Assembly (NCBI RefSeq): GCF_001605725.1
Contig: NZ_CP011530.1
Coordinates: forward strand, 558,001 to 622,000
DNA from: Mycobacteroides immunogenum
GTDB taxonomy: Bacteria > Actinomycetota > Actinomycetes > Mycobacteriales > Mycobacteriaceae
Direction: 5' to 3'
Length of the DNA stretch: 64,000 nt
The translations under genes and the position numbers were made by a program. The notes beneath the pieces are model-generated. The model was not told the origin of the DNA. It did no database searches and worked only from the letters and a program-made list of their open reading frames with translations. Positions 1 through 64,000 of this stretch are shown here, one piece after another. How positions within the stretch are numbered: the stretch's first letter is position 1; each line of letters opens with the position of its first letter.

Positions 1-391
1 GGCCTGGCCGCTCGGCCCAAAAATAGGGAACGTACACTTATTTCAACGAGTAACACGGCCCCAACGTTCACCGCGGCGACGATCATCAGCAAACTATCAG
101 GCGATTCTTCGCTGTTTCACAGCGGCCGCCGGGATGCGGTGGTGCCCCGCCGCGGCCGGATCTGGCGGCTCGCGCTACCGCACCACGCTATCGGCAACCA
201 TTCTCGCCGGGCTAGGGGACGTGAACGTCAGGGGCCCCTGGCCCGGCCGATATACCGGTGGCGCAACGGGATACCAGTGGGCGGGGAGCTGTGGATATGC
301 ATGCCGCACATAGGAATTCGGCGGCCCGACAGCGCCGGGGGCGGACCTTGCGGGGGCGGGCTGGTTGACGGGCGCGATGTGCGCGCGCTCG
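1..391. other. Gene-free left edge of the window
   Basis: I see no supportable gene here. Short open frames on both strands have no family signature and are typical GC-rich shadows. The first 100 bases are less GC-rich than what follows. None of the three forward frames resembles TadA, so the other half of the interrupted tadA gene is not at this edge; the accessory element continues to the left of the window. Confidence 0.5.
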
Positions 392-1261
392 TTAGCGCGG
401 TGTGGTCGCGATACGTGCGGCGATGCCGCTGATCTCGTCGGCGATCAGGTGCGGTTCGGTGAACACCACGAGGTGCCCGGATTTTTGGGCGAGCACGTGG
501 CGGGCGCCGAGGCGTTCGGCGGCGCGGCGGTGGGCGCCGAGGAACGCCGCGCGGATCGAGCGGTCCAGCAGTGTGGTCTTGACCCCCGAGATCACGGTGA
601 CCGGGATGCCCCCGAGATCGGGGCGCTGCGCACGCAGGCTGGCCAACCCGGCCAGAAAGAACTGCTCCTCGGCGTCTGCGGCCTGCTGCGCGGCGACGGT
701 CAAGTCTTCGGCGATCAGATCGGCGGCCACGTCGGCGGGCAGCCCCGGTGCCGCGCGGCGCACCAGGGGCCCCAGCAGGTGCAGCCGCCGCAGCACACCC
801 ATGCTCCAACGGCCTGCCAGCGCCAGCCGGCGCAGATGTTTGAGCGAAGACCCGCAGCACACATCGAGCTGCTCATCGGAATGATCCACGAGCACCAGCG
901 CGGCGATATCGGACCGATCGCCGGCGGCGGCCAGTGCGATCGTGCCCCCGTAGCTGTGCCCGACCAGGATGTACGGGCCGCCATCAAGAGCTGTCAACAA
1001 TTCCCCCAGATCGGCGGCCAAACGCTGCACTGTGCGCGGGGCCCGGTCGGGGTCGCTGCGGCCCAGATTGGCCCGGTCATAGACCACCGTCGGGAACTGC
1101 TCGGCCACCAGCGGCGCCACCAGGCCCCACTCCGAGCGTGAAGCACCCAAACCCGACTCGAACACCACTGTCGGGCCGGCACCGCTACCGGCGCGCATAT
1201 AGTGCAACGCCCGGCCATCGGCCAGAACCATCCGGGCACTGTGACCCAAGGTGTGTGCCAT
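392..1261 (-). CDS. Alpha/beta-fold hydrolase
   Basis: A serine hydrolase of the alpha/beta fold; the substrate cannot be told. The nucleophile elbow GHSYGG is followed by further strands (VLVDHS, VTVISG) and a late KSGHLVVF segment supplying the catalytic His. The oxyanion region FESGLGAS lies near the N-terminus. I place the start at ATG 1261, which has GGAGA/GAGAG 6-16 bases upstream, giving 289 aa. The frame stays open to 1444 and includes a short hydrophobic stretch, so a membrane-anchored form starting near 1309-1333 is possible. That longer form would overlap the CsoR-like palindrome at 1335-1351. It is divergent from the copper-storage gene, so both may share metal-responsive control (inference). 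Confidence 0.85.
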   Translation of the reverse strand: MAHTLGHSARMVLADGRALHYMRAGSGAGPTVVFESGLGASRSEWGLVAPLVAEQFPTVVYDRANLGRSDPDRAPRTVQRLAADLGELLTALDGGPYILVGHSYGGTIALAAAGDRSDIAALVLVDHSDEQLDVCCGSSLKHLRRLALAGRWSMGVLRRLHLLGPLVRRAAPGLPADVAADLIAEDLTVAAQQAADAEEQFFLAGLASLRAQRPDLGGIPVTVISGVKTTLLDRSIRAAFLGAHRRAAERLGARHVLAQKSGHLVVFTEPHLIADEISGIAARIATTPR

Positions 1262-1334
1262 CTGCGCTCTCTTCTCCGCGGAAACGAATCGGTGATGCCA
1301 CACGGCCATAGCCGCCGCACCCACCAACACCACT

Positions 1335-1351
1335 ATACCCCCACGGGGTAT
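1335..1351. promoter_or_regulatory. CsoR-type copper operator candidate
   Basis: ATACCCCCACGGGGTAT is a perfect inverted repeat with 7-bp arms (ATACCCC/GGGGTAT) and a 3-bp spacer. This resembles the TACCCC...GGGGTA boxes bound by CsoR/RcnR-family repressors. A looser copy, TACCCCCGGGGCGTA, lies at 1382-1396. Both sit between the minus-strand hydrolase and the plus-strand copper-storage gene. No CsoR gene is in the window. Confidence 0.6.
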
Positions 1352-1495
1352 GTCTGCGGGTGGGGTGCGTGCATCGGTGTTTACCCCCGGGGCGTACGGG
1401 TATGGCTCGCTGTGTCCGGGAAACACCAACCGCCGGGCTGCCATGACAGGGTCCGGGTCCGGTGAATGCCCAGCCGAACAAGGAGGTTCTTGATC

Positions 1496-1831
1496 ATGTC
1501 AGTGGCAATGGTCAGCGCTGCGAACAAAGCCTGCGTGGATGCCTGTAGTGAGTGCGCGCAGGCATGTGAGGTGTGCGCGTACAACTGTTGTGTCAATGAC
1601 GGGCAGATGGCCGATTGCGCCCGGCTGTGTCTGGATTGCGCGGCGATCTGTGCGGCGTGCATAACCCTGTTGTCGCGCGGGTCCAGCTGGGTCGGCCCGT
1701 TGTGTCAGGTCTGCGCCCAGATCTGCGCGGCGTGTGCCGCCGAATGCGACAAGTACGACATGCAGTATTGCCGGGCGTGCGCGGCGGCCTGCCGGCGATG
1801 CGTCCAACAGTGCCAGGCGATGGCGCACTGA
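1496..1831 (+). CDS. Four-helix-bundle copper-storage protein (Csp family)
   Basis: A 111-aa protein with 22 cysteines, spaced mostly as CxxC and CxxxC along helices (for example CVDACSECAQACEVC). This is the pattern of the Csp/DUF326 copper-storage proteins, in which thiolates line the core of a four-helix bundle and bind many Cu(I) ions. There is no Tat or Sec signal, so it is most like the cytosolic Csp3 group. The start ATG 1496 has an excellent AGGAGG at 1481-1486. It stands alone, divergent from the hydrolase, with CsoR-like palindromes 100-160 bp upstream, suggesting copper-induced expression. It likely buffers excess Cu(I) for the host of the element. Confidence 0.9.
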   Translation: MSVAMVSAANKACVDACSECAQACEVCAYNCCVNDGQMADCARLCLDCAAICAACITLLSRGSSWVGPLCQVCAQICAACAAECDKYDMQYCRACAAACRRCVQQCQAMAH

Positions 1832-1954
1832 ATACGCCGGCGGCGCCGGGGATGATCTGAGTTCGCAACGCACCGTAGCGCCAGGGCTTTTCGCACAGGC
1901 CCTGTGCTGTTGAGGCCGCCATGGTGTTGCGCGATACCCAGCAGCAGAAATCGA

Positions 1955-2212
1955 TCAGGTGTCGCCGAACAATGAGCCGGTAGGCACCACCAGTGCCTCG
2001 GCAATGTCGACCAAACGCTCGTAGAGCAAGCCACGGCGGCCGTGTTCGACGTCGATCAACACATTGCGGGTCACCCCGCAGGCCAATGCCAACTGCTCCT
2101 GAGTCAAACCCTGCCGCAGACGTTCACGTCGAATCCGGGCGCCCACCTCGACGCGGACGCGTTCCCACTGCGCGACACGCTCGGGATCGTTCTGACTGGG
2201 ACGGGTGGGCAC
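1955..2212 (-). CDS. XRE-family transcriptional regulator
   Basis: A small (85 aa) single-domain Cro/C1-type helix-turn-helix protein. The HTH runs through RERLRQGLTQEQLALACGVT and continues into the recognition-helix region, ending with IAEALVVPTGSLF. The start is GTG 2212 with GAGG just upstream. It is divergent from the unknown gene at 2275, with a perfect 10-bp palindrome between them, so it probably represses its neighbour, itself or both. This layout is common in plasmid maintenance or toxin-antitoxin control, but I recognise no toxin here. Confidence 0.85.
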   Translation of the reverse strand: MPTRPSQNDPERVAQWERVRVEVGARIRRERLRQGLTQEQLALACGVTRNVLIDVEHGRRGLLYERLVDIAEALVVPTGSLFGDT

Positions 2213-2250
2213 GCACCTCAGTAATGAGGCGCCCGTACCAAAAGTCTGCC

Positions 2251-2274
2251 CTACTAGTAGTACATTGCTGGATC
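2251..2274 (+). promoter_or_regulatory. Operator palindrome with leaderless promoter
   Basis: CTACTAGTAG (2251-2260) is a perfect 10-bp palindrome. It is followed by TACATT (2261-2266), a good -10 element 8 nt before GTG 2275. The layout fits a leaderless transcript of the downstream gene repressed by the divergent XRE protein. Confidence 0.5.
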
Positions 2275-2961
2275 GTGTTCGAAACTGACTCTGACTTTGA
2301 GCCCAACGAAACGGTGTCCTCGTTTGCCTTGGACGTCATCGATGAGGTGCGCATGAAAATGCTCGAATGCCTTCTGGTGCTGCACACTCTGCCCGAGGAA
2401 GCCGACCTTAATTTCACCGATCTGGCCAACGACATCCTGGCCGCGCACCGAGCCACCCTGGAGGCCTATCAGGCGGCCAGCATCGTGCACCAGGGCGCCG
2501 AACTCGACCAGCGATGGGGCAACGGCTTATCGCGCCCCAAAGCCATCTTCGCCCGGCACAACGCCGCGGTGCGCCGCGGGGCAACGAAGGTAACCGCGAT
2601 GCCCGCGCTGTGCGACCGGCTAGAGCGCCACCTGTACCAGCTGCCCCGACCCGACCGCACCCAAACCGTCGCCGGCGCGCGCCCCAAATGCTCGGCCCTG
2701 GTCAAGAGCACCGGCCAGGACTGCACCAACTCGGCGATCTACCTCGGATCGGGAATGTTTGGCGCACACTGCTATTCACACGCCACCCCCACCGAACGCG
2801 AACAGTACCGAATCCATCACGAACAAAACGACGCCCGCCAAGCCCGCTCCCACGCCGATCTACGCAACCTGCAACGTGCTGTGGGCCAGAAGATCGCCGA
2901 CCACTGGATCTCCACCCGCGAACAGCGGACCCAATGGGTCAACGACATCATGCTCAACTGA
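2275..2961 (+). CDS. Unknown protein with C-terminal Cys/His zinc motif
   Basis: I do not recognise the N-terminal two-thirds (228 aa from GTG 2275), which are acidic then helical (VRMKMLECLLVLHTLPEEAD). The C-terminal third has CSALVKSTGQDCTN, then GAHCYSHATPTE: a Cys-x8-Cys...Cys-x2-His arrangement like the small zinc modules of many phage and mobile-element proteins (CKA-TKKG-C...C..H type). The frame opens further upstream with an ATG at 2224, but that start would place the palindrome at 2251-2260 inside the gene; GTG 2275 fits a leaderless promoter better. It is paired divergently with an XRE regulator. A DNA-interacting accessory protein is a guess. Confidence 0.7.
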   Translation: MFETDSDFEPNETVSSFALDVIDEVRMKMLECLLVLHTLPEEADLNFTDLANDILAAHRATLEAYQAASIVHQGAELDQRWGNGLSRPKAIFARHNAAVRRGATKVTAMPALCDRLERHLYQLPRPDRTQTVAGARPKCSALVKSTGQDCTNSAIYLGSGMFGAHCYSHATPTEREQYRIHHEQNDARQARSHADLRNLQRAVGQKIADHWISTREQRTQWVNDIMLN

Positions 2962-3165
2962 GAATTCCCACACGGCCACATCGCGGGCCGCTGATCGAGA
3001 ACCGGGCCCTTCTTCGTCAACACCTTCCTACAGATAACCCGGCCACGACAGAGCCAAAATGCGACAGCCCGACACCGTCATGAACGTCAAACCCGCACAT
3101 TTACGACTTTACGACCTAGAGATAACTTTGGGCAGGCGCCGGGCCATCGAGGAGCAGCCATCCGG

Positions 3166-3657
3166 GTGATCGCCGGTCAGTACCTCGCGTTCATCGCGAT
3201 CGTGGCAGTCTCGATCGCGATCGCCGCCCTGGGATCGACACTGCTGCCGCCCGCCGCGCTCCCATACTTCGGGCTGATACCCATCTTGCTCGGACTCAAA
3301 GCGGGCTGGAGCGCCTACCGTGAACGCCGCAGCGACCCCGACCCGGCCCCACAGATACCGGCGGTCCCGCGTCAGGGTCCCAGAATGTGGCAGGTCGCCG
3401 CCGTCACCTTCGCTAACGGCGGCGACAACATCGGCGTCTACGTGCCGATCTTCGCGGTTGCAACCACCGCCACTATTTCGATGTTCACCGCCGTGTTTCT
3501 CATTGGCGTGGCCATCTGGTGCGCGGGCGGAAAGTACGTCGCTTCGCACCCACTGATTGCCAACGTGCTATCGCGCTGGGGTCACATCGTGCTGCCCGTA
3601 GCGCTGATCAGCATCGGCGTCACCATCCTCATCACCGGTGGCGCCTTCGGGCCGTAG
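3166..3657 (+). pseudogene. cadD: CadD-type cadmium transporter lacking its N-terminus
   Basis: The encoded 163 aa match the body of the CadD cadmium-resistance transporter family: GQYLAFIAIV, then LGLIPILLGLKAGW, a charged cytoplasmic loop, FANGGDNIGVYVPIFA, and C-terminal membrane segments. CadD proteins normally begin with another membrane helix carrying a TNIDD-like motif before GQYLGF. Here the homology starts abruptly at codon 2, and the in-frame sequence upstream (open to at least 3079) is arginine-rich and unlike CadD. There is no ribosome-binding site before GTG 3166. I infer a recombination junction near 3160 that removed the 5' end. Activity is doubtful, though a truncated protein could still be made. 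Confidence 0.7.
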
Positions 3658-3875
3658 AGCCCCCCATTCGGCAACCATCTCCCGCCCGGGGCCGAACTAC
3701 TTGACGAAACCGACCCATGCCGTACGCGTAGCCCAGGTTGCCTTTAGCGGGCGTGCCCAGGTCGATGCTTATGTCCTCCGGTACCGCAGTACGGTCAGGG
3801 TGTCGCTGATGACGACGGAGCGCACTATCTTTGCGTATCGGGTGTCGGTGCTCAGGGGTTTGCGACGAGCCCCTT

Positions 3876-4265
3876 CTACAGGTAGCGGCAGACGTCGTCA
3901 GCGTTGCACGACCCGGGGTCGACGGTGTCGGCCTGCTCGCGCAGCCGGGCGATGGTGGCCCGCAGCGCAACCAGGATGCTGATCTGTTCATCGAGATCGG
4001 CCAGGCGGGTGCCGAGCAGCTCACGTACGTGCGTGCACGGTGCGTGGCCGCTGTCTCGGACGGTGAGGATCTGGCGGATCTGGGCCAAGGTGAGCCCGGC
4101 TGCCTGGCCCCGATGAATGAAGCCGACCCGGGCGATCGCATCACCGCCGTATTGGCGATACCCCGCTGGGGTGCGCTCGGCGGGCGGCAGGAGGCCCTCG
4201 TCTTCGTAGTAGCGCAGCGTCGCCGCAGTCGTCCCGGTCGCTTCGGCGAGTTGCCCGATTCGCAC
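3876..4265 (-). CDS. merR: MerR-family heavy-metal regulator
   Basis: A 129-aa MerR-family activator. The N-terminal winged HTH is canonical (IGQLAEATGTTAATLRYYEDEGLL, RQYGGDAIARVGFI) and is followed by the long dimerisation helix. Possible metal ligands are Cys in SGHAPCTH at the start of that helix, and the two cysteines near the end (GSCNADDVC). This arrangement suits Hg(II), Zn(II) or Cd(II) sensing; the divergent merA makes mercury the likeliest. The start is GTG 4265 behind GGAGA. It should bind the palindrome at 4289-4310 and switch on merA when metal is bound. The product may equally serve a lost cadmium promoter, since cadD lies next to it. Confidence 0.85.
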   Translation of the reverse strand: MRIGQLAEATGTTAATLRYYEDEGLLPPAERTPAGYRQYGGDAIARVGFIHRGQAAGLTLAQIRQILTVRDSGHAPCTHVRELLGTRLADLDEQISILVALRATIARLREQADTVDPGSCNADDVCRYL

Positions 4266-4285
4266 GAGGTCTCCTCACCGATCAC

Positions 4286-4317
4286 TTGACTTTCAAGCCT
4301 ACTTGAAGGTTGAGGAT
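4286..4317 (+). promoter_or_regulatory. MerR operator and merA promoter
   Basis: TTGACT (4286-4291) and GAGGAT (4312-4317) are plausible -35 and -10 elements separated by 20 bp, the stretched spacing typical of MerR-activated promoters. Between them lies an inverted repeat with 9-bp arms, ACTTTCAAG (4289-4297) and CTTGAAGGT (4302-4310), one mismatch between arms. The -10 ends 6 bases before the merA ATG, so the message is probably leaderless. Confidence 0.65.
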
Positions 4318-4323
4318 GGGTGC

Positions 4324-5730
4324 ATGAGTCAGAGATTCGACCTTGCGGTCATCGGGTCGGGCGGGGCGGGGATGGCCGCCGCGATACGCGCGACCTCACT
4401 GGGCAGGTCGGTGGTGATGATCGAGCGCGGCACGTTCGGTGGTACGTGTGTGAACACCGGCTGCGTGCCGTCCAAAGCGCTCATCGCCGCCGCTGGGGCC
4501 CGGCACACCGCGGCCGGCGCCGAGCGCTTTCCCGGCATTTCGGCTACCGCGGGCCCGGTCGACATGGCGGCGCTGATCGGCGGTAAGCAGCACCTGGTGG
4601 ACCGGCTGCGCTCGGACAAATACGCCGACCTGGCCGACACCTACGGGTGGCGTCGAATCCAGGCTGACGCCACGTTCGCGGGCACACCCGAGGACCCGGT
4701 ACTGCGGGTGGGCACCCACACGATCGAGGCCGCGCAGTATCTGGTGGCCACCGGTGCGCGGCCGTGGATGCCGCCGGTCCGTGGACTCGACCAGGTGGAC
4801 GCCCTGACCTCGACCACCGCGATGGAACTGGCCGAGGTTCCGCAGTCACTGCTGGTGCTCGGCGGCGGGTACGTCGCGTTGGAGCTGGCGCAGCTGTTCG
4901 CCCGGCTCGGGTCGGTGGTCACGATGCTGGTCCGCTCCCGCTTGGCGTCCCGGGAGGAACCGGAAGTGTCCACGACACTGCAGGACGTGTTCGCCGACGA
5001 GGGCATCACTGTGGTGCGCGGCGCCACCATCGTGAAGGCCGAACGGGTGGGCGGGCAGGCGGTCGTGACCGCAGCGGTCGCAGGCGGCGAACAACCCTTC
5101 CGTGCGGACAAGCTGCTGGTCGCGCTCGGGCGCTGGCCTGTCACCGACCTGAACCTGGCCGCGGTCGACGTCAAGACCGGCGCGGCCGGCGAGATCGTGG
5201 TCACCGACCGGTTGCAGTCGTCGAATCCGCGTATCTGGGCGGCCGGTGATGTCACCGGGCACCCCGAATTCGTGTACGTCGCCGCCCATCACGGCGCGCT
5301 GGCCGCCGAGAACATGTTCAGTGGGGCGGACCGGTCAGTGAACTACACCACCCTGCCGCGGGTGACGTTCACCAACCCGGCCGTGGGGGCGGTCGGGATG
5401 ACCGAAGCCGACATGCGCGCGGCGGGGATACGCTGCGACTGCCGGGTTCTGCCCCTCACGTACGTGCCGCGGGCACTGGTCAACCGCGACACCCGCGGGT
5501 TCATCAAACTGGTCGCCGACGCTGGCACCGGACGGCTGCGCGGCATCACCGCCGTCGCCGACGACGCCGGTGAGATCGCCGCCGCGGGGGTGTACATCCT
5601 CGACGCCGCGATGACCGTCGACCAGGTCGCCCGGTCCTGGGCGCCGTACCTGACGATGGCTGAAAGCATCAAGATCGCCGCCCAGTCGTTTACCACCGAT
5701 ATTTCGCAACTGTCCTGCTGCGCGTCCTGA
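4324..5730 (+). CDS. merA: Mercuric reductase MerA
   Basis: A 468-aa flavoprotein of the pyridine-nucleotide disulfide oxidoreductase family that reduces Hg(II) to volatile Hg(0) with NADPH in the cytoplasm. Seen features: FAD-binding GSGGAGMAAA at the N-terminus, redox motif GTCVNTGCVPSK near residue 45, a second nucleotide-binding GGGYVALELAQ near residue 180, and AAGDV. The C-terminal vicinal cysteine pair LSCCAS separates MerA from lipoamide and glutathione reductases. No N-terminal HMA domain is present, as in many actinobacterial MerAs. ATG 4324 is preferred to ATG 4303, which lies inside the operator. No merT, merP or merC importer is visible. A merB fragment follows by 24 bp. Confidence 0.95.
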   Translation: MSQRFDLAVIGSGGAGMAAAIRATSLGRSVVMIERGTFGGTCVNTGCVPSKALIAAAGARHTAAGAERFPGISATAGPVDMAALIGGKQHLVDRLRSDKYADLADTYGWRRIQADATFAGTPEDPVLRVGTHTIEAAQYLVATGARPWMPPVRGLDQVDALTSTTAMELAEVPQSLLVLGGGYVALELAQLFARLGSVVTMLVRSRLASREEPEVSTTLQDVFADEGITVVRGATIVKAERVGGQAVVTAAVAGGEQPFRADKLLVALGRWPVTDLNLAAVDVKTGAAGEIVVTDRLQSSNPRIWAAGDVTGHPEFVYVAAHHGALAAENMFSGADRSVNYTTLPRVTFTNPAVGAVGMTEADMRAAGIRCDCRVLPLTYVPRALVNRDTRGFIKLVADAGTGRLRGITAVADDAGEIAAAGVYILDAAMTVDQVARSWAPYLTMAESIKIAAQSFTTDISQLSCCAS

Positions 5731-5754
5731 CCCGCGCCCTACGACGAGGTGACT

Positions 5755-5988
5755 ATGACGAATTTCCTTGACCGCCTGGTTGTTCCGGAGAATCCCGGGC
5801 TCGACCCGGCCCTGCTGGTGCCGCTGCTGCGGCTGCTCGACGACGGCCAACCCGTCGCCCTGGACACCCTCAGATGCTTCCGGAGACCGTGGGTCGGTGC
5901 CGTGGTCCTGTGGTGCACCGTGATGGTCGGTACTCAACTGGCTAGCCGGGTGATGCTTTCCAGTGATGCACGTACGCCGACGAGTTGA
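5755..5988 (+). pseudogene. merB: Truncated organomercurial lyase (merB fragment)
   Basis: The first ~45 codons resemble the N-terminus of MerB, the lyase that cleaves the C-Hg bond before MerA reduces the ion. PALLVPLLRLLDDGQPVALDTL corresponds to the conserved LLVPLLRELAKGRPV-TL segment. After that the similarity stops, and the frame runs on only 30 codons to 5988, reading through the end of the opposite-strand gene (5934-6344). The catalytic cysteines of MerB are therefore missing. The start ATG 5755 with GAGG upstream is intact, and the gene was co-transcribed with merA. I infer a deletion or insertion junction between about 5870 and 5935. Confidence 0.7.
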
Positions 5989-6344
5989 TCCAGCAGCAGC
6001 CTGGCGTAGTCATCGTGCGGCAGAAGTTGCTGGTGGGGATAAACGGTGCCGGTGATCAGGCGCACGAATCGGGTCAGTGCGGTGTGGGCTTGGGCTCGTT
6101 CGTAGGCGATCCAGTCGGAGGGCTCCTCGGGAAAGGCGTAGCCGTTCTTGCGGGACCAGGCAAAGGGGGTCATATGTTCCATGGCGGCGTGTTCCTTGAT
6201 CTCTCTGAGGCCGTCACGGATCTGGCTTGCGGTCAGACCTGTTGCGGCACAAAGCTGTTGTAGGGTAAGGCCGCCGGGTCGGGCTTGTAGAAGTGCTAAG
6301 CGCACGCGCTCGGATTTGACGGTGCGGGGGATGCGGTGGGGCAT
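5934..6344 (-). CDS. RacP-like winged-helix protein
   Basis: A 136-aa protein whose N-terminal half is a small HTH module (GGLTLQQLCAATGLTASQIRDGLREIKEHAA); the rest is helical. It resembles proteins annotated RacP in actinobacterial integrative plasmids; this assignment is from memory. It starts 3 bp after the stop of the DUF6192-like gene, so the two form one operon. Its tail overlaps the merB fragment on the other strand, which fits a junction between two formerly separate modules. Confidence 0.7.
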   Translation of the reverse strand: MPHRIPRTVKSERVRLALLQARPGGLTLQQLCAATGLTASQIRDGLREIKEHAAMEHMTPFAWSRKNGYAFPEEPSDWIAYERAQAHTALTRFVRLITGTVYPHQQLLPHDDYARLLLDQLVGVRASLESITRLAS

Positions 6345-6347
6345 GGT

Positions 6348-7232
6348 TCACCCGCCTTTGAGTAATTCGGCAAGAGCCTCATCAAGGCTGACATCCCCGG
6401 TGTCCATCGCATGTTGTATCCAATCGGCCGTGCTGCGCACCCGGGCCAGGTTCTGCTGGACCGCGGCCTTTTCCTGCGTGCTGAACTCCTGGCCGCGCAG
6501 GTTGGGCAGGATGCGGCCGACGCCGGCGACGAACTGGGCGCAGGCACCGACCAGATCGATGTATTCGATGCTATGTTCGAGCGCCCGGATGGCCGGTGTG
6601 CGTTGGCGTGCGCACACGATTGTTTGCCGGGATCGGTCGTATTGGGCGCTGTTGACCGCGTGGCGTGCTGATTGGTCGCCCATGGCTTCGAATGCGACGT
6701 TGGGGCGTTTGAGCAGGTCCCGAGCCACCGATACCGCGACGTGGTCGTCCTTGGTCAGGTCGTGGACCTGGTTGACTTTCTCTTGGCTGGTAACGGGGGT
6801 GCGTGGCGTCCACCCGACCGCCCGGCGGGCAGCCTCGCTATCCCATCGGCGCTCACCAGTACGGCTGTTCGTGGGTGGTTGTTGTATCAATGCGTACCGG
6901 TTGTCGTGGCCGGCGAGCACCTTGTGGATGTAGTGCGACACGGTGTGCACTCGCTGACCGGTGGGCCACCGCGAGGCGACCCACCGGTAGTCCATGATCG
7001 TCGATGCGGCCAGGCCAATGTCCTGGGCGTACATGGCGATCGCGGCGGTGACGCTGAGCAGCTCGACGCCCGGGCCGGGGTGCGCTCCGCCGCGCGGCTG
7101 CAGCGGCTCGATTTCCAGGGCTCGATCACCGAGCTCGAACTGGCAGCGAGATTGCTGCTCGACTAGGTTGCGGCCCTCGGCGACCAGCTGGTCGTAGCGG
7201 CGCTTGCTGACGTTTCCGATTTTTTCGGGCAT
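6348..7232 (-). CDS. DUF6192/RacO-like protein of integrative plasmids
   Basis: A 294-aa protein opening with MPEKIGNVSKRRYDQLV, then a segment (QSRCQFELGDRALEIEPL) I associate with the DUF6192 or RacO family of Streptomyces and mycobacterial plasmids. The middle (TIMDYRWVASRWP) looks like a helix-turn-helix region, so DNA binding is likely, in partitioning or transfer control (inference). Start ATG 7232 has a very good GAGGAGA; the open frame extends upstream to 7424 without supporting sequence. It is followed at 3 bp by the RacP-like gene. Confidence 0.75.
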   Translation of the reverse strand: MPEKIGNVSKRRYDQLVAEGRNLVEQQSRCQFELGDRALEIEPLQPRGGAHPGPGVELLSVTAAIAMYAQDIGLAASTIMDYRWVASRWPTGQRVHTVSHYIHKVLAGHDNRYALIQQPPTNSRTGERRWDSEAARRAVGWTPRTPVTSQEKVNQVHDLTKDDHVAVSVARDLLKRPNVAFEAMGDQSARHAVNSAQYDRSRQTIVCARQRTPAIRALEHSIEYIDLVGACAQFVAGVGRILPNLRGQEFSTQEKAAVQQNLARVRSTADWIQHAMDTGDVSLDEALAELLKGG

Positions 7233-7552
7233 TGTTGTCTCCTCGCGTGATTCCCGTCCGGGGCCACGCGGGCCTGCACTGCACCTGATGCTCGATGCAC
7301 CGCGGTCACGCCGTCCGTGCGCCGTGGGCCGAGCCCCTGCGCTGCAGCGGGGGCCCGCATGATCGATGTGCTTGTGTCTATCACCTTCTTGCGCGCACCG
7401 GTGCCGCTTGAAGAACGGCTGCAAACCGGCTGTTGCATCATTGTGCGCTTGCCGCGGCCGCCGATCAAGAGTTTCGGATCGTTAATTACGCTGGTCAGGC
7501 CCGGTGTTAAAGAGATTTGTGTAGCCGTTCGCGGTAACGGTCACGGTGACGT
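7233..7552. repeat. Intergenic stretch with a 9-bp inverted repeat
   Basis: These 320 bp contain no convincing gene. At the right side GCCGTTCGC (7524-7532) and GCGAACGGC (7558-7566) form a perfect 9-bp inverted repeat with a 25-nt spacer, straddling the 3' end of the minus-strand gene at 7553. It could be its terminator or a protein-binding site. The remainder probably holds the promoter of the RacO-like gene. Confidence 0.45.
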
Positions 7553-7855
7553 CTACAGCGAACGGCAACGCCGCCAAGCCCGGGTCCGGCACCGATGCGA
7601 ACAGTAAATAGTCCCGGCCCGGTGCTCGAGTCCGACGACCCAGGTGCTGTCACACTCAGCGCATCGGGCCCGCAGCTGGCCCTCGCCGCGCATCGCGCAG
7701 ATCCGCGAGCGGCTGCGTTGGGCCCACCGCCAATGCCGTGCCCGGCACGCGGACGAACAATAGAGGGCATCGTGGCGCACCCGGTCCGGCAGTTCGGCGC
7801 CACAGGACGGGCAGTAGCGGACCGCGACCGCGCCGCGATCTACCTGAGCAACCAT
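7553..7855 (-). CDS. Small protein with two zinc-ribbon-like repeats
   Basis: A 100-aa cysteine-rich protein made of two similar halves. The first has CPSCGAELPDRVRHDALYCSSACRARHWRW, written here in parts: CPSC, then YCSSACRARHWR. The second has CAEC, then YCSHRCRTRAWR. Each half supplies CxxC plus CxxxC, enough for one zinc site, and the arginine-rich end suggests nucleic-acid binding. ATG 7855 has AAGGAGG 7-13 bp upstream, one of the best ribosome-binding sites in the element, so the gene is real despite its size. Such proteins are frequent beside plasmid genes; function unknown. Confidence 0.75.
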   Translation of the reverse strand: MVAQVDRGAVAVRYCPSCGAELPDRVRHDALYCSSACRARHWRWAQRSRSRICAMRGEGQLRARCAECDSTWVVGLEHRAGTIYCSHRCRTRAWRRCRSL

Positions 7856-7947
7856 CTGAGCCTCCTTACTCGGGTTAGCTCAACGATAGTTCGATCTGTC
7901 GTGAGACATCGGGCATCAGGCAGAGTCCCCCTGCTGCTGCAGCTGGT

Positions 7948-8349
7948 CTAGCGCGGCGGGTTTGAGAGGCGGGCGATTTCGCCGTGCGCGGCCGCAAGCG
8001 CTTCGTCGCGGGCTTTGAGTTCGGTTCTGAGTTTGCTCAGTTGAGTTTGTTGGGTGGTCAGCTGGCGGCGTAGTGCGGCCACGATGGAGCTCTCGGCTGC
8101 AGGCCGTGGTTGGGGTGCCAGTGGCGCCACGTGCAGGGGTGTGTGGGCGCGGATGCGTTCGAGCAGGTCGGGGTGGGCGTAGATGGTTTTACGGGTGACC
8201 CTGGCGGTGCGGGCGACGGCATTAACGTTGATCGGCTCGCCGCGTTTGCGCCGATCGCGGATGGCTTTATCGATGCGGCGGCGGGCCTCATCGGAGCGCT
8301 GATGGGCGTGGCGGCGCAGCCCGTCGGTGCCGCGGTGATGCTCAGCCAT
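7948..8349 (-). CDS. tnpC: Tn554-type transposition protein C (DUF6262)
   Basis: The third gene of the recombinase triplet, 133 aa from ATG 8349, overlapping the end of tnpB by 8 bp. The N-terminal half contains an HTH-like stretch (INVNAVARTARVTRKTIY) and the C-terminal third a clear coiled coil (LRRQLTTQQTQLSKLRTEL). In Tn554 the TnpC protein assists and orients transposition but is not a recombinase. DUF6262 proteins hold the same position in actinobacterial elements. Assigned from position and pattern. Confidence 0.85.
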   Translation of the reverse strand: MAEHHRGTDGLRRHAHQRSDEARRRIDKAIRDRRKRGEPINVNAVARTARVTRKTIYAHPDLLERIRAHTPLHVAPLAPQPRPAAESSIVAALRRQLTTQQTQLSKLRTELKARDEALAAAHGEIARLSNPPR

Positions 8350-10597
8350 CGCTGCGCCGCCCGCCGCTGGCATGGTTGATGATGCTCTCGTGGGCGCCGC
8401 GGGTGGCGATTGGCAGCTGGGGCCGCCTGCCCGCGGTGGCCGCGCCCGCAATCGCGCTGGGCGCAGATCCGCTGCCCGCCAAAGCATCTGAATGATTGGA
8501 CAAGCGAGCGATGATGGCTTGTAGTGAGACGATTTCGCGGAGGCGTTCGCTGACCCAAACGTTGTCGTCGGTTAGCTCGCGTCCGGTGCGCTCGGCGAAC
8601 TGTCGCCGGCGCCCGGCCAGGAGGGTTTGGGTGGCGGTGAGCTGACCGCGCAGATCATGCAGGTGGGTGGCATCGGTGGCGAAGTGCCCGCACGACAGGC
8701 AGGCGTTGCCCTTATCGCATGATTTCAGCGGCGGCAACAGGCACACCCCGTTGGGCAGCACCCGGTCGGTGCGCTTGCCGAGTTGGGTCATCTCGTAAAT
8801 GTCTGAGGGGCTGATCGCGATCTCGGCGCCCATCGCACCGATCTTCTTGTGTTTCAAGAATTCTGCTTCGGAGGTGGCCGCCAGCGTGGCGGCGTAGCGG
8901 GCGGTCATCTCCGGGCTTTTGTGACCCAGGTAGCGCTGCACGACATGGAACGGGACACCGTCATTGAGTAGCTCGGTAGCGCGTGTGTGCCGCAGCCGGT
9001 GCGTCTGGGAGAACCGCAGCGCATTGCCCTGGGCATCGACGAGGCGGTGGACGGCGTCCAGTTTCTTGAGTGCGTTCAGATATGAGGTGTAGGGGCGGGC
9101 GCGTTGGCCTTGGTGCTGGTGCACCATCCCCACAAACAGGTACTTGGGCTTGATGCCGGGGTAGCGGCGCGCCAGCCAGCGCTGCTGCTCGCGGATGACA
9201 TCGACGATCTGTTGTTCTACCAAGATGGTGGGATCCACTCCGGCGACCTTGGTCTGCTGATAGCGCAGCCGCGCCACGAAGATGCCGGTATCTGCACCGG
9301 CCGGGGCTGCGGCACCCGGAATGGCTTGCAGCGGGTCATGATCGAGCATCAGGATCTCCGAGGCCCGCCGACCGGTCATCGCCTGCAGCAGCCAGGCGCG
9401 GGCGGCTTGCGGATCGCCCAGGCCGGCCATCACCGAGATCTGCCCGTCGGGGTGGGTGAGCACCACACGTTCTTCCGTGTCGGCGCTCAGCACCTGTAAG
9501 TAGGCCAGCATCCGCTGCAAATCAGCGGTGCTATACCAAGTCAGCTCGCGCGGCCGACGGGTTTTGCGCGGCAGGTAGGCCGGTGCCCACAGCCGGGTAT
9601 GGCCGATCCCCAACTCTTTCCAGCGTTTGTCCCCGGTGGCGGCGGCAGCTTCGGCGCCGTGATCGTGCATGAAGGTGTAGAACGCTTGCACCTGGTACTG
9701 GATCTCGGTCACCAGGTAGTCGCCCAGGGTGCCGGATTTGGTGGTGGCCTCAGGGCTGCGCAAGTAGGCCAGAAAATCCATGAACACGGCGCGCAGCTGC
9801 TCGGGATCAGCGGTGATCAGCGGGTTGTCGTGGTAGTTGTTGCGTTGGCAGAACAGGCCCAGATGCCGGCCGAGAGTTTGGCAGCGGCTCACCGCGGTGG
9901 TCCAGGTGAACAGCTGGTGGGTGATGGCGGTGCGCATCCAGAACCGCAGCCCCTCCCGCAGCCACACCGGTTGTATGCCAGCGAGTTTGAGCACGCGCTC
10001 GTGATGGGGTTCATGCTCGCGTTGCGGGATCCGCGGGTCGATCCGCAAGTCCCAGGTGTCATAGCTCCACCACGGCGCCGAAGCGGTGCGCACCGCCAGC
10101 AGCGTGTGCAGGTGCTCGACGGTCCATTCCAGGTTGCGGCGGTAGGAGGCGGTGGGCAGGCGGTGGCGGCGCTGCTCGAAGAGCACCGTGGCGTGCCGCA
10201 CGATGTCGGGCACACTGATATCGAGCAGGCTTGCCGGGGGTCGGCCGTGGCGGCGCCGGTATTCGGCGGCGGCGGCGGGCAGGGCCTGGGTGAACCAAAC
10301 GATCTTGGCCGGGTCGATCCGGCGCAGCCCTTCGTGCCAGCATGTGTACACCCACCACGCCAGCTCGTCGGCGAAGCGGGGCGGCCCGGGCGGGGTGAAA
10401 TCGTAGCCATCGCATCCGGGCGTGGCTGTGGCGTAGTAGCGGTTCTGCACGAACACCTCGCTAAACGGTGCCGTATCGATCCGGTACACCGGCTGGCGCC
10501 ACGGCGCAGGCACTTTCGCCCACTGCTGCTCCCACGCAGAACTCTCGGCGCGGCAGGGGCCGAGCTGTCCGGTCGGTGGTGGGTCAGTGGGTGCCAT
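8342..10597 (-). CDS. tnpB: Tn554-type tyrosine recombinase B
   Basis: A long (751 aa) tyrosine recombinase, the partner of the tnpA product. The catalytic half carries Arg I in MTGRRASEIL, then THRLRHTRATELL and VVQRYLGHKSPEMTARYA, which supply His, Arg, His and the nucleophilic Tyr. A cysteine cluster follows the Tyr (CLLPPLKSCDKGNACLSCGHF), probably a zinc site, then a coiled-coil-prone tail. The length and C-terminal extension fit the TnpB type rather than a phage integrase. ATG 10597 overlaps tnpA by 14 bp and has GGAAGGG upstream. Confidence 0.9.
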   Translation of the reverse strand: MAPTDPPPTGQLGPCRAESSAWEQQWAKVPAPWRQPVYRIDTAPFSEVFVQNRYYATATPGCDGYDFTPPGPPRFADELAWWVYTCWHEGLRRIDPAKIVWFTQALPAAAAEYRRRHGRPPASLLDISVPDIVRHATVLFEQRRHRLPTASYRRNLEWTVEHLHTLLAVRTASAPWWSYDTWDLRIDPRIPQREHEPHHERVLKLAGIQPVWLREGLRFWMRTAITHQLFTWTTAVSRCQTLGRHLGLFCQRNNYHDNPLITADPEQLRAVFMDFLAYLRSPEATTKSGTLGDYLVTEIQYQVQAFYTFMHDHGAEAAAATGDKRWKELGIGHTRLWAPAYLPRKTRRPRELTWYSTADLQRMLAYLQVLSADTEERVVLTHPDGQISVMAGLGDPQAARAWLLQAMTGRRASEILMLDHDPLQAIPGAAAPAGADTGIFVARLRYQQTKVAGVDPTILVEQQIVDVIREQQRWLARRYPGIKPKYLFVGMVHQHQGQRARPYTSYLNALKKLDAVHRLVDAQGNALRFSQTHRLRHTRATELLNDGVPFHVVQRYLGHKSPEMTARYAATLAATSEAEFLKHKKIGAMGAEIAISPSDIYEMTQLGKRTDRVLPNGVCLLPPLKSCDKGNACLSCGHFATDATHLHDLRGQLTATQTLLAGRRRQFAERTGRELTDDNVWVSERLREIVSLQAIIARLSNHSDALAGSGSAPSAIAGAATAGRRPQLPIATRGAHESIINHASGGRRSDG

Positions 10598-11795
10598 CGT
10601 GCAGGCCCTTCCATCCGGCGGCGTAGTTCTTCCACTGCGCCGCGGTGCGCATCGCAATGTCTTCGGTCACCCACCCGTAGGTGGACAGGGTGGTCTGGAT
10701 ATCCAGATGCCCCAGCCGGCGCATCACCACATGCGCGGGCACACCGCAGGCCAGCAGGGCGCTGGCATGGGTGTGGCGCAGCCAGTGCGGCGACCAGCCT
10801 GCCGGGAGAGGGTCTTTGGCGGCCCTGTTGATCGAGCGAACCTTGGCGTACACGGTTTCGGGGCGCAGCGGCGCGAACAGGGCGCCGGCGGCGCGGTTGA
10901 CGAACACGAAATGGCTGTCCAGATCGGGCACGGCGAGGTCCGCGCCGGCGTCCACCAGCTGCCACACATACGCCGAATACAGGGCCTCTAAATCATCTCC
11001 GACATAGATGCGTCGCGGCTGGCCCTTGACCCGCACCCCGTGCGGGTGGTCCTGGCGGGCCGCCACATCGATCCACGGGGTGCCTCCGGCGCCGATACAG
11101 AAATCCTGATGCCGCAACGACAATGCTTCGCCCAGACGCATCCCCGTCTCAGCCAAGGTGGCGAACAGCAACCGGTCCCGCAGACCAGCCTGCGATCCTG
11201 ACCACAGCCCATCGGTGTCCTGGATGGCGCACGCATCCAGGATCAGCTGTACCTGCGTGGGCAGCAAAATAGGTGTGCGGCGGGCATTCTCACCCCGCAC
11301 CCGGTAGATGGGCCGGTCCCGGCGCGGTCGCCGCCCGACCCCGGCCAGCATCGGCACGTAGCGGGAGCGGCCCCGCTTGCCCAGGGAGCCGTAGAGCTTC
11401 TGATAGGGCACGTCCAGGTTGTGGGCGTGCGCCTGATAGCGGTAGAACGCCAGCACCGCGGCGGCCCGCTGCTGCACTGTCGCCGCCGCCAGCCAGCTTC
11501 CCTCAGGCCCTACCCGTGTGGTCCCGGGAAGATCCCCGGTGCGCAGATACGTCAGGAAACCGCCGAACAGTGAGGTCGAGATCTGTGTCCAGCCGGTCCC
11601 GGTGTGCTCCAGCAGCGTCCACCACGCCGCCAAGCCGGCGGCGTACGCGCGGACCGTGTGCGGGGAGGCCTGATCATCGCGCAGGAACGCGATGTATTCG
11701 GCGACCGGGGCGATCGGCAGGTGATCAGCACCGACCACCGTGTACCAGCGCGAACCATCAGCTACATCACGCACCCGCTGCACCCGCGCCACCAC
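10584..11795 (-). CDS. tnpA: Tn554-type tyrosine recombinase A
   Basis: A tyrosine recombinase/integrase with an N-terminal SAM-like core-binding domain (EYIAFLRDDQASPHTVRAYAAGL, in parts) and a full catalytic set: Arg I in ETGMRLGEALSL, HWLRHTHASALL, RRLGHLDIQTTLSTYGWV with the terminal Tyr. It is the first of three overlapping genes. The frame is open to ATG 11852, but that start would overlap the upstream gene by 44 bp; GTG 11795, 13 bp after that gene's stop and behind GGACGGGG, is preferred (403 aa). With TnpB and TnpC it should catalyse site-specific insertion and excision of the element. Confidence 0.9.
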   Translation of the reverse strand: MVARVQRVRDVADGSRWYTVVGADHLPIAPVAEYIAFLRDDQASPHTVRAYAAGLAAWWTLLEHTGTGWTQISTSLFGGFLTYLRTGDLPGTTRVGPEGSWLAAATVQQRAAAVLAFYRYQAHAHNLDVPYQKLYGSLGKRGRSRYVPMLAGVGRRPRRDRPIYRVRGENARRTPILLPTQVQLILDACAIQDTDGLWSGSQAGLRDRLLFATLAETGMRLGEALSLRHQDFCIGAGGTPWIDVAARQDHPHGVRVKGQPRRIYVGDDLEALYSAYVWQLVDAGADLAVPDLDSHFVFVNRAAGALFAPLRPETVYAKVRSINRAAKDPLPAGWSPHWLRHTHASALLACGVPAHVVMRRLGHLDIQTTLSTYGWVTEDIAMRTAAQWKNYAAGWKGLHDGTH

Positions 11796-11808
11796 AGGCC
11801 CCGTCCGC

Positions 11809-13011
11809 TCAGGCCCGCCGCCGCCGGTACGCGGCGAAATCGGCCACACCACTGGAACCGCGCGGCGCCGGCCGTGTCGCAGTGCTCAAGGCGGGCACGG
11901 CCATACGCTGACCGACCAGAAATTCCTGCAGCATGTCCAGCGGCCACATCACCCGGTGTGCCATCAACGCCTCCGGAGAGCTGACACCGAACGCAAACTC
12001 GATCCACTTGCTCATCAACCGGGGTCGCTCAGGTTTACGGTCATCCCAACCCGGCTCGGTACGTCCCCAGGTGAAGCCGGTGTCAGCGTTGATCCGGGTG
12101 TACAGCTGGGTGCGCAGCATGTCGTAGCGGTCGTTATCGAGGGCGCCCGAGTCATGGAAATGCCGAAGCAACGCACCCACCGAGATACCCCACTTCTGCT
12201 TGACAGGAAGCAAATTCAGCAACGACGGAGCACTTTTGACTGAGTGCGATACCGCGGCGAACGGCGCCAGGAACTCCGAAGCGAACCGCGATGCCTGATC
12301 TTCGTGCTCATCGGTCAACTCGGCGGCATTGGTGTGCAGAATCAAATGCCCCAGCTCGTGGGCCAGTGTCCAGCGGGTCCGTTCCCAGGAATCGAGCTCC
12401 CGCAACACAATCAGCGGCCGCTCCCGGAACTCACCCACCCAGGTCGAACAACCCAGATGCTTTTCCAGCCGACCCCGTGAATTGTCTTCCGGCGCACTAC
12501 CACCGAAGCGCTCGTAACGCATCACTACCGGGATACCGCCGCGCTCGAACAAGTGCGTCAGATCGCCGATCGGCACATCACGATCAACGCCCAGGCATTG
12601 GCGAGCATGCAGAGCCGCCGCGACAGGGTCCGGGTCAGGGGCCGCACTGATCTGAACCGGAGGCAGCTTGTGCCGGCCGTTCATCTCCAGCAGAAAGTCG
12701 CCAGAAAGCGCAATGAACTGCGCCATCCGGTTCTTCTCGGTCTCCGTCGTCGATTTCGGAGCCCGGAATAACAGCTGATCAGGCTCTACACGACACACCG
12801 GCATGGAAGTGAAAAACAATGCAGGAACCCGTAATACGACCATCAACGCTGCCAGCTCGTCCTCGCGGACCTGGGCGGTCTCTGCCCGCTCCAGCCGCGA
12901 CAAACGCGCACCGGACCATCCCACAGCCTCCATGACAGCCTTTGCTGTCAGTCGTCTCATCAAGCGGGCCTGGCGCACCCGCAGACCAAAAATTTCTACC
13001 GTCTTCGTCAT
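11809..13011 (-). CDS. HTH-ImmA/IrrE fusion regulator-protease
   Basis: A 400-aa fusion: an N-terminal Cro/C1-type HTH (residues ~8-65, GLRVRQARLMRRLTAKAV...) joined to an IrrE/ImmA zinc-metallopeptidase domain with HELGHLILH near residue 220 and a later EDQASRFASEFL acidic helix. In ICEBs1 the ImmA protease cleaves the ImmR repressor to release the element; here repressor-type HTH and protease are one chain, as in the XRE-COG2856 family. It sits between a 255-aa unknown gene (58 bp upstream) and the recombinases (13 bp downstream), in one direction, so it may control excision or sense host damage (inference). The ~100 residues after the protease domain are not recognised. Confidence 0.85.
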   Translation of the reverse strand: MTKTVEIFGLRVRQARLMRRLTAKAVMEAVGWSGARLSRLERAETAQVREDELAALMVVLRVPALFFTSMPVCRVEPDQLLFRAPKSTTETEKNRMAQFIALSGDFLLEMNGRHKLPPVQISAAPDPDPVAAALHARQCLGVDRDVPIGDLTHLFERGGIPVVMRYERFGGSAPEDNSRGRLEKHLGCSTWVGEFRERPLIVLRELDSWERTRWTLAHELGHLILHTNAAELTDEHEDQASRFASEFLAPFAAVSHSVKSAPSLLNLLPVKQKWGISVGALLRHFHDSGALDNDRYDMLRTQLYTRINADTGFTWGRTEPGWDDRKPERPRLMSKWIEFAFGVSSPEALMAHRVMWPLDMLQEFLVGQRMAVPALSTATRPAPRGSSGVADFAAYRRRRA

Positions 13012-13069
13012 AGCGATCCCGATTCAACACTAACGCCCGTGACGCTAACCGACAGGTATGACAAACCTG

Positions 13070-13837
13070 TCACGCTGGTGCAGGACCAGTACCCTCTTCG
13101 CTGTCCTTGCCGAAGTCCTCGAAATCGTTGTCGGAGGTATCTTCTTGCCGGGTAACCAACTTCGGCAGCGGCGCAGAAGCCACGATCACCGTGTTCGTGC
13201 TGTCGTCGATTCCGATCACCGCAGCCAAAAACACCTCCAGGACATGCAGACTGTCCGGACTCAACGTCCACAACACGAACCAGTCGTAGCCGGTGGGCTT
13301 GCGTTCGAGATGGTCGAACTCGCCACCAAAGGTGTACTGCCCGTTGATCACTTCCGGTTCGGGCGACCCGCCGTCGTCGGCCTCCGTGGTGGCCTTCTCG
13401 GCCACACGCTGCGCCTCGGCTTCGGCCAGCTTCAGCGCCGCCTCTCGCTGCGCCTTGGAGGGATACACAACCAGCCGATCGTGCTCGGCCACCACTTTCG
13501 AGGGCGCCTTGCGCACCCGTATACCCTCCCCGCCGCGGCCATCGTCCAAGATCGCTGACATGCCCTGACCGCAGCGAGTGGTCAAAGAACCCTTCGCTGG
13601 TTTCTCCCCCTCGGGCAGACCCACACCGGATTCGCGGTCGGTGCGCGCCTTGATCAACAACCCCCGCACTGAGGTGCAATGCAACTGGCCATGCATATCG
13701 GAAGGGTCCGAGAAAACCGGCTCCCACAACTCGGCCGTCTTCAACACCGCGTCGGCCACATCCTTGCGCACCTGCGCAAGCGCCTCGTGATGCTGGCGCA
13801 CCAGAGTGTCGCACTCCACCTGCACTTCTAGGTTCAT
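13070..13837 (-). CDS. Unknown 255-aa protein upstream of HTH-ImmA gene
   Basis: Not recognised. The protein is highly charged. The N-terminal part is helical (LVRQHHEALAQVRKDVADAVLKTAEL), the centre has an Ala/Glu/Lys-rich coiled-coil stretch (REAALKLAEAEAQRVAEKA), then GQYTFGGEFDHLERKPTGYDWFVLW, and a very acidic tail (EDTSDNDFEDFGKDSEEG). There is no signal or membrane segment. It is the first gene of the apparent five-gene operon leading into tnpABC, and its promoter region has two inverted repeats. It could be a partner, substrate or antitoxin-like companion of the HTH-ImmA protein, but nothing in the sequence proves this. Confidence 0.7.
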   Translation of the reverse strand: MNLEVQVECDTLVRQHHEALAQVRKDVADAVLKTAELWEPVFSDPSDMHGQLHCTSVRGLLIKARTDRESGVGLPEGEKPAKGSLTTRCGQGMSAILDDGRGGEGIRVRKAPSKVVAEHDRLVVYPSKAQREAALKLAEAEAQRVAEKATTEADDGGSPEPEVINGQYTFGGEFDHLERKPTGYDWFVLWTLSPDSLHVLEVFLAAVIGIDDSTNTVIVASAPLPKLVTRQEDTSDNDFEDFGKDSEEGTGPAPA

Positions 13838-14040
13838 GCCCGAAGGATTCCATAGACGTACCTACTTCGCAATAGGTACACGCCGTTTTCTCTTCACAAA
13901 AATTATCGCGGCTCATCTACTTAGTATACATGCATACTAAGCATAAATTGCGTTGTGGCACAACATAATTAATCAAATTCTATCAATTCTTTTACTGATA
14001 ACTGGGCCAATGCATCTGCCATATAAGGCGATTCGCAAAT
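13838..14040 (-). promoter_or_regulatory. AT-rich promoter region with two inverted repeats at the element end
   Basis: Two perfect inverted repeats precede the 255-aa gene. GTACCTA (13858-13864) pairs with TAGGTAC (13873-13879), spacer 8 nt, about 20 bp from the start codon. CTTAGTAT (13920-13927) pairs with ATACTAAG (13934-13941), spacer 6 nt. From 13,880 to 14,020 the DNA is strikingly AT-rich. The HTH-ImmA protein is the obvious candidate binder. The region ends at the junction with tadA and may include the recombinase attachment site. Confidence 0.55.
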
Positions 14041-14181
14041 GTCCGGCGGCTGGCCGAGATCGCGGTCGTGTGCAAGGGCAACGACGGGATCGCGCGGGTG
14101 ACACCCGCATGGAGTAGTGACGGCGGGCGCGGACCCGCCGCGGAGCAGTTGGATGCGCTGATCGCGGGGAGAATCGCGTGA
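14041..14181 (+). pseudogene. tadA: 3' remnant of tadA (pilus assembly ATPase)
   Basis: An open frame of about 46 codons ends in TGA 14179-14181, overlapping the GTG of tadB in the manner usual for tadA-tadB (GTGA). It reads VRRLAEIAVVCKGNDGIARV and ends LDALIAGRIA, consistent with the tail of the CpaF/TadA secretion ATPase that precedes tadB in mycobacteria. Just upstream the frame meets stops (TGA at 13996, TAA at 13999) within AT-rich non-host-like sequence. No start codon or Walker motifs remain. I infer that the element integrated into the last part of tadA; the 5' part should lie beyond the left edge of the element. Confidence 0.7.
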
Positions 14182-14954
14182 CGTCGCCGGCCTTGCTGTT
14201 GTTGGCTGTGGCATTACTCATTGCCCCGCAACGACATCGGCGCCTCAGATGCCCCGGAAACGGTTCGGGGCAGAGGAACGGGAAACTGGTGGTCGCATTG
14301 TTGGGTGCGCTGGGCCTGGCGGCGCTGTGTCTGTTTCCGCTTTCGGTGGTGATGGCGATCGCGGTATTGGGAGGGACTTTCGGCATCCGGTGGCGCCGCC
14401 GCCGTAGGTATCGCGCCGACTCGGAGGAGCTGAGTGGTACGGAATCCGGGCTCGACGTTGTGGTCGGTGAACTGAGGGTAGGGGCGCATCCGGTGCGGGC
14501 GTTCGAGGTCGCGGCCGCAGAGCTCAGCGGGAAGGTAGGCGAGGCGTTCGCCGCCACGGCAGCACGGGCTCGTGTGGGTGTGAATCTGGATCCGGCCGTG
14601 CCGACCGCGGGATCAGTGTCGCCGCAATGGGATCGGATTGCCCGCAGTTGGTCACTGGCGCAACGACATGGCCTTGCCGTTGCCGATCTGCTTGATGCTT
14701 GCAGGGCCGATTTACAAGAACGGCAGCGGTTTGCGGCGCGGGTGAACGCGGGGTTGGCCGGCCCACGCGCGACCGCGGCGGTGCTAACGGGTCTGCCCGT
14801 GGTGGGTATCGGACTGGGCCAAATGATCGGAGCGCGACCCCTCACTGTGCTGTGCTCGGGAGGGGTTGGCGGCGCTCTGTTGGTTGTTGGGGTGCTGCTG
14901 GCATGCATCGGCCTGTTGTGGTCCGATGCGATCACGGGGAAGGCGCTGCGGTGA
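14178..14954 (+). CDS. tadB: Tad pilus inner-membrane platform protein TadB
   Basis: A 258-aa protein of the type II secretion F (GspF) family, the membrane platform of Flp/Tad pili. There are two N-terminal hydrophobic segments (SPALLLLAVALLIAP and LVVALLGALGLAALCLFP), a cytoplasmic helical domain, and two C-terminal segments (GLPVVGIGLGQMIG, VGGALLVVGVLLACIGLLW). GTG 14178 overlaps the tadA remnant, and the gene overlaps tadC by 4 bp, so translation was coupled through the cluster. With tadA broken, its promoter and ATPase partner may be lost. In M. tuberculosis the counterpart is Rv3658c (from memory). Confidence 0.85.
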   Translation: MTSPALLLLAVALLIAPQRHRRLRCPGNGSGQRNGKLVVALLGALGLAALCLFPLSVVMAIAVLGGTFGIRWRRRRRYRADSEELSGTESGLDVVVGELRVGAHPVRAFEVAAAELSGKVGEAFAATAARARVGVNLDPAVPTAGSVSPQWDRIARSWSLAQRHGLAVADLLDACRADLQERQRFAARVNAGLAGPRATAAVLTGLPVVGIGLGQMIGARPLTVLCSGGVGGALLVVGVLLACIGLLWSDAITGKALR

Positions 14955-15535
14955 GTGCCGCCCTGCTGATGCTGGCCGCGGCCGTCCTGACCGCGCCCGG
15001 GGCGTTGCGAGCTCGAGCAAGGATGTCGCGTGGTCGTTTGTCCGCTCCCATCGTGGATGACTCCGCCGAAAAAGGCTTGCTGGGCATGGCGTTCAGTCTC
15101 GACATGCTCTGCGTGTGTCTTCGATCGGGGATGCCGGTCGCGGGGGCGGCGCTGGTAGTCGCGTCTTCGGCGCCGCGAGAGCTGGCCCGGATGTTGCATC
15201 GCGCGGGCGAGATGCTCGCGCTCGGTGCGCCGGCATCGACTGCGTGGGCGGACACCGGCGCATCCGATGAACCGGGATACGAACAGCGCGAGGCGCTCAC
15301 CAGACTGGCGCGGAGATCGGCCGACTCAGGCGCGATGATGGCGGACGGTATTGCTTCACTGGCGCTGCAGTGCCGCCGGGATGCGCTGGATTCCGCCGTG
15401 GTCACCGCGGAACGAGCCGGCGTACTTATCGGTGCCCCGCTGGGTTTGTGTTTTCTGCCTTCATTCGTCTGCCTGGGCATCCTGCCTGTCGTGATGGGGC
15501 TGGCACGCGATGTGTTCGACAGCGGTGTGCTGTGA
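14951..15535 (+). CDS. tadC: Tad pilus platform protein TadC
   Basis: A 194-aa second GspF-type membrane protein (Rv3657c position). It begins with a hydrophobic segment (AALLMLAAAVLTAPGAL), has a helical cytoplasmic domain, and ends with APLGLCFLPSFVCLGILPVVMGL. GTG 14951 overlaps the tadB stop (GTGA), which decides the start against the longer open frame from 14699. TadB and TadC together form the inner-membrane platform that works with TadA. Confidence 0.85.
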   Translation: MSAALLMLAAAVLTAPGALRARARMSRGRLSAPIVDDSAEKGLLGMAFSLDMLCVCLRSGMPVAGAALVVASSAPRELARMLHRAGEMLALGAPASTAWADTGASDEPGYEQREALTRLARRSADSGAMMADGIASLALQCRRDALDSAVVTAERAGVLIGAPLGLCFLPSFVCLGILPVVMGLARDVFDSGVL

Positions 15536-15574
15536 CCTGTGGAAGATCCGCAGGCCTGAGAGGGAGGGAATCCA

Positions 15575-15778
15575 TTGATACACAAAGTAGTAACGAAGTT
15601 GCGCCGGAGGATGACAGTGGTCGTCGAGTCGGAAGACGGCATGTCTACCGTGGAATACGCCATCGGGACAATCGCCGCGGCCGCGTTCGGGGCGATCCTG
15701 TATACGGTGGTCACCGGGGACTCGATAGTCAGTGCGCTTACCAACATCATCACGCGCGCGCTCAACACCAGCGTTTAG
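15575..15778 (+). CDS. DUF4244 pilin-like protein (Flp type)
   Basis: A 67-aa protein with basic N-terminus, then EDGMSTVEYAIGTIAAAAFGAILYTVV: the Flp-type prepilin signature, with peptidase cleavage expected at G before MSTVE (Glu at +5) and a hydrophobic helix after it. Start TTG 15575 lies behind AGGGAGGG; ATG 15611 is an alternative. It is probably the major pilin of the locus (Rv3656c position). Confidence 0.85.
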   Translation: MIHKVVTKLRRRMTVVVESEDGMSTVEYAIGTIAAAAFGAILYTVVTGDSIVSALTNIITRALNTSV

Positions 15779-15801
15779 GCGGCGATGCCGGAGCCGTCAC
15801 T

Positions 15802-16104
15802 GTGGAGGCCGCGTTCGGTATTGCGGCGTTGGTGGCGGTGCTGGTGATGTGTGCCGCTGGAATTCAGGCGGTATCGATGCAGGTGCGCTGTGTGGATGCC
15901 TCGCGTGAGGCGGCGCGGCTGGCGGCGCGTGGTGACGATGCCGACGCACGGTCGGTGGCTCGCCGGATTGCTCCACAGGGCGCGGCGGTTGAGGTTCGCC
16001 GCGATGGTGGCTATGCGGTGGCGCGGGTCACGGCGAGGAGCCGCCTGTTGCCTGCCATTGCGATTGCCGCTGAGTCTGTTTCGGCGATGGAACCCGAGGG
16101 CTGA
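15802..16104 (+). CDS. tadE: TadE-type minor pilin
   Basis: A TadE-family minor pilin: GAVTVEAAFGIAALVAVLVMCAAGI is the cleavage motif and hydrophobic helix, then a periplasmic part with RCVDASREAARLAARGD, the conserved TadE segment. GTG 15802 is the only usual start codon in frame downstream of the pilin gene, yet it begins inside the motif, two residues before the conserved Glu; the Gly that should precede cleavage and a basic leader (QRLGGDAG) are encoded just upstream in the same open frame. Either an unusual start within the overlapping DUF4244 gene is used, or cleavage is not needed. Rv3655c position. Confidence 0.7.
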   Translation: MEAAFGIAALVAVLVMCAAGIQAVSMQVRCVDASREAARLAARGDDADARSVARRIAPQGAAVEVRRDGGYAVARVTARSRLLPAIAIAAESVSAMEPEG

Positions 16105-16447
16105 TAGCGGCTCGGCGACCATTGTCGCGGTGGCCATGGTGGCGGTGCTGTTGGTGTTGACGGCTGGGGGCGCCGCTGTGGGTTCGGCAGTGGTGGCCCG
16201 ACATCGTGCGCAGGCGGTGGCTGATCTGGCGGCCCTGGCCGGGGCGCAACACGCTCTCTACGGTGCCGCGCCGGCCTGTGTTGAGGTGGGTGTGATCGCA
16301 CGGAGGATGGGCGCTGCCGTCGCTAGTTGTGTCGTCGAAGATCTCGATGTGGTTGTCGGCGTGTCTGTTCCGGTGATGTTGGGTCGGTTCGGCATGGGTC
16401 CGGCCCGGGCGGCGGCCCGCGCGGGCCCGGTCACCGAAAGCACGTGA
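16064..16447 (+). CDS. TadE-like protein of the helicase/secretion neighbourhood
   Basis: This frame encodes RADSGSATIVAVAMVAVLLVLTAGGAAVGSAVVARHRAQAVADLAALAGA, the signature of the TadE-like proteins near the conserved helicase (Rv3654c type; TIGR03816 as I recall). A single N-terminal membrane helix is followed by a small exported domain with two cysteines (PACVEVG, ASCVVED). TTG 16064 or TTG 16058 are the likely starts, overlapping tadE by about 40 bp; the exact start is uncertain. It probably belongs to the pilus or its secretion. Confidence 0.7.
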   Translation: MPLSLFRRWNPRADSGSATIVAVAMVAVLLVLTAGGAAVGSAVVARHRAQAVADLAALAGAQHALYGAAPACVEVGVIARRMGAAVASCVVEDLDVVVGVSVPVMLGRFGMGPARAAARAGPVTEST

Positions 16448-16459
16448 CCGCTGCAGTGA

Positions 16460-17092
16460 TCAGCGCTTGGTTGCCGAGGGTGCGTCGAGATACGGAGCCA
16501 CCGCGGCGTAGAAGATCTCGACGTGGATGTTGACTATGTGTTGGCGGTCCAGGTCGGGGCGGGAGCGCCACCAATGCCCGAGACGTTCCGCTGCCCCGGA
16601 CATGGCGTGCGAGAGTCCTTCGACAAAAAGTTCGGGTATGTCGGGATGGTCCTTGGTAATCAGCGCGTAGATCGTCTCGATATTGTCCAGCCGCAGGGCG
16701 GATAGTTCTTCACGTGACTCGGCAGGTAGCACGGCGGCACTGCCGTAAATGAGCTCCCACCGTTCGGGATGAGTCTCCAAGAGCCCAAAGAAAAGGTCTG
16801 CCGCAGTGGCGAACTGCTCGCGTACCGCCAGCGTGGGATCGGCTCGCTGTATCAGTGCCTGCGCAAAATCGGCATGAGCACGTCGGGCGCACGCTAGGTA
16901 TGCGCCGTCCTTGGTTTTGAAGTGGCGGTAGGCGATCGGCTTGGTAACGCCCGCGGCCTGGGCAATGTCACTCAACGAGACGGCGGCGAATCCACGCTCG
17001 AAGAACAGCTGCTCGGCGGCGTCCAGCAAGTGTGCGTGGCGCTCTGCCCACGGCTGGCGCGATGCTGCGCCGGGTGTGGGGCTTGTCTCCAT
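16460..17092 (-). CDS. TetR-family repressor of mmpS-mmpL
   Basis: A 210-aa TetR regulator with N-terminal HTH (AAEQLFFERGFAAVSLSDIA, then GVTKPIAYRHFKTKDG) and a helical ligand-binding domain. It is divergent from the mmpS-mmpL pair; the ~200-bp gap holds two perfect palindromes 20-60 bp upstream of its start. This matches the TetR/MmpS/MmpL pattern known in M. abscessus, where loss of the repressor raises efflux-mediated drug tolerance. Which of the described systems this is cannot be decided from sequence alone. Confidence 0.9.
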   Translation of the reverse strand: METSPTPGAASRQPWAERHAHLLDAAEQLFFERGFAAVSLSDIAQAAGVTKPIAYRHFKTKDGAYLACARRAHADFAQALIQRADPTLAVREQFATAADLFFGLLETHPERWELIYGSAAVLPAESREELSALRLDNIETIYALITKDHPDIPELFVEGLSHAMSGAAERLGHWWRSRPDLDRQHIVNIHVEIFYAAVAPYLDAPSATKR

Positions 17093-17113
17093 GGGCCAAC
17101 ATTCTAGCTTCGA

Positions 17114-17156
17114 CTTGTTACTTCGAGTAACAAGAGCTATGTTACCGAAGGTAACA
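17114..17156. promoter_or_regulatory. Two TetR operators upstream of mmpS
   Basis: Site 1: CTTGTTACT and AGTAACAAG form perfect 9-bp arms around TCG (17114-17134). Site 2: TGTTACCGAAGGTAACA has perfect 7-bp arms around GAA (17140-17156). Both share a GTTAC...GTAAC core and lie only 6 bp apart, so two repressor dimers could bind side by side. Confidence 0.75.
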
Positions 17157-17295
17157 ACGAGATGTGTGCCGTCAACCCTGAGGAGCCTGCGATGAGTGGG
17201 GGATTCTGCGTGCGGGGATGCCTCCCCGCGCCGGTAACGAGCGACGAGGAGAATTTCGTGTTCGCTGTCCGTGCAGTCCTAGCCGGGTGTACCCA

Positions 17296-17760
17296 ATGGT
17301 GAACCGGCGCAAACAGTCTCGGGGTCGTATCGGGCGAACACTCGGCGCGTTGTGGATGCCTTTGGTGGCGCTCATCGTCATCGCGACCGTGGGCTTCGGC
17401 GTGAATCGGATTCGGGAGAAGTCGCTGGCGATCAGCCACCCGCCGACTACCCGCCCGATTCCGGCCACGGTGGTTCAGATCAATCCCAAGAACGTCACCT
17501 ATGAGGTGTTCGGCACCTTGGGAACTAGCGGGAAAGTGTCCTATGCCAACCTCAATAGTGAACCGGTCGACGTCGTGCTGACCTCGCTGCCGTGGTCGGT
17601 CTCGGAGACCACGATGTCCTCGGCCGCGTCGCTGAGCCTGGTCGCGCAGGTGGACGGGGATTCGCTGGGTTGCCGCATTCGGGTCAATGGTGAGGTCCGT
17701 GAGGAACAGGTCGTCAACCATTCCAGTGCCGCGGTCGCATGCACGGTGACGGCAGCATGA
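17296..17760 (+). CDS. mmpS: MmpS-family membrane protein
   Basis: A 154-aa MmpS: short basic cytoplasmic start, one membrane helix (LWMPLVALIVIATVGFGV), and an exported beta-sandwich domain with the family hallmarks NVTYEVFGTLGTSGKVSYANL and SLGCRIRVNGEVREE. ATG 17296 is chosen over the open frame beginning at 17218. It overlaps mmpL by 4 bp (ATGA), so the pair is co-translated. MmpS proteins act as periplasmic partners of MmpL transporters. Confidence 0.92.
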   Translation: MVNRRKQSRGRIGRTLGALWMPLVALIVIATVGFGVNRIREKSLAISHPPTTRPIPATVVQINPKNVTYEVFGTLGTSGKVSYANLNSEPVDVVLTSLPWSVSETTMSSAASLSLVAQVDGDSLGCRIRVNGEVREEQVVNHSSAAVACTVTAA

Positions 17761-20684
17761 CATCGGGTCAGCAGCCGCAGGAAGATGCGGACACGGGTCC
17801 GGTGCTAGTGCCGCCCGCGCCGGTAACGGCGAAGGCTGAAAAGCGGCCTGGGCCAGCGCGATTGCTGCGTGTACTGGCGATCCCGGTGGTGATCTTCTGG
17901 GTCATCGCCGCCGCTGCCCTGAACATCTTTGTGCCCACCCTGGAAGAAACAACAGCCGCCAACGCCAAGGCGATGATTCCGCGCGACGCTCCCTCGTCGG
18001 CTGCGGCCATCACCCAGGGGCAGGACTTCAAGGAGTCCGATTACACCAGCATGGCGGTGGTTGTCCTCGAAGCAGAGGGACGTCAGCTCGGCGAGCAGGA
18101 CCACAAGTACTACAACGAGATGGTCCGTCGTCTACTCGAGGACAAAGAGCATGTGCAGTCGCTGATGGATCTGTGGGGTGACCCGGTGACTCGGTCGGGT
18201 CAGCAGAGCGCGGACGCGCAGGCCGCGACGCTGACGGTGCGGCCCGCCGGAGACCTGGGCGATGCCGACTCGAATCGGTCCATCAAGGCGATCCGCGGGA
18301 TTATTGAGAAGCTGGACAAGGACAAGCCCGAGGGACTCACCGTCTACGTGAGTGGCCCGGCCCCGCTGGCCTCGGACACGCTCAATGCCGCCGACGAGAG
18401 CATGGTCACGCTGACCATCGTCACCATCGTGGTGATCATCGCGATGCTGCTCATCGCCTACCGCTCTATCACTCGGGCGATCATCCCGCTGTTCGGTGTG
18501 TTGATCACGCTGGCCACCGCGCGCGGTGTGGTGTCGCTGCTGGTGGAAAACCACGTCATCGGGATCTCGTCCTTCGCGATGAACATGGCGGTATCCCTCG
18601 TGCTGGGCGTTGCCACCGATTACGGCATCTTCTACCTGGGCCGTTTTCAGGAGGCCCGTCGGGCCGGGGAGGACCGGGAGTCTGCGTATTACACCTCGGT
18701 ACGCAGCGTGGCCCATGTTGTTCTGGGGTCGGGTATCGCCATCTCGGGTGCGTGCCTGTGCCTGAGTTTGACGACGCTGGATTACTTCCGAACTCTGGGG
18801 CCGCCGTGTTTCGTGGCCATGGTTGTGGCGGTCATCGCGGCCCTGACGCTGGGCCCGGCGCTGCTCACGCTGGGCAGCAAGGTGCCCTGGCTGTCCGCGC
18901 CGGCCAAGACCAGCCCGGCCTGGCGCAAGCTCGGTACCGCGATTGCGAAGTGGCCGGTAGCCATGATCGCGGTTGCGGCACTGGTGATTCCGTTGTGTAT
19001 CGCCAACTTGGCCAATTACACGGTCAGCTACAACGACCGCGATTACGCACCCAAGAGCGTGGAGTCGTCTCGTGGGTATGACGCTGCGGATCGCCACTTC
19101 CAGCCGAGTCAGCTGTCCATCGACACGTTGTATATCAAGGCCGATCACGATATGCGCAACACCACCGACATGATCAGCCTGGATCGCATTGCCAAAAACA
19201 TCGTTCGCACACCGGGTATTTCGATGGTGCAGAGCATCACCCGGCCCAACGGACGGCCCTTGGAACACGCCTCACTGCCGTATGCGATGGGGTCGATGGG
19301 CACCAAGATCGGTCAGAATCTGGGGTTCTTGAAGGATCGGGTGGCCGATATCGACACCATGGCCGCCCGCATGGGCGACATGATGGACTCCAGTAAGAAG
19401 ATGGCGGACATCACCGGTCAGCTCTCCGCGGGTACGGAGATGTCCGTCGAAGCGTCAAAGGGTTTGAAGGCCGCGATGGACAAGACTCGCGATAACCTGT
19501 CCAACTTCGACGATTTCTTCCGCCCGATACGTAACTACCTCTATTGGGAGCCACACTGTTTCGACATCCCCATCTGCTGGGCGATGCGCTCGTTGAACGA
19601 ATCGGTGGACAACATTGACGAGGCGACTTCACAACTGGGGCCGATGGTCGATGGCCTGAGCATGGTCAATGCGGCCACTCCGCAAATGATCACTCAGCTC
19701 AATGCGATGGTGCAGAACATGGCGGTGATGCAACAGCTGACCCTGACCATGCAGAGCCTGTTTCATGCCACCATTGCTCAACTCGAACCCATGATCAATC
19801 CGATGGTCGATATGGGCAAGGCCTTCGACAACGCCAAGAACGATGACTTCTTCTTCATGCCACCGGAGTCCTTCAAAACTAAGGACTTTCAGACCGGTTT
19901 GAAGTTCATGATGACCCCCGACGGCAAGGGCGCCCGCGTCCTGATCTACCACGAGGGTGAAGCCATGAGCCCGGAAGGTATCGATCAGATCCAGCGGGCG
20001 CAGGCCGCCGCCCACGAGGCCATCAAGGGCACGTCGTTGTCCAATGTTCAATTGCTGGTGGCCGGAGCATCTGCGAATTATCGTGATGTGCAGGCGTTTT
20101 CCATGAACGACATCTTGACGATGATGCTGGCTACCTTCGGGTTGGTGTTCCTGATCGTCATGGTCATCACCCGAACCCTGGCGGGTTCGGTGATCGTCCT
20201 GATCACCGTGGTGCTGTCCTTCCTGGGCTCACTCGGGCTGGCGGCATTCATCTGGGAAACCCTGATCGGCATCGAATTACATTGGCTCACACTGCCCATC
20301 GCATTCATCGTGCTGGTCGGAGTGGGCTGCGACTACAACCTGCTGCTGCTGTCCCGATACCGCGAAGAGCTGCACGCAGGAATCCGCACCGGCCTGATCC
20401 GCACCATCGCCGGATCTGGAAACGTCGCCGTCACCGCGGCCTTCGTACTGGCCGGCACCATGCTGGCCATGCTCTCCAGCGACGTGGTCAACATCGGCCA
20501 AGCCGGATCCACCATCTGCATCGGACTGATCTTCGACATGATGATCGTACGACTGTTCCTGGTAATGCCACTGGCCAGAATCCTAGGCCCCTGGTTCTGG
20601 TGGCCGCAGAAGCTGCCCTCGCCGAAACGGGCCGCGTTCAGAGACGAGCCTGAACACGGCGAGTCGGCGACCGCGCGGATGTGA
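17757..20684 (+). CDS. mmpL: MmpL-family RND transporter
   Basis: A 975-aa RND transporter, full length for the MmpL family, with two repeats of one plus five membrane helices and two large periplasmic loops. The proton-relay Asp-Tyr pairs are visible in GVATDYGIFYLGR (TM4, near residue 290) and GVGCDYNLLLLSR (TM10, near residue 860). The second loop is long, helical and rich in Met, with a cysteine pair (HCFDIPICW). Its control by a neighbouring TetR suggests an inducible drug or lipid exporter (MmpL5-like group). It ends before a strong hairpin. Confidence 0.95.
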   Translation: MTSGQQPQEDADTGPVLVPPAPVTAKAEKRPGPARLLRVLAIPVVIFWVIAAAALNIFVPTLEETTAANAKAMIPRDAPSSAAAITQGQDFKESDYTSMAVVVLEAEGRQLGEQDHKYYNEMVRRLLEDKEHVQSLMDLWGDPVTRSGQQSADAQAATLTVRPAGDLGDADSNRSIKAIRGIIEKLDKDKPEGLTVYVSGPAPLASDTLNAADESMVTLTIVTIVVIIAMLLIAYRSITRAIIPLFGVLITLATARGVVSLLVENHVIGISSFAMNMAVSLVLGVATDYGIFYLGRFQEARRAGEDRESAYYTSVRSVAHVVLGSGIAISGACLCLSLTTLDYFRTLGPPCFVAMVVAVIAALTLGPALLTLGSKVPWLSAPAKTSPAWRKLGTAIAKWPVAMIAVAALVIPLCIANLANYTVSYNDRDYAPKSVESSRGYDAADRHFQPSQLSIDTLYIKADHDMRNTTDMISLDRIAKNIVRTPGISMVQSITRPNGRPLEHASLPYAMGSMGTKIGQNLGFLKDRVADIDTMAARMGDMMDSSKKMADITGQLSAGTEMSVEASKGLKAAMDKTRDNLSNFDDFFRPIRNYLYWEPHCFDIPICWAMRSLNESVDNIDEATSQLGPMVDGLSMVNAATPQMITQLNAMVQNMAVMQQLTLTMQSLFHATIAQLEPMINPMVDMGKAFDNAKNDDFFFMPPESFKTKDFQTGLKFMMTPDGKGARVLIYHEGEAMSPEGIDQIQRAQAAAHEAIKGTSLSNVQLLVAGASANYRDVQAFSMNDILTMMLATFGLVFLIVMVITRTLAGSVIVLITVVLSFLGSLGLAAFIWETLIGIELHWLTLPIAFIVLVGVGCDYNLLLLSRYREELHAGIRTGLIRTIAGSGNVAVTAAFVLAGTMLAMLSSDVVNIGQAGSTICIGLIFDMMIVRLFLVMPLARILGPWFWWPQKLPSPKRAAFRDEPEHGESATARM

Positions 20685-20687
20685 CGA

Positions 20688-20733
20688 CTCGGCGTCGCGG
20701 GCCACGGAATAAGCAGTGGCCCGCGACGCCGAG
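20688..20733. terminator. Strong hairpin after mmpL
   Basis: Perfect 18-bp arms (20688-20705 and 20716-20733) enclose a 10-nt loop (GGAATAAGCA), beginning 3 bases after the mmpL stop. There is no T-run, so it is either a non-canonical mycobacterial terminator or an mRNA 3'-end stabiliser. It separates mmpL from the marR unit. Confidence 0.75.
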
Positions 20734-20779
20734 GATGCGGGAACAACTACTGGTTGGACATCGCATTGCCTGGAAATGA

Positions 20780-20792
20780 TGTATATGCAACA
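20780..20792. promoter_or_regulatory. MarR site 1 (upstream of marR)
   Basis: TGTATATGCAACA lies 9 bp before the marR ATG. Its exact reverse complement occurs at 21276-21288 before the next gene. Confidence 0.65.
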
Positions 20793-20800
20793 ATGGTCCT

Positions 20801-21241
20801 ATGCTTACCGACGCCGTCGACGAGATCGCCAGTAGTTGCCTCGCGGTTCGGGTTCGGCTGCTGGGTAGGGCTGTTACCGGCGTTTATGACCGTGCGCTTG
20901 AAGGTCGAGGGGTGAGCATTGCCCAGGTCAACCTCATGGCGGCGCTGGGCAAGGCTGGCCCCTGCTCGCCGGCGCGCATCGGCGAGGTGTTGCAGTTGGA
21001 ACGCTCGACCGTGAGTCGCAACCTGGGTCTGTTGATCAGGCATGGCTGGGTGGAGGCGGTCTCCTCCGATGCCAAGGGGGTGCGCGAGGTCGCACTGACC
21101 CCATCGGGCAGTGAAAAGGTCCAGAGCGTGATGCCTGAATGGCGGCGGGCGCAGGAAGAGGCCGCTCTACTCCTCGGGGCCGGTGGGGTCAAAGCCGTTC
21201 GTGCGCTGGCGGCCAATATTGGTCTGTTGCCTGGTGATTAG
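20801..21241 (+). CDS. MarR-family regulator
   Basis: A 146-aa winged-helix regulator of the MarR family. The wHTH region is clear: SPARIGEVLQLERSTVSRNLGLL, split by the turn, then the wing with KGVREVALTPSG. Start ATG 20801 lies immediately after an AT-rich 13-bp site that recurs inverted before the downstream NmrA-like gene, 66 bp after this gene's stop. It probably represses both itself and that gene and responds to a small reactive or phenolic ligand, as MarR proteins often do (inference). Confidence 0.88.
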   Translation: MLTDAVDEIASSCLAVRVRLLGRAVTGVYDRALEGRGVSIAQVNLMAALGKAGPCSPARIGEVLQLERSTVSRNLGLLIRHGWVEAVSSDAKGVREVALTPSGSEKVQSVMPEWRRAQEEAALLLGAGGVKAVRALAANIGLLPGD

Positions 21242-21275
21242 CGATTGAAGCAAACCGCCCCTAGCCATCCTCAAA

Positions 21276-21288
21276 TGTTGCATATACA
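21276..21288. promoter_or_regulatory. MarR site 2 (upstream of NmrA-like gene)
   Basis: TGTTGCATATACA, the exact reverse complement of the site at 20780-20792, located 19 bp before ATG 21308 and just upstream of the AAGGAG ribosome-binding site. Confidence 0.65.
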
Positions 21289-21307
21289 CCATAAGGAGCA
21301 AGTCGCA

Positions 21308-22402
21308 ATGTCATCGCATTCCACTTCAAGAATCTTCATGATCGGGGCGACGGGCGCTCAGGGCATTCCTGTCACGCGAGCCCTGGTGGCCGACAAGAAG
21401 TACTCCGTCCGATTCCTCACCCGCGATGCCACGAGTGCACGTGCGAGAGCACTGCTCGAGTTGGGAAACACCTCGGCCCTTGAAGGCACGTTTGCAGATG
21501 AAAGCGTTCTGCGACAGGGGTTCCGTGGGTGCGACGGTGCATTCATCAATATCGACGGGTTCAACACCGGTGAGAAGACCGAGATGTACTGGGCGATCCG
21601 CGCGTATGAGATCGCAATCGAGGAAGGGGTCAAGTTCTTCGTATACGGAAACCTCGATTACGGTCTCAAGAAGTCGGGGTATGACTCCAGGTACCGCGTT
21701 GGCCACTATGACGGTAAGGGGCGCATCGCCGAATGGATTCTGCTGCAAAATCAGTCAAATGCCGAACGGATGGGTGCGGCAATTTTCACCTCGGGTCCAT
21801 ATATCGAAATGGCGATCTCGCCACTGACTCCCATGGCACCCACGGTGGAGGACGGCGTCGTCACCTGGCGGGTTCCGCTTGGTGATGGAGCGGTACCGCA
21901 TGTTTCCCTTGAGGATTGCGGCTATTACGTCCGGTGGCTCTTCGACAACACCGGCCGCTCCACTGGCATGAATCTGGAAGTGGCTATCGACCACATCCCA
22001 TACAGCGAGCTTGCTCGGGCGTTCGAGAAGGTGACGGGACATCCTGCGCAGTACATCGATACGGACCTGGACACGTACTGGCAGGGCCCACTTGGCGGCA
22101 TGGCTGACAGGCCGGCCGGATACAACGCGGACCCGGGCGACCCAAGCACCATGACATTCCGAGACAACTTCACCGGGTTTTGGAATCTGTGGAAAGACGG
22201 AATCGTGACACGTGATTACGCGCTGCTCGATGAGATCCACCCGAACCGAATCCGCACCGCGGAGCAGTGGTTCCGGCGCGAGGAGCAACTGGGCAGGGAG
22301 CAGGGGAAAGGCGGCCTGTGGGAACGGGTCCAGCCGGAAAGCTGGAGTCTGGACGCCGCGATTTTGAAGAGTAGTCAAGACCTGCGGACCGGCAAGTTGT
22401 GA
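21308..22402 (+). CDS. NmrA-like NAD(P)-binding protein
   Basis: A 364-aa Rossmann protein of the NmrA/atypical SDR group. The nucleotide-binding motif is FMIGATGAQGIPVTRAL at the N-terminus, followed by RFLTRDATSARARAL and AFINIDGF. There is no usual YxxxK pair in the expected place, typical of NmrA-type proteins, which may act as redox sensors or as isoflavone-reductase-like enzymes. Start ATG 21308 has AAGGAG 10 bp upstream. A shared 13-bp site suggests control by the MarR protein encoded just upstream. Confidence 0.85.
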   Translation: MSSHSTSRIFMIGATGAQGIPVTRALVADKKYSVRFLTRDATSARARALLELGNTSALEGTFADESVLRQGFRGCDGAFINIDGFNTGEKTEMYWAIRAYEIAIEEGVKFFVYGNLDYGLKKSGYDSRYRVGHYDGKGRIAEWILLQNQSNAERMGAAIFTSGPYIEMAISPLTPMAPTVEDGVVTWRVPLGDGAVPHVSLEDCGYYVRWLFDNTGRSTGMNLEVAIDHIPYSELARAFEKVTGHPAQYIDTDLDTYWQGPLGGMADRPAGYNADPGDPSTMTFRDNFTGFWNLWKDGIVTRDYALLDEIHPNRIRTAEQWFRREEQLGREQGKGGLWERVQPESWSLDAAILKSSQDLRTGKL

Positions 22403-22483
22403 TGGTCACGAGCCCGATGGGTTTGTAGGTTCCGCAGATGCAGCGCCCATAAATGGGTTGTTGGCGCCGATAGGCTGACGGCC

Positions 22484-23326
22484 ATGAGCGAGAGCGGCGA
22501 ATGGCTGGACGCGAATCGTGCCAACTGGGACGAGCGCGCCCAGATTCATGCGGCCCGCGATGGGTCCGGATACGAGGTCCAGACGTTCGTCGAGGATCGA
22601 GCGTTGCTGTCCGAGGTCGTCCGTTTCGACTTGCCGCTGCTGGGTGATATCGCGGGCAAGAACGTGGTGCATTTGCAGTGTCACATTGGTACGGACACCA
22701 TCTCGCTGGCCCGTCTGGGTGCCACCGTGACGGGGCTTGACTTTTCGGAAGGTGCCGTACGTGAGGCGCGGGCGTTGGCCGCAGAGGCTGGAGATACCGT
22801 GACGTTCATCCAGGCGGATGTCCATGATGCGGTAAAGGTGTTACCGCGCAATAGTTTCGATTTGGTGTACACCGGAATCGGGGCGTTGTGCTGGTTGCCG
22901 CGTGTTGCTGCCTGGGCCCAGGTGGTGTCGGGGCTGCTCGTTCCGGGCGGGTCGCTGTTCATACGTGAAGGCCACCCCATCTTGTGGTCGGCGGACGAGT
23001 CTCTGACCGATGAGCCGCGCCTGCGCTACTCGTACTTTGAGCACGACGAACCGCTCGAATGGGATGACGGCCAGACGTATGTGCCGACGGACAAGATCAT
23101 CCAATCGTCCAAGACCTACGAGTGGAACCATTCGCTGGGCGAGATCGTGACGGCACTGATCACCAGTGGGCTTCGTATCGACCTTCTTGCCGAGCATGAC
23201 AGCGTGCCGTGGGAGGCACTGCCCGGTCAGATGACGTTGCGGCCCGACGGTGAATGGGCACTGACCGAAAGGTCGGGTGTGATGCCGTTGACGTACACGA
23301 TCAAAGCGACTAAACCCGCTTCATAA
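22484..23326 (+). CDS. Class I SAM-dependent methyltransferase
   Basis: A 280-aa methyltransferase. SAM motif I is degenerate (NVVHLQCHIGTDTISLARLGATV), followed by VTGLDFSEGAVREAR (motif II acidic residue), FIQADVHDA and FDLVYTGIGALCWLP. The C-terminal half resembles many mycobacterial UbiE-like proteins of unknown substrate. It stands alone with its own start (ATG 22484) 81 bp after the NmrA-like gene and is followed by about 100 bp of non-coding sequence. Confidence 0.88.
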   Translation: MSESGEWLDANRANWDERAQIHAARDGSGYEVQTFVEDRALLSEVVRFDLPLLGDIAGKNVVHLQCHIGTDTISLARLGATVTGLDFSEGAVREARALAAEAGDTVTFIQADVHDAVKVLPRNSFDLVYTGIGALCWLPRVAAWAQVVSGLLVPGGSLFIREGHPILWSADESLTDEPRLRYSYFEHDEPLEWDDGQTYVPTDKIIQSSKTYEWNHSLGEIVTALITSGLRIDLLAEHDSVPWEALPGQMTLRPDGEWALTERSGVMPLTYTIKATKPAS

Positions 23327-23429
23327 CAACCGGTTACAGGGCGCCGATTCGGAGCGTGCGGTCGATGTCCTCTACAACATTTGGATGTCCACGCTGTACG
23401 GTTCCGCGTGATCGCTAAGTCTCTGAAAT

Positions 23430-23798
23430 CTATTGCACTGCAACTAGTACCAGGCTGCCGCTCATCGCCGCGAAGGAAGTGAAGGTGGCGGCCTTGAAAG
23501 CGGCGTTGGAAGTGATGTGCGCGTTGAACGCCATCGGGAGGAACAAGGTGGGATTGAGCAGCGTGCCGTAGACCAGGACGGCGACCAGCCAGCCCGGCAG
23601 GTTGGGCACCGCAAGACCCACCGCGATCAGAAGTATCCCCATGATGATGTAGTCGAGGTGGGCCTGTAGGAACCTGCGCCCGTTCGTCACGCCGATGCGC
23701 TTGAATAATTGTGGGGCAAGGAAGTTGGCGGCAACCACCCATCCCATGAGTGCGCCGAAGGCCAGCTCTGCCAGCCCGACGCGGACCACGAGATTCAT
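23430..23798 (-). CDS. Small membrane protein coupled to the nitrilase gene
   Basis: A 122-aa protein with four hydrophobic segments (GLAELAFGALMGWVVAANFL, DYIIMGILLIAVGLAV, WLVAVLVYGTLLNPTLFLP, FTSFAAMSGSLVLVAV). The HLDYIIMGILL segment recalls hydroxylaminobenzene-mutase-like membrane proteins, but I would not assign that function. ATG 23798 overlaps the nitrilase stop (ATGA), so the two are translationally coupled and likely act on related substrates. Confidence 0.75.
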   Translation of the reverse strand: MNLVVRVGLAELAFGALMGWVVAANFLAPQLFKRIGVTNGRRFLQAHLDYIIMGILLIAVGLAVPNLPGWLVAVLVYGTLLNPTLFLPMAFNAHITSNAAFKAATFTSFAAMSGSLVLVAVQ

Positions 23799-24715
23799 GC
23801 GGTCACCATGTTTCTGCGGTACCAGCGACGGCCGTGCCACCGTTGGTAATGCCATGCCGCGGTGGGCAATATGCCGCGCGGATGCAGCCAGAATCTGTCG
23901 GGAATCTCGGTCATGGGTGATTGGCGTCCGAGGTCGATATCGCCGAGAATGACGCCGGGTCCTTCTTCGGGACGGCGCTCGGCGATGACGTGGCCGGCGC
24001 TATCGGTGATGAGGGTGGACCCTTCGAACCGGCCTCGGTACTCCAGCGGAATCCAGGGCATGGCACACCGGAACTCGCCGACATGCGCGGCGTGAACAAC
24101 CGGGGCGCCAACGTATTTCGCGAAGGTAGCCGCTGCCGCTCGGGCCGTTTGGTGGTTGCGGCGTTCCATGGCTCCGAAGATCGCGTGTGGTGGCCAGGGA
24201 GGTATCGACCACCAACCAGAGCCGGTCAGCACCAGATCGACGCGAGTACGCATGCGTTGGGCCGTGCGGGCTCGCATCAGCTCCCAACATACCGCCGCGC
24301 CGATGTCGAGCGTGCCGGCACGAAGTACGCCGTCGTCGCGGCCGCCGATGTAGAAAGAGTTCTCCCACATGGTCGGTAGGTCCTTGTCGTGTCGCCCGAC
24401 CAACCCGGTCGAGTCGGCGGCGAAATAGGCGTTGCGGACGTGTCCGTCCTTGTCGCGGCAGAGGAATGAGCCACCGACCAGCGCGTCGTATCGCTGGGCG
24501 AGCGTGCACAGCAGGGAAGTGGCCGCTCCGTCGGGGGAAAGTGCGGCGTCCTTGAGTGATGGGTCGAACGCGATTCCGCTGGTGAAGAACTCAGGGAGCG
24601 CGATGATTTTCGCGCCGGCCCGGCCGGCCTCCTCGGCCAGTTGAGAGCACATTTCCAGATTCGCGGCCACGTCGCCGATGACCGCCTCGAGTTGGATCGC
24701 AGCTGCCAGCACCAT
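23795..24715 (-). CDS. Nitrilase-superfamily carbon-nitrogen hydrolase
   Basis: A 306-aa member of the nitrilase superfamily, acting on a nitrile, amide or carbamoyl bond. The Glu-Lys-Cys triad is visible: LPEFFTSG, HDKDLPTMWENSF and GAAVCWELMRAR. ATG 24715 is the proper start; the longer frame overlaps the TetR gene. The 40-bp gap between TetR and this gene consists almost entirely of a tandem 18-bp repeat. The gene is followed at a 4-bp overlap by a small membrane protein. The true substrate cannot be inferred. Confidence 0.9.
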   Translation of the reverse strand: MVLAAAIQLEAVIGDVAANLEMCSQLAEEAGRAGAKIIALPEFFTSGIAFDPSLKDAALSPDGAATSLLCTLAQRYDALVGGSFLCRDKDGHVRNAYFAADSTGLVGRHDKDLPTMWENSFYIGGRDDGVLRAGTLDIGAAVCWELMRARTAQRMRTRVDLVLTGSGWWSIPPWPPHAIFGAMERRNHQTARAAAATFAKYVGAPVVHAAHVGEFRCAMPWIPLEYRGRFEGSTLITDSAGHVIAERRPEEGPGVILGDIDLGRQSPMTEIPDRFWLHPRGILPTAAWHYQRWHGRRWYRRNMVTA

Positions 24716-24719
24716 AAAT

Positions 24720-24755
24720 TGAACGCTACTACAAAACTGAACGGTCCTACAAGAC
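24720..24755. repeat. Tandem 18-bp repeat in the TetR-nitrilase gap
   Basis: TGAACGCTACTACAAAAC (24720-24737) is followed without a gap by TGAACGGTCCTACAAGAC (24738-24755); 15 of 18 positions agree. The repeat fills the gap from the TetR stop to 4 bp before the nitrilase ATG. Read on the minus strand, each unit contains TTGTAG. It is a probable operator or promoter of the nitrilase gene. Confidence 0.6.
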
Positions 24756-25391
24756 TTATTGAGGAACGAGTCCGCGCTCGATGATGTCGCGGCCCAGTGC
24801 CAGCACGTGCCGCATTTCGGTGGGCTCGAGTCGCAGCCGGTCGGGGCGCAGGTTGAGTGACAGCACGCCATTCCACGCACCCCACAAGAAGATTGACGTG
24901 CGCACCGGATCGGGACAGTGCACTTCGCCTGCCGCGTCGGCCCGGCGCAGCACATCGGCGATGTCGCCGACCAAGGCCTCGACCTTGTCGGCAATGCGGC
25001 GCTCGACCTCGTCGGCCATATCGCCGGGAGGTACGTCAAGGGTGCGGAGCGCGATCATGCGGAAGTACCCCGGGTTCCGTAGATGAAAATCGCAATACGC
25101 GTCGCTGGCGGCTCGCAGTTCTTCCATGGGAGTACGTCCCTGACCGAATGCCACGGCCATCGCCTGCTCGTTGACCAGCAAGGCCCGCTCGACGAGCGCG
25201 AGATAGAGGCGTTCCTTGTTCTTGAAGTGGTGATAGATGGAACCCACCGCGAGGCCTGCGGCCTCGGCAATGGCGTCCATCGTGACCACGTGGAACCCGC
25301 GCTCCACGAAAAGTCCTTCGGCTGCGTCGAGGATGGCGGCTGTTGTTACGGCCGTGCGACGGTCTTGACGCCGGGCCTTGGTCTCAGACAC
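24756..25391 (-). CDS. TetR-family regulator
   Basis: A 211-aa TetR protein with a standard HTH (AAILDAAEGLFVERGFHVVT, AGLAVGSIYHHFKNKERLYLAL in parts) and a ligand domain rich in aromatic and aliphatic residues. It overlaps the upstream OYE gene by 8 bp and precedes the nitrilase, so OYE, TetR, nitrilase and membrane protein are co-directional over 25 bp to 8 kb of overlap-type spacing. The tandem repeat just downstream of it is a candidate binding site. Ligand unknown. Confidence 0.9.
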   Translation of the reverse strand: MSETKARRQDRRTAVTTAAILDAAEGLFVERGFHVVTMDAIAEAAGLAVGSIYHHFKNKERLYLALVERALLVNEQAMAVAFGQGRTPMEELRAASDAYCDFHLRNPGYFRMIALRTLDVPPGDMADEVERRIADKVEALVGDIADVLRRADAAGEVHCPDPVRTSIFLWGAWNGVLSLNLRPDRLRLEPTEMRHVLALGRDIIERGLVPQ

Positions 25392-26658
25392 CCACCGAGG
25401 TTACGGGCTTTTGCCGCGATGCCAACCAGCGTGCGTAGTTTCGCAATGCGCGGCGCTGTACGCGTTGATCCATTGCCAGCGCCCAGGCCGCGGGCACCCG
25501 CGGTGCGGGGTTGTCGCCCTTGGCCATCCGGCGCAGCTGATACCGGACCATGGCCATGCTCGCCGCCGCGGCCAATTGTTTGTTCTTCCATGTGACGGCC
25601 CGTAGTACCGCGGTGGCGCCCAGCCCCTCGCGCCAGCGGTGCGCAAGGTCCGGGGTCACCGCGAGCGCAGTGCCGATACCCACCATCGCCACGTGATTGG
25701 CCAGCACCTGATCGGCTGTTTCAATCCGGGAAATCCCCCCTGTCAGCATCAGGGGCAGGGCACTGGTTGCGGCCAACTCGGTGGCGAGATCCAGAAAGTA
25801 CGCCTCTCGGGCGGCGGTGCGCCCATCGGCGGGGCGGCCGGTCATGGCCGGACTTTCGTAACTCCCGCCGGAGATCTCGACCAGGTCCGCACCGACGGGT
25901 TCCAGTAGTGCGATCACCTTGCGTGCGTCATCGGCGTCGAAGCCGCCGCGCTGAAAGTCCGCGGAGTTCAGCTTGACGGCGACGGCGAATTCTGGGGACA
26001 CCACCGTGCGGATCGTTCGGACGATCTCGATCAGCAACCGGGCGCGATTCTCCAGTGAGCCGCCCCACTGATCGGTGCGGTTGTTCACCAACGGTGAAAG
26101 GAATTGCGAGAGTAAATATCCGTGTGCGGCATGTACTTCTACCCCGTCGAACCCCGCCTGCTCGGCGCGCTCCGCGGTAGTCGCGAAACGCAGGATGGTG
26201 TCCTCAATCATGCGTGGGGTCATCGCAACCGGCTTACCGAATCGTTTGGATTGGCTGCCGATGTCGACGGCGATGTTGGACGGTCCCCACACCACGCCCG
26301 GCATGTTCGCCTGAACCTGGCGGCCGGGGTGGTTGATCTGCATCCAGATGCGTGCGCCCGCGGACTTTCCCGCTTGCGCCCAGCGCGCAAAGGGATCCAG
26401 CGGTGCGCTGGAGTCGAGCACAATGCCGCCGGGGCCGGTCAATGCTTCGGCATGCACCATGACGTTCCCGGTGATGAGTAGCCCGGTGCCGCCGGCGCCC
26501 CAGCGGCGGTAGAGGTTGATCAGTCGGTCGTCGGGGACTTGCCCGGCGCCGGCCATGCCCTCCTCCATGGCTGCCTTCGCTATCCGTGACGGAAGGATTT
26601 GGCCGCTGCGCAGTTGAAGAGGTGTGAACAAGCCATCGGCTCGAAGATCATTTGTCAC
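25384..26658 (-). CDS. Old Yellow Enzyme-like flavin oxidoreductase
   Basis: A 424-aa FMN-dependent NAD(P)H:flavin oxidoreductase. The TIM-barrel is recognisable from RIAKAAMEEGMA, QINHPGRQ, FDGVEVHAAHGYLLSQFLSP, NNRTDQWGGSLENR and the phosphate-binding end. The His-His/Asn pair for the substrate is in VHAAHGY. It lacks the C-terminal FeS and FAD modules of 2,4-dienoyl-CoA reductases. Divergent from the TetR gene at 26760, with two copies of a 17-bp motif between them, so it is probably a target of that regulator. Confidence 0.88.
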   Translation of the reverse strand: MTNDLRADGLFTPLQLRSGQILPSRIAKAAMEEGMAGAGQVPDDRLINLYRRWGAGGTGLLITGNVMVHAEALTGPGGIVLDSSAPLDPFARWAQAGKSAGARIWMQINHPGRQVQANMPGVVWGPSNIAVDIGSQSKRFGKPVAMTPRMIEDTILRFATTAERAEQAGFDGVEVHAAHGYLLSQFLSPLVNNRTDQWGGSLENRARLLIEIVRTIRTVVSPEFAVAVKLNSADFQRGGFDADDARKVIALLEPVGADLVEISGGSYESPAMTGRPADGRTAAREAYFLDLATELAATSALPLMLTGGISRIETADQVLANHVAMVGIGTALAVTPDLAHRWREGLGATAVLRAVTWKNKQLAAAASMAMVRYQLRRMAKGDNPAPRVPAAWALAMDQRVQRRALRNYARWLASRQKPVTSVGV

Positions 26659-26681
26659 GCGGATGCCTCCCGGCCCAGTAA

Positions 26682-26742
26682 TGTAATCAGTGCTTACAAC
26701 GTCCTAGCGACACGGTAGGCGCGAATGTAAGCACTGTCAACA
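26682..26742. promoter_or_regulatory. Two TetR-type sites between OYE and tetR
   Basis: TGTAATCAGTGCTTACA (26682-26698) and, inverted, TGTAAGCACTGTCAACA (26726-26742). They share the core TGTAAGCACTG in opposite orientation, 14 of 17 positions in all. They flank the divergent start region of the OYE and tetR genes. The same motif returns at 27844-27974. Confidence 0.7.
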
Positions 26743-26759
26743 CTGGTTAGGTTTCAGGT

Positions 26760-27347
26760 ATGGCCACCACGTCCGAGACGTATCACCATGGCGATCTGCC
26801 CAGCGCGCTGCTGCGTGCGGCCATGGAACTCCTCGAAGAGAACGGGGCCAGTGAGCTGTCGCTGCGCGCTGCCGCACGGCGTGCAGGGGTATCGACCGCT
26901 GCCCCGTATCGGCACTTCGCCGATCGCAATGCGTTGGTGTCTGCGGTTGCGGCAATCGGCTACCAGCAGTTGGCGGCCGAACTCGCGGCGGCCAGTGCCG
27001 AACCGACTACCGTCGATGATTTTGCCGCGGTCGCGATCGCCTATGTGCAGTTCGCCATTGAGCGGCCTGGCCTCTTTCGGGTGATGTTCGCCGAGCCCTG
27101 CGATCCGAACAGCCCGGAACGGACCGCCGCCGCGGCGGCGATCGGGGAGTATCTCGAATCGATTGTCGCCAAGACATTTCCGGCGTCAGAGCCCGAAGCG
27201 GCCGCCAACGCGATGTGGGCCCTGGTGCATGGGCTGGCCTTCCTGCACCTGGATGGGAAGTTCGAGACCCAGCCCCCTGAGGCCGTGGTGGCGCGGGTGC
27301 GCGCTGCCGTGCGCGCGGCGCTCGCGGCCGCCGACCACGGGCAGTGA
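26760..27347 (+). CDS. TetR-family regulator (WHG-domain type)
   Basis: A 195-aa TetR protein opening with YHHGDLPSALLRAAMELLEE, the signature of the TetR/WHG-domain subgroup also seen at 46539. The recognition helix region is GVSTAAPYRHFADRNALV. The C-terminal part has FAIERPGLFRVMFAEP and ALVHGLAFLHLDGKF. It is divergent from an OYE gene, and five related 17-bp motifs lie near it, before OYE, the DDN-type gene and the decarboxylase-like gene, suggesting a local regulon. Confidence 0.9.
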   Translation: MATTSETYHHGDLPSALLRAAMELLEENGASELSLRAAARRAGVSTAAPYRHFADRNALVSAVAAIGYQQLAAELAAASAEPTTVDDFAAVAIAYVQFAIERPGLFRVMFAEPCDPNSPERTAAAAAIGEYLESIVAKTFPASEPEAAANAMWALVHGLAFLHLDGKFETQPPEAVVARVRAAVRAALAAADHGQ

Positions 27348-27349
27348 TT

Positions 27350-27790
27350 TCAGTCGAGTAGTTCGCAGATCACTACTGGGATGTCGCGTGAGGTCCGCCG
27401 CTGGTAACCGGCGTATCCGCTGTACGCGCCCACGATCTGCGGCCAGAGTTCCGATTTTTCCGTCGCGTCCGCGGTGCGGGCGTGCACTTTGTGCCGGCGC
27501 CCGTTGAGGATCAGTTCGGCGTCGGGGCGCGCTTGCAGGTTCAGATACCACTCGGGGTTGCGATCGTCACCACCCTTCGACGCGACCAGCACCACGCGGC
27601 CGGAGTCGTGGACCGGGGTGGTCAGGTAGCAGGACCGCGGTAGCCCGGACTTGCGGCCAACCGTATGCAGCTCCACTACCGGCATCCCGAAGGGTTCGGA
27701 CAGCAACCGGTTGCCGCTAACGGTGAGTACCACTCGATGCGCGAGATTCATCAACTTGGCTCCGCGGTCTTTCAGCGCGTTCTTGCTCAT
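27350..27790 (-). CDS. DDN-type F420-dependent nitroreductase family protein
   Basis: A 146-aa member of the deazaflavin (F420)-dependent nitroreductase family, a mycobacterial group using cofactor F420 to reduce quinones and nitro compounds. Hallmarks: VELHTVGRKSGLPRSCYLTTPV, VLVASKGGDDRNPEWYLNLQARPDAEL (in parts) and EKSELWPQIVGAYSGYAGYQRRTSRDIPVVIC. Its end lies 2 bp from the end of the TetR gene (convergent). A copy of the TetR-type motif at 27844 lies ~55 bp upstream of its start. Confidence 0.88.
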   Translation of the reverse strand: MSKNALKDRGAKLMNLAHRVVLTVSGNRLLSEPFGMPVVELHTVGRKSGLPRSCYLTTPVHDSGRVVLVASKGGDDRNPEWYLNLQARPDAELILNGRRHKVHARTADATEKSELWPQIVGAYSGYAGYQRRTSRDIPVVICELLD

Positions 27791-27843
27791 GATCTGCTCC
27801 TTGGGCTGATGCGCCCGCTCGGGGACGGTCCCGATCCGAACCG

Positions 27844-27974
27844 TGTTAACGGTGCAAACATACCAGCGGAGTGAGCGGTGTCAACATTGCATATTCGCCT
27901 GCTGGGGCCGCTAGGCACGGTGAGTTGACAGTGCTTACATGCGGACTTAAGTTGCGATGTAAGCGCTGCACACA
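27844..27974. promoter_or_regulatory. Three further copies of the TetR-type motif
   Basis: TGTTAACGGTGCAAACA (27844-27860), AGTTGACAGTGCTTACA (27923-27939) and, inverted, TGTAAGCGCTGCACACA (27958-27974). The second matches the reverse complement of the 26726 site at 16 of 17 positions. The last two lie 25-77 bp before ATG 28000; the first is nearest the divergent DDN-type gene. Confidence 0.65.
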
Positions 27975-27999
27975 CCGCATCGATCGAAAGGGCTCTCGG

Positions 28000-28899
28000 A
28001 TGCCGGCTGGGACCGTCGAAGTGGATTTGGGAAATCGTGTGGTGACCGTTCCTGTGGGTGGCCTCTACGACCGATTTCGGATGGATACCGATCTCGATGA
28101 GGTCGCCCGCGATCCGCGCGTCAGCGGTGTCGAGTTCTTTCGCCGCTTGCCCAAGACGGAGGTCGACGCTCCCTTCGGCCCCACGCTCACCCCGAACTTC
28201 TACTACCGCGTTTCGACGGCCCGGTTGGTCATGCTGGCGCCCACCCGGGCGATTCGCACGCGGTTGCCGGCGGAGCTAGCTCCACTGGAATTGGTGCCCG
28301 GGATCGGGCTGGTTTCGGCGATGTTCTTCCGCTACGACGTATGCGATATCGACTTTTACACCGAGGCCGCCATCGCGGTCGCCGTTCGGCCGGCCCGGCA
28401 TCGCGGCCCGGGATTCATCGACCTGGCTGCCGCGCTGCGGTTCAAAGATGTTTATTCCTATGTACTTTCGCTGCCCGTCAGTTCGGAAATCGCTCAGGTT
28501 CGCGGCCATGACGGGTACGGGTTCCCTAAGTGGGTCACCGGGATCGACGTCGATGTGGACCGGCGGCGGACCGAGGTGCGTGTGTCCAATGACGCGGGCG
28601 GCGTCGATGTGGCGTTGTCGGCGCCGACGCCGCGACAGCGGACCCATGGGAGTGGGCAATGCGTCACCCCGTCCACCTCCTACACGACCATGGGTGACGC
28701 GTGGTATTCGACGTTGAGTCAAACCCATGTGCTGTCGACGGGTGCGGCGTACCTTCCGCGTAACGTCAACCTGGAGATCGGGCAGGGGCATCTGGCCAGC
28801 GATCTGAGGACGCTCAGGCCGATCCGCACGGTGCAATTCGAGGTCATGGCCGAGGCGCAGGTGGCCCTGCACATGCCTGTACCGTTCTCGATCCACTAG
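28000..28899 (+). CDS. Acetoacetate-decarboxylase-like protein
   Basis: A 299-aa protein with the fold pattern of acetoacetate decarboxylase: SEIAQVRGHDGYGFPKWVTGI carries the Lys in the GFPKW motif that forms the Schiff base in ADC, and earlier NFYYRVSTARLVML and GIGLVSAMFFRYDVCDIDFYTEAAIAV segments. ADC-superfamily members also catalyse other Schiff-base reactions, so acetoacetate is not certain. The longer open frame begins at 27871 but would contain the two regulatory sites; ATG 28000 is preferred. Paired motifs suggest control by the TetR at 26760. Confidence 0.8.
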   Translation: MPAGTVEVDLGNRVVTVPVGGLYDRFRMDTDLDEVARDPRVSGVEFFRRLPKTEVDAPFGPTLTPNFYYRVSTARLVMLAPTRAIRTRLPAELAPLELVPGIGLVSAMFFRYDVCDIDFYTEAAIAVAVRPARHRGPGFIDLAAALRFKDVYSYVLSLPVSSEIAQVRGHDGYGFPKWVTGIDVDVDRRRTEVRVSNDAGGVDVALSAPTPRQRTHGSGQCVTPSTSYTTMGDAWYSTLSQTHVLSTGAAYLPRNVNLEIGQGHLASDLRTLRPIRTVQFEVMAEAQVALHMPVPFSIH

Positions 28900-28940
28900 C
28901 CCCGCCCGAACCGGTAAACACCTGGCTGTAGCGTGACCTG

Positions 28941-29900
28941 ATGCTCGTCACCCTGCACCCCAAGTCGGGTCTCAAGGCACGCTTGTCCTTCTTGTTCGTG
29001 CTGCTTTTCGTGAAGCCGCTGCTGATCTTGTTCCCGATCTTCGACGGGGGCCTTCGGCAGCTCAAATGGCTCGATCGTGGCGCGCAGCGCGGGCCCGACG
29101 CACCCGGCATCCAGCGCACGCGGGTGACCCTGGCCGACAGGCCCACGGACCTGATGATCGCGGCGGGGACGGCGCCGTCGGATTCCAGCACCGCGATTCT
29201 GTATCTGCACGGGGGCGCGTTCATCGCATGCGGTCCGGCCACCCACCGCAAGATCACCGGTCTACTGGCCCGTCAGCTCAGAATCCCCGTGTACGTGCTG
29301 GACTACCGGCAGCTACCGGAGGTGGGCGTGGGTTCCTCGGTGGCGGATGCGGTGCAGGCCTACCGCGAGCTGTTACAGGACTACGAGCGCGTGATCGTTG
29401 TCGGAGATTCGGCCGGTGGGTACCTGAGCGGCAAAGTCATCGAATACGCGCATAACCATGGGCTACCAAAACCCGTTGCGTATGTGGGCTATTCGCCGTT
29501 GTTGGATCTGGACCTGGGTGCAAATCCGGAAAGCACCAGCCGTCATGACGCCTACCTGCCCAAGAGCAAGCTCAAGAAGCTGGCGCCCAAGTTCGATAGG
29601 GGGCCAGTGGAATTCACCGGAGAACGCCGCGTGATCTCGGTGCCCGTCGAGGCCTACCCGCCCACCCTGCTCATCACCGCCCAGGATGAATTCCTGGAAC
29701 CGGATGCCATCGAGCTTGCCGAGAAACTTTCCGCGGCAGGAGTGGTGGTCAACGTGCACAGCTACTCGTGGCAGCTGCACGCGTTCCCGGCCATCGCCGT
29801 CTCGCGCGATACGGCCGAGGCTGTGGTGCTCTCGGCAGACTTCATCCGTGAGGCGCTGGCCGCCGCTGAGCAGGGGCCGGTGACCGAACAAGCCGGGTAG
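28941..29900 (+). CDS. HSL-family alpha/beta hydrolase (esterase/lipase)
   Basis: A 319-aa esterase of the hormone-sensitive-lipase group: oxyanion motif YLHGGAF near residue 95, nucleophile GDSAGG near residue 158, Asp in ITAQDEFLEPD, and the catalytic His in WQLHAFP. The N-terminal segment LSFLFVLLFVKPLLILFPIF is strongly hydrophobic and may anchor it in the membrane. ATG 28941 follows the decarboxylase-like gene by 41 bp, probably co-transcribed. LipN/LipI-like mycobacterial lipases are comparable. Confidence 0.9.
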   Translation: MLVTLHPKSGLKARLSFLFVLLFVKPLLILFPIFDGGLRQLKWLDRGAQRGPDAPGIQRTRVTLADRPTDLMIAAGTAPSDSSTAILYLHGGAFIACGPATHRKITGLLARQLRIPVYVLDYRQLPEVGVGSSVADAVQAYRELLQDYERVIVVGDSAGGYLSGKVIEYAHNHGLPKPVAYVGYSPLLDLDLGANPESTSRHDAYLPKSKLKKLAPKFDRGPVEFTGERRVISVPVEAYPPTLLITAQDEFLEPDAIELAEKLSAAGVVVNVHSYSWQLHAFPAIAVSRDTAEAVVLSADFIREALAAAEQGPVTEQAG

Positions 29901-29992
29901 CGGTACCCGGGAAGTATCTTGGGCCCATCGGCGTTGGACTGTGCCGGGCCAGCGGTGCTGGCCGAAGACCCAACGCGAGGAGCCTTCGCACC

Positions 29993-31096
29993 ATGAGCCA
30001 GCTGTTCGAGCCGTACCGGTTGCGTGACATCACCATTCCCAACCGGATCTGGATGTCGCCGATGTGCCAATACTCGGCGGAACCCACCGGGCCGCTGGTT
30101 GGGACACCGCATGACTGGCACCGCACGCATCTGATCAGCCGCGCCATCGGTGGTGCTGGACTGGTGTTCACCGAGGCCACCTCGGTGAACGCGCAGGGCC
30201 GGCTCTCTCCGTACGACACCGGCCTGTGGAATGACACCCAGGAGCACGCCTGGGCCGCCATCGTGGAAGGAATCAAGCAGTATGGCGCCGTTCCGGCGAT
30301 ACAGCTCGGGCATGCCGGCCGCAAGGCGTCCACCGTCGCGCCATGGGACGGGCACCATTCGCTGGATCCCTCGGATCCGTTGAGTTGGCAGACAATTGGG
30401 CCAACGGAGGCGCCGTACGGTGACTTCGTACCACCGGTATCAGCCGCCACCGCCGACCTTACGGCGATCATCGAAGACTATGTCGGTGCCGCGCAACGTG
30501 CGGTGCGGGCAGGTTTCCAGGTGCTTGAAGTGCACGCCGCGCACGGCTACATTCAGCACCAATTTCTTTCTCCGGCAAGCAATACTCGCACCGACGAGTA
30601 TGGAGGTTCGTTCGCGGGGCGGGTCAAGTTCACCCTTGATACCGTCACGGCAGTGCGCAGCGTCTGGCCCGAACATCTCCCGCTTTTCGTCAGGGTCTCG
30701 GCCACCGACTGGCTATCCGAGGAACCGGGGCTGGAAGCCGACAGCTGGACACCCGATCAGACGGTCGAGCTGGCCAGGCTGCTGCAGGCCCGTGGAGTAG
30801 ACCTCATCGATGTATCGACGGGGGGCAATGTTCCGCACGTACATATCCCGACCGGGCCCGGGTACCAGGTGAGGTTCGCGCGGCGCGTGCAGACCGAAAC
30901 TTCGCTTCCCGCAGCGGCGGTCGGCATGATTACCGAATCGCATCAGGCAGAATCCATTCTCGCCGCGGGGGATGCCTCCGCGGTACTGCTGGGCCGCGAG
31001 TTGCTGCGCGACCCGTACTGGCCACGGCGCGCCGCACGCGAGTTGGGTGCTGAACTGAATCCCGTGGTGCCCAAGCAGTACGCGCGAGCTTTCTAG
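29993..31096 (+). CDS. YqjM-type Old Yellow Enzyme
   Basis: A 367-aa FMN ene-reductase of the thermophilic-like/YqjM class. IPNRIWMSPMCQYSA contains the Cys that tunes FMN in YqjM, QLGHAGRKAST the substrate/FMN segment, HAAHGYIQHQFLSPASNTRTDEYGGSF the His-His pair and barrel end (quoted in parts). It reduces activated C=C bonds with NAD(P)H. The stop overlaps the convergent helicase stop by 4 bp in a shared CTAG. It is 92 bp after the lipase gene and has no nearby regulator of its own. Confidence 0.92.
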   Translation: MSQLFEPYRLRDITIPNRIWMSPMCQYSAEPTGPLVGTPHDWHRTHLISRAIGGAGLVFTEATSVNAQGRLSPYDTGLWNDTQEHAWAAIVEGIKQYGAVPAIQLGHAGRKASTVAPWDGHHSLDPSDPLSWQTIGPTEAPYGDFVPPVSAATADLTAIIEDYVGAAQRAVRAGFQVLEVHAAHGYIQHQFLSPASNTRTDEYGGSFAGRVKFTLDTVTAVRSVWPEHLPLFVRVSATDWLSEEPGLEADSWTPDQTVELARLLQARGVDLIDVSTGGNVPHVHIPTGPGYQVRFARRVQTETSLPAAAVGMITESHQAESILAAGDASAVLLGRELLRDPYWPRRAARELGAELNPVVPKQYARAF

Positions 31097-33426
31097 CGCG
31101 GCAGCCGGGATAGCACCAGCCGTAGCACCTTGATCGCCGCCGCCTTGTCCAGCGGGGAATTTCCATTGCCGCACTTGGGTGATTGCACACAGGAAGGGCA
31201 ACCCGCCTCGCATTCGCACGCCCCGATGGCATCGGCCGTGGCGCCCAGCCACGTTGCCAGCTGTTCGTACCCCCGCGCCGCGAAGCCCGCGCCACCGGGA
31301 TGGCCGTCGTATACGAACACCGTCGGGAGGCCGGTCTCCGGCTGCAGGGCGGTGGACACGCCGCCGATATCGCCGCGGTCGCAGCTGGCCACCAATGGCA
31401 GCAGGCCTATGGCGGCATGCTCGGCGGCATGTAGGGCTCCGGGAATCGACAGTGGATCGATATCGATGCCCGACAAGGCTTCCGGCGTGACCGTGTACAT
31501 CACCGCTTTGGTGCTCAGCGTCGAGGAAGGCATATCGAGTTCCACGAAGTCGAGGATCTCGCCGGTCGCCAGCTTGCGCAGATAGCCGATCACCTGGTGC
31601 GTCACATCCACCGGCACCAATCCGATGTGTACGTCACCCAGGGCGACGCGCTCTCCTTCGCCGGTGATCGCGATATCGATGGTAGAGCGAGCAAAGGTCG
31701 AATAATCGGGACGGTCGTTGTGTACCAAAGCGATTCCGTCGCCAAAGTCGAGCGAATCGACGACGTAGGTTTCGCCGGAATGCAGGTAGACCGCGCCCGG
31801 ATGCACCGTCGCCGGCGCGCGACCGGTATCGACGGTGCCCAATACCCGTCCGGTATCGGCCTCCAGGATCATCACCTGCCCGCCGATCGAGCCGCGAATA
31901 TCCACCGCCGCATACGGATTGAGGCCAGGGGCGGCGAAGTATCCGCCTGGCCGTTTTCTTAGTAGACCGTCGTCAACCAGATCGGACACCACCTGCCCGG
32001 CATCGAGGGAGTGCACATCATCTTCACTCAGGGGGAGTTCTGTTGCCGCGCAGAGCAGATGTGGGCGCAACACATGCGGATTGGTGGGGTCGATCACCAC
32101 CGCTTCGATCGGCTTGTCCAACAGGGCAGCGGGGTGGTGCACCAGATAGGTGTCCAATGGATCATCACGGGCCACCAGCACCACCAATGAGCCCTGGCCC
32201 CGCCTGCCGGAGCGGCCGGCTTGCTGCCAGAACGAGGCCACGGTGCCCGGGAAGCCGGCCACCACGACGGCATCCAGCCCGGCGATATCCACGCCCAACT
32301 CAAGGGCATTCGTGGTGGCCGCGCCGGTCAGCGTGCCCGTGGACAACGCCTGCTCCAAGGCGCGACGATCCTCGGGCAAGTATCCGGCCCGATATGCGGC
32401 CACCTGTGACGCCAGGCCGGGGTCGACCTCGGCCAGTCGATGGGCGGCGCCCAGTGCCGTCATCTCCGCGCCGCGCCGCGATCTGACGAAGGCCAGCGTC
32501 CGTGCGCCCTCCTGGACCAGATCGGCCAACAGGCGCGACGTCTCGGTACTGACCGGGCGGCGCACAGGAGCCCCGTTCTCGCCGGTGATCGGCAACAGCG
32601 GCGGTTCCCAGAGGGCAACGGTACGCATCCCGTGCGGTGATCCGTCCGCGACGACCTCTTCCACGGGTTGCCCGATCAGGGCCTGTGCTGCCGCGCCAGG
32701 ATTCGCTGTGGTGGCACTGGCGAAAACCACCGTCGGATGCGAGCCGTAACGTGCACACAAGCGCAGCAGCCGCTGCAGCACGAGCGCCACATTTGATCCG
32801 AAAACGCCTCGGTAGTAATGGCATTCATCGACCACGAGGTAGCGCAGTCCGCGCAGGAAGGCCGACCAGCGGGTGTGGTTGCGCAGCAGCGACACATGCA
32901 TCATGTCGGGATTGGTGAAGATCCAGCGAGAGCTTTCGCGCGCGAACCGCCGCAATTCGTTGGAGCTGTCGCCGTCGTATGTGCAGGGCAGTATCCGGTC
33001 GAAATTGTCAATCCCCGTGATTAATTCGCGCACCGAGCGCAATTGGTCGTGGCCGAGCGCCTTGGTGGGTGCCAGGTACAGGGCTCGGGCACGGGGCTCG
33101 GAGGCCAGGGCCGTCAGGATCGGCAGCTGGTAGGCGACAGACTTCCCGGACGCGGTTCCGGTGGCTACCACCACGTGGCGACCCGAGAAGGCCAGGGAGG
33201 CGGCGGCTACCTGGTGCGTCCACGGCGCTGCCACGCCTTGGGCGCTGAATGCGGCTACCGCGTCGGGATGAGCCCAGTGCGGCCAGTTGGCAACCTCGGC
33301 GTTCCGGGCAGGAATATCGCAAATATGCCGTACCGGAGTCTCACCGCTCGGGGTGCCTGCCACAATAAGATCCAGCAGTTCACGGCCGTAACCGACAGTC
33401 ACCGCAAAACCCCTTGTGACCTGCAC
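31093..33426 (-). CDS. MrfA/Hrq1-type DEAD/DEAH helicase with C-terminal zinc domain
   Basis: A 777-aa SF2 DNA helicase. Motif I is ATGTASGKS (near residue 90), Ia APTKALGHDQ, motif II VDECHYY (DECH), motif III FASATTANP, and motif VI QQAGRSGRRGQG. The C-terminal half is the MZB/DUF1998 domain with four cysteines, ACECEAGCPSC and PKCGNG. In B. subtilis the homologous MrfA repairs mitomycin-type crosslinks; the M. tuberculosis counterpart is Rv3649. ATG 33426 is the start I see, 317 bp from cspA, from which it diverges. Confidence 0.93.
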   Translation of the reverse strand: MQVTRGFAVTVGYGRELLDLIVAGTPSGETPVRHICDIPARNAEVANWPHWAHPDAVAAFSAQGVAAPWTHQVAAASLAFSGRHVVVATGTASGKSVAYQLPILTALASEPRARALYLAPTKALGHDQLRSVRELITGIDNFDRILPCTYDGDSSNELRRFARESSRWIFTNPDMMHVSLLRNHTRWSAFLRGLRYLVVDECHYYRGVFGSNVALVLQRLLRLCARYGSHPTVVFASATTANPGAAAQALIGQPVEEVVADGSPHGMRTVALWEPPLLPITGENGAPVRRPVSTETSRLLADLVQEGARTLAFVRSRRGAEMTALGAAHRLAEVDPGLASQVAAYRAGYLPEDRRALEQALSTGTLTGAATTNALELGVDIAGLDAVVVAGFPGTVASFWQQAGRSGRRGQGSLVVLVARDDPLDTYLVHHPAALLDKPIEAVVIDPTNPHVLRPHLLCAATELPLSEDDVHSLDAGQVVSDLVDDGLLRKRPGGYFAAPGLNPYAAVDIRGSIGGQVMILEADTGRVLGTVDTGRAPATVHPGAVYLHSGETYVVDSLDFGDGIALVHNDRPDYSTFARSTIDIAITGEGERVALGDVHIGLVPVDVTHQVIGYLRKLATGEILDFVELDMPSSTLSTKAVMYTVTPEALSGIDIDPLSIPGALHAAEHAAIGLLPLVASCDRGDIGGVSTALQPETGLPTVFVYDGHPGGAGFAARGYEQLATWLGATADAIGACECEAGCPSCVQSPKCGNGNSPLDKAAAIKVLRLVLSRLPR

Positions 33427-33743
33427 ACTTGTGCCAAAACGGTGTTGATTTCGCTACCGCATATGGCCATAATGCCAGGGTAAGGCAGGGCTAAAGGTGG
33501 CCGAAGTTTCGCCACTGTTCACCGAACTTCCTATCAATTATGTGGCACACCGCTATCGCCAACGCCCCAAACATGCTCTACTTAGGGCGGTCGCAGCTTC
33601 TGTGTTCGTGTTTTGCACTCGCAGGATCGACGTTGCGGTCGCGGTTCCTGCGAGGGTCATCTTCACGGGGTATGGCGGTCGGAACGGGGCCCGACGTACC
33701 GAACGGCGCGTCGCACCCGGTGTAAGAGAAGGAAAATCAAGAA
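33427..33743 (+). promoter_or_regulatory. Helicase-cspA intergenic region and cold-shock leader
   Basis: No convincing gene in these 317 bp. It should hold the helicase promoter on the left and the promoter plus 5' leader of cspA on the right. Cold-shock genes often have long structured leaders, which the spacing allows. GAGAAGGAAA at 33727-33736 is the probable cspA ribosome-binding site. Confidence 0.5.
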
Positions 33744-33947
33744 ATGCCACAGGGAACTGTGAAGTGGTTCAACGCGGAAAAGGGCTTCGGGTTCATTGCG
33801 CCCGAGGACGGCTCCGCTGACGTCTTCGTCCACTACACGGAGATTCAGGGCAACGGATTCCGTACCCTGGAAGAGAACCAGAAGGTTGAGTTCGAGGTAG
33901 GCCAGAGCCCCAAGGGCCCGCAGGCTACCGGCGTCCGCGCCGTCTGA
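33744..33947 (+). CDS. cspA: Cold-shock protein CspA
   Basis: A 67-aa cold-shock-domain protein. RNP1 (KGFGFI) and RNP2 (VFVHY) motifs are intact within [20 protein letters not shown] and DVFVHYTEI, so it binds single-stranded RNA and DNA and melts secondary structure. Length and sequence are typical for the abundant mycobacterial CspA (Rv3648c counterpart). A GAAGGAAA purine run precedes ATG 33744 and a strong terminator follows 17 bp after the stop, so it is a monocistronic unit. Confidence 0.97.
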
Positions 33948-33964
33948 CCCACATCCGTCGTAGG

Positions 33965-33993
33965 AACGCCCCCGGCCATGCGCCGGGGGCGTT
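33965..33993 (+). terminator. Intrinsic terminator of cspA
   Basis: AACGCCCCCGGC (33965-33976) and GCCGGGGGCGTT (33982-33993) form a perfect 12-bp stem with loop CATGC, followed by TTTCTCGTCTCT. Confidence 0.85.
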
Positions 33994-34097
33994 TCTCGTC
34001 TCTAAGAAACCCGTGAGCAGACGTACACGTCCCTCGACACGCGGGTGAATGGGTGCTTTTGCGTCTGCTCGCGTAAGGACCCGAGAAAGTACTGTCT

Positions 34098-34691
34098 GTG
34101 ACTGTGAGCCAGCTGTCCTTTTTCTCCGCCGAATCGGTGCCTCCTGAGGTCACCGATCTGGCCGGGCTGCTGGCAGGTCCAGGTCAGGTGGTGGTCAGCG
34201 GCGCCGGTGCCCGTATCTCGGTGGTTGTGGACCAGCCCTGGCGTGCGCTGGCGCTGGCCGAGATGATCACCGAAACCGGTCTGCAGGCCGAGGTTGGTCA
34301 CACCGAGACCGGCACCGAGAACCATCCGCTGGTGCGTACCGCGATTGACCCCTCGATACTGCCGATTGCGCGTGAGTGGACCCGGGGCGCGGTGAAAACC
34401 GTGCCCGCGCAATGGTTACCAGGCGCGCGCGAGCTGCGCGCCTGGGTGCTCGCCGCAGGCTCACCGGAGGCCGATCGATACCTGCTGGGGCTGGACCCAC
34501 ACGCCCCCGATACACATTCACCGTTGGCGGCCGCGCTCATGCGGGTAGGAATTGCCCCGACGCTGATCGGAACACGCGGCGCCAATCCCGCGTTACGGAT
34601 CAGTGGGCGCCGCCGGCTGGGACGGTTATTGGAAAACATCGGAGAACCGCCCGGCGATACCGATGCATTCCGTGTCTGGCCGCGGGTCTGA
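34098..34691 (+). CDS. Conserved mycobacterial protein (Rv3647c homologue)
   Basis: A 197-aa protein of unknown function, conserved between cspA and topA in mycobacteria. No signal peptide or membrane helix. It has PAREWTRGAVKTVPAQWLPGARELRAW-type content (EWTRGAVKTVPAQWL) and a C-terminal ISGRRRLGRLLENIGEPP segment that looks nucleic-acid related, but I assign no role. Start GTG 34098 or GTG 34104. The ordering with topA suggests a housekeeping function. Confidence 0.8.
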   Translation: MTVSQLSFFSAESVPPEVTDLAGLLAGPGQVVVSGAGARISVVVDQPWRALALAEMITETGLQAEVGHTETGTENHPLVRTAIDPSILPIAREWTRGAVKTVPAQWLPGARELRAWVLAAGSPEADRYLLGLDPHAPDTHSPLAAALMRVGIAPTLIGTRGANPALRISGRRRLGRLLENIGEPPGDTDAFRVWPRV

Positions 34692-34876
34692 GACGGTTTA
34701 GCAGCGGTTGAGCGGAGACTCGGACACACTTTTGGGCACCCTGACATCCGGAATACCGGCGCCTATATGCAAGGCTAGGTTTGCGCAATTGGCGCGGGGG
34801 TGTCATCTTGTGACCACGGTGAACCGCCCGTACACCGTACATATGCGGCTGAATGCGCAGGTAAGGAGACGAAGCA

Positions 34877-37642
34877 TTGCGACGGCTCGTCATCGTCGAA
34901 TCACCGACGAAGGCCCGCAAGATCGCTGGCTACCTCGGCGACGGGTACGTCGTCGAATCTTCGCGTGGCCACATCCGGGACCTGCCCCGTGCTGCTGCCG
35001 ATGTTCCGGCCAAGTACAAGTCCGAACCCTGGGCCCGCCTCGGGGTGAACGTCGACGAGGACTTCGAGCCCCTCTACATCGTCAGCCCGGATAAGAAGGG
35101 CACGGTCACCGAGCTCAAGGGCCTGTTGAAGGACGTTGACGAGCTTTATCTCGCAACGGACGGTGACCGCGAGGGTGAGGCCATCGCCTGGCACCTGCTG
35201 GAGACTCTCAAGCCCAAGGTGCCGGTTCGGCGCATGGTCTTCCACGAGATCACCGAGCAGGCCATCCTCGCGGCCGCTCAGGACCCCCGTGATCTCGATA
35301 ACAACCTCGTCGATGCCCAGGAGACCCGCCGCATCCTGGACCGGCTCTACGGCTACGAGGTGAGTCCCGTGCTGTGGAAGAAGGTCGGACGTAACCTGTC
35401 CGCCGGACGCGTGCAGTCGGTGGCCACCCGGATCATCGTGCAGCGCGAACGCGACCGCATGGCGTTCCGCAGTGCGGGCTATTGGGATCTGGGCGCCGAG
35501 CTGGACGCGGGCGGCGAGGCGAAACCGCCGCGATTCAATGCCCGCCTGGTCAGTGTGGATGCCCTGCGGGTGGCCTCGGGCCGTGATTTCGACTCGCTGG
35601 GCCAGGTCAAAAAGGCCGACGAGGTACTGGTCCTCGATGAGGTGCGTGCGAACGCCCTGGTCGCCGGGCTGTCTCAGGCGACGCTGACGGTTGCCTCCGC
35701 CGAGGAGAAGCCCTACACGCGCAAGCCGTACCCGCCGTTCATGACGTCGACGCTGCAGCAGGAGGCGGGCCGCAAGCTGCGGTTCTCCTCCGAGCGCACC
35801 ATGAGCATCGCGCAGCGGCTGTACGAAAACGGTTACATCACCTATATGCGTACCGACTCCACGACGCTGTCGGAATCGGCATTGACCGCAGCGCGTAGCC
35901 AGGCCGCGGAGTTGTACGGAAACGAATACGTGCATCCTTCGCCACGGCAATACACGCGCAAGGTGAAAAATGCGCAGGAGGCGCACGAAGCCATTCGCCC
36001 GGCAGGTGAGACATTCAAAACTCCGGGTCAATTGCATTCATCGCTCGATAACGACGAATTCCGTTTGTACGAGCTGATTTGGCAGCGCACGGTGGCGTCG
36101 CAGATGGCCGATGCGCGTGGCACCACGCTGAGCCTGCGGCTGGCCGGTACCGCCACCTCCGGTGAGCAGGTGGTGTTCACCGCGAGCGGACGCACCATCA
36201 CGTTCCCCGGATTCTTGTCTGCCTACGTGGAGACCGTCGACGAGCTGAGCGGCGGCGAGGCGGACGATGAAGAACGTCGTCTGCCGCAGCTCAAGCAGGG
36301 GCAGAGCGTCACCGTCGCGGACCTGTCCGCCGATGGTCACACCACCAACCCGCCCGCCCGATACACCGAAGCCTCGCTCATCAAGGCGTTGGAAGAGCTG
36401 GGGATTGGACGTCCGTCGACCTACTCGTCGATCATCCGGACCATCCAGGATCGTGGATACGTGCACAAGCGGGGCAGTGCCTTGGTCCCGTCGTGGACGG
36501 CATTCGCGGTGATCGGGCTTTTGGAACAGCACTTTGGCCGCCTTGTCGACTACGACTTCACGGCCGCCATGGAAGATGACCTGGACGAGATCGCCTCAGG
36601 AAACGAGCGCCGCACAAACTGGTTGAACGCCTTCTACTTTGGTGGAGACCACGGCGTCGAGGGTTCGGTGGCGCGTGCCGGCGGACTCAAGCGTCTGGTG
36701 GGTGTGAATCTTGAGGAAATCGACGCTCGAGAGATCAACTCCATCAAGTTGTTCGACGACGATCAGGGTCGTCCCATCTACGTACGGGTTGGCAAGAACG
36801 GACCGTATCTGGAGCGGATCATCACCGGGGACGATGGCGAACCGACGCCGCAGCGTGCCAACGTCAAGGATGGCGTCACCCCCGATGAGCTGACGGTCGA
36901 GATGGCCGAGCAGCTGTTCGCGATCCCGCAAGAGGGTCGTTCGCTGGGCGTTGATCCGGAGACTGGGCATGAAATCGTCGCTAAGGATGGACGTTTCGGT
37001 CCCTACGTGACCGAGGTGCTGCCTGCTCCGCCGGAACCGGTTGAGGCTGAGAAGCCGAAGCGGGGAGCCAAGAAGGTGGAAGGTCCCAAGCCTCGTACCG
37101 GCTCGCTGCTCAAGTCCATGACCCTGGAGACGGTGACGCTTGAGGACGCGCTGAAGCTGCTCTCGTTGCCGCGTGTGGTCGGTGTCGACCCCGCCAACGG
37201 CGAGGAGATCACCGCACAGAACGGTCGCTACGGCCCATACCTGAAGCGCGGCACGGATTCCCGGTCATTGGCCACCGAGGATCAGATCTTCACCGTTACT
37301 CTCGACGAGGCGCTGAAGATCTACTCGGAGCCCAAACGCCGTGGTGGACAATCGGCTTCGGCTGCTCCGCTGCGCGAGCTCGGTACGGACTCGGCGACCG
37401 GTAAGCCGATGGTGATCAAAGATGGCCGCTTTGGCCCCTACGTCACCGACGGTGAGACGAACGCCAGCCTGCGCAAGGGTGATGACGTGCTATCGATCAC
37501 TGACGAGCGGGCTTCCGAGCTGCTCGCCGATCGCCGTGCGCGTGGGCCGGTGAAGCGGGCGAAGAAGGCTCCGGCGAAGGCCGCCAAGAAGGCTCCGGCC
37601 AAGAAGGCGCCCGCGAAAAAGGCTGCGAAGAAGGCGACGTAG
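34877..37642 (+). CDS. topA: DNA topoisomerase I
   Basis: The type IA topoisomerase that relaxes negative supercoils, 921 aa. The Toprim domain has VIVESPTKARKI and TDGDREGEAIAW (DxDxE), and the active-site Tyr lies in GYITYMRTDST near residue 325. The C-terminal third contains the actinobacterial TopA C-terminal repeats (GRFGPYV motifs, at least four such GRxGPY/KNGPY copies) instead of zinc fingers, and ends in a basic Lys/Ala tail (KKAPAKKAPAKKAAKKAT) that binds DNA and aids processivity. TTG 34877 is the start, with AAGGAG 8 bp upstream. Essential gene. Confidence 0.97.
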   Translation: MRRLVIVESPTKARKIAGYLGDGYVVESSRGHIRDLPRAAADVPAKYKSEPWARLGVNVDEDFEPLYIVSPDKKGTVTELKGLLKDVDELYLATDGDREGEAIAWHLLETLKPKVPVRRMVFHEITEQAILAAAQDPRDLDNNLVDAQETRRILDRLYGYEVSPVLWKKVGRNLSAGRVQSVATRIIVQRERDRMAFRSAGYWDLGAELDAGGEAKPPRFNARLVSVDALRVASGRDFDSLGQVKKADEVLVLDEVRANALVAGLSQATLTVASAEEKPYTRKPYPPFMTSTLQQEAGRKLRFSSERTMSIAQRLYENGYITYMRTDSTTLSESALTAARSQAAELYGNEYVHPSPRQYTRKVKNAQEAHEAIRPAGETFKTPGQLHSSLDNDEFRLYELIWQRTVASQMADARGTTLSLRLAGTATSGEQVVFTASGRTITFPGFLSAYVETVDELSGGEADDEERRLPQLKQGQSVTVADLSADGHTTNPPARYTEASLIKALEELGIGRPSTYSSIIRTIQDRGYVHKRGSALVPSWTAFAVIGLLEQHFGRLVDYDFTAAMEDDLDEIASGNERRTNWLNAFYFGGDHGVEGSVARAGGLKRLVGVNLEEIDAREINSIKLFDDDQGRPIYVRVGKNGPYLERIITGDDGEPTPQRANVKDGVTPDELTVEMAEQLFAIPQEGRSLGVDPETGHEIVAKDGRFGPYVTEVLPAPPEPVEAEKPKRGAKKVEGPKPRTGSLLKSMTLETVTLEDALKLLSLPRVVGVDPANGEEITAQNGRYGPYLKRGTDSRSLATEDQIFTVTLDEALKIYSEPKRRGGQSASAAPLRELGTDSATGKPMVIKDGRFGPYVTDGETNASLRKGDDVLSITDERASELLADRRARGPVKRAKKAPAKAAKKAPAKKAPAKKAAKKAT

Positions 37643-37705
37643 TCGGGCGGCGATCGAAAGCTACTGTCGCAGTGTCAAACCACGGCCTGCCCGATCCATT
37701 CCGCT

Positions 37706-39265
37706 CTAGCTGTGCCGCGGGCGTGCCACTTGCGTAGATACCGTGCGGCCGCGCAGCTCAACGGTCTCGCCGACGTCCCAGCGCAGCGCTTCTTCGTCGC
37801 GGGCTTCCATGACCGCCGAGGCAGACGCGAGCACGTTTCCGGGCTCGTTCTTGGCCAGCTCGGTGAGCCGGGCCGCTTCGTTCACGGGGTCGCCGATGAC
37901 GGTGTACTCAAACCGGGCCTGGGCGCCGATGTGGCCGGCGATGGCTCGCCCGGCGGAGACGCCGATACCGAAGTCGTTGGAGCCCAGCACATTGGTGAGC
38001 TCGCCGGAAAGTTCGCGCGCGGCGGCCAAGGCTGCGGCGGCACCATCTGGATGGTCGATGGGGGCGCCGAAGATGGCGAGCGCGGCATCACCCTGGAACT
38101 TGTTGACGAAGCCGCCGTGCTTGTTGACGGTGTCGACGATGACTCGGAAGAACTCGTTAAGCACCCGCACGACCACGGCGGGCCCGCGGGTGGACGCCAG
38201 CTGAGTGGATCCCACCAGGTCGACGAAAAGAACCGCGACGCTGCGTTCCTGCCCGCCGAGCTCGGTGCCGTACTCGAGTGCGCGGCGTGCCACATCTTCA
38301 CCGACGTAGCGGCCGAACAGGTCGCGTAGGCGTTGCCGCTCGCCGAGATCGCGCACCATGTCGTTGAACCCCGCCTGCAACAGCCCCAGCTCGCTGGCGT
38401 CATAGATGGGTACGTGAGCGTTGTAGTTGCCACGTTGCACTTCGCTGAGTGCCCAACGCAGCTGGCGCAGCGGGTCGGCGATGGATGTCGCCACCAGCAG
38501 GGTGCCCATCAGTCCGATGGCCAGCGCGATGATCGCCAGGATCAGGATCGATCCGGTGAGGTTGTCGGCGTTGGACTTGAGGTACCCGGCGCGCTGTCCC
38601 ACGACGGTCAGCACAATCGCCAGAATCGGAACACCGGTGCTCAGTGCCCAGGTGAGTACCTGACGGACGATAACGCCAGGAGCGGTGACATTTTCGGGCA
38701 CGCCGCGCCGTAAGGCCTGGATGGCCACCGGGCGCAGGACGCGTTCGGACTGTAGGTACCCGATGATGCTGGTGGTGGTGGCACCGAGCACGGTTGCGAA
38801 TGCCGCGACCAGCACCGAGCTATGGGTGGACGACCAGGTGACCGCGACGAAGATGGCGCCTCCGACGAGCCACGTCGCGACACTGATGACGGTCCGGTAA
38901 AAGGGCATTTGCAGGGCCCGCACCCGGACCGCCTCGGAGCCTTCGGACTCGAAGTCGGGCGACCGGTACTGCCAGCGCAGCACTGGTAGCAGCAGATAGG
39001 TGCTGACGATGGCACCGACGACGAACAGGATGAACAGCGAGACGCCCAGAATGATGAGCCGCTGTGGGCCCAGTTCGGTCAGTTCTACGCGGTCGCTCGG
39101 CGGCAGGCCGAACCGCAGGAATCCCAGTACGAACAGAGCTCCGACCAGGTTCGACTGGGCGATACCCATGATGAAGAGAGGCCACGGTGTGCGCATGACC
39201 CACCGGGAGTACCGGGCTGCGCGTGCAAGTGGGCGCCGATCGGGCCTACCCTCCGCGCCAGTCAC
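37706..39265 (-). CDS. Membrane class III adenylate cyclase (Rv3645 type)
   Basis: A 519-aa membrane adenylate cyclase. Six hydrophobic segments fill the first ~280 residues, then a HAMP linker (ATSIADPLRQLRWALSEVQRGN) and a C-terminal class III catalytic domain. The two metal Asp are in VAVLFVDLVGSTQLA and KFQGDAALAIF. The family counterpart Rv3645 makes most cAMP in M. tuberculosis and affects drug tolerance and fatty-acid use. It is convergent with topA and starts at GTG 39265. Confidence 0.95.
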   Translation of the reverse strand: MTGAEGRPDRRPLARAARYSRWVMRTPWPLFIMGIAQSNLVGALFVLGFLRFGLPPSDRVELTELGPQRLIILGVSLFILFVVGAIVSTYLLLPVLRWQYRSPDFESEGSEAVRVRALQMPFYRTVISVATWLVGGAIFVAVTWSSTHSSVLVAAFATVLGATTTSIIGYLQSERVLRPVAIQALRRGVPENVTAPGVIVRQVLTWALSTGVPILAIVLTVVGQRAGYLKSNADNLTGSILILAIIALAIGLMGTLLVATSIADPLRQLRWALSEVQRGNYNAHVPIYDASELGLLQAGFNDMVRDLGERQRLRDLFGRYVGEDVARRALEYGTELGGQERSVAVLFVDLVGSTQLASTRGPAVVVRVLNEFFRVIVDTVNKHGGFVNKFQGDAALAIFGAPIDHPDGAAAALAAARELSGELTNVLGSNDFGIGVSAGRAIAGHIGAQARFEYTVIGDPVNEAARLTELAKNEPGNVLASASAVMEARDEEALRWDVGETVELRGRTVSTQVARPRHS

Positions 39266-39357
39266 CCGTTAACCGTAGCTGTCGGCGGTGACGGTGGCGC
39301 CTCACACGCTTGTCCGCGCACTCGTGGAGTCGGTACCGGCGGCTAGGGTTGGAGGCG

Positions 39358-40563
39358 ATGAGCGGGGTTTTTGGGCGCCTGGTGGATCAGGGAGCGGTGG
39401 TTTCCACGCTCTCATCCTCGGCATTGGCTGCACGTGGTGATGACGCGGGACGGATGACCCACGCGTGGTTGTTTACCGGCCCGCCGGGTTCGGGCAGGTC
39501 GGTGGCTGCCTTGTGTTTTGCCGCGGCGCTTCAGTGCGAAGCGCAGGAGACCGCGGGTTGTGGCGTATGCCGTCCGTGTACGACAACGATGGCCGGTACC
39601 CATGCTGACGTGCGCAGAGTTGTGCCCGAGGGCCTGTCGATCGGTGTGGACGAGATGCGCGCCATCGTGCAGGCGGCATGGCGCAGGCCGAGTACCGGGC
39701 GCTGGTTGGTGGTGTTGATCGAAGATGCCGACCGACTGACCGAGGGCGCCGGCAATGTGCTGCTGAAGGTTGTCGAGGAACCGCCGCCGCGGACCGTGTT
39801 CCTGTTGTGTGCGCCGTCGGTGGATCCCGAGGACATTTCGATCACTCTTCGATCGCGCTGTCGCCATGTGGCGCTCGTCACGCCCTCGGTCACGGCCATC
39901 GCCCAGGTGTTGATGGACCGCGATGGGATCGACGCGGAGCAGGCACAGTGGGCGGCATCGGTCAGTGGCGGTCATGTGGGCCGGGCCCGCAGGCTGGCGA
40001 CCGATGAGCAGGCTCGTGCCCGTCGGCTCAAGGCGTTGGGGCTGGCCCGGGAGGCGGCGACTCCGACCCGGGCGTATGCGGCGGCCGAGGAGCTGGTCAC
40101 CAGCGCCGATGCTGAGGCCAAGGAGCTGACGGCCGCGCGTAATGAGGCAGAAGAGGAAGAACTCAAGACAGCGCTGGGAGCGGGCGGTACGGGAAAGGGT
40201 GCGGCGACAGCGCTGCGCGGATCCGCCGGAGTCTTGAAAGATCTTGAGCGGAAACAGAAATCCCGGCAAACGCGGGCGTCGCGTGATGCGCTGGACCGTA
40301 CACTGATCGACCTGGCGACCTACTTCCGAGACGCCTTGGTGCTGTCGTTCGGTGCCGCCGATGAGGGCGACGTGGCCCTGCATCATCCCGATATGGCGGA
40401 CCGGCTTGGGCCGATGGTGGACAGGGTCCCGCCCGAACAGCTGCTGAAGTGCATTGAGGCGGTCCTGGAGTGTCGAGAAGCGCTGGCGGTTAACGTGAAG
40501 CCCAAGTTCGCGATCGATGCTCTGGTAGCGACGGCAGGTCAGGCGCTGCGTCCGACGGAATGA
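39358..40563 (+). CDS. holB: DNA polymerase III delta-prime subunit
   Basis: A 401-aa AAA+ protein of the clamp loader. P-loop TGPPGSGRS is followed by the zinc cluster CEAQETAGCGVCRPC characteristic of delta-prime. Then VDEMRAIVQAA, VVLIEDADRLTEGAGNVLLKVVEEPPPRTVFLL (in parts), and a long helical collar domain. ATG 39358 is taken as start with GGAGG directly upstream; the frame opens earlier at 39310. It stands next to the tRNA-Thr gene, as Rv3644c does. Confidence 0.93.
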   Translation: MSGVFGRLVDQGAVVSTLSSSALAARGDDAGRMTHAWLFTGPPGSGRSVAALCFAAALQCEAQETAGCGVCRPCTTTMAGTHADVRRVVPEGLSIGVDEMRAIVQAAWRRPSTGRWLVVLIEDADRLTEGAGNVLLKVVEEPPPRTVFLLCAPSVDPEDISITLRSRCRHVALVTPSVTAIAQVLMDRDGIDAEQAQWAASVSGGHVGRARRLATDEQARARRLKALGLAREAATPTRAYAAAEELVTSADAEAKELTAARNEAEEEELKTALGAGGTGKGAATALRGSAGVLKDLERKQKSRQTRASRDALDRTLIDLATYFRDALVLSFGAADEGDVALHHPDMADRLGPMVDRVPPEQLLKCIEAVLECREALAVNVKPKFAIDALVATAGQALRPTE

Positions 40564-40620
40564 GATTGGGCGTCGCGGGACAGGTGCCGTAGACTCTCGG
40601 GCGCTGGGTTCGCCCGGCGC

Positions 40621-40693
40621 GCCACCCTAGCTCAGTCGGTAGAGCAATTCACTCGTAATGAATAGGTCAGGGGTTCGATTCCCCTGGGTGGCT
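40621..40693 (+). tRNA. tRNA-Thr (anticodon CGT)
   Basis: Cloverleaf: acceptor GCCACCC with GGGTGGC, D-arm GCTC...GAGC, anticodon arm ATTCA-CTCGTAA-TGAAT with anticodon CGT, T-arm CAGGGG-TTCGATT-CCCCTG. The 3' CCA is encoded (40694-40696). A tRNA at this place is a known insertion hot-spot type, and a non-core cassette follows. Confidence 0.97.
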
Positions 40694-40696
40694 CCA

Positions 40697-40975
40697 CGCG
40701 GGTTACTCGGCAGCTTTCGTGACGGCTTCGCCCGTCACCGCATTTACCAGCCCGAATTCGGCACGCTGCTTCGTGAGCTCAGCGGCCCGCCGCGGGGTAT
40801 GGGGGGAATGCCGTATGTCGGCTCCCCGTCGCCTGAACCGGCCGGCCGATGGGTAACGCGGAAACAACGGGCGGTTGTGGCGTGATCGGACCTTTGACAT
40901 AAATCACCTGGGTGCCGGTCTCGTAGGCGCTCCTTCTGCTGTGCACGACGTGCCAGGTCGCTAGCATTACTGGCC
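40697..40975. other. Gene-poor stretch between tRNA-Thr and the ImmA cassette
   Basis: I find no convincing gene. A weak 7-bp hairpin (GTGACGG 40719-40725 / CCGTCAC 40732-40738) may end the tRNA transcript. A 65-codon minus frame (40703-40900) ending NAVTGEAVTKAAE could be a relic of an older insertion. The promoter of the cassette should lie near 40,890-40,960. Confidence 0.4.
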
Positions 40976-41497
40976 ATGTGGTTTGCGCGACGCGGTGCCA
41001 GCAGTCATGGCGCGGTCGTTGCTGCGGTGGACCAGGTGCTTGCCGCGAGTGGCGGTGGGCAGGGATCGGTGATCGAGGTCGCACGGAGTTGGGCGCATGC
41101 GAACGGCCGGGTCATGGAGATCCAGGATGCACCGCTTGCGGCCGGGGTATTTGGTCAGTGGATCTCCTTTCCGGACCGCGACATAGTGCAGGTCGGTCAC
41201 GGCGTTGTCGGCCGAGACCGCACCATTGCTCACGAGTTGGGACATATGGTGTTGGGTCACCGGGGGCTGCCGGTCGCGGAGTTTGCGGCGGAACACGTCG
41301 AAGCCGTAGCTCCGGAACTTGTTGCTCGCATGCTGCAACGTAGCTGCGGCAGTGAGGATTTGGTGCACAACGACAATCGTTGGCCGGACGATGAACTGGC
41401 CGCCGAGCGTTTCGCGGGCCTGCTGATCCGCCGCATGCGATCCGGGCGCGGCACCCACACGCGGTGGAGTCCGTACGTGGATGACGCGCTGGGGTGA
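40976..41497 (+). CDS. ImmA/IrrE-like zinc metallopeptidase
   Basis: A 173-aa protein whose core is TIAHELGHMVLGH (HExxH near residue 85), with a downstream DELAAERFAGLLIRR segment providing the third acidic ligand, as in ImmA/IrrE proteases. There is no HTH in the chain. Start ATG 40976; the end overlaps the next gene by 4 bp (GTGA), so the protease is translationally coupled to two membrane proteins. ImmA proteins cleave a repressor; the nearest DNA-binding protein is the EspR-like gene at 43736. Cassettes of this kind are recurrent in actinobacteria but their role is unknown to me. Confidence 0.85.
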   Translation: MWFARRGASSHGAVVAAVDQVLAASGGGQGSVIEVARSWAHANGRVMEIQDAPLAAGVFGQWISFPDRDIVQVGHGVVGRDRTIAHELGHMVLGHRGLPVAEFAAEHVEAVAPELVARMLQRSCGSEDLVHNDNRWPDDELAAERFAGLLIRRMRSGRGTHTRWSPYVDDALG

Positions 41498-42645
41498 TCA
41501 GCCCGTGGACGTGGCAGCTCATGCAGACCGCGCGCTTTGCGTTTCTGCTGTGCTTCCTGCCGGTTCTGCTCTACAGGATTTGGCGGTTGTGGCGTTACCC
41601 GGCAACCGCTCCGGCGATTGCAGTCACCTGTTTCGGTGTCATCATGTGGTTTTGGCTGCTCACTTTCACCGACATTGTGTGGTCACTCATGCCGGCGCAG
41701 TTCCGCGCCGCCAGTATGGGTGGCTTGTTGGTCACCACGGTGGCGGCATGCGCACAGGTGTTTATTCTTGGCATCGGCGCATCCGCTTCTCAGGAGCACA
41801 TGCGGCGAGGTTTACGCGTAATCCTTGTCGTAACAGCGACGATCCTCGTCGTGGTCTCGCTGTCCATGAGCCAGAGCCAGGTGCTGTTGGCTACCAAGGA
41901 CTTACATGAGCTGACCAATGCGCTACTGGATGGTGCCGACGGCGGCGCGATCATTGGGTCGGTGGCGGGTAATGGATACCTAGCAGTGACACTGGTCCAG
42001 CTGGCTTGGGTTGGGTTCCGTCATGCGGACCGCACACCCGTCGGTACCGGATTGGGGATATTGGCGGTGGCCTCGTCTTTTGAGTTTGTTGCGGTGGCTT
42101 TGGGGGGAATCTGGCGTCCGCTCACCCGGGGGCACGATCTAGTGTCTGTTCGGTATGGGCTGATGCTGCAGAGCCTGGCGGGTAGCGTCGGCGTGACGTT
42201 GTTGATCGCCGGTTTTGTTTGGCCTCCAGTGATGCTACGTCTTCAGGCGTGGCGGGACAGTCGACGTCTTCGTCCGCTTCACGACAGTCTGGCACGCGCC
42301 TTCCCGCAGCTGTTTCCTCCAGAAGAGTCGCAAATGCGATTGTCGGACTTGGTGTTTGAGTGGACGACTCATATCCAGGATGGGTTGACTCTGCTGGCGC
42401 AGCGGGGCGGTGTACCACTTGAAACCGATCGTCCTGCGGCAGCCGACCTTTCGGCGCGGGCGGCAACAGTAGCAAAATGGCTTGTCGGCCAATCGGTTCC
42501 TGGGTTCAGCTGCGAATGGTTGCGGACTCCCGTTGGTGTCAGCGATGCGCGGTGGGTGCTTGCGGTATCCGACGGCTATCGCCGTTTTGGTGGCCAGCTC
42601 ATGATCGACCCAGCGGGCAGTCATGTGAAGGGTGCTGGTAGCTAA
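41494..42645 (+). CDS. MAB_1171c/DUF6545-family membrane protein, copy 1
   Basis: A 383-aa protein with seven to eight membrane helices (for example FAFLLCFLPVLLYRIW, IAVTCFGVIMWFWLL, VILVVTATILVVVSLSM, SLAGSVGVTLLIAGFVW) and a ~130-residue cytoplasmic C-terminal part with RRLRPLHDSLARAFPQLFPP and RLSDLVFEW. This is the pattern of the MAB_1171c family putative transporters (DUF6545), a name given without known substrate. GTG 41494 overlaps the protease gene; TAATG joins it to copy 2. The close tandem paralogue of identical length suggests a heterodimer. Confidence 0.85.
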   Translation: MISPWTWQLMQTARFAFLLCFLPVLLYRIWRLWRYPATAPAIAVTCFGVIMWFWLLTFTDIVWSLMPAQFRAASMGGLLVTTVAACAQVFILGIGASASQEHMRRGLRVILVVTATILVVVSLSMSQSQVLLATKDLHELTNALLDGADGGAIIGSVAGNGYLAVTLVQLAWVGFRHADRTPVGTGLGILAVASSFEFVAVALGGIWRPLTRGHDLVSVRYGLMLQSLAGSVGVTLLIAGFVWPPVMLRLQAWRDSRRLRPLHDSLARAFPQLFPPEESQMRLSDLVFEWTTHIQDGLTLLAQRGGVPLETDRPAAADLSARAATVAKWLVGQSVPGFSCEWLRTPVGVSDARWVLAVSDGYRRFGGQLMIDPAGSHVKGAGS

Positions 42646-43796
42646 TGGGCCACTCGGTAGGAGAGGGTCTGCAGATTGCGAGGGTCGCATTTCTGCTGTG
42701 TTTCCTACCGGTTCTGCTGTACAGGCTGTGGCGACTTTGGCGGTACCCGACGTCGGTTCCGGCGATCGCGGCCACCAGCTTTGGGATATGCGTGTGGCTG
42801 TGGCTACTAGTGTTCACTGAATGGGTGTGGTCGGCCATGCCGCCGCTGGCCCGCGCTGTCAGTTTGGGTGGCTGGTGGACTGTCGCGATAGCGGGATGCT
42901 TGCAGGTCTTTGTGATCGGTATTCGTGGCGATACATCTCCGGCTCGGATACGCCGCGGACTTGCGACTACCTTGGCGGCAACCGCGGTCTTCTTGATCGC
43001 GGTTGCCGTTGCGGCAAGCCAAAGCCAGCTGCTGCTCACAACAAACGATATTTATGCTGCTATCAATGCGCTCACCGTGAGCGGCGATTTCTGGTCTAGG
43101 ACCGCGTTGGTGTTAGGCGGCAGTTTCGCGTCCGTGGTCTTCGCTCAGCTCGCGTGGGTGGGGCTACGGCATGCGGATTGCACACCGGTTGGCACCGGTC
43201 TAGGACTACTCGCTGCCGCATCTGTACTGGAGATCGTGGCAACGGTAATCGGTGGGGTCCTGCGGCCGCTCGGTGTGGGAGGGGGCGTCATGGACCACCC
43301 TTTCTGGTTATGGGTTGGAACCATGGCCGGGTGTGTCGGCGCGATCCTGATCACGGCGGGTTTTCTGTGGCCGCCGGTAGCGCTGCGGGTCCGCGCGTTG
43401 CGAGACCAGCACCGACTCCGGCCATTGCACGATTCGATGGCTGGCTTGTTCCCGCAGCTTTTCCCGCCGAAAGAATCGCGAATTAGATTGTCGGACTTAG
43501 TATTCGAATGGCAATCGCATATCCAAGACGGCCTAACTTTGGTGGCGCAGGCCCGCGAAGTGCCACTCTCAAATGATCAGCCAGTGGCTACGGATCCGTC
43601 AGAATTGGCCGCGGCAGTAGCCGGATGGCTTATCGGTCAATCGGTTCCGGGACTCAGTTGCGAATGGCTACGCCCGCCGGCGGGTGTAGCCGATCATGAC
43701 TGGATACTCGCCATTGCCGACGCCTATCGAGAGCGTCAGGACGACTTCGCGGCCCCGGCTTCCTTGTCGGGAATGCCCTCGACCTTGCGCAGATGA
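42645..43796 (+). CDS. MAB_1171c/DUF6545-family membrane protein, copy 2
   Basis: Also 383 aa and clearly a duplicate of copy 1: VAFLLCFLPVLLYRLWRLWRYP near the start and HRLRPLHDSMAGLFPQLFPPKES, RLSDLVFEW, HIQDGLTLVAQ in the cytoplasmic tail nearly repeat copy 1, while the loops have diverged. ATG 42645 shares a base with the stop of copy 1. Its last 61 bp overlap the convergent EspR-like gene. Loss of either copy by recombination would be easy, so retention of both implies different roles. Confidence 0.85.
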   Translation: MGHSVGEGLQIARVAFLLCFLPVLLYRLWRLWRYPTSVPAIAATSFGICVWLWLLVFTEWVWSAMPPLARAVSLGGWWTVAIAGCLQVFVIGIRGDTSPARIRRGLATTLAATAVFLIAVAVAASQSQLLLTTNDIYAAINALTVSGDFWSRTALVLGGSFASVVFAQLAWVGLRHADCTPVGTGLGLLAAASVLEIVATVIGGVLRPLGVGGGVMDHPFWLWVGTMAGCVGAILITAGFLWPPVALRVRALRDQHRLRPLHDSMAGLFPQLFPPKESRIRLSDLVFEWQSHIQDGLTLVAQAREVPLSNDQPVATDPSELAAAVAGWLIGQSVPGLSCEWLRPPAGVADHDWILAIADAYRERQDDFAAPASLSGMPSTLRR

Positions 43797-44158
43797 TCGA
43801 CCATGTCCGCGATCGCCTGTCGGCTGTGCTCGGATAGCGCGTAGCTGCGTTGTGCGATTTCACGCACCTTCGAGTCGCGTAGCTGCACCAGCCAGTCGAG
43901 GTCGCGGTTCACCGATGCGGCGTAGTTGGCGTCATAGAAGTAGGCGGGGCTCACCTGAAAGAACTCGGCCAGCGCCGTCACGATTTCGGGTGCGGGGTTC
44001 GACCGCTCGCCCTTGCGTAGGAGCGATAGATATGGCGAAGAGACCTCGACGCCGCGCTCGCCAAGTGCGGCGACCACCTCGTTCAGTGAATACGGGCCAC
44101 GCCCGGCGGGATGCACCGTGGCAAACAGATGGCTCAATCGCTGCGAAAAGTCCGGCAT
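43736..44158 (-). CDS. EspR-like nucleoid-associated regulator
   Basis: A 140-aa HTH protein close in layout to EspR (Rv3849, 132 aa): FSQRLSHLFATVHPAGRGPY, the HTH with VSSPYLSLLRKGERSNP, ALAEFFQVSPAYFYD, and the C-terminal dimerisation part WLVQLRDSKVREIAQRSYALS. EspR dimers bind many genomic sites and regulate ESX-1 genes. This paralogue is convergent with the protease-membrane cassette and overlaps its last gene, so it is probably part of the same cassette; it could be the ImmA substrate (inference). Confidence 0.85.
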   Translation of the reverse strand: MPDFSQRLSHLFATVHPAGRGPYSLNEVVAALGERGVEVSSPYLSLLRKGERSNPAPEIVTALAEFFQVSPAYFYDANYAASVNRDLDWLVQLRDSKVREIAQRSYALSEHSRQAIADMVDHLRKVEGIPDKEAGAAKSS

Positions 44159-44420
44159 CGCACCCCCTCACATACTTCCATTCTGCACTTCAACCATACA
44201 CGCCGATCTTGTGCTGCTCATCGTAGGTTCCGGGGTGTCTGGTGGGAGTGTTACTTATCGAGATGGTAAGTGATTGACAAGTACTATTTACTGACAGTAA
44301 TGTCCGAGGTGTTCGTTCGGCTAATCGCGATCGGACGCGTCGGCTGGTCAATCGTTGTGCTCATCGTGGGGTTGGGCACAGCGAGGGGTCAGCCGTATTT
44401 TGTCGGAAAGTGTGGCCGCC
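44159..44420. promoter_or_regulatory. EspR-like gene promoter region with palindromes
   Basis: TTACTGACAGTAA (44288-44300) is a perfect palindrome around A, and ACTTA...TAAGT arms lie at 44251-44271. Both are AT-rich relative to the surroundings and fall 95-140 bp upstream of the EspR-like start. No gene is seen in the 262 bp. Confidence 0.45.
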
Positions 44421-45143
44421 CTACCGCAGGCCCAGCGCGCTGTGATGCACGAGCGCGCCGGCAATGAGAATCGTTCCGAGGCACAGAAAGATCACCCGGA
44501 TCGCGGTGGGGCCGTAGCGTGTCACGGTCCGCACCAGGCCGCGCTGCACGCGCCGTGCGCGCGGGGAGCGCCGCGTGGAGAGCGCCAGGATGAGCAGGCT
44601 CGGCAGGATAGCTATCACCCCGTAGCCGACCAGCAGCAGCGGCCAGGCCGCGGGAAGCGGATGGCGGGAGGCGAGCATCGCCAGCGCGCTCAAGTAGGGA
44701 ACCGAGGTCGGAGCCTCGGCGTATCCGAGTGCGAGACCGACAAGGGCGAGTAGCCACGGATGGCGGCGGGCCACATTCCGGATCCACGGTGGTGTCACCG
44801 GCTCGGAGAACCAGGTCAAGGCGGCAACCGCGATCAGCAGGACTCCGATGACCAGCTGGGCCCAGTACCGGGTTGATGGAGTGATCTCGGAACCCGCGGC
44901 CACATCGGTCAGCGAGCGCACGCCGAGCACCGTCGCCAATCCAAACGTGAACAGCGCCACAAACAATCCAGTGACGAAGCTCAGGCCACCGGGGAACACC
45001 GATCGCCGTTCCAGCCGGGTCACGTAGACGATCGTGGTGGCGACGCCGATATTGAGCACGTTGAGGGCGTCCAGGCAAGCGAATCCCACGAACGCCAACA
45101 ACAGGGTGAGCACGAATGCAGAACTTACGGTAATGCCGATCAT
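44421..45143 (-). CDS. GAP-family membrane protein
   Basis: A 240-aa membrane protein with six hydrophobic segments (SAFVLTLLLAFVGFACLDALNV, FVTGLFVALFTFGLATVL, WAQLVIGVLLIAVAALTWF and others). The family pattern is that of Gap/Sap proteins, needed for export of glycopeptidolipid or sulfolipid-1 in mycobacteria and related to LysE-type transporters. ATG 45143 is the likely start; the frame opens 69 bp earlier. It stands alone, divergent from the CPBP gene. The lipid handled is unknown. Confidence 0.8.
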   Translation of the reverse strand: MIGITVSSAFVLTLLLAFVGFACLDALNVLNIGVATTIVYVTRLERRSVFPGGLSFVTGLFVALFTFGLATVLGVRSLTDVAAGSEITPSTRYWAQLVIGVLLIAVAALTWFSEPVTPPWIRNVARRHPWLLALVGLALGYAEAPTSVPYLSALAMLASRHPLPAAWPLLLVGYGVIAILPSLLILALSTRRSPRARRVQRGLVRTVTRYGPTAIRVIFLCLGTILIAGALVHHSALGLR

Positions 45144-45278
45144 GTTCCGGCTAACGCGGCGCTGTGGGCACTGCCACAGTGGCTCGCGCGGTGGAGTGCG
45201 AATCGGCGCCATTGTCTGGTTCGTACGACTGGATCACAGTCTGACCTGGGATAACGAGACCGCCGGTACTCTGAACCG

Positions 45279-46025
45279 GTGTCTACTCAGAGCTCGGCGG
45301 CGGTGGCGCCCCTGCATGGATTGCGGGATGTGCGCACGTACATCGATATCGCCGTCGTGGTCGCCGTTCTGGTCGCCACCAACCTGATCGCACACTTCAC
45401 CACGCCGTGGGCTAATTTCGTGGTCGTCCCGATCGCCGCCATCGGACTGCTCGCGCTGATCCGCTACCGCGGGCACTCCTGGTCTGAACTGGGCTTGGGC
45501 CGAGATCACTGGCGTTCGGGCGCCAAGTACGCGGCCGTTGCCGTAGTCATCGTCGGCGCGGTTATCGGTGCCGGGCTGTTGTTGCCCTTCACCCGCCCGA
45601 TGTTTCTCAACAGCAGCTACGCCACCACGGTTTCCGGTGCGCTGCTCGCGTCGTTTGTCCTGATCCCGCTGCAGACGGTGATTCCCGAGGAGCTGGCCTT
45701 CCGCGGCGTGCTGCACGGAACGATGGCTCGGGCCTGGGGTTTCCGGGGCGTCGCGGCCGCGGGCTCCCTGCTATTCGGCTTCTGGCATATCGCCACGTCG
45801 CTGGGTCTCACCAGCGGCAATGTGGGCTTGACCAAGCTTCTCGGCGTGGGCCTTTGGGCGCAGGTCGCCGGTGTGGCCGGAGCTGTGGTGGCCACTGCCG
45901 TCGCCGGATTCGTCTTCACCTGGCTGCGCCGGCGTAGCGGCAGCTTGTTGGCGCCCATCGCGCTGCATTGGTCGCTCAACGGGATGGGCGTGCTGGCCGC
46001 TGTGCTGGTCTGGCACCTGATCTAG
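45279..46025 (+). CDS. CPBP-family intramembrane metalloprotease
   Basis: A 248-aa multi-helix membrane protein with the three CPBP/Abi motifs: IPEELAFRGVLHG (motif 1, EExxxR), LLFGFWHI (motif 2) and IALHWSLNGMG (motif 3, HxxxN-like). Such Rce1-like proteases cleave peptides within the membrane; bacterial members act in bacteriocin immunity or envelope maintenance. Start is GTG 45279. Its stop overlaps that of the convergent DoxX gene by 4 bp. Confidence 0.9.
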   Translation: MSTQSSAAVAPLHGLRDVRTYIDIAVVVAVLVATNLIAHFTTPWANFVVVPIAAIGLLALIRYRGHSWSELGLGRDHWRSGAKYAAVAVVIVGAVIGAGLLLPFTRPMFLNSSYATTVSGALLASFVLIPLQTVIPEELAFRGVLHGTMARAWGFRGVAAAGSLLFGFWHIATSLGLTSGNVGLTKLLGVGLWAQVAGVAGAVVATAVAGFVFTWLRRRSGSLLAPIALHWSLNGMGVLAAVLVWHLI

Positions 46026-46456
46026 CCGCAGGCCACGACGGCCGTGGCCGCCAGGAACAACAGCTGTTCCAGGGTTCTCCACCCCAACGGAGTTGATAGC
46101 GGGCTGGACGGCTGACTCGCCGCGTAGACATTGGCCGGGAACATCACGACCAGGAGTGCCGCCAGGCATGCCGCCGCCAACGCTCTCGTCGACGGAATCA
46201 ACACGCCCGCCGCGCCGAGCAGTTCGAGGACGCCGGTGAGCGCCACCAACAGCCCGGGTGCGGGAAGCCGTGGTGGCACGATCGCGATCATCGCGTCACG
46301 CATCTTCGGGACGAAATGCGCGACGCCGGTCAGGGTGAACAGTGCGGCGAGACCAATTGCCACGGCGGCGGGCCAGGAGTTGAGGGCCGGAATCCCCAGG
46401 GATCCGGCAAGCCGCGCCAACAGGGTCCCGGCGATCAGGGCGATAAGCGGAGCCAT
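46022..46456 (-). CDS. DoxX-family membrane protein
   Basis: A 144-aa protein with four helices (IALIAGTLLARLAGSLG, VAIGLAALFTLTGVAHFVPKM, GLLVALTGVLELLGAAGVLIP, ALAAACLAALLVVMFPANVYAA in parts), typical for DoxX/DoxD-like proteins, often linked to thiol or oxidative stress. It is divergent from a TetR gene across a perfect 17-bp inverted repeat and so probably repressed by that TetR. Confidence 0.85.
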   Translation of the reverse strand: MAPLIALIAGTLLARLAGSLGIPALNSWPAAVAIGLAALFTLTGVAHFVPKMRDAMIAIVPPRLPAPGLLVALTGVLELLGAAGVLIPSTRALAAACLAALLVVMFPANVYAASQPSSPLSTPLGWRTLEQLLFLAATAVVACG

Positions 46457-46468
46457 CTGCGTTCTCCT

Positions 46469-46520
46469 ATCTTGACAGTGACTAGATTGACGGTACTCGG
46501 TAACTAGTCACTGTCAAGAT
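46469..46520. promoter_or_regulatory. Perfect 17-bp inverted repeat between doxX and tetR
   Basis: ATCTTGACAGTGACTAG (46469-46485) and CTAGTCACTGTCAAGAT (46504-46520) are exact reverse complements separated by 18 nt. One arm lies 13 bp from the doxX start, the other 19 bp from the tetR start. Two repressor dimers placed symmetrically, or one long cruciform, could be accommodated. Confidence 0.8.
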
Positions 46521-46538
46521 CGGGGTTATGCTGGTGCG

Positions 46539-47099
46539 ATGTCGTATCACCACGGTGATCTGCGGGCGGCGATACTCGCCAGCGCTGCCGGCATGGTGGC
46601 CCGCCGCGGCGCCGCCGAGCTTTCCCTGCGGGAGTTGGCCAGAGAGGCGGGTGTCTCGCACGCCGCACCCGCTCACCACTTCGGTGACCGCCGGGGCTTG
46701 TTCACCGCATTGGCTGCCGACGGATTCACTCAGCTCGCGGACGCGCTCGATCAGGCGCACCCCGACTTCCACGCCGCGGCGCTGGCCTACGTGCAGTTCG
46801 CGCTGTCCAACCCGGGCCACTACTCAGTGATGTTCGAACCGGCGCTGCTGGATTCCGCGGACGCGCGGCTGGCCGCCGCACGCGATCGCGCGGGCGCTGC
46901 GTTGGACGCCGGGATCGCGACGCTGAAACCCGAGCAGACGTCGGCCGACAGCGTTACCGCGGCCCGTGCGGCCTGGTCGCTGGTGCACGGCTTCGTGTCG
47001 TTGTGGACCAGTGGGGCGCTTGCTGATTCGCGCGATGGTGCCGATCCGGTGCGCATCGCCTCGCAGATCGCCTACGCGTTGTTTCCGCCGGCCGGCTAA
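46539..47099 (+). CDS. TetR-family regulator (WHG-domain type)
   Basis: A 186-aa TetR regulator of the same subgroup as the one at 26760: SYHHGDLRAAILASAAGMVARRG, then AGVSHAAPAHHFGDRRGLF as recognition helix. The C-terminal domain has FALSNPGHYSVMFEP. It is divergent from doxX over the 17-bp inverted repeat, which it most likely binds. The stop overlaps the convergent lipoprotein gene by 4 bp. Confidence 0.9.
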   Translation: MSYHHGDLRAAILASAAGMVARRGAAELSLRELAREAGVSHAAPAHHFGDRRGLFTALAADGFTQLADALDQAHPDFHAAALAYVQFALSNPGHYSVMFEPALLDSADARLAAARDRAGAALDAGIATLKPEQTSADSVTAARAAWSLVHGFVSLWTSGALADSRDGADPVRIASQIAYALFPPAG

Positions 47100-47659
47100 C
47101 CCAGGACGACCCGGGTCCCCTTGGAGTTGTAGTCGCTGTGCAGGTCGATCTCCTTGGGCACCGTGCCGCGCGGCACGTCGTAGACCAGTACCGACCGTTT
47201 CTGTGCGCCCGGCCCAAGTTCGGCACCGGGCTCGAGCTGTTCGGCGTTGCGCGCCAAGATGTTCGCCATGCTGTCGGGTGCGTATTCCTTGCCGGTCGCG
47301 TCCTTGAGCTTTTGCTCGTCACCGAGGAATGAGCGCATGCCCTGCCCGAGGTTCAGCACCTCGAGGTGTACGACCACGAACGTGCCGGTCGCGGACGCCT
47401 GCAATGCGGGGTTGGCCACGTCCCCCACGGTTCCGGCATCACTTACCCGAGTGACGACGAACGCGAGATCGCCGTCGTGCACCTGTTGCCCCACGGCGCC
47501 CGGCTCACCGTCCTGCGCCGTCACCACCTTGGTCTCGGCTCCGCCGCCGGTGCCGCCGACATGGATGAGGGTCGGGTGGCTTTCCGATGGGCCGCCGCCC
47601 CCGCACGCGCTGAGCAGTGACGTGATAAAGCCCAGGGGCAAAAGAACTTTTGTGATCAT
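47096..47659 (-). CDS. DUF4352-type lipoprotein
   Basis: A 187-aa secreted lipoprotein: a hydrophobic signal ends in the lipobox LLSAC (Cys near residue 19), then a Gly/Ser/Thr linker and an immunoglobulin-like DUF4352 domain (FVVVHLEVLNLGQGMRSFLGDEQ, RSVLVYDVPRGTVP). Such telokin-like lipoproteins are widespread on actinobacterial surfaces without known function. ATG 47659 overlaps the stop of the CocE-type hydrolase gene (ATGA), so both belong to one transcript. Confidence 0.88.
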   Translation of the reverse strand: MITKVLLPLGFITSLLSACGGGGPSESHPTLIHVGGTGGGAETKVVTAQDGEPGAVGQQVHDGDLAFVVTRVSDAGTVGDVANPALQASATGTFVVVHLEVLNLGQGMRSFLGDEQKLKDATGKEYAPDSMANILARNAEQLEPGAELGPGAQKRSVLVYDVPRGTVPKEIDLHSDYNSKGTRVVLG

Positions 47660-49302
47660 GAGGTGCTCATCACCGGAAGCGTCACGAACGAGGGATGCTC
47701 CGTGTCGTGGTGTACCTCGAAACGGATGGGGACAATCCTGGTGGCGGTGGCCAGCGGCTCTCCCGAGCCGGTGTTGCGGGCATGGTTCGGGAATCCGCCA
47801 CCGCTGATCTGAATCCGCAGCCGGTGTCCCCGGGCGAAGCGATATCCGGTGGGATGCATGGTGACCTGCACCGGTTGATCCGATGCACCGTTCAGGGTGA
47901 CGATTCCGTCGCTTACGTTGTGAGACAGGCCGTTACGGTCCACATCGCAGAGCCTGACGAACAGATCACCCTGGCCGGTGTCGGTCGTGACGTGAATGGA
48001 GGCTGAGATGGGGCCGATGAGATCCAGGTCGCCGCTCAGCGGCTCGGTGGTGAACACCAAGACATCTGGGCGCTTCTCGACGGAAGAATTGTCTCGCTGG
48101 CCGGCGGCGCGGGTATCCAGGAGCGGCCCGCCGACCGTTGGGGTGGGATCTTTCGGGTCATAGGTAAAGACATCGGCAGAGTTGTTGTCCCGCGGCGCTT
48201 CCCAATCCAGCGTGCGGTCCGCCTGCAGGTAGAGCTTGGTCGGCGACGAGTCCGCGGGTGGCCAGTGCTCGAAGTCCAGCCATTGGCCGGCTTTCTGTAA
48301 ATAGATTCGTACCGGAGCTCGGTGCGTGGCAGCGCCATCACCACGAAGGTGGGCGGACAGCCATGAAAAGCTGTCGCTGACAACTGCTTTAAGCGACTTC
48401 ATGTGGTCCCACGGACCAATGGTGATCCGCCGCGGGCAGTTGTTGTTCTGCAATTCCGCATAATCGCGCAATTGTCCGACCAGAAGCAGGTCCCACCAGC
48501 CGGTCACCATGCTCACCGGTGTGTTGAGGGTTGCGAGTCCTGGGGTGTGGTTGATCTCATCCCAGTGACCGTCATCGGTGTGGTCGGTTACGGTGCGCCA
48601 GAACGGCTCTGGCTTGCCGATGGCGACGTTGTCGGCGTTACCCAGTGGCAGATGATCCATGGCCCGGCGCACCCGTTTGGCTATGGCTCCGGCACGCAAC
48701 AGCCGGGTCAGCTGCGAGGTTTCCGGTGAGCCGATCGAGGACGACCAGGTGAGCAGATTATGCAGATTGAACGACCCGCCCGGATAGAACAGCTCCCTGA
48801 AATTGCTGGTCGTGATCGCGGGGCACATAGCGGCCAGTGGCGGTTCGAGGTAGGGCGCCACCGCCCATTGGGTATGTCCGAGGTACGACGGGCCCGCGGT
48901 TGCCAGGGTGCCATCGCACCACGGCTGCTCCCGGACCCAGGCGGCGGTGGCCAGCCCGTCCGCGCGTTCCTGCCGAAACGCGTCGAATTTGCCCTGTGAC
49001 GCGAATTGGCCGCGGGTGTCCTGCACTACTACCTGAAACCCCTGACGCGCCAACAATGTTGCCCACAGCTGGCTTACCGTGCCGCGCTTGTCATATGGGG
49101 TACGGAAGATGACGGCCGGCATCGGATCTTGTCCGGGTGGGCGGAAGTGGTCAGTGCTGAGCTGTACACCATCGGGCATCCTGACCTTGATGTCCCGCCG
49201 CGTCTGTATTTCGGTGGTGAGCGGTTCGGGCAGATCGAGTAGCTTTTCGAGGACAGGTGCAGACAGTCGTCCGGTCCACGTCAAAGCCAGTTCTTCGAGC
49301 AT
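47656..49302 (-). CDS. CocE/NonD-family serine hydrolase (X-Pro peptidase S15 type)
   Basis: A 548-aa hydrolase of the CocE/NonD family: N-terminal alpha/beta domain with RMPDGVQLSTDHF, FRTPYDKRG, nucleophile GPSYLGHTQWA, and a C-terminal jelly-roll domain (GDLFVRLCDVDRNGLSHNVSDGIV, quoted in parts). It hydrolyses esters or acyl-peptides; substrate unknown. ATG 49302 is chosen because the frame upstream (to 49491) overlaps the neighbouring gene and lacks family similarity. Translationally coupled to the lipoprotein gene. Confidence 0.88.
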   Translation of the reverse strand: MLEELALTWTGRLSAPVLEKLLDLPEPLTTEIQTRRDIKVRMPDGVQLSTDHFRPPGQDPMPAVIFRTPYDKRGTVSQLWATLLARQGFQVVVQDTRGQFASQGKFDAFRQERADGLATAAWVREQPWCDGTLATAGPSYLGHTQWAVAPYLEPPLAAMCPAITTSNFRELFYPGGSFNLHNLLTWSSSIGSPETSQLTRLLRAGAIAKRVRRAMDHLPLGNADNVAIGKPEPFWRTVTDHTDDGHWDEINHTPGLATLNTPVSMVTGWWDLLLVGQLRDYAELQNNNCPRRITIGPWDHMKSLKAVVSDSFSWLSAHLRGDGAATHRAPVRIYLQKAGQWLDFEHWPPADSSPTKLYLQADRTLDWEAPRDNNSADVFTYDPKDPTPTVGGPLLDTRAAGQRDNSSVEKRPDVLVFTTEPLSGDLDLIGPISASIHVTTDTGQGDLFVRLCDVDRNGLSHNVSDGIVTLNGASDQPVQVTMHPTGYRFARGHRLRIQISGGGFPNHARNTGSGEPLATATRIVPIRFEVHHDTEHPSFVTLPVMSTS

Positions 49303-49312
49303 GGCGCCCAAT

Positions 49313-51103
49313 CTACCGGGGCGCGAGCGCACCCACTGGTCCGACGGCGACGCACAGCGATAGCGATTGGGTAATGGGTTGCAGGGTAAGTGAATTCCCT
49401 GAACCTGGGAGCCTGATGAAGACCCGGTTGAGTCCGGGGCGTACTGGCACCCTGACCCTCGGCCCATTGGTGAATGACGCCCACACCGCACCGTCGGTGT
49501 TGGCCAGGTAGTTCAGCTCGACGATCCAGTCGGCAGGAAGCAACGGGCCGCTCAGCGGCAGGGTTTGGGTGGACTGCACCAGATAGCCGCAGCCGGGGAC
49601 CGGGCCCTCGGTGAGGGCACGCACCCACGTCACCTGGGCGTCCAGCAGATGGCCGTAGCGGTCGAGCATCCGTAACTGTGTTGTGGTGGAACCGATCTCT
49701 GGCCGGGGACGGACCAGGGCGAACATATGACTGAGCAGGTTCTCCGGCCGCACCACATTCTGCAGAACCAGCGGGTCGACTTCCTGGTCGAGCACCGCGG
49801 GCCCGGTCGCCACCGCGGCCAGCGACGCCTTAACGTTCGCGATGTAGGGCGAGGCGGGATTGTTGCGCCAGCTGCGCAGATACGTGACCGTCGAGACCAG
49901 GCTGCTCGCTACGAACAATGCCAGCACCAGTGTCACCGCCGCGGTGCGCCGAGCAGAGCTATCGAGGCAGCGGCTGCCTGGGCGGTTCGGTGCGGTGAGC
50001 CCCACCGCAGCCAGCAGCGCCGCCGCCACCACCAGGTCAGGAAGATATCGCAGCGTCTGCGCGAGCAACAGCGCGGTGAAAGCCGATGAACGCATGAGAT
50101 AGATGGGGACCTCGCTGGCCACCAGATAGCCGAGGAGCGTCAGCCACACCAGCCCGAGCCGTTGCTTGCGGTAGCAGGTCAGCAGGATCGTCGCGCCCAG
50201 CGCGAACGCGCCCAGCCCGATCACAAACGACGAGGGCTCGGCCCAGGGTGAGCTCGGCACCCAGCGGTCCCAACGCCATGGTCCGCCCACCAAACCGGGC
50301 AGCACCCCGTGTGTGAAGGAACGTTGCAGCAGCGACCACGTCATGGACAGGTCGGTACTCCAGCGCTTCTGGTTCACCACCACCAGATACAACGCGATCC
50401 ATGCCGCGGTGAGCGCCCCCGCCGGGATCCAGAGCACCACGCCCCGCCGCCACGTTCGGGTCACTGCCGACCAGCCGGCACCACCCAGATAACTCAGCAG
50501 CGCAACCACTGCGAACGCCACGAACGGAATGACCACCGACTTCTCGAAGAACAACAGCCCGCCCAGGAACGCCGCCAGCGCCGTCGCGGCGTATTTGCGG
50601 TTCCCGGTTCGATCCAACAAGATCGCGTCGGCCACGAACCAGCACATCGCGGTGAGCATCGGCAGAGAGTTCAACGCTGCCGACCACCAGGTGAAGCCGG
50701 GCACGGCCAGTGGTGTGAACAGTGCGAACGTGAGCGGAACCAGCAGCACAGGCCGCCAGCCGACGATCACCCACAGCGCCCGCAGCAGCGCCAGTGATGC
50801 CAGGGCCTGCAGCACCACCAGACTCAGCGCGGGCCAGAACCAATTCAGGGGGGCGAGCTTGGTGATGATGCCGGCCACCAGAAAGGCCGCGGGCATGACG
50901 TGTCCGTCGTGGTCGTCGAACAGATAGGACGGTGAGAACAGGCCCTGGGTGCCGGCACGCCCGACCAGGATCAGGTCATCCCAGTAAAAATCGCCCCCAA
51001 ACGCCAGCACGGCGCGGACCACCAGCTGCGCCACGATGAGAGCGGCCGCGGTGGCGGCAACACGATTCAGGTGGGGGAGGCGGGCTCGCACTACAGAAGG
51101 CAT
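49313..51103 (-). CDS. Large polytopic membrane protein (Rv3635-like)
   Basis: A 596-aa membrane protein with about ten to twelve helices and a C-terminal extracytoplasmic beta-rich domain (VRVPVRPGLNRVFIRLPG). The first loop has GGDFYWDDLILVGRAGTQG, an acidic loop-1 motif as in GT-C glycosyltransferases, suggesting transfer of a sugar from a polyprenyl phosphate (inference). Size and neighbours (galE, DUF2304, ppgS) equal the Rv3635 locus in M. tuberculosis. It is divergent from galE across 70 bp and separated by 10 bp from the CocE gene. Confidence 0.8.
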   Translation of the reverse strand: MPSVVRARLPHLNRVAATAAALIVAQLVVRAVLAFGGDFYWDDLILVGRAGTQGLFSPSYLFDDHDGHVMPAAFLVAGIITKLAPLNWFWPALSLVVLQALASLALLRALWVIVGWRPVLLVPLTFALFTPLAVPGFTWWSAALNSLPMLTAMCWFVADAILLDRTGNRKYAATALAAFLGGLLFFEKSVVIPFVAFAVVALLSYLGGAGWSAVTRTWRRGVVLWIPAGALTAAWIALYLVVVNQKRWSTDLSMTWSLLQRSFTHGVLPGLVGGPWRWDRWVPSSPWAEPSSFVIGLGAFALGATILLTCYRKQRLGLVWLTLLGYLVASEVPIYLMRSSAFTALLLAQTLRYLPDLVVAAALLAAVGLTAPNRPGSRCLDSSARRTAAVTLVLALFVASSLVSTVTYLRSWRNNPASPYIANVKASLAAVATGPAVLDQEVDPLVLQNVVRPENLLSHMFALVRPRPEIGSTTTQLRMLDRYGHLLDAQVTWVRALTEGPVPGCGYLVQSTQTLPLSGPLLPADWIVELNYLANTDGAVWASFTNGPRVRVPVRPGLNRVFIRLPGSGNSLTLQPITQSLSLCVAVGPVGALAPR

Positions 51104-51125
51104 TTGGGCCCGACCCTATCTGTAG

Positions 51126-52426
<1,301 letters not shown>

Positions 52427-52430
<4 letters not shown>

Positions 52431-53125
52431 GGCAACCTCCGGCGGAACGCGGTGTCGAACATGATGTTGACCCCGTTGATCAGCGACTGGCCCTTGGCCA
52501 TCGAATACTCGGTGTAGAGGATATCGACAGGCTGTTCTGCTACCCGCCAATGATTCTCGGAGATCATGGCGATGAACTCGCTGGCGTGGCCCATGCCATT
52601 CATGGTGATGTTGAGGCCATTGGCGACGGTCCGATTGAACACGCGCAGCCCGTTATGGGCATCCGTCAGATTGAGGCGGCGAGTTCGGGGGCTCAGCAGC
52701 ACAACGGTTTTCAGCACAATACGTTTGATCAGAGGTACATGGCCCGGGGCGGCGCCCGCTCCAAAGCGAGTGCCGACGATGATGTCGAGCGGTTCCAGCC
52801 GCAGCCTGTCCACCATCGCCACCACGTCCTTGACCTGGTGCTGGCCGTCGGCGTCGAACGTCACGAAGATCTGCGCGCCCGGTTGGGCGCGGGCGTACTC
52901 CACGCCGGTTTGGATGGCCGCGCCCTGCCCGAGGTTGACGGGGTGCCGGACCACGTGCGCACCGGCACCATGGGCGAGCGCGGCGGTCCGGTCGGCGCTG
53001 CCGTCATCCACGCAGACGATGTTGGGGAAGGTGCCCAGCGCCGCCGCGATGACGTCGGCGATGACTGGTCCCTCGTTATAGGCGGGGATGACCAGCCAGA
53101 CGTCGGTGTTGCCGGTGTTGCTCAC
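52427..53125 (-). CDS. ppgS: Polyprenyl-phosphate sugar synthase (PpgS, GT2)
   Basis: A 232-aa family 2 glycosyltransferase, DPM1-like: WLVIPAYNEGPVI, VCVDDGSADRT, NLGQGAAIQTGVEYA, and the metal motif TFDADGQHQ; near the end DAHNGLRVFNR. The Rv3631 counterpart makes decaprenyl-phosphoryl-GalNAc, the donor for galactosamine on arabinogalactan. GTG 53125 is the natural start; the longer frame to 53305 overlaps the promoter of the divergent gene. It operates with the downstream DUF2304 protein. Confidence 0.9.
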
Positions 53126-53192
53126 TGGGATCAAGGTAGCACCGGGGCCGCCTGTGCGACCGCTGTGTGAGTCCTGTGTAGGTTTTACCGGC

Positions 53193-53600
53193 GTGACTGA
53201 CATCCATGACCGCCAGGGTTTAGCCGAGATCTGGCAGCGCCGATTCGCTTTCTTCGACCGATATGGCCTGCCGTCGTCCAGCCCCGAATCCAAGGCCGCC
53301 TTCAAGGCGATGCCGTTCGGAGCCCGGTTTCGGTTGACCGCGAACTTCCCCGCATTCTTCTTCGGCCCGATCTATTTCTTCGTCAAGGGCATGTGGCAGA
53401 AGGGTCTCACGCTCGTCGGTGTATGGGTCGTTTTCTCTGCGGTCCTCGTGCTGCTGAACCTCCCGGACAGCGCGGTCCGGGGTGCCGGTATCGGGCTCTC
53501 CGCGGCGACCATGAGCATCGCCAATTACGCGTACTACCTGCACTATGTCAGGGGCAGTCGGTCCTGGAATCTGTTTGAGGGCTACGGCAAGCGGCGCTGA
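53193..53600 (+). CDS. DUF2628-family small membrane protein
   Basis: A 135-aa protein with a soluble N-terminal part (RQGLAEIWQRRFAFFDRYGLP), then FPAFFFGPIYFFVKGMWQKGLTLVGVWVVFSAVLVLLNL in two to three helices: the DUF2628 pattern. GTG 53193 is the start, 68 bp from the divergent ppgS start. The function is unknown; membrane proteins of this family often accompany envelope genes. Confidence 0.8.
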   Translation: MTDIHDRQGLAEIWQRRFAFFDRYGLPSSSPESKAAFKAMPFGARFRLTANFPAFFFGPIYFFVKGMWQKGLTLVGVWVVFSAVLVLLNLPDSAVRGAGIGLSAATMSIANYAYYLHYVRGSRSWNLFEGYGKRR

Positions 53601-53669
53601 CCGGATCAAGATCCACCGGTTCGCCGCATTCCTCACAGCGGAAAAGCGGTCGGGGCTAGTGTTTCCGCC

Positions 53670-55055
53670 ATGCAACGGCTGTCTGGGGTAGATGCGGCGT
53701 TCTGGCACGCCGAAACGGCGGGCTGGCATATGCACATCGGGGGACTGTCCATCTACGACCCCACCGATGCGCCCGACTACAGCTTTGAGCGGGTGCGTGC
53801 GCTCATCGTGGAGCGGTTGCCCTCAATGCCGCAGCTGCGCTGGCGGGTCACCGACGTTCCCTTGGGGCTGGACCGGCCATGGTTCGTCGAAGACGAGGAG
53901 CTCGATCCCGACTTTCACATCCGGCGCATCGGCGTGCCGGCTCCTGGTGGCCGCAAGGAACTGGAAGAGCTTGCCGGACGGCTGATGTCGTACAAACTCG
54001 ACAGGTCGCGGCCGCTATGGGAGCTGTGGGTCATCGAGGGTGTCGAGGGCGGACGTGTCGCCACGCTGACCAAGATGCATCACGCCATTGTCGACGGTGT
54101 TTCGGGTGCGGGGCTGGGCGAGATTCTGCTTGATATCGCACCCGAGCCGCGGCCCGCACCGGACGACACGGTGGGGTCGCTGGTGGGGCTCGGGCTGCCG
54201 AGCCGTGAGCGCATTCTGTTGAGCGCGCTGGTGAATGTCGGTGTCAAGACTCCTTATCGGGTGGTCCGGCTGGTCCAGCAGACGGTTCGTCAGCAGCTGG
54301 CGGTCTTCGGTATGGAGCGCAAATCACCGGGATACTTCGAGGCGCCGCACACCCGATTCAACGCGCCGGTATCTCCGCATCGGCGCATATCCGGGGCACG
54401 GCTGGATCTGGCGCGGGTCAAGGCGCTCAAGGACGCGTTCGGTGTGAAGGTCAACGACGTGGTGCTGGCCATCGTCGCGGGTGCCGTCCGTGACTATCTG
54501 GCCAAGCGTGACGAGCTTCCCGACAAACCGCTGATCGTGCAGATTCCGGTGTCGGTGCGCACGGGAGAGACCGACGGGGTAGTGGGGAATCAGGTGAGTT
54601 CGATGACCGTCTCGCTGGCCACCGATATCGACGATCCAGCCGAACGGATCAGGGCGATCTACGAGGGCACCCAGGGCGCCAAGGAGATGGCGCGTGCCAT
54701 GTCGGCGCATCAGATCATGGGGCTGACCGATACGACGCCGCCGGGGTTGTTGCAATTGGCGGCGCGTGCGTACACCGCCAGCGGATTGTCCCGGAATCTT
54801 GCGCCGATCAACCTGGTGTTGTCCAACGTTCCGGGGCCGTCGTTCCCGCTCTACATGGCTGGGGCACGGTTGGAGTCGATGATCCCGCTCGGCCCACCGG
54901 TAATGGATGTGGCGCTGAACATCACCTGTTTCTCGTATCTGGAGCACATGGACTTCGGGTTTGTCACCACACCGGAAGTGGCCGCGGACATCGACGAGAT
55001 GGCCGATGGTTTAGAGGCCGCGCTGGTGGAGCTGGAGCACGCCGCCGGGATCTGA
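53670..55055 (+). CDS. WS/DGAT-family acyltransferase
   Basis: A 461-aa wax-ester synthase/diacylglycerol acyltransferase. It starts with [15 protein letters not shown], the family N-terminus, and has the catalytic [10 protein letters not shown] near residue 135, [10 protein letters not shown], and a late [21 protein letters not shown] (quoted in parts). It esterifies acyl-CoA onto diacylglycerol or alcohols for storage lipid. Mycobacteria carry many paralogues; which one this is cannot be told. It lies 69 bp downstream of the DUF2628 gene and converges with the flippase-like gene. Confidence 0.93.
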
Positions 55056-55062
55056 GCTCAGC

Positions 55063-56355
55063 TCAGTCGATGATCTCCTCGGCGATCTCCGGGTCCCGCC
55101 ACAACGCGAGTGCGGCCAGATGCACCACGATTCCGACGATCGGGCCGCCGAGCAACGCGATCACCGTACGTTCCTCCAGGTCCAGCGGCAGCAGTAGAAG
55201 AAGCGCCGAAACCACTGTCGCACCAACCCATCCCGCTGAATACGCGAGGTGACGGGCGTGTGCCACGGTAGCCGCGCCGGTCAGCGTCAACAACGCGATC
55301 ATGACCGCGCCGGCGGTGAGCCACCCCAGCAGCGGTCCGCCGGCCTGGTACGCGGGGTCGAACACCGTGCGCAGTAGCCACGGGCCGATGGACGCGGCGA
55401 GGGCGATCCCCACCGCGCCGACTCCGACGATGATGGCGGCCGGGGTGATCAGCGCGCTGAGACGCCGCTCCCGCTCGTCCACGAAATGAGCGATGAGATT
55501 GCCCTGCAATGCTGTCAGCGGTACCAGCAAGGGTGCACGGGTCAGCGTGACGGCCAGAATCACCACGCCGCCGGTGGTGCCCAGATCGCCCGCTGTCGAC
55601 TGCAACAGCACGGGGAAGCCCATCACCAGGACCGCGCTGGCCGCCGCCGCGGCGATCGAATGCCGGGCGCCACGCAGGAACTCCATGGTGTCGACGAGTG
55701 CGGGCACCTTGAGTGCCTCGCGGGTTGGTTTCGAGACCAAGGTCAGCAGTAACCACGACATCGAGCCCGCTACCGTCGCCCACAGGTATCCGACGAGTCC
55801 GATGGTGGCCGCGAAGGTGACGACGGCAACCACCAAGCGGATTCCCGCATCGGTGACCATGAGAATGCCGTACTGCGTCCAGCGGCTCGAGCCGGCCAGC
55901 GCGCCCAGAGTGGTCGCGTGCATGCAGAATCCGGCCAGTCCGCCGGCGAGCAATGCCACGCTGAGCCAACGGAACTCGGTGAACACATGCGACGCCCACA
56001 GTGGCGCGGTGCCGACGATGCCGACCGCGGAAGCGATCGCGAAAGCGAAGGCGATCCGGATGGGCAAGGATGAGCCACTGGGGTGCAGACCGTCCGGCAG
56101 CGGGGCGGACAGCGCGGATCGGTCTCGCTGGGTCAGGGACAGCCGCACCTCGCGGGTGGTCTCCTGCAGCAGGCCGTTGGCGGCGCCAGTCACTAAACCG
56201 AAAGCGCCCCAGAAGACTCCGAACACCGAGAACAAGGCCGGCCCCAGCTCGCGGGCGGCCAGATACAGCACGGTGTAGCCGCAGATCGCGCTGACGGCGG
56301 TGGCGGCACCGATACGTGCGACGCTGGAACGGGTGCTGGGACCGGCGTCGGTCAC
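55063..56355 (-). CDS. Flippase-like polytopic membrane protein (Rv3630-like)
   Basis: A 430-aa protein with about 12-14 hydrophobic helices in the style of polysaccharide-export/MOP flippases (AATAVSAICGYTVLYLAARELG, FSVFGVFWGAFGLVTGAANGLLQETTREVRL in parts). GTG 56355 overlaps the stop of the M1 peptidase gene (GTGA), which sets the start and gives the length of Rv3630. It is the last gene of a coupled operon with the M1 peptidase and the Pls-type synthetase, so it could move the synthetase product or its carrier across the membrane (inference). Confidence 0.82.
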   Translation of the reverse strand: MTDAGPSTRSSVARIGAATAVSAICGYTVLYLAARELGPALFSVFGVFWGAFGLVTGAANGLLQETTREVRLSLTQRDRSALSAPLPDGLHPSGSSLPIRIAFAFAIASAVGIVGTAPLWASHVFTEFRWLSVALLAGGLAGFCMHATTLGALAGSSRWTQYGILMVTDAGIRLVVAVVTFAATIGLVGYLWATVAGSMSWLLLTLVSKPTREALKVPALVDTMEFLRGARHSIAAAAASAVLVMGFPVLLQSTAGDLGTTGGVVILAVTLTRAPLLVPLTALQGNLIAHFVDERERRLSALITPAAIIVGVGAVGIALAASIGPWLLRTVFDPAYQAGGPLLGWLTAGAVMIALLTLTGAATVAHARHLAYSAGWVGATVVSALLLLLPLDLEERTVIALLGGPIVGIVVHLAALALWRDPEIAEEIID

Positions 56356-57704
56356 TTCCGGTCCAAGGGCGGGAGTTGCTTCTCGTAGAGCCAGGCGGTC
56401 CACAGCGGGCGCAGGGATTCATCGGAGTAGCCGGCGGCCAGCCCGGTGAAGTCGTCGGTAATGACGGTGCTGTGCTGGTACCTGCTGGTCCAGTCTTGTA
56501 GTAACGCAAAGAATTTTGTGTCGCCAAGGCGTAATCGCAAGGCGTGCAATGTCAGTGCTCCGCGCTTGTACACGCGATCGTCGAACATCAATTGTGGGCC
56601 CGGATCGGCCAGAATCAAGTCTTGGGGAAGGTCTTTCAGTTTTTGGTGGTAGTGGCGGGCACGGGCATCGGCGGTCGGCCCTCCGGATTCCTCTGACCAC
56701 AGCCATTCGGCGTAACAGGCAAATCCTTCGTGCAGCCAGATATCGCGCCACCGCCGCGCGGTCACGCTATTGCCGAACCATTGATGTGCCAGCTCGTGCG
56801 CCACCAGTCGTTCGGAGTGCCGTGAGCCGTCGCAATGGTTGGCGCCGAACACCGAAATCCCCTGTGCCTCCAGCGGGATATCGAGATCGTCGTCGGTGAC
56901 CACCACGGTGTATCCGGCGGCAAACGGGTAGGGGCCGAACTGTTTGATGAACAGCCTCATCATCTGGGTTTGCCGGCCGAAGTCGTGTTCGAACCGGTCC
57001 CGCAGCCGCGATGGCAATGCGGCACTCATCGAGATGGGATTCTTGGCCAGCTTGATCAGCTGATAATCGCCTATCTGCAATGTCGCCAGATATGGCGCCA
57101 TCGGTTCTGGCTGTTCGTAGGTCCAGGTGGTGTGCGCGGCCCGAACCCGCCGAGAGATCAGCTCTCCATTGGAGACAACGCAGTATGGGCTGTCGCTGGT
57201 AATGACGAATCGGTAGCTCGCCTTGGAGCTGGGGTGGTCGTCACAGGGAAACCAGGATGCCGCGCCATTGGGCTGCCCGGCGACGAGGACCCCGTTGGAC
57301 AGCTCCTCGAATCCGACATCTCCCCACATGCTGTTGATGGGCCGTGGTGATCCGCCGTAACGAACCACCACGGTCATCGCCGCTCCGGCGGGGATCGCGG
57401 ATACCAGCTTGACGGTTATCTTGCCGGCGCGATGTCCGAAATGCGTTGGACGCCGCCCATTCACCGTCACTTTCGAGACGCCGAGGGTATCGGCGAGATC
57501 CAGGGTGAATTCCTTGAGAGTGGCCAAGGTGAACGCGGTGATGGTCGCGGTGCCGGTCAGCCGGTTGATGGCGACCTTGTATTCCAGGTCCAGCTCGTAG
57601 CGCGACACCCGGTACCCGTAGTTGCCGTTTTGGGGCAGGTAGGGATCGATGACCGGAGGCCGTGGGGGGAGCCTTTTGGCTGCCTTTTTGCCTGGTTTGG
57701 TCAT
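56352..57704 (-). CDS. M1-family zinc metallopeptidase
   Basis: A 450-aa aminopeptidase-N-like enzyme: gate domain with SWFPCDDHPSSKASYRF, exopeptidase-like segment QPNGAASWF where GxMEN would be expected (altered to VFGANHCDG nearby), zinc motif VAHELAHQWFGN near residue 300 with the second Glu in IWLHEGFACYAEWL. The C-terminal helical domain is short. ATG 57704 overlaps the synthetase stop (ATGA). Coupling suggests that it trims or recycles the product of the synthetase (inference). Confidence 0.88.
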   Translation of the reverse strand: MTKPGKKAAKRLPPRPPVIDPYLPQNGNYGYRVSRYELDLEYKVAINRLTGTATITAFTLATLKEFTLDLADTLGVSKVTVNGRRPTHFGHRAGKITVKLVSAIPAGAAMTVVVRYGGSPRPINSMWGDVGFEELSNGVLVAGQPNGAASWFPCDDHPSSKASYRFVITSDSPYCVVSNGELISRRVRAAHTTWTYEQPEPMAPYLATLQIGDYQLIKLAKNPISMSAALPSRLRDRFEHDFGRQTQMMRLFIKQFGPYPFAAGYTVVVTDDDLDIPLEAQGISVFGANHCDGSRHSERLVAHELAHQWFGNSVTARRWRDIWLHEGFACYAEWLWSEESGGPTADARARHYHQKLKDLPQDLILADPGPQLMFDDRVYKRGALTLHALRLRLGDTKFFALLQDWTSRYQHSTVITDDFTGLAAGYSDESLRPLWTAWLYEKQLPPLDRK

Positions 57705-60700
57705 GCGGCCCCGGAATTCTTACGTGGCGAAGCCTTGCCGCCCTTGGTCTTCTTCGGTGCCATTGGATCCAGCTTGCCCCATGGCGAGATGGGGTTGCCC
57801 TGCCACCTGGTTGACGGAGGTACGACGTCACCCCGGACCACCAGAGAAGCGGGGCCGACGGTGGCTCCGGCGCCCAGCTCGGCGGCCGGTAGTGCCACGC
57901 AATGTGGCCCGAGCGTGGCGCCCTCGCCGAGGATTACGGTGTCCATCCGCATGATCCGGTCGTGGAACAGATGTGTCTGCACCACGCAGCCGCGGTTCAC
58001 CGTCGCACCCTTGCCCAGGGTCACCAGATCGGCCTCGGGTAGCCAGTACGTCTCGCACCACACGCCGCGCCCGATGGTGGCGCCCAGACCGCGCAGCCAC
58101 CAGTTCTGCATGATCGTTCCCGACGCGGCGCGTGCGAACCAGACGGCGGCAACGGTTTCCACGAATGTGTCGGCGACTTCATTGCGCCAGACGAACGAAG
58201 ACCAGAGGGGCTTCTCGACCGCCTTGGTACGGCCCACCACCAGCCACTTGGCCACCACGCTGACAACACCGGCCACCGCGCCGGCAACCAGCAGCACCAG
58301 GCCGCTCAACGCACCGGCCACCAAGAAGTTGAACCTGATGGCGATGGTCTGCAGGCTCAGTAGCACCCCGACGCCAATCCCGAAGGTCACGATGATCGGG
58401 ATGATGCGGCAGGTCTCCACGATGCCGCGCATGACCTTGAGCCGGAACGGCGGCTCGAAGGTGAGGGCGGAATCCGCGCCATCGGCCTTGCGGCGCAACC
58501 GCTTCGGTGGACTACCGATCCACGAAGATCCCGACTTGGCCTTGTGCGGGGTGGCGGAGAGGACCGCGACCAGTGCGTCGTTGGGCACCTTGCGCCCCGG
58601 CTGGGTGATCCCGGAGTTCCCGAGGAATGCGCGTTTGCCGATCCGGGCCTTGGCGATGTGGATCCAGCCGCCACCCAACTCGTAGGACGCGACCATCGTG
58701 TCGTCGGCCAGGAACGCGCCGTCGTCGACCTCGGTGAACTTCGGCACCAGTAGCGCCGTCGAGATCTCGGTGTCCTTACCGATTTTCGCGCCCAGGATGC
58801 GCAGCCACCACGGGGTCAGCTGGCTGGCGTAGATCGGGAACAGATAGTTGCGGGCGGCGTCCATCAGACGCTCGGTGGCCCAGAGCTGCCACCCCTGCCG
58901 GCTGCGCACGGGGTGGTAGCCCTCGTGTACGCCGAGCGATAACAGCCGCACCAGCACGACCGTGATGGTGGCGTAGACGATCACGCTGACCAGCGCCGCC
59001 GCCGGCGTCCAGACAAGCGCGGGCACTACGGCCGCACAGATGGTGGCGGCGTCCCGGATGCCATAGGCGACCACGGCCAGCCCGGCCGCCAGTGCCAGCA
59101 GCGGAAGCCCGCCCAGCAGAATCGATGTCAGCCCATAGATCGGGACCCACTGTCCGGCACGGGGCGGGCGGTAGTCGGGCCAGGGGTGGCGGGCCTTACC
59201 GGATTTGACGGCCGGCGAGCCCTTCCAGTACTGGCCGTTCTTGACCCGGCCGACCACGCCCGAAGCTGGTGCGACATCGGCATTCTTGCCGACGACCGCT
59301 CCCGGAAGCAGAGTGGTGCGGGCGCCGACGGTGGCGTCGTCGCCGATGACGATGGGGCCGACGTGGAATTTGTCGCCGTCAACCCAGTGCCCGGAGAGGT
59401 CCACCTCTGGTTCGACCGAACTGCGGTCGCCCAGCTCCAGCCAGCCGGTGACCGGTGGCGAGGAATGCAGGTCCACGCCATTGCCCACGCGTGCACCCAG
59501 CGCTCTGGCGTAGTAGACCATCCACGGTGCGCCGGAAAGGTTCTCGGCGCCGCTGGCGGTGGCGAGCCGGTCCGCGATCCAGACCCGCAGGTGCACGCTG
59601 CCGCCGCGCTCATAAGTGCCGGGCTTGACGCCGGACAGCAGCAGCCGGGCGCCGAGGACGGTGATGCTCATCCGGCCCAGCGGAGTGATGAACAAGATGA
59701 AGGCCGCCAGCAGGACCCACCAATTGACCGTCACCAGCCAGGGCACCTTGCTGAACATCGCGAACACGTTGTTGGCCAGGGCAAGCCATGTCGCCCACTG
59801 CAGACCCGTCAGGGTGGTGAGCGGAACAGTGGCGAGCAACTGGGCCAATTCGGTAAGGCGCGGCACCGGTTTGACGACTCGGGGTTCTACCTCGGCGGGG
59901 GGAGCCAGCTCGTCCAGGAACGTGGCCAATGAGCCGAGCCTCGGTTGGTCGTACAGGTTGGCGACGGTCACCTGCGGATAGCGTTGCCGCAGCGCCGCGA
60001 CCAGCTGGGCCGCGGAGAGCGATCCACCGCCGAGCGCGAAGAAGTCGGCTTCGGGGCCGTCGATCGGTGCGGCCAGGATGTCCCGCCACAGGTCGGCGAG
60101 CCAGCCCATGGTGCCGCCCAGTTCGGGTGCGTCGTCATCGGCGCCGGCCCCCGGCGGTGGCCAGGGTAGCGCGTTACGGTCGACCTTTCCGGATGTGCGC
60201 GTGGGCAATTCATCCAATTTGACCAGTCGGGGTACCAGTGCGGCGGGAAGCGATTCGGCCAGGCTCGCACGGGCCGCGGCAATGTCGAAGTTGGGGTCGG
60301 CGCTGGCGATGTAGCCCACCAGCAGCGGGGTGCCGCTGGCGGTCTTGCGCACCGCGGCCGCACCCCCGCTCACGCCGGGCAGGTTGACCAGGGCGGCGTC
60401 CACCTCGCCCAGCTCGATGCGGCGCCCGCCCACCTTCACCTGGTCGTCGGCGCGGCCCTGGAAGTACAACCCGTCGGGTTCCAAGCGGACCAGGTCGCCG
60501 CTTCGATAGGCCCGTGACCAACCCAAAGTGTCAAGGGGAGCGTATTTTTCGGCGTCCTTCTCGGGATCCAGATACCGGGCCAGGCCGACACCGCCGATGA
60601 CCAACTCGCCGGCCTCGCCGTAACCGACCTGGTTGCCCTGCGCGTCCACGACCGCCAGATCCCACCCGGGTAGCGGCAGTCCGATGCTGACGGGACTCAC

Positions 60701-61729
60701 TCCGTCGAGTCGGGCCGCGCATGCCACCACCGTCGCCTCGGTGGGACCATAGGTGTTCCACACCTCGCGCGCCGCGCCGTCTTCGCCGGTGGCCAGCCGT
60801 TCGGCCAGGTCGGGCGGGCATGCCTCACCGCCGAAAATCAGCAGCCGTACCGCTTCCAGCGCCTCCGCGGGCCACAACGCGGCCAGGGTGGGCACCGTGG
60901 AGACCACGGTGACATCGCGCGAGACCAGCCACGGCCCCAGATCCATGCCGCTACGCACCAGCGAGCGCGGTGCCGGTACCAGGCAGGCTCCATACCGCCA
61001 TGCCAGCCACATCTCTTCGCAGGAAGCGTCGAAAGCCACCGATAGTCCGGCGAGCACTCGATCATCCGGCCCGATCGGGTTGTCCTGCAAGAACATTTGT
61101 GCCTCGGCGTCGACAAACGCGGCGGCGTTACGGTGCGTCACCGCGACGCCCTTGGGCGTACCGGTGGAACCCGAGGTGAAGATGATCCACGCGTCATCGC
61201 GGGGCGTCGGTTTGGTGGCCCGCCAGCCTCGCGACGAGCCGGGGCCGCGCACCAGCCCACCGGGAGTTATCACGGCCGCGACCTGCGCCTCGCCGAACAC
61301 CAGCGCGGCGCGCTCGTCGGGGTCGTCGGCGTCGACGGGAACGTATGCCGCCCCCGCCGCCAGGGTGGCGAGGATCGCCACGTATAGCGAGTAGCTGCCC
61401 GAGGGCATCCGGATGCCGACACGATCGCCCCGGCCGATACCGCGGCTGCCCAGCCACTCCACGCTGGCTTCCACGTCGACAATCAGCTCGGAATAGGTGA
61501 GCTGAATGGTGCCGTCGTCGATGGCCGGTGCGTCGGGATGCTCCGCGGCAGTCGAGTAGAGGATGTCGATCAGGGTGCGCGCAGGTGGCGCCGACCTACC
61601 GAGGAGATATTGCGGAGGTACCGGGTGGCCCGGGGCTTCCTGGACGACGGGTTGAGGCGCGTGCTGAGGCGCCGGGTCCGGTGCCTCCTCGTGCGCGCGG
61701 CTCGTGGGTGACTCGTCGGGGCCGGTCAC
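57701..61729 (-). CDS. Pls/PosA-family NRPS-like synthetase
   Basis: A 1342-aa multidomain protein: adenylation domain (ILYSTAAEHPDAPAIDDG, FTSGSTGTPKGVAV near residue 190, NTYGPTEATV), carrier protein with phosphopantetheine Ser in LGGGSLSAAQL near residue 568, then several membrane helices alternating with left-handed beta-helix acyltransferase-like modules (VGPIVIGDDATVGARTTLLPGAVV; VILGEGATLGPHCVALPAAELG in parts). This is the layout of the epsilon-poly-L-lysine synthetase Pls and relatives: no condensation or thioesterase domain, membrane-embedded. GTG 61729 has GAGGAG upstream. The substrate amino acid cannot be read off safely. Confidence 0.92.
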   Translation of the reverse strand: MTGPDESPTSRAHEEAPDPAPQHAPQPVVQEAPGHPVPPQYLLGRSAPPARTLIDILYSTAAEHPDAPAIDDGTIQLTYSELIVDVEASVEWLGSRGIGRGDRVGIRMPSGSYSLYVAILATLAAGAAYVPVDADDPDERAALVFGEAQVAAVITPGGLVRGPGSSRGWRATKPTPRDDAWIIFTSGSTGTPKGVAVTHRNAAAFVDAEAQMFLQDNPIGPDDRVLAGLSVAFDASCEEMWLAWRYGACLVPAPRSLVRSGMDLGPWLVSRDVTVVSTVPTLAALWPAEALEAVRLLIFGGEACPPDLAERLATGEDGAAREVWNTYGPTEATVVACAARLDGVSPVSIGLPLPGWDLAVVDAQGNQVGYGEAGELVIGGVGLARYLDPEKDAEKYAPLDTLGWSRAYRSGDLVRLEPDGLYFQGRADDQVKVGGRRIELGEVDAALVNLPGVSGGAAAVRKTASGTPLLVGYIASADPNFDIAAARASLAESLPAALVPRLVKLDELPTRTSGKVDRNALPWPPPGAGADDDAPELGGTMGWLADLWRDILAAPIDGPEADFFALGGGSLSAAQLVAALRQRYPQVTVANLYDQPRLGSLATFLDELAPPAEVEPRVVKPVPRLTELAQLLATVPLTTLTGLQWATWLALANNVFAMFSKVPWLVTVNWWVLLAAFILFITPLGRMSITVLGARLLLSGVKPGTYERGGSVHLRVWIADRLATASGAENLSGAPWMVYYARALGARVGNGVDLHSSPPVTGWLELGDRSSVEPEVDLSGHWVDGDKFHVGPIVIGDDATVGARTTLLPGAVVGKNADVAPASGVVGRVKNGQYWKGSPAVKSGKARHPWPDYRPPRAGQWVPIYGLTSILLGGLPLLALAAGLAVVAYGIRDAATICAAVVPALVWTPAAALVSVIVYATITVVLVRLLSLGVHEGYHPVRSRQGWQLWATERLMDAARNYLFPIYASQLTPWWLRILGAKIGKDTEISTALLVPKFTEVDDGAFLADDTMVASYELGGGWIHIAKARIGKRAFLGNSGITQPGRKVPNDALVAVLSATPHKAKSGSSWIGSPPKRLRRKADGADSALTFEPPFRLKVMRGIVETCRIIPIIVTFGIGVGVLLSLQTIAIRFNFLVAGALSGLVLLVAGAVAGVVSVVAKWLVVGRTKAVEKPLWSSFVWRNEVADTFVETVAAVWFARAASGTIMQNWWLRGLGATIGRGVWCETYWLPEADLVTLGKGATVNRGCVVQTHLFHDRIMRMDTVILGEGATLGPHCVALPAAELGAGATVGPASLVVRGDVVPPSTRWQGNPISPWGKLDPMAPKKTKGGKASPRKNSGAA

Positions 61730-61814
61730 GCTGCTCCTCGTAATTTCCGCGATCGGATGGGCTGCCGCAGCGAAGCCTATCGGTCCGGCTGCGGCGCGGC
61801 TCGTTGCCGCGCGG

Positions 61815-62780
61815 CTATGGGGCCGCGCGCCTGGTCTTGTACAGGCTGGCAACGGTGGTGATGAGCAGCGTCACCACGATCACCCCGAGACTTGCCAGTG
61901 TGGGGATCTCGGGCACGTGCACCGGTTCGCCGCCATTGATGAAGGGCAGTTCGTTCTCATGCAGGGCGTGCAGGATCAGTTTGATGCCGATGAAGAACAG
62001 GATGAACGCCAATCCCTGCGATAGGTACACCAAGCGCTTGAGCATGTCGCCGAGCAGGAAGTACAGCTGACGCAGCCCCATCAGGGCGAAGACATTGGCA
62101 GTGAATACCAGGTAGGGCTCTTTGGTGAGTCCGTAGATGGCCGGGATCGAGTCGAGGGCGAACAGCAGGTCGGTGGTGCCCAGCGCGACGATCACCAGGA
62201 ACATCGGCGTCATCAGCCGCTTTCCGTTTTCCCGGACCCACAGCCGCAGCCCGTCCCACTTGTCGGTGGTGCGCAGGTGCTTGCGGGCGAATTGCACCAC
62301 GGCGTTGTCGGCATCGTCGTCGTGTTCGGTATCGCGGGCCAGATTGATCGCGGTGTACACCAGGAACGCCCCGAAAAGGTAAAAGATCCAGGTGAACTGC
62401 TCGATGGCGACGGCGCCCAGCGCGATGAAAATACCGCGGAAGATCAGAGCCAGGATGATGCCGACCAGCAGGGCCTCTTGCTGATAGACCCTCGGCACTT
62501 TGAAGCTGGCCATGATGATCAAGAAGATGAACAGGTTGTCTACCGACAGGCTGTATTCGGTGAGCCAGCCCGCATAGAACTCCAGCCCGTATTGGCCGCC
62601 GTGGAAGAGCCATACCCACAGCCCGAAGGCCAGTGCCAGTCCCACATAGATGCTGAGTGCGATGGCGGTTTCACGGGTCGAGGGCTCGTGGGGCCGTCGG
62701 CCGATCACCACGACGTCGATCAGCAGGATCGCGACCGTGACGGCCAGCGTGATGATCCACTCGAGCTGAGATACCTGCAT
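61815..62780 (-). CDS. TerC-family membrane protein (probable Mn exporter)
   Basis: A 321-aa TerC protein with eight or nine helices and the metal-associated acidic motifs SVDNLFIFL and LFALDSIPA. Several TerC proteins export manganese or load exoenzymes with Mn. ATG 62780 lies directly behind a GGAGG within a hairpin and behind a probable yybP-ykoY riboswitch, which strongly suggests Mn(II)-dependent expression. The frame extends upstream to 62882 but this runs through the aptamer. Confidence 0.92.
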   Translation of the reverse strand: MQVSQLEWIITLAVTVAILLIDVVVIGRRPHEPSTRETAIALSIYVGLALAFGLWVWLFHGGQYGLEFYAGWLTEYSLSVDNLFIFLIIMASFKVPRVYQQEALLVGIILALIFRGIFIALGAVAIEQFTWIFYLFGAFLVYTAINLARDTEHDDDADNAVVQFARKHLRTTDKWDGLRLWVRENGKRLMTPMFLVIVALGTTDLLFALDSIPAIYGLTKEPYLVFTANVFALMGLRQLYFLLGDMLKRLVYLSQGLAFILFFIGIKLILHALHENELPFINGGEPVHVPEIPTLASLGVIVVTLLITTVASLYKTRRAAP

Positions 62781-62912
62781 TACTGAACCTCCGGTCGCCA
62801 AAACGCCGGAGGTCTCTTCCGCCGGCAGGTCACCGGCCCGCGGCACCGACCGGACCATCATTGGCCGATGTGATGACGACACCGCAGCGAAGGAATACTC
62901 CCCTCCGTTGCC
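62781..62912 (-). ncRNA. Probable yybP-ykoY Mn(II) riboswitch before terC
   Basis: On the minus strand the leader contains GGAGGGGAGTATTCC (62908-62894), GTGTCGTCATCAC (62883-62871) and GAGACCTCCGGCG (62816-62804), which recall the GGGGAGUA, GUCGUCA and AGACCU blocks of yybP-ykoY aptamers upstream of terC in actinobacteria. The last block starts a hairpin, ACCTCCGG (62813-62806) with CCGGAGGT (62794-62787), that buries the GGAGG ribosome-binding site of terC. Confidence 0.75.
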
Positions 62913-63212
62913 CAGTGTGCCCTATGGGCACCGCGACCGGAAATCGAGACAGGTCGCCAACCTGGCGCCGAGCATTTCAATCACCGTGCGCAATGCGCTT
63001 GACGCTGGCGGCGGCCCGCGGGCACACTGCGCTCAGGTCATGAGAACCAGCGATAAGCCCTGGCTAGCTGGTCGGCAACCCTCCTCCATGCCGTTCGCCT
63101 GCACGCGAGCGGCGCATCCACGGCGGGGTGCTCCAGGTGACGACCTGGCCGCGCGCGACCGTGCGCGGCAAGCGTGGACTCGCCGGGCGGGTCCGGTGAG
63201 ATGGGATGTCAC
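62913..63212. other. Gene-free region between terC leader and PLP-enzyme gene
   Basis: About 300 bp without a convincing gene. It should hold the divergent promoters of the riboswitch-controlled terC transcript and of the PLP-enzyme gene. I see no repeat or tRNA in it. Confidence 0.45.
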
Positions 63213-64000
63213 ATGTCAGTGTCCGCACAATCAGGGTTTGAGCAGCCGGCCGCGCAGGTAGTGGGAGCCGATACCAAAGTTCCACTGGCCCAAGGCGGCT
63301 GGATTCGGTATGCCAATTTCGATTACGCCGCCAGCGCGCCCGCGCTCAGTGATGTCGCGGCCCGCGTCACCGCGTTGCTGCCGTACTACGCCAGCGTGCA
63401 TCGGGGTGCGGGCTATGCCTCACGCGTGTGCACGAAGCTCTACGAGGGCGCTCGGGAAACCGTCGCGCGTTTCGTTGGTGCCGCAGACGGCCAGCACGTG
63501 ATCTTCACGCGCAACACCACCGATTCACTCAATCTGCTGGCGTCTGCCGTACCGGGAGAGGTGGTGGTGCTCGATATCGAGCACCACGCAAACCTGTTGA
63601 CCTGGCAGCGATATGGCGCTCGCGTGGTGGCGCATCGAGCTACCGTCGCGGACACCGTGGCCGCGCTGGACCAGGAGTTGGCGCGGCGGCCCGCCGCACT
63701 CTTGGCGGTCACCGGTGCCTCCAATGTCACCGGTGAGGTGCTGCCGCTAGCCGAACTGGCGGCCGTGGCCCACCGCAACGGGGCGCGGATCGCCGTGGAC
63801 GGGGCGCAGCTGGCACCCCACCGCCGAATAGATCTTGCCGCTGACGGAATCGACTATCTGGCGTTTTCCGGGCACAAGCTCTACGCGCCGTTCGGCGCCG
63901 GAGTCCTCGTGGGGCAGGCCGATTGGCTCGATGCCGCCACGCCCTATCTCGCGGGGGGCGGCGCGGTCCGCGATGTGGATATCGATGGGGCCGATTGGTT
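63213..64000 (+). CDS. Class-V aminotransferase/cysteine-desulfurase-like PLP enzyme (3' end outside)
   Basis: The open frame from ATG 63213 continues beyond the window (262 codons seen). Class V PLP signatures: RYANFDYAASAPAL at the start, YYASVHRGAGYASRVCTKLYEGAR, FTRNTTDSLNLLAS, LDIEHHANLLTWQ, AVTGASNVTGEVLPL, VDGAQLAPHRRIDL, and the PLP lysine in FSGHKLYAPFGAGVLVG. It is a SufS/CsdA-like or selenocysteine-lyase-like enzyme; without the C-terminus the active Cys region is not visible. ATG 63201 in the same frame is an alternative start. Confidence 0.9.
   Translation, partial: MSVSAQSGFEQPAAQVVGADTKVPLAQGGWIRYANFDYAASAPALSDVAARVTALLPYYASVHRGAGYASRVCTKLYEGARETVARFVGAADGQHVIFTRNTTDSLNLLASAVPGEVVVLDIEHHANLLTWQRYGARVVAHRATVADTVAALDQELARRPAALLAVTGASNVTGEVLPLAELAAVAHRNGARIAVDGAQLAPHRRIDLAADGIDYLAFSGHKLYAPFGAGVLVGQADWLDAATPYLAGGGAVRDVDIDGADW

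What the first reader, a model, noticed from the sequence alone, without database searches (positions are those of the whole stretch)
40976..44158. Protease-membrane-DNA-binding cassette behind tRNA-Thr: ImmA-like peptidase, two tandem DUF6545 proteins, EspR-like regulator
Seen: HELGH protease, GTGA overlap, 383-aa membrane protein, TAATG overlap, second 383-aa membrane protein with near-identical ends, and a convergent EspR-like gene overlapping by 61 bp. All three plus-strand genes are translationally coupled. The cassette lies right behind a tRNA, where the order departs from what I recall in M. tuberculosis. Inference: a membrane sensor pair signalling to a protease that inactivates the EspR-like repressor; it could be stress signalling or anti-phage defence.
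Basis: partly seen in the sequence, partly recalled or inferred. Interest (0 to 1): 0.8.

Follow-up and report, generated by a model that had tools for sequence, protein, structure and literature searches.

The report
Mycobacterial EspR-type protease-receptor signalling cassette
A gene cluster next to a tRNA turns out to be one copy of a widespread module in which a DNA-binding protein of the EspR family (known from tuberculosis bacteria) sits beside a protease and a seven-helix membrane protein, suggesting that EspR-type regulators were built to be switched off by a membrane signal.

The parts
40621..40696 (+). tRNA-Thr (CGT); neighbour, not part of the module. No second copy of its 3' end in the window, so no sign of a present-day integrated element
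40976..41497 (+). P: ImmA/IrrE-like zinc peptidase, bare catalytic domain (HELGH 86-90, invariant E140/E144)
41494..42645 (+). M1: seven-helix membrane protein with cytosolic C-terminal helical domain, MAB_1171c/DUF6545-like
42645..43796 (+). M2: tandem paralogue of M1; last 61 bp lie antisense to the end of the EspR-like gene
43736..44158 (-). EspR2: EspR-family XRE regulator, 46-47% identical to core EspR and to M. tuberculosis EspR
44252..44303 (.). Block conserved in relatives with two back-to-back promoter-like pairs read by eye (TTGTCA-17-TAAGTA for espR2; TTGACA-18-TAATGT towards +); the tool's consensus scan did not list them
   Evidence: against:
44288..44300 (.). Palindrome TTACTGACAGTAA, candidate operator; present in 10 of 11 window-type loci looked at; the only exact match in the 5.57-Mb own genome
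44340..44396 (+). Long hairpin (25 predicted pairs in 10 sequences, 2 of them with changes on both sides) followed by a T run; terminator or end of a small RNA
   Evidence: no Rfam family

Best explanation
The cassette is a second copy, seen here only in the Mycobacteroides group, of an actinobacterial three-component signalling module: an EspR-family XRE regulator (E), an ImmA/IrrE-type metallopeptidase reduced to its catalytic domain (P), and a seven-helix membrane receptor with a cytosolic helical domain (M, here doubled). Proposed working: M senses a signal at the envelope (in the core locus together with the exported stalk protein X), its cytosolic domain recruits or activates P, P cleaves E in its C-terminal part, and E's target genes, including its own divergent promoter region, change expression. 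Shown: gene association, folds, shared presence and absence, selection. Inferred: signal, activation, cleavage, direction of regulation. The EspR-only species, to which the closest relatives of M. tuberculosis EspR belong, have E but not P, M or X; because other genera share the P-M-E layout, loss is the likelier reading, and it would leave EspR a permanently stable DNA-binding protein.
Against: No cleavage or interaction data. P, M and X may be absent together in few lineages (3 label changes for EspR-only on the EspR tree, at least 2 forced), so 118 = 118 is not 118 independent events. M. tuberculosis EspR works without P and M (recalled). Among 20 loci with distant P hits, only 12 show M next to P; 6 show none and 2 have M and E but no recovered P frame. 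In the class search 8 of 28 EspR-like places had no clear P or M within 1.5 kb. The candidate operator occurs once in the genome, which shows no regulon. PADLOC capP/capH matches are weak (5.7e-5, 2.9e-4). P's model is poor at residues 1-8, 117-134 and 160-173.
Confidence: 0.55

Rival explanations
1. P and M act on the exported stalk proteins X (processing, sorting or turnover of their C-terminal tail), and EspR merely regulates the locus.
For: X-tail proteins occur in exactly the same 118 of 198 genomes as P and M, with extra copies elsewhere in many; motif, one membrane helix and a short conserved tail resemble known C-terminal sorting signals (recalled comparison).
Against: P folds like cytosolic IrrE/CapP, whose known targets are XRE repressors (PMC2701414, PMC10904395 passages). 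The window's own cassette has no X beside it, and in the co-directional operons the gene before P is the XRE gene.
Confidence: 0.2
2. A toxin-antitoxin pair: P the toxin, EspR-like the antitoxin, M an accessory.
For: Xre-COG2856 pairs were proposed as toxin-antitoxin systems in 2009 (PMC2701414, passages); EspR persists where P is absent, as an orphan antitoxin could. Some P relatives lie on plasmids.
Against: The core copy is a fixed chromosomal locus between espR and a DUF6474 gene rather than a mobile pair; M accompanies P in 118 of 118 genus genomes; the 2009 authors excluded pairs of membrane protein and Xre and allowed a regulatory role for Xre-COG2856.
Confidence: 0.08
3. Anti-phage defence or its control unit, like CapH-CapP of CBASS.
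For: Best PADLOC matches of P and EspR-like are capP and capH.
Against: No relative of P in 50,697 phage records or in viral contigs. Of seven neighbouring window genes scanned, only the adenylate cyclase matches clearly (Pycsar cyclase models, through its cyclase domain) and the DNA polymerase III delta' gene marginally (PDC-M55B, E 0.009); neither is a defence system.
Confidence: 0.05
4. Neighbours by chance or by shared terminator only, with no functional tie.
For: Convergent genes need not share function.
Against: Identical presence sets, translational coupling of P and M, and both convergent and co-directional layouts across families.
Confidence: 0.04

Closest known systems
EspR (Rv3849) of M. 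tuberculosis
   Same: Same protein family along the whole length; E 1e-34, 47% identity
   Different: The window gene is a paralogue; the core copy in the same genome (79%) is the orthologue. In 40 EspR-only loci read, no P, M or X is nearby
PprI/IrrE-DdrO of Deinococcus and ImmA-ImmR of ICEBs1
   Same: Peptidase fold and XRE partner (PMC10904395, PMC2701414 passages)
   Different: P lacks the extra GAF-like domain of PprI; a seven-helix membrane protein is encoded with it; no sign of a mobile element at the window copy
CapP-CapH of CBASS
   Different: No CBASS genes among the neighbours scanned; P is much shorter than CapP
MAB_1171c family (NF042915) / DUF6545
   Same: M1 and M2 align over most of the NF042915 model; a true member in the own genome (309 bits) sits in an XRE-P-M operon (L191)
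   Different: Scores below the curated cut-off; the family is named a putative transporter. A MAB_1171c knock-out of M. abscessus lost about half of its biofilm and had a lower cefoxitin MIC, 4 against 16 ug/mL (PMC8707978, passages); the neighbours of MAB_1171c itself were not checked

Membership tests
ImmA/IrrE-type peptidase (COG2856, Peptidase_M78) | HEXXH and a downstream glutamate helix | tested here: met
   HELGH, E140 and E144 invariant in 37 sequences; that one of these glutamates is the third zinc ligand is recalled, not tested
ImmA/IrrE-type peptidase (COG2856, Peptidase_M78) | Fold of IrrE/PprI | tested here: met
ImmA/IrrE-type peptidase (COG2856, Peptidase_M78) | Pfam M78 gathering score | tested here: not met
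   15.3 against 22 bits for the window protein; 25 of 37 aligned relatives match M78 at E 0.01 or better. So called IrrE-like by fold and motif, not a Pfam M78 member
ImmA/IrrE-type peptidase (COG2856, Peptidase_M78) | Cleaves an XRE repressor | not testable with these tools
   needs bench work
EspR family | Full-length similarity to EspR | tested here: met
   residues 3-129 of 140
EspR family | Being the espR orthologue | tested here: not met
   separate clade from core EspR; the orthologue is at G000:C1:177 kb
MAB_1171c family NF042915 | Curated cut-off of 100 bits | tested here: not met
   55.6 and 43.3 bits
CBASS CapH-CapP | Located with CBASS genes | tested here: not met
   seven window neighbours scanned
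GPCR superfamily | Seven-helix fold of GPCRs | tested here: inconclusive
Type II toxin-antitoxin | Toxicity of one partner, relieved by the other | not testable with these tools
   needs bench work

The most novel reading that the evidence does not exclude
Actinobacteria have a GPCR-shaped receptor that signals through a metallopeptidase to a DNA-binding protein: wall-spanning stalk proteins (X) and a seven-helix receptor (M) control a bare ImmA-type peptidase (P) that destroys an EspR-family regulator. EspR of the tuberculosis lineage is an orphan of this pathway, which became a permanent nucleoid protein and virulence regulator after the lineage lost P, M and X.
Probability: 0.3. Interest if true: 0.9.

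Novelty: new variant of a known kind. Interest (0 to 1): 0.72.

Why it matters
EspR is among the best studied DNA-binding proteins of tuberculosis bacteria, yet what controls its activity is unclear (recalled). Finding that its family is widely tied to a peptidase and a membrane receptor-like protein gives a concrete, testable answer for the many mycobacteria that have them, and an evolutionary reason why it could behave as a stable architectural protein where they are absent. It also gives the DUF6545/MAB_1171c proteins, now named transporters, a likely receptor role, and points to an exported protein family (X) that Pfam and NCBIfam do not name.

Tried and rejected
Mobile element at the tRNA: no repeat of the tRNA end in the window; rejected. 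Phage or defence context; rejected. Plasmids: 33 of 72,556 records carry a P relative, 30 of them Rhodococcus. Two of the 33 regions were read: a Rhodococcus one with P, M and, after a further ORF, a convergent EspR-like gene; a Tsukamurella one with P, a 4-bp-overlapping ORF that my M model did not match, and a convergent EspR-like gene, beside arabinosyltransferase genes. So the module can sit on large plasmids too. Remnants of P or M in 40 EspR-only loci: apparent hits came from one over-long query reading antisense to the DUF6474 gene; rejected as artefact. A small ORF at 44270-44467 over the hairpin: its frame is not kept in relatives (by eye); rejected. Sequence search of the PDB for M and P: only CapP at E 0.85 among otherwise chance matches. 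Profile comparison of M with the L198 protein: not significant, although NF042915 itself matches L198 at 7e-22. The Foldseek search of the M model never ran, so M rests on VIA-align alone; the C-terminal domain of M was barely tested.

Full report
WHAT IS THERE. The reported genes are in the sequence at the stated coordinates. P (40976-41497), M1 (41494-42645) and M2 (42645-43796) are chained by GTGA and TAATG overlaps; the EspR-like gene (43736-44158, minus) converges on M2 with a 61-bp overlap. tRNA-Thr(CGT) ends 279 bp before P. The window's P is 92% identical to a Mycobacteroides immunogenum protein and 94% to M. franklinii, so the window is from the Mycobacteroides group. Selection differs by gene: dN/dS 0.02-0.07 for EspR-like, 0.05-0.12 for P, 0.20-0.27 for M (five relatives, 19 comparisons, one P ratio not computable, dS often above 1).

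THE SAME CASSETTE IN RELATIVES. In 198 genomes of the genus the close version is in 7 (G000, G050, G088, G092, G147, G169, G190), two of them with three M genes. Of 15 loci scanned for tRNAs, 8 show tRNA-Thr upstream of P; 7 show none, 3 of these being core or other-type loci and 4 window-type (some loci are the same genome twice).

THE CORE espR LOCUS. The own genome has a second, more distant set: P, M and then, convergent, a 132-aa EspR that is 79% identical to M. tuberculosis EspR. An alignment search for M found 118 of 198 genomes. P was found in 131; the strong P places (E below 1e-16; weaker rows, and so 13 genomes with weak hits only, were dropped) fall in the same 118 genomes as M, P and M within 1.5 kb on one strand in 118 of 118, and a listed EspR hit within 4.5 kb on the other strand in 101 of 118; the EspR list was cut by the tool, and in two of the other 17 the EspR hit lies on another contig. 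EspR itself is in 196 of 198, that is in 79 of the 80 genomes without P and M. Of 80 named loci found through P (the best 80 of 209, so the nearest), 68 read P-M-E, 6 P-M-M-E, one has a broken M1, three end with the contig, one is a double arrangement and one is P against M. They include Mycolicibacterium, Mycobacteroides, Nocardia, Prescottella, Rhodococcus and Antrihabitans.

GENOMES WITH EspR ALONE. In 40 such loci read, a DUF6474 gene (Rv3850-like, name recalled) starts 65 to 188 bp after espR, median 121. In the 60 of 80 named cassette loci where that gene was within the stretch, P and M (and X where present) lie between the two. No P or M remnant was found in the 40. The EspR tree needs 3 changes of the label EspR-only, at least 2 of them by well-supported branches (few columns, bootstrap not settled, ten rows skipped by my trimming). 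M. tuberculosis itself was not identified in the sample; its EspR is closest to EspR-only species (best 91%, first cassette species at rank 32 of 119), and a figure legend places the stop of rv3848 just before its espR (PMC3315491, passages).

BEYOND THE GENUS. Convergent P-M and EspR-like genes occur in another genus of the family (L091-L094) and on a Rhodococcus plasmid. Co-directional EspR-like XRE, P and a membrane protein occur in the genus (L108-L110) and other genera of the family (L104, L105), in other families of the class (L285, L287, L289, L294, L295, L297, L301) and in the deep branch L198. The DUF6545/MAB_1171c member of the own genome sits in such an operon (L191). Of the 20 loci with distant P hits, 12 show M next to P, 2 have M and E but no recovered P frame, 6 show no M. 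A search anchored on EspR gave 28 places in 23 of 148 class genomes; 20 of 28 have P and/or M within 1.5 kb, 8 do not. The EspR model is fairly specific: of 60 candidates scored in the own genome 4 match, 3 of them beside P or M. In L198 the M protein ends in an HD_5 domain instead of the usual one, as if the membrane part were a receptor with exchangeable output.

THE FURTHER PARTNER X. Just upstream of the core P lies an exported protein: signal-like start, low-complexity Pro/Gly/Thr-rich stalk, one C-terminal membrane helix and a conserved tail (GYRQA.AGH.VRA...RF). It was seen in 56 of 80 named loci and 0 of 40 EspR-only loci. A search with the 67-residue tail gave 118 of 198 genomes, the identical set to M, often with further copies elsewhere; of 20 unlinked regions read, 19 hold one X gene and one holds two, in several recurring neighbourhoods. 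Eight X proteins gave no NCBIfam family at E 0.01, seven no Pfam family; the X-like proteins of L091 and L092 had only sub-threshold pentapeptide matches. The window cassette has no X beside it; the own genome has one, at the core locus. Presence of X could be clade-bound like that of P and M.

CONTROL REGION. Upstream of espR2 the relatives share a block with the palindrome TTACTGACAGTAA: exact in 10 of 11 window-type loci, one with a single change. It occurs exactly once in the own genome. A 25-pair hairpin with a T run follows on the plus strand; in 10 sequences 2 of 25 pairs show changes on both sides and 3 are broken in one or two sequences; an eleventh (L115) with a different outer stem was left out of the fold. 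It may end the P-M transcript after antisense passage through espR2, or a small divergent RNA. The promoter reading is by eye; the tool's scan did not list it.

INTERPRETATION. Xre-COG2856 pairs are known; ImmA, PprI and CapP inactivate XRE repressors (PMC2701414 and PMC10904395, passages read). What differs here: the regulator family is EspR, the peptidase is bare, and in the mycobacterial sets a seven-helix protein always accompanies it. The simplest working model is that M is the sensor. In the library searched, no paper holds EspR together with IrrE (0 papers) or EspR, ImmA and mycobacterium as whole words (0); a looser search matched other words such as immature (listing only). MAB_1171c is in one paper, DUF6545 in none. 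Papers outside that library were not seen. Membership, rivals and their odds are in the fields above.

Noticed in passing
window 63036-63180 (+): SAM-IV riboswitch, 98.4 bits.
   Followed up: no
window 37706-39265 (-): HAMP-adenylate cyclase next to the DNA polymerase III delta' gene; matches Pycsar cyclase models through its cyclase domain.
   Followed up: partly
L042:878-2587 and 118 of 198 genus genomes: Exported stalk protein family X with conserved C-terminal tail, same genome set as P and M; Pfam and NCBIfam name none of those scanned.
   Followed up: partly
L198:536-2868: Deep-branching actinobacterium with EspR-like XRE, P and an M whose cytosolic part is an HD_5 domain.
   Followed up: partly
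L049:2577-4246 and L050:2160-3871: Third type in two Mycobacteroides genomes: P and M facing each other, no EspR-like gene in the fetched stretch.
   Followed up: no
L118:2677-6567: Mycobacteroides sp. LB1 locus with two divergent P-M pairs and one EspR-like gene.
   Followed up: no
L116:5269-6575: M1 broken into pieces in a M. chelonae assembly; described only.
   Followed up: no
L277 (G000:C1:3647833-3648210): A further EspR-like stretch of the own genome in a 651-aa open frame without P or M nearby.
   Followed up: no
L233:3929-6691 and L234:3887-5869: Large actinobacterial plasmids carry P with a convergent EspR-like gene; the Tsukamurella one lies beside arabinosyltransferase (cell-wall) genes, as do the chromosomal L097 and L098 by eye.
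   Followed up: partly
window 44340-44396 (+): Conserved hairpin with T run upstream of espR2; possible small RNA or read-through terminator.
   Followed up: partly
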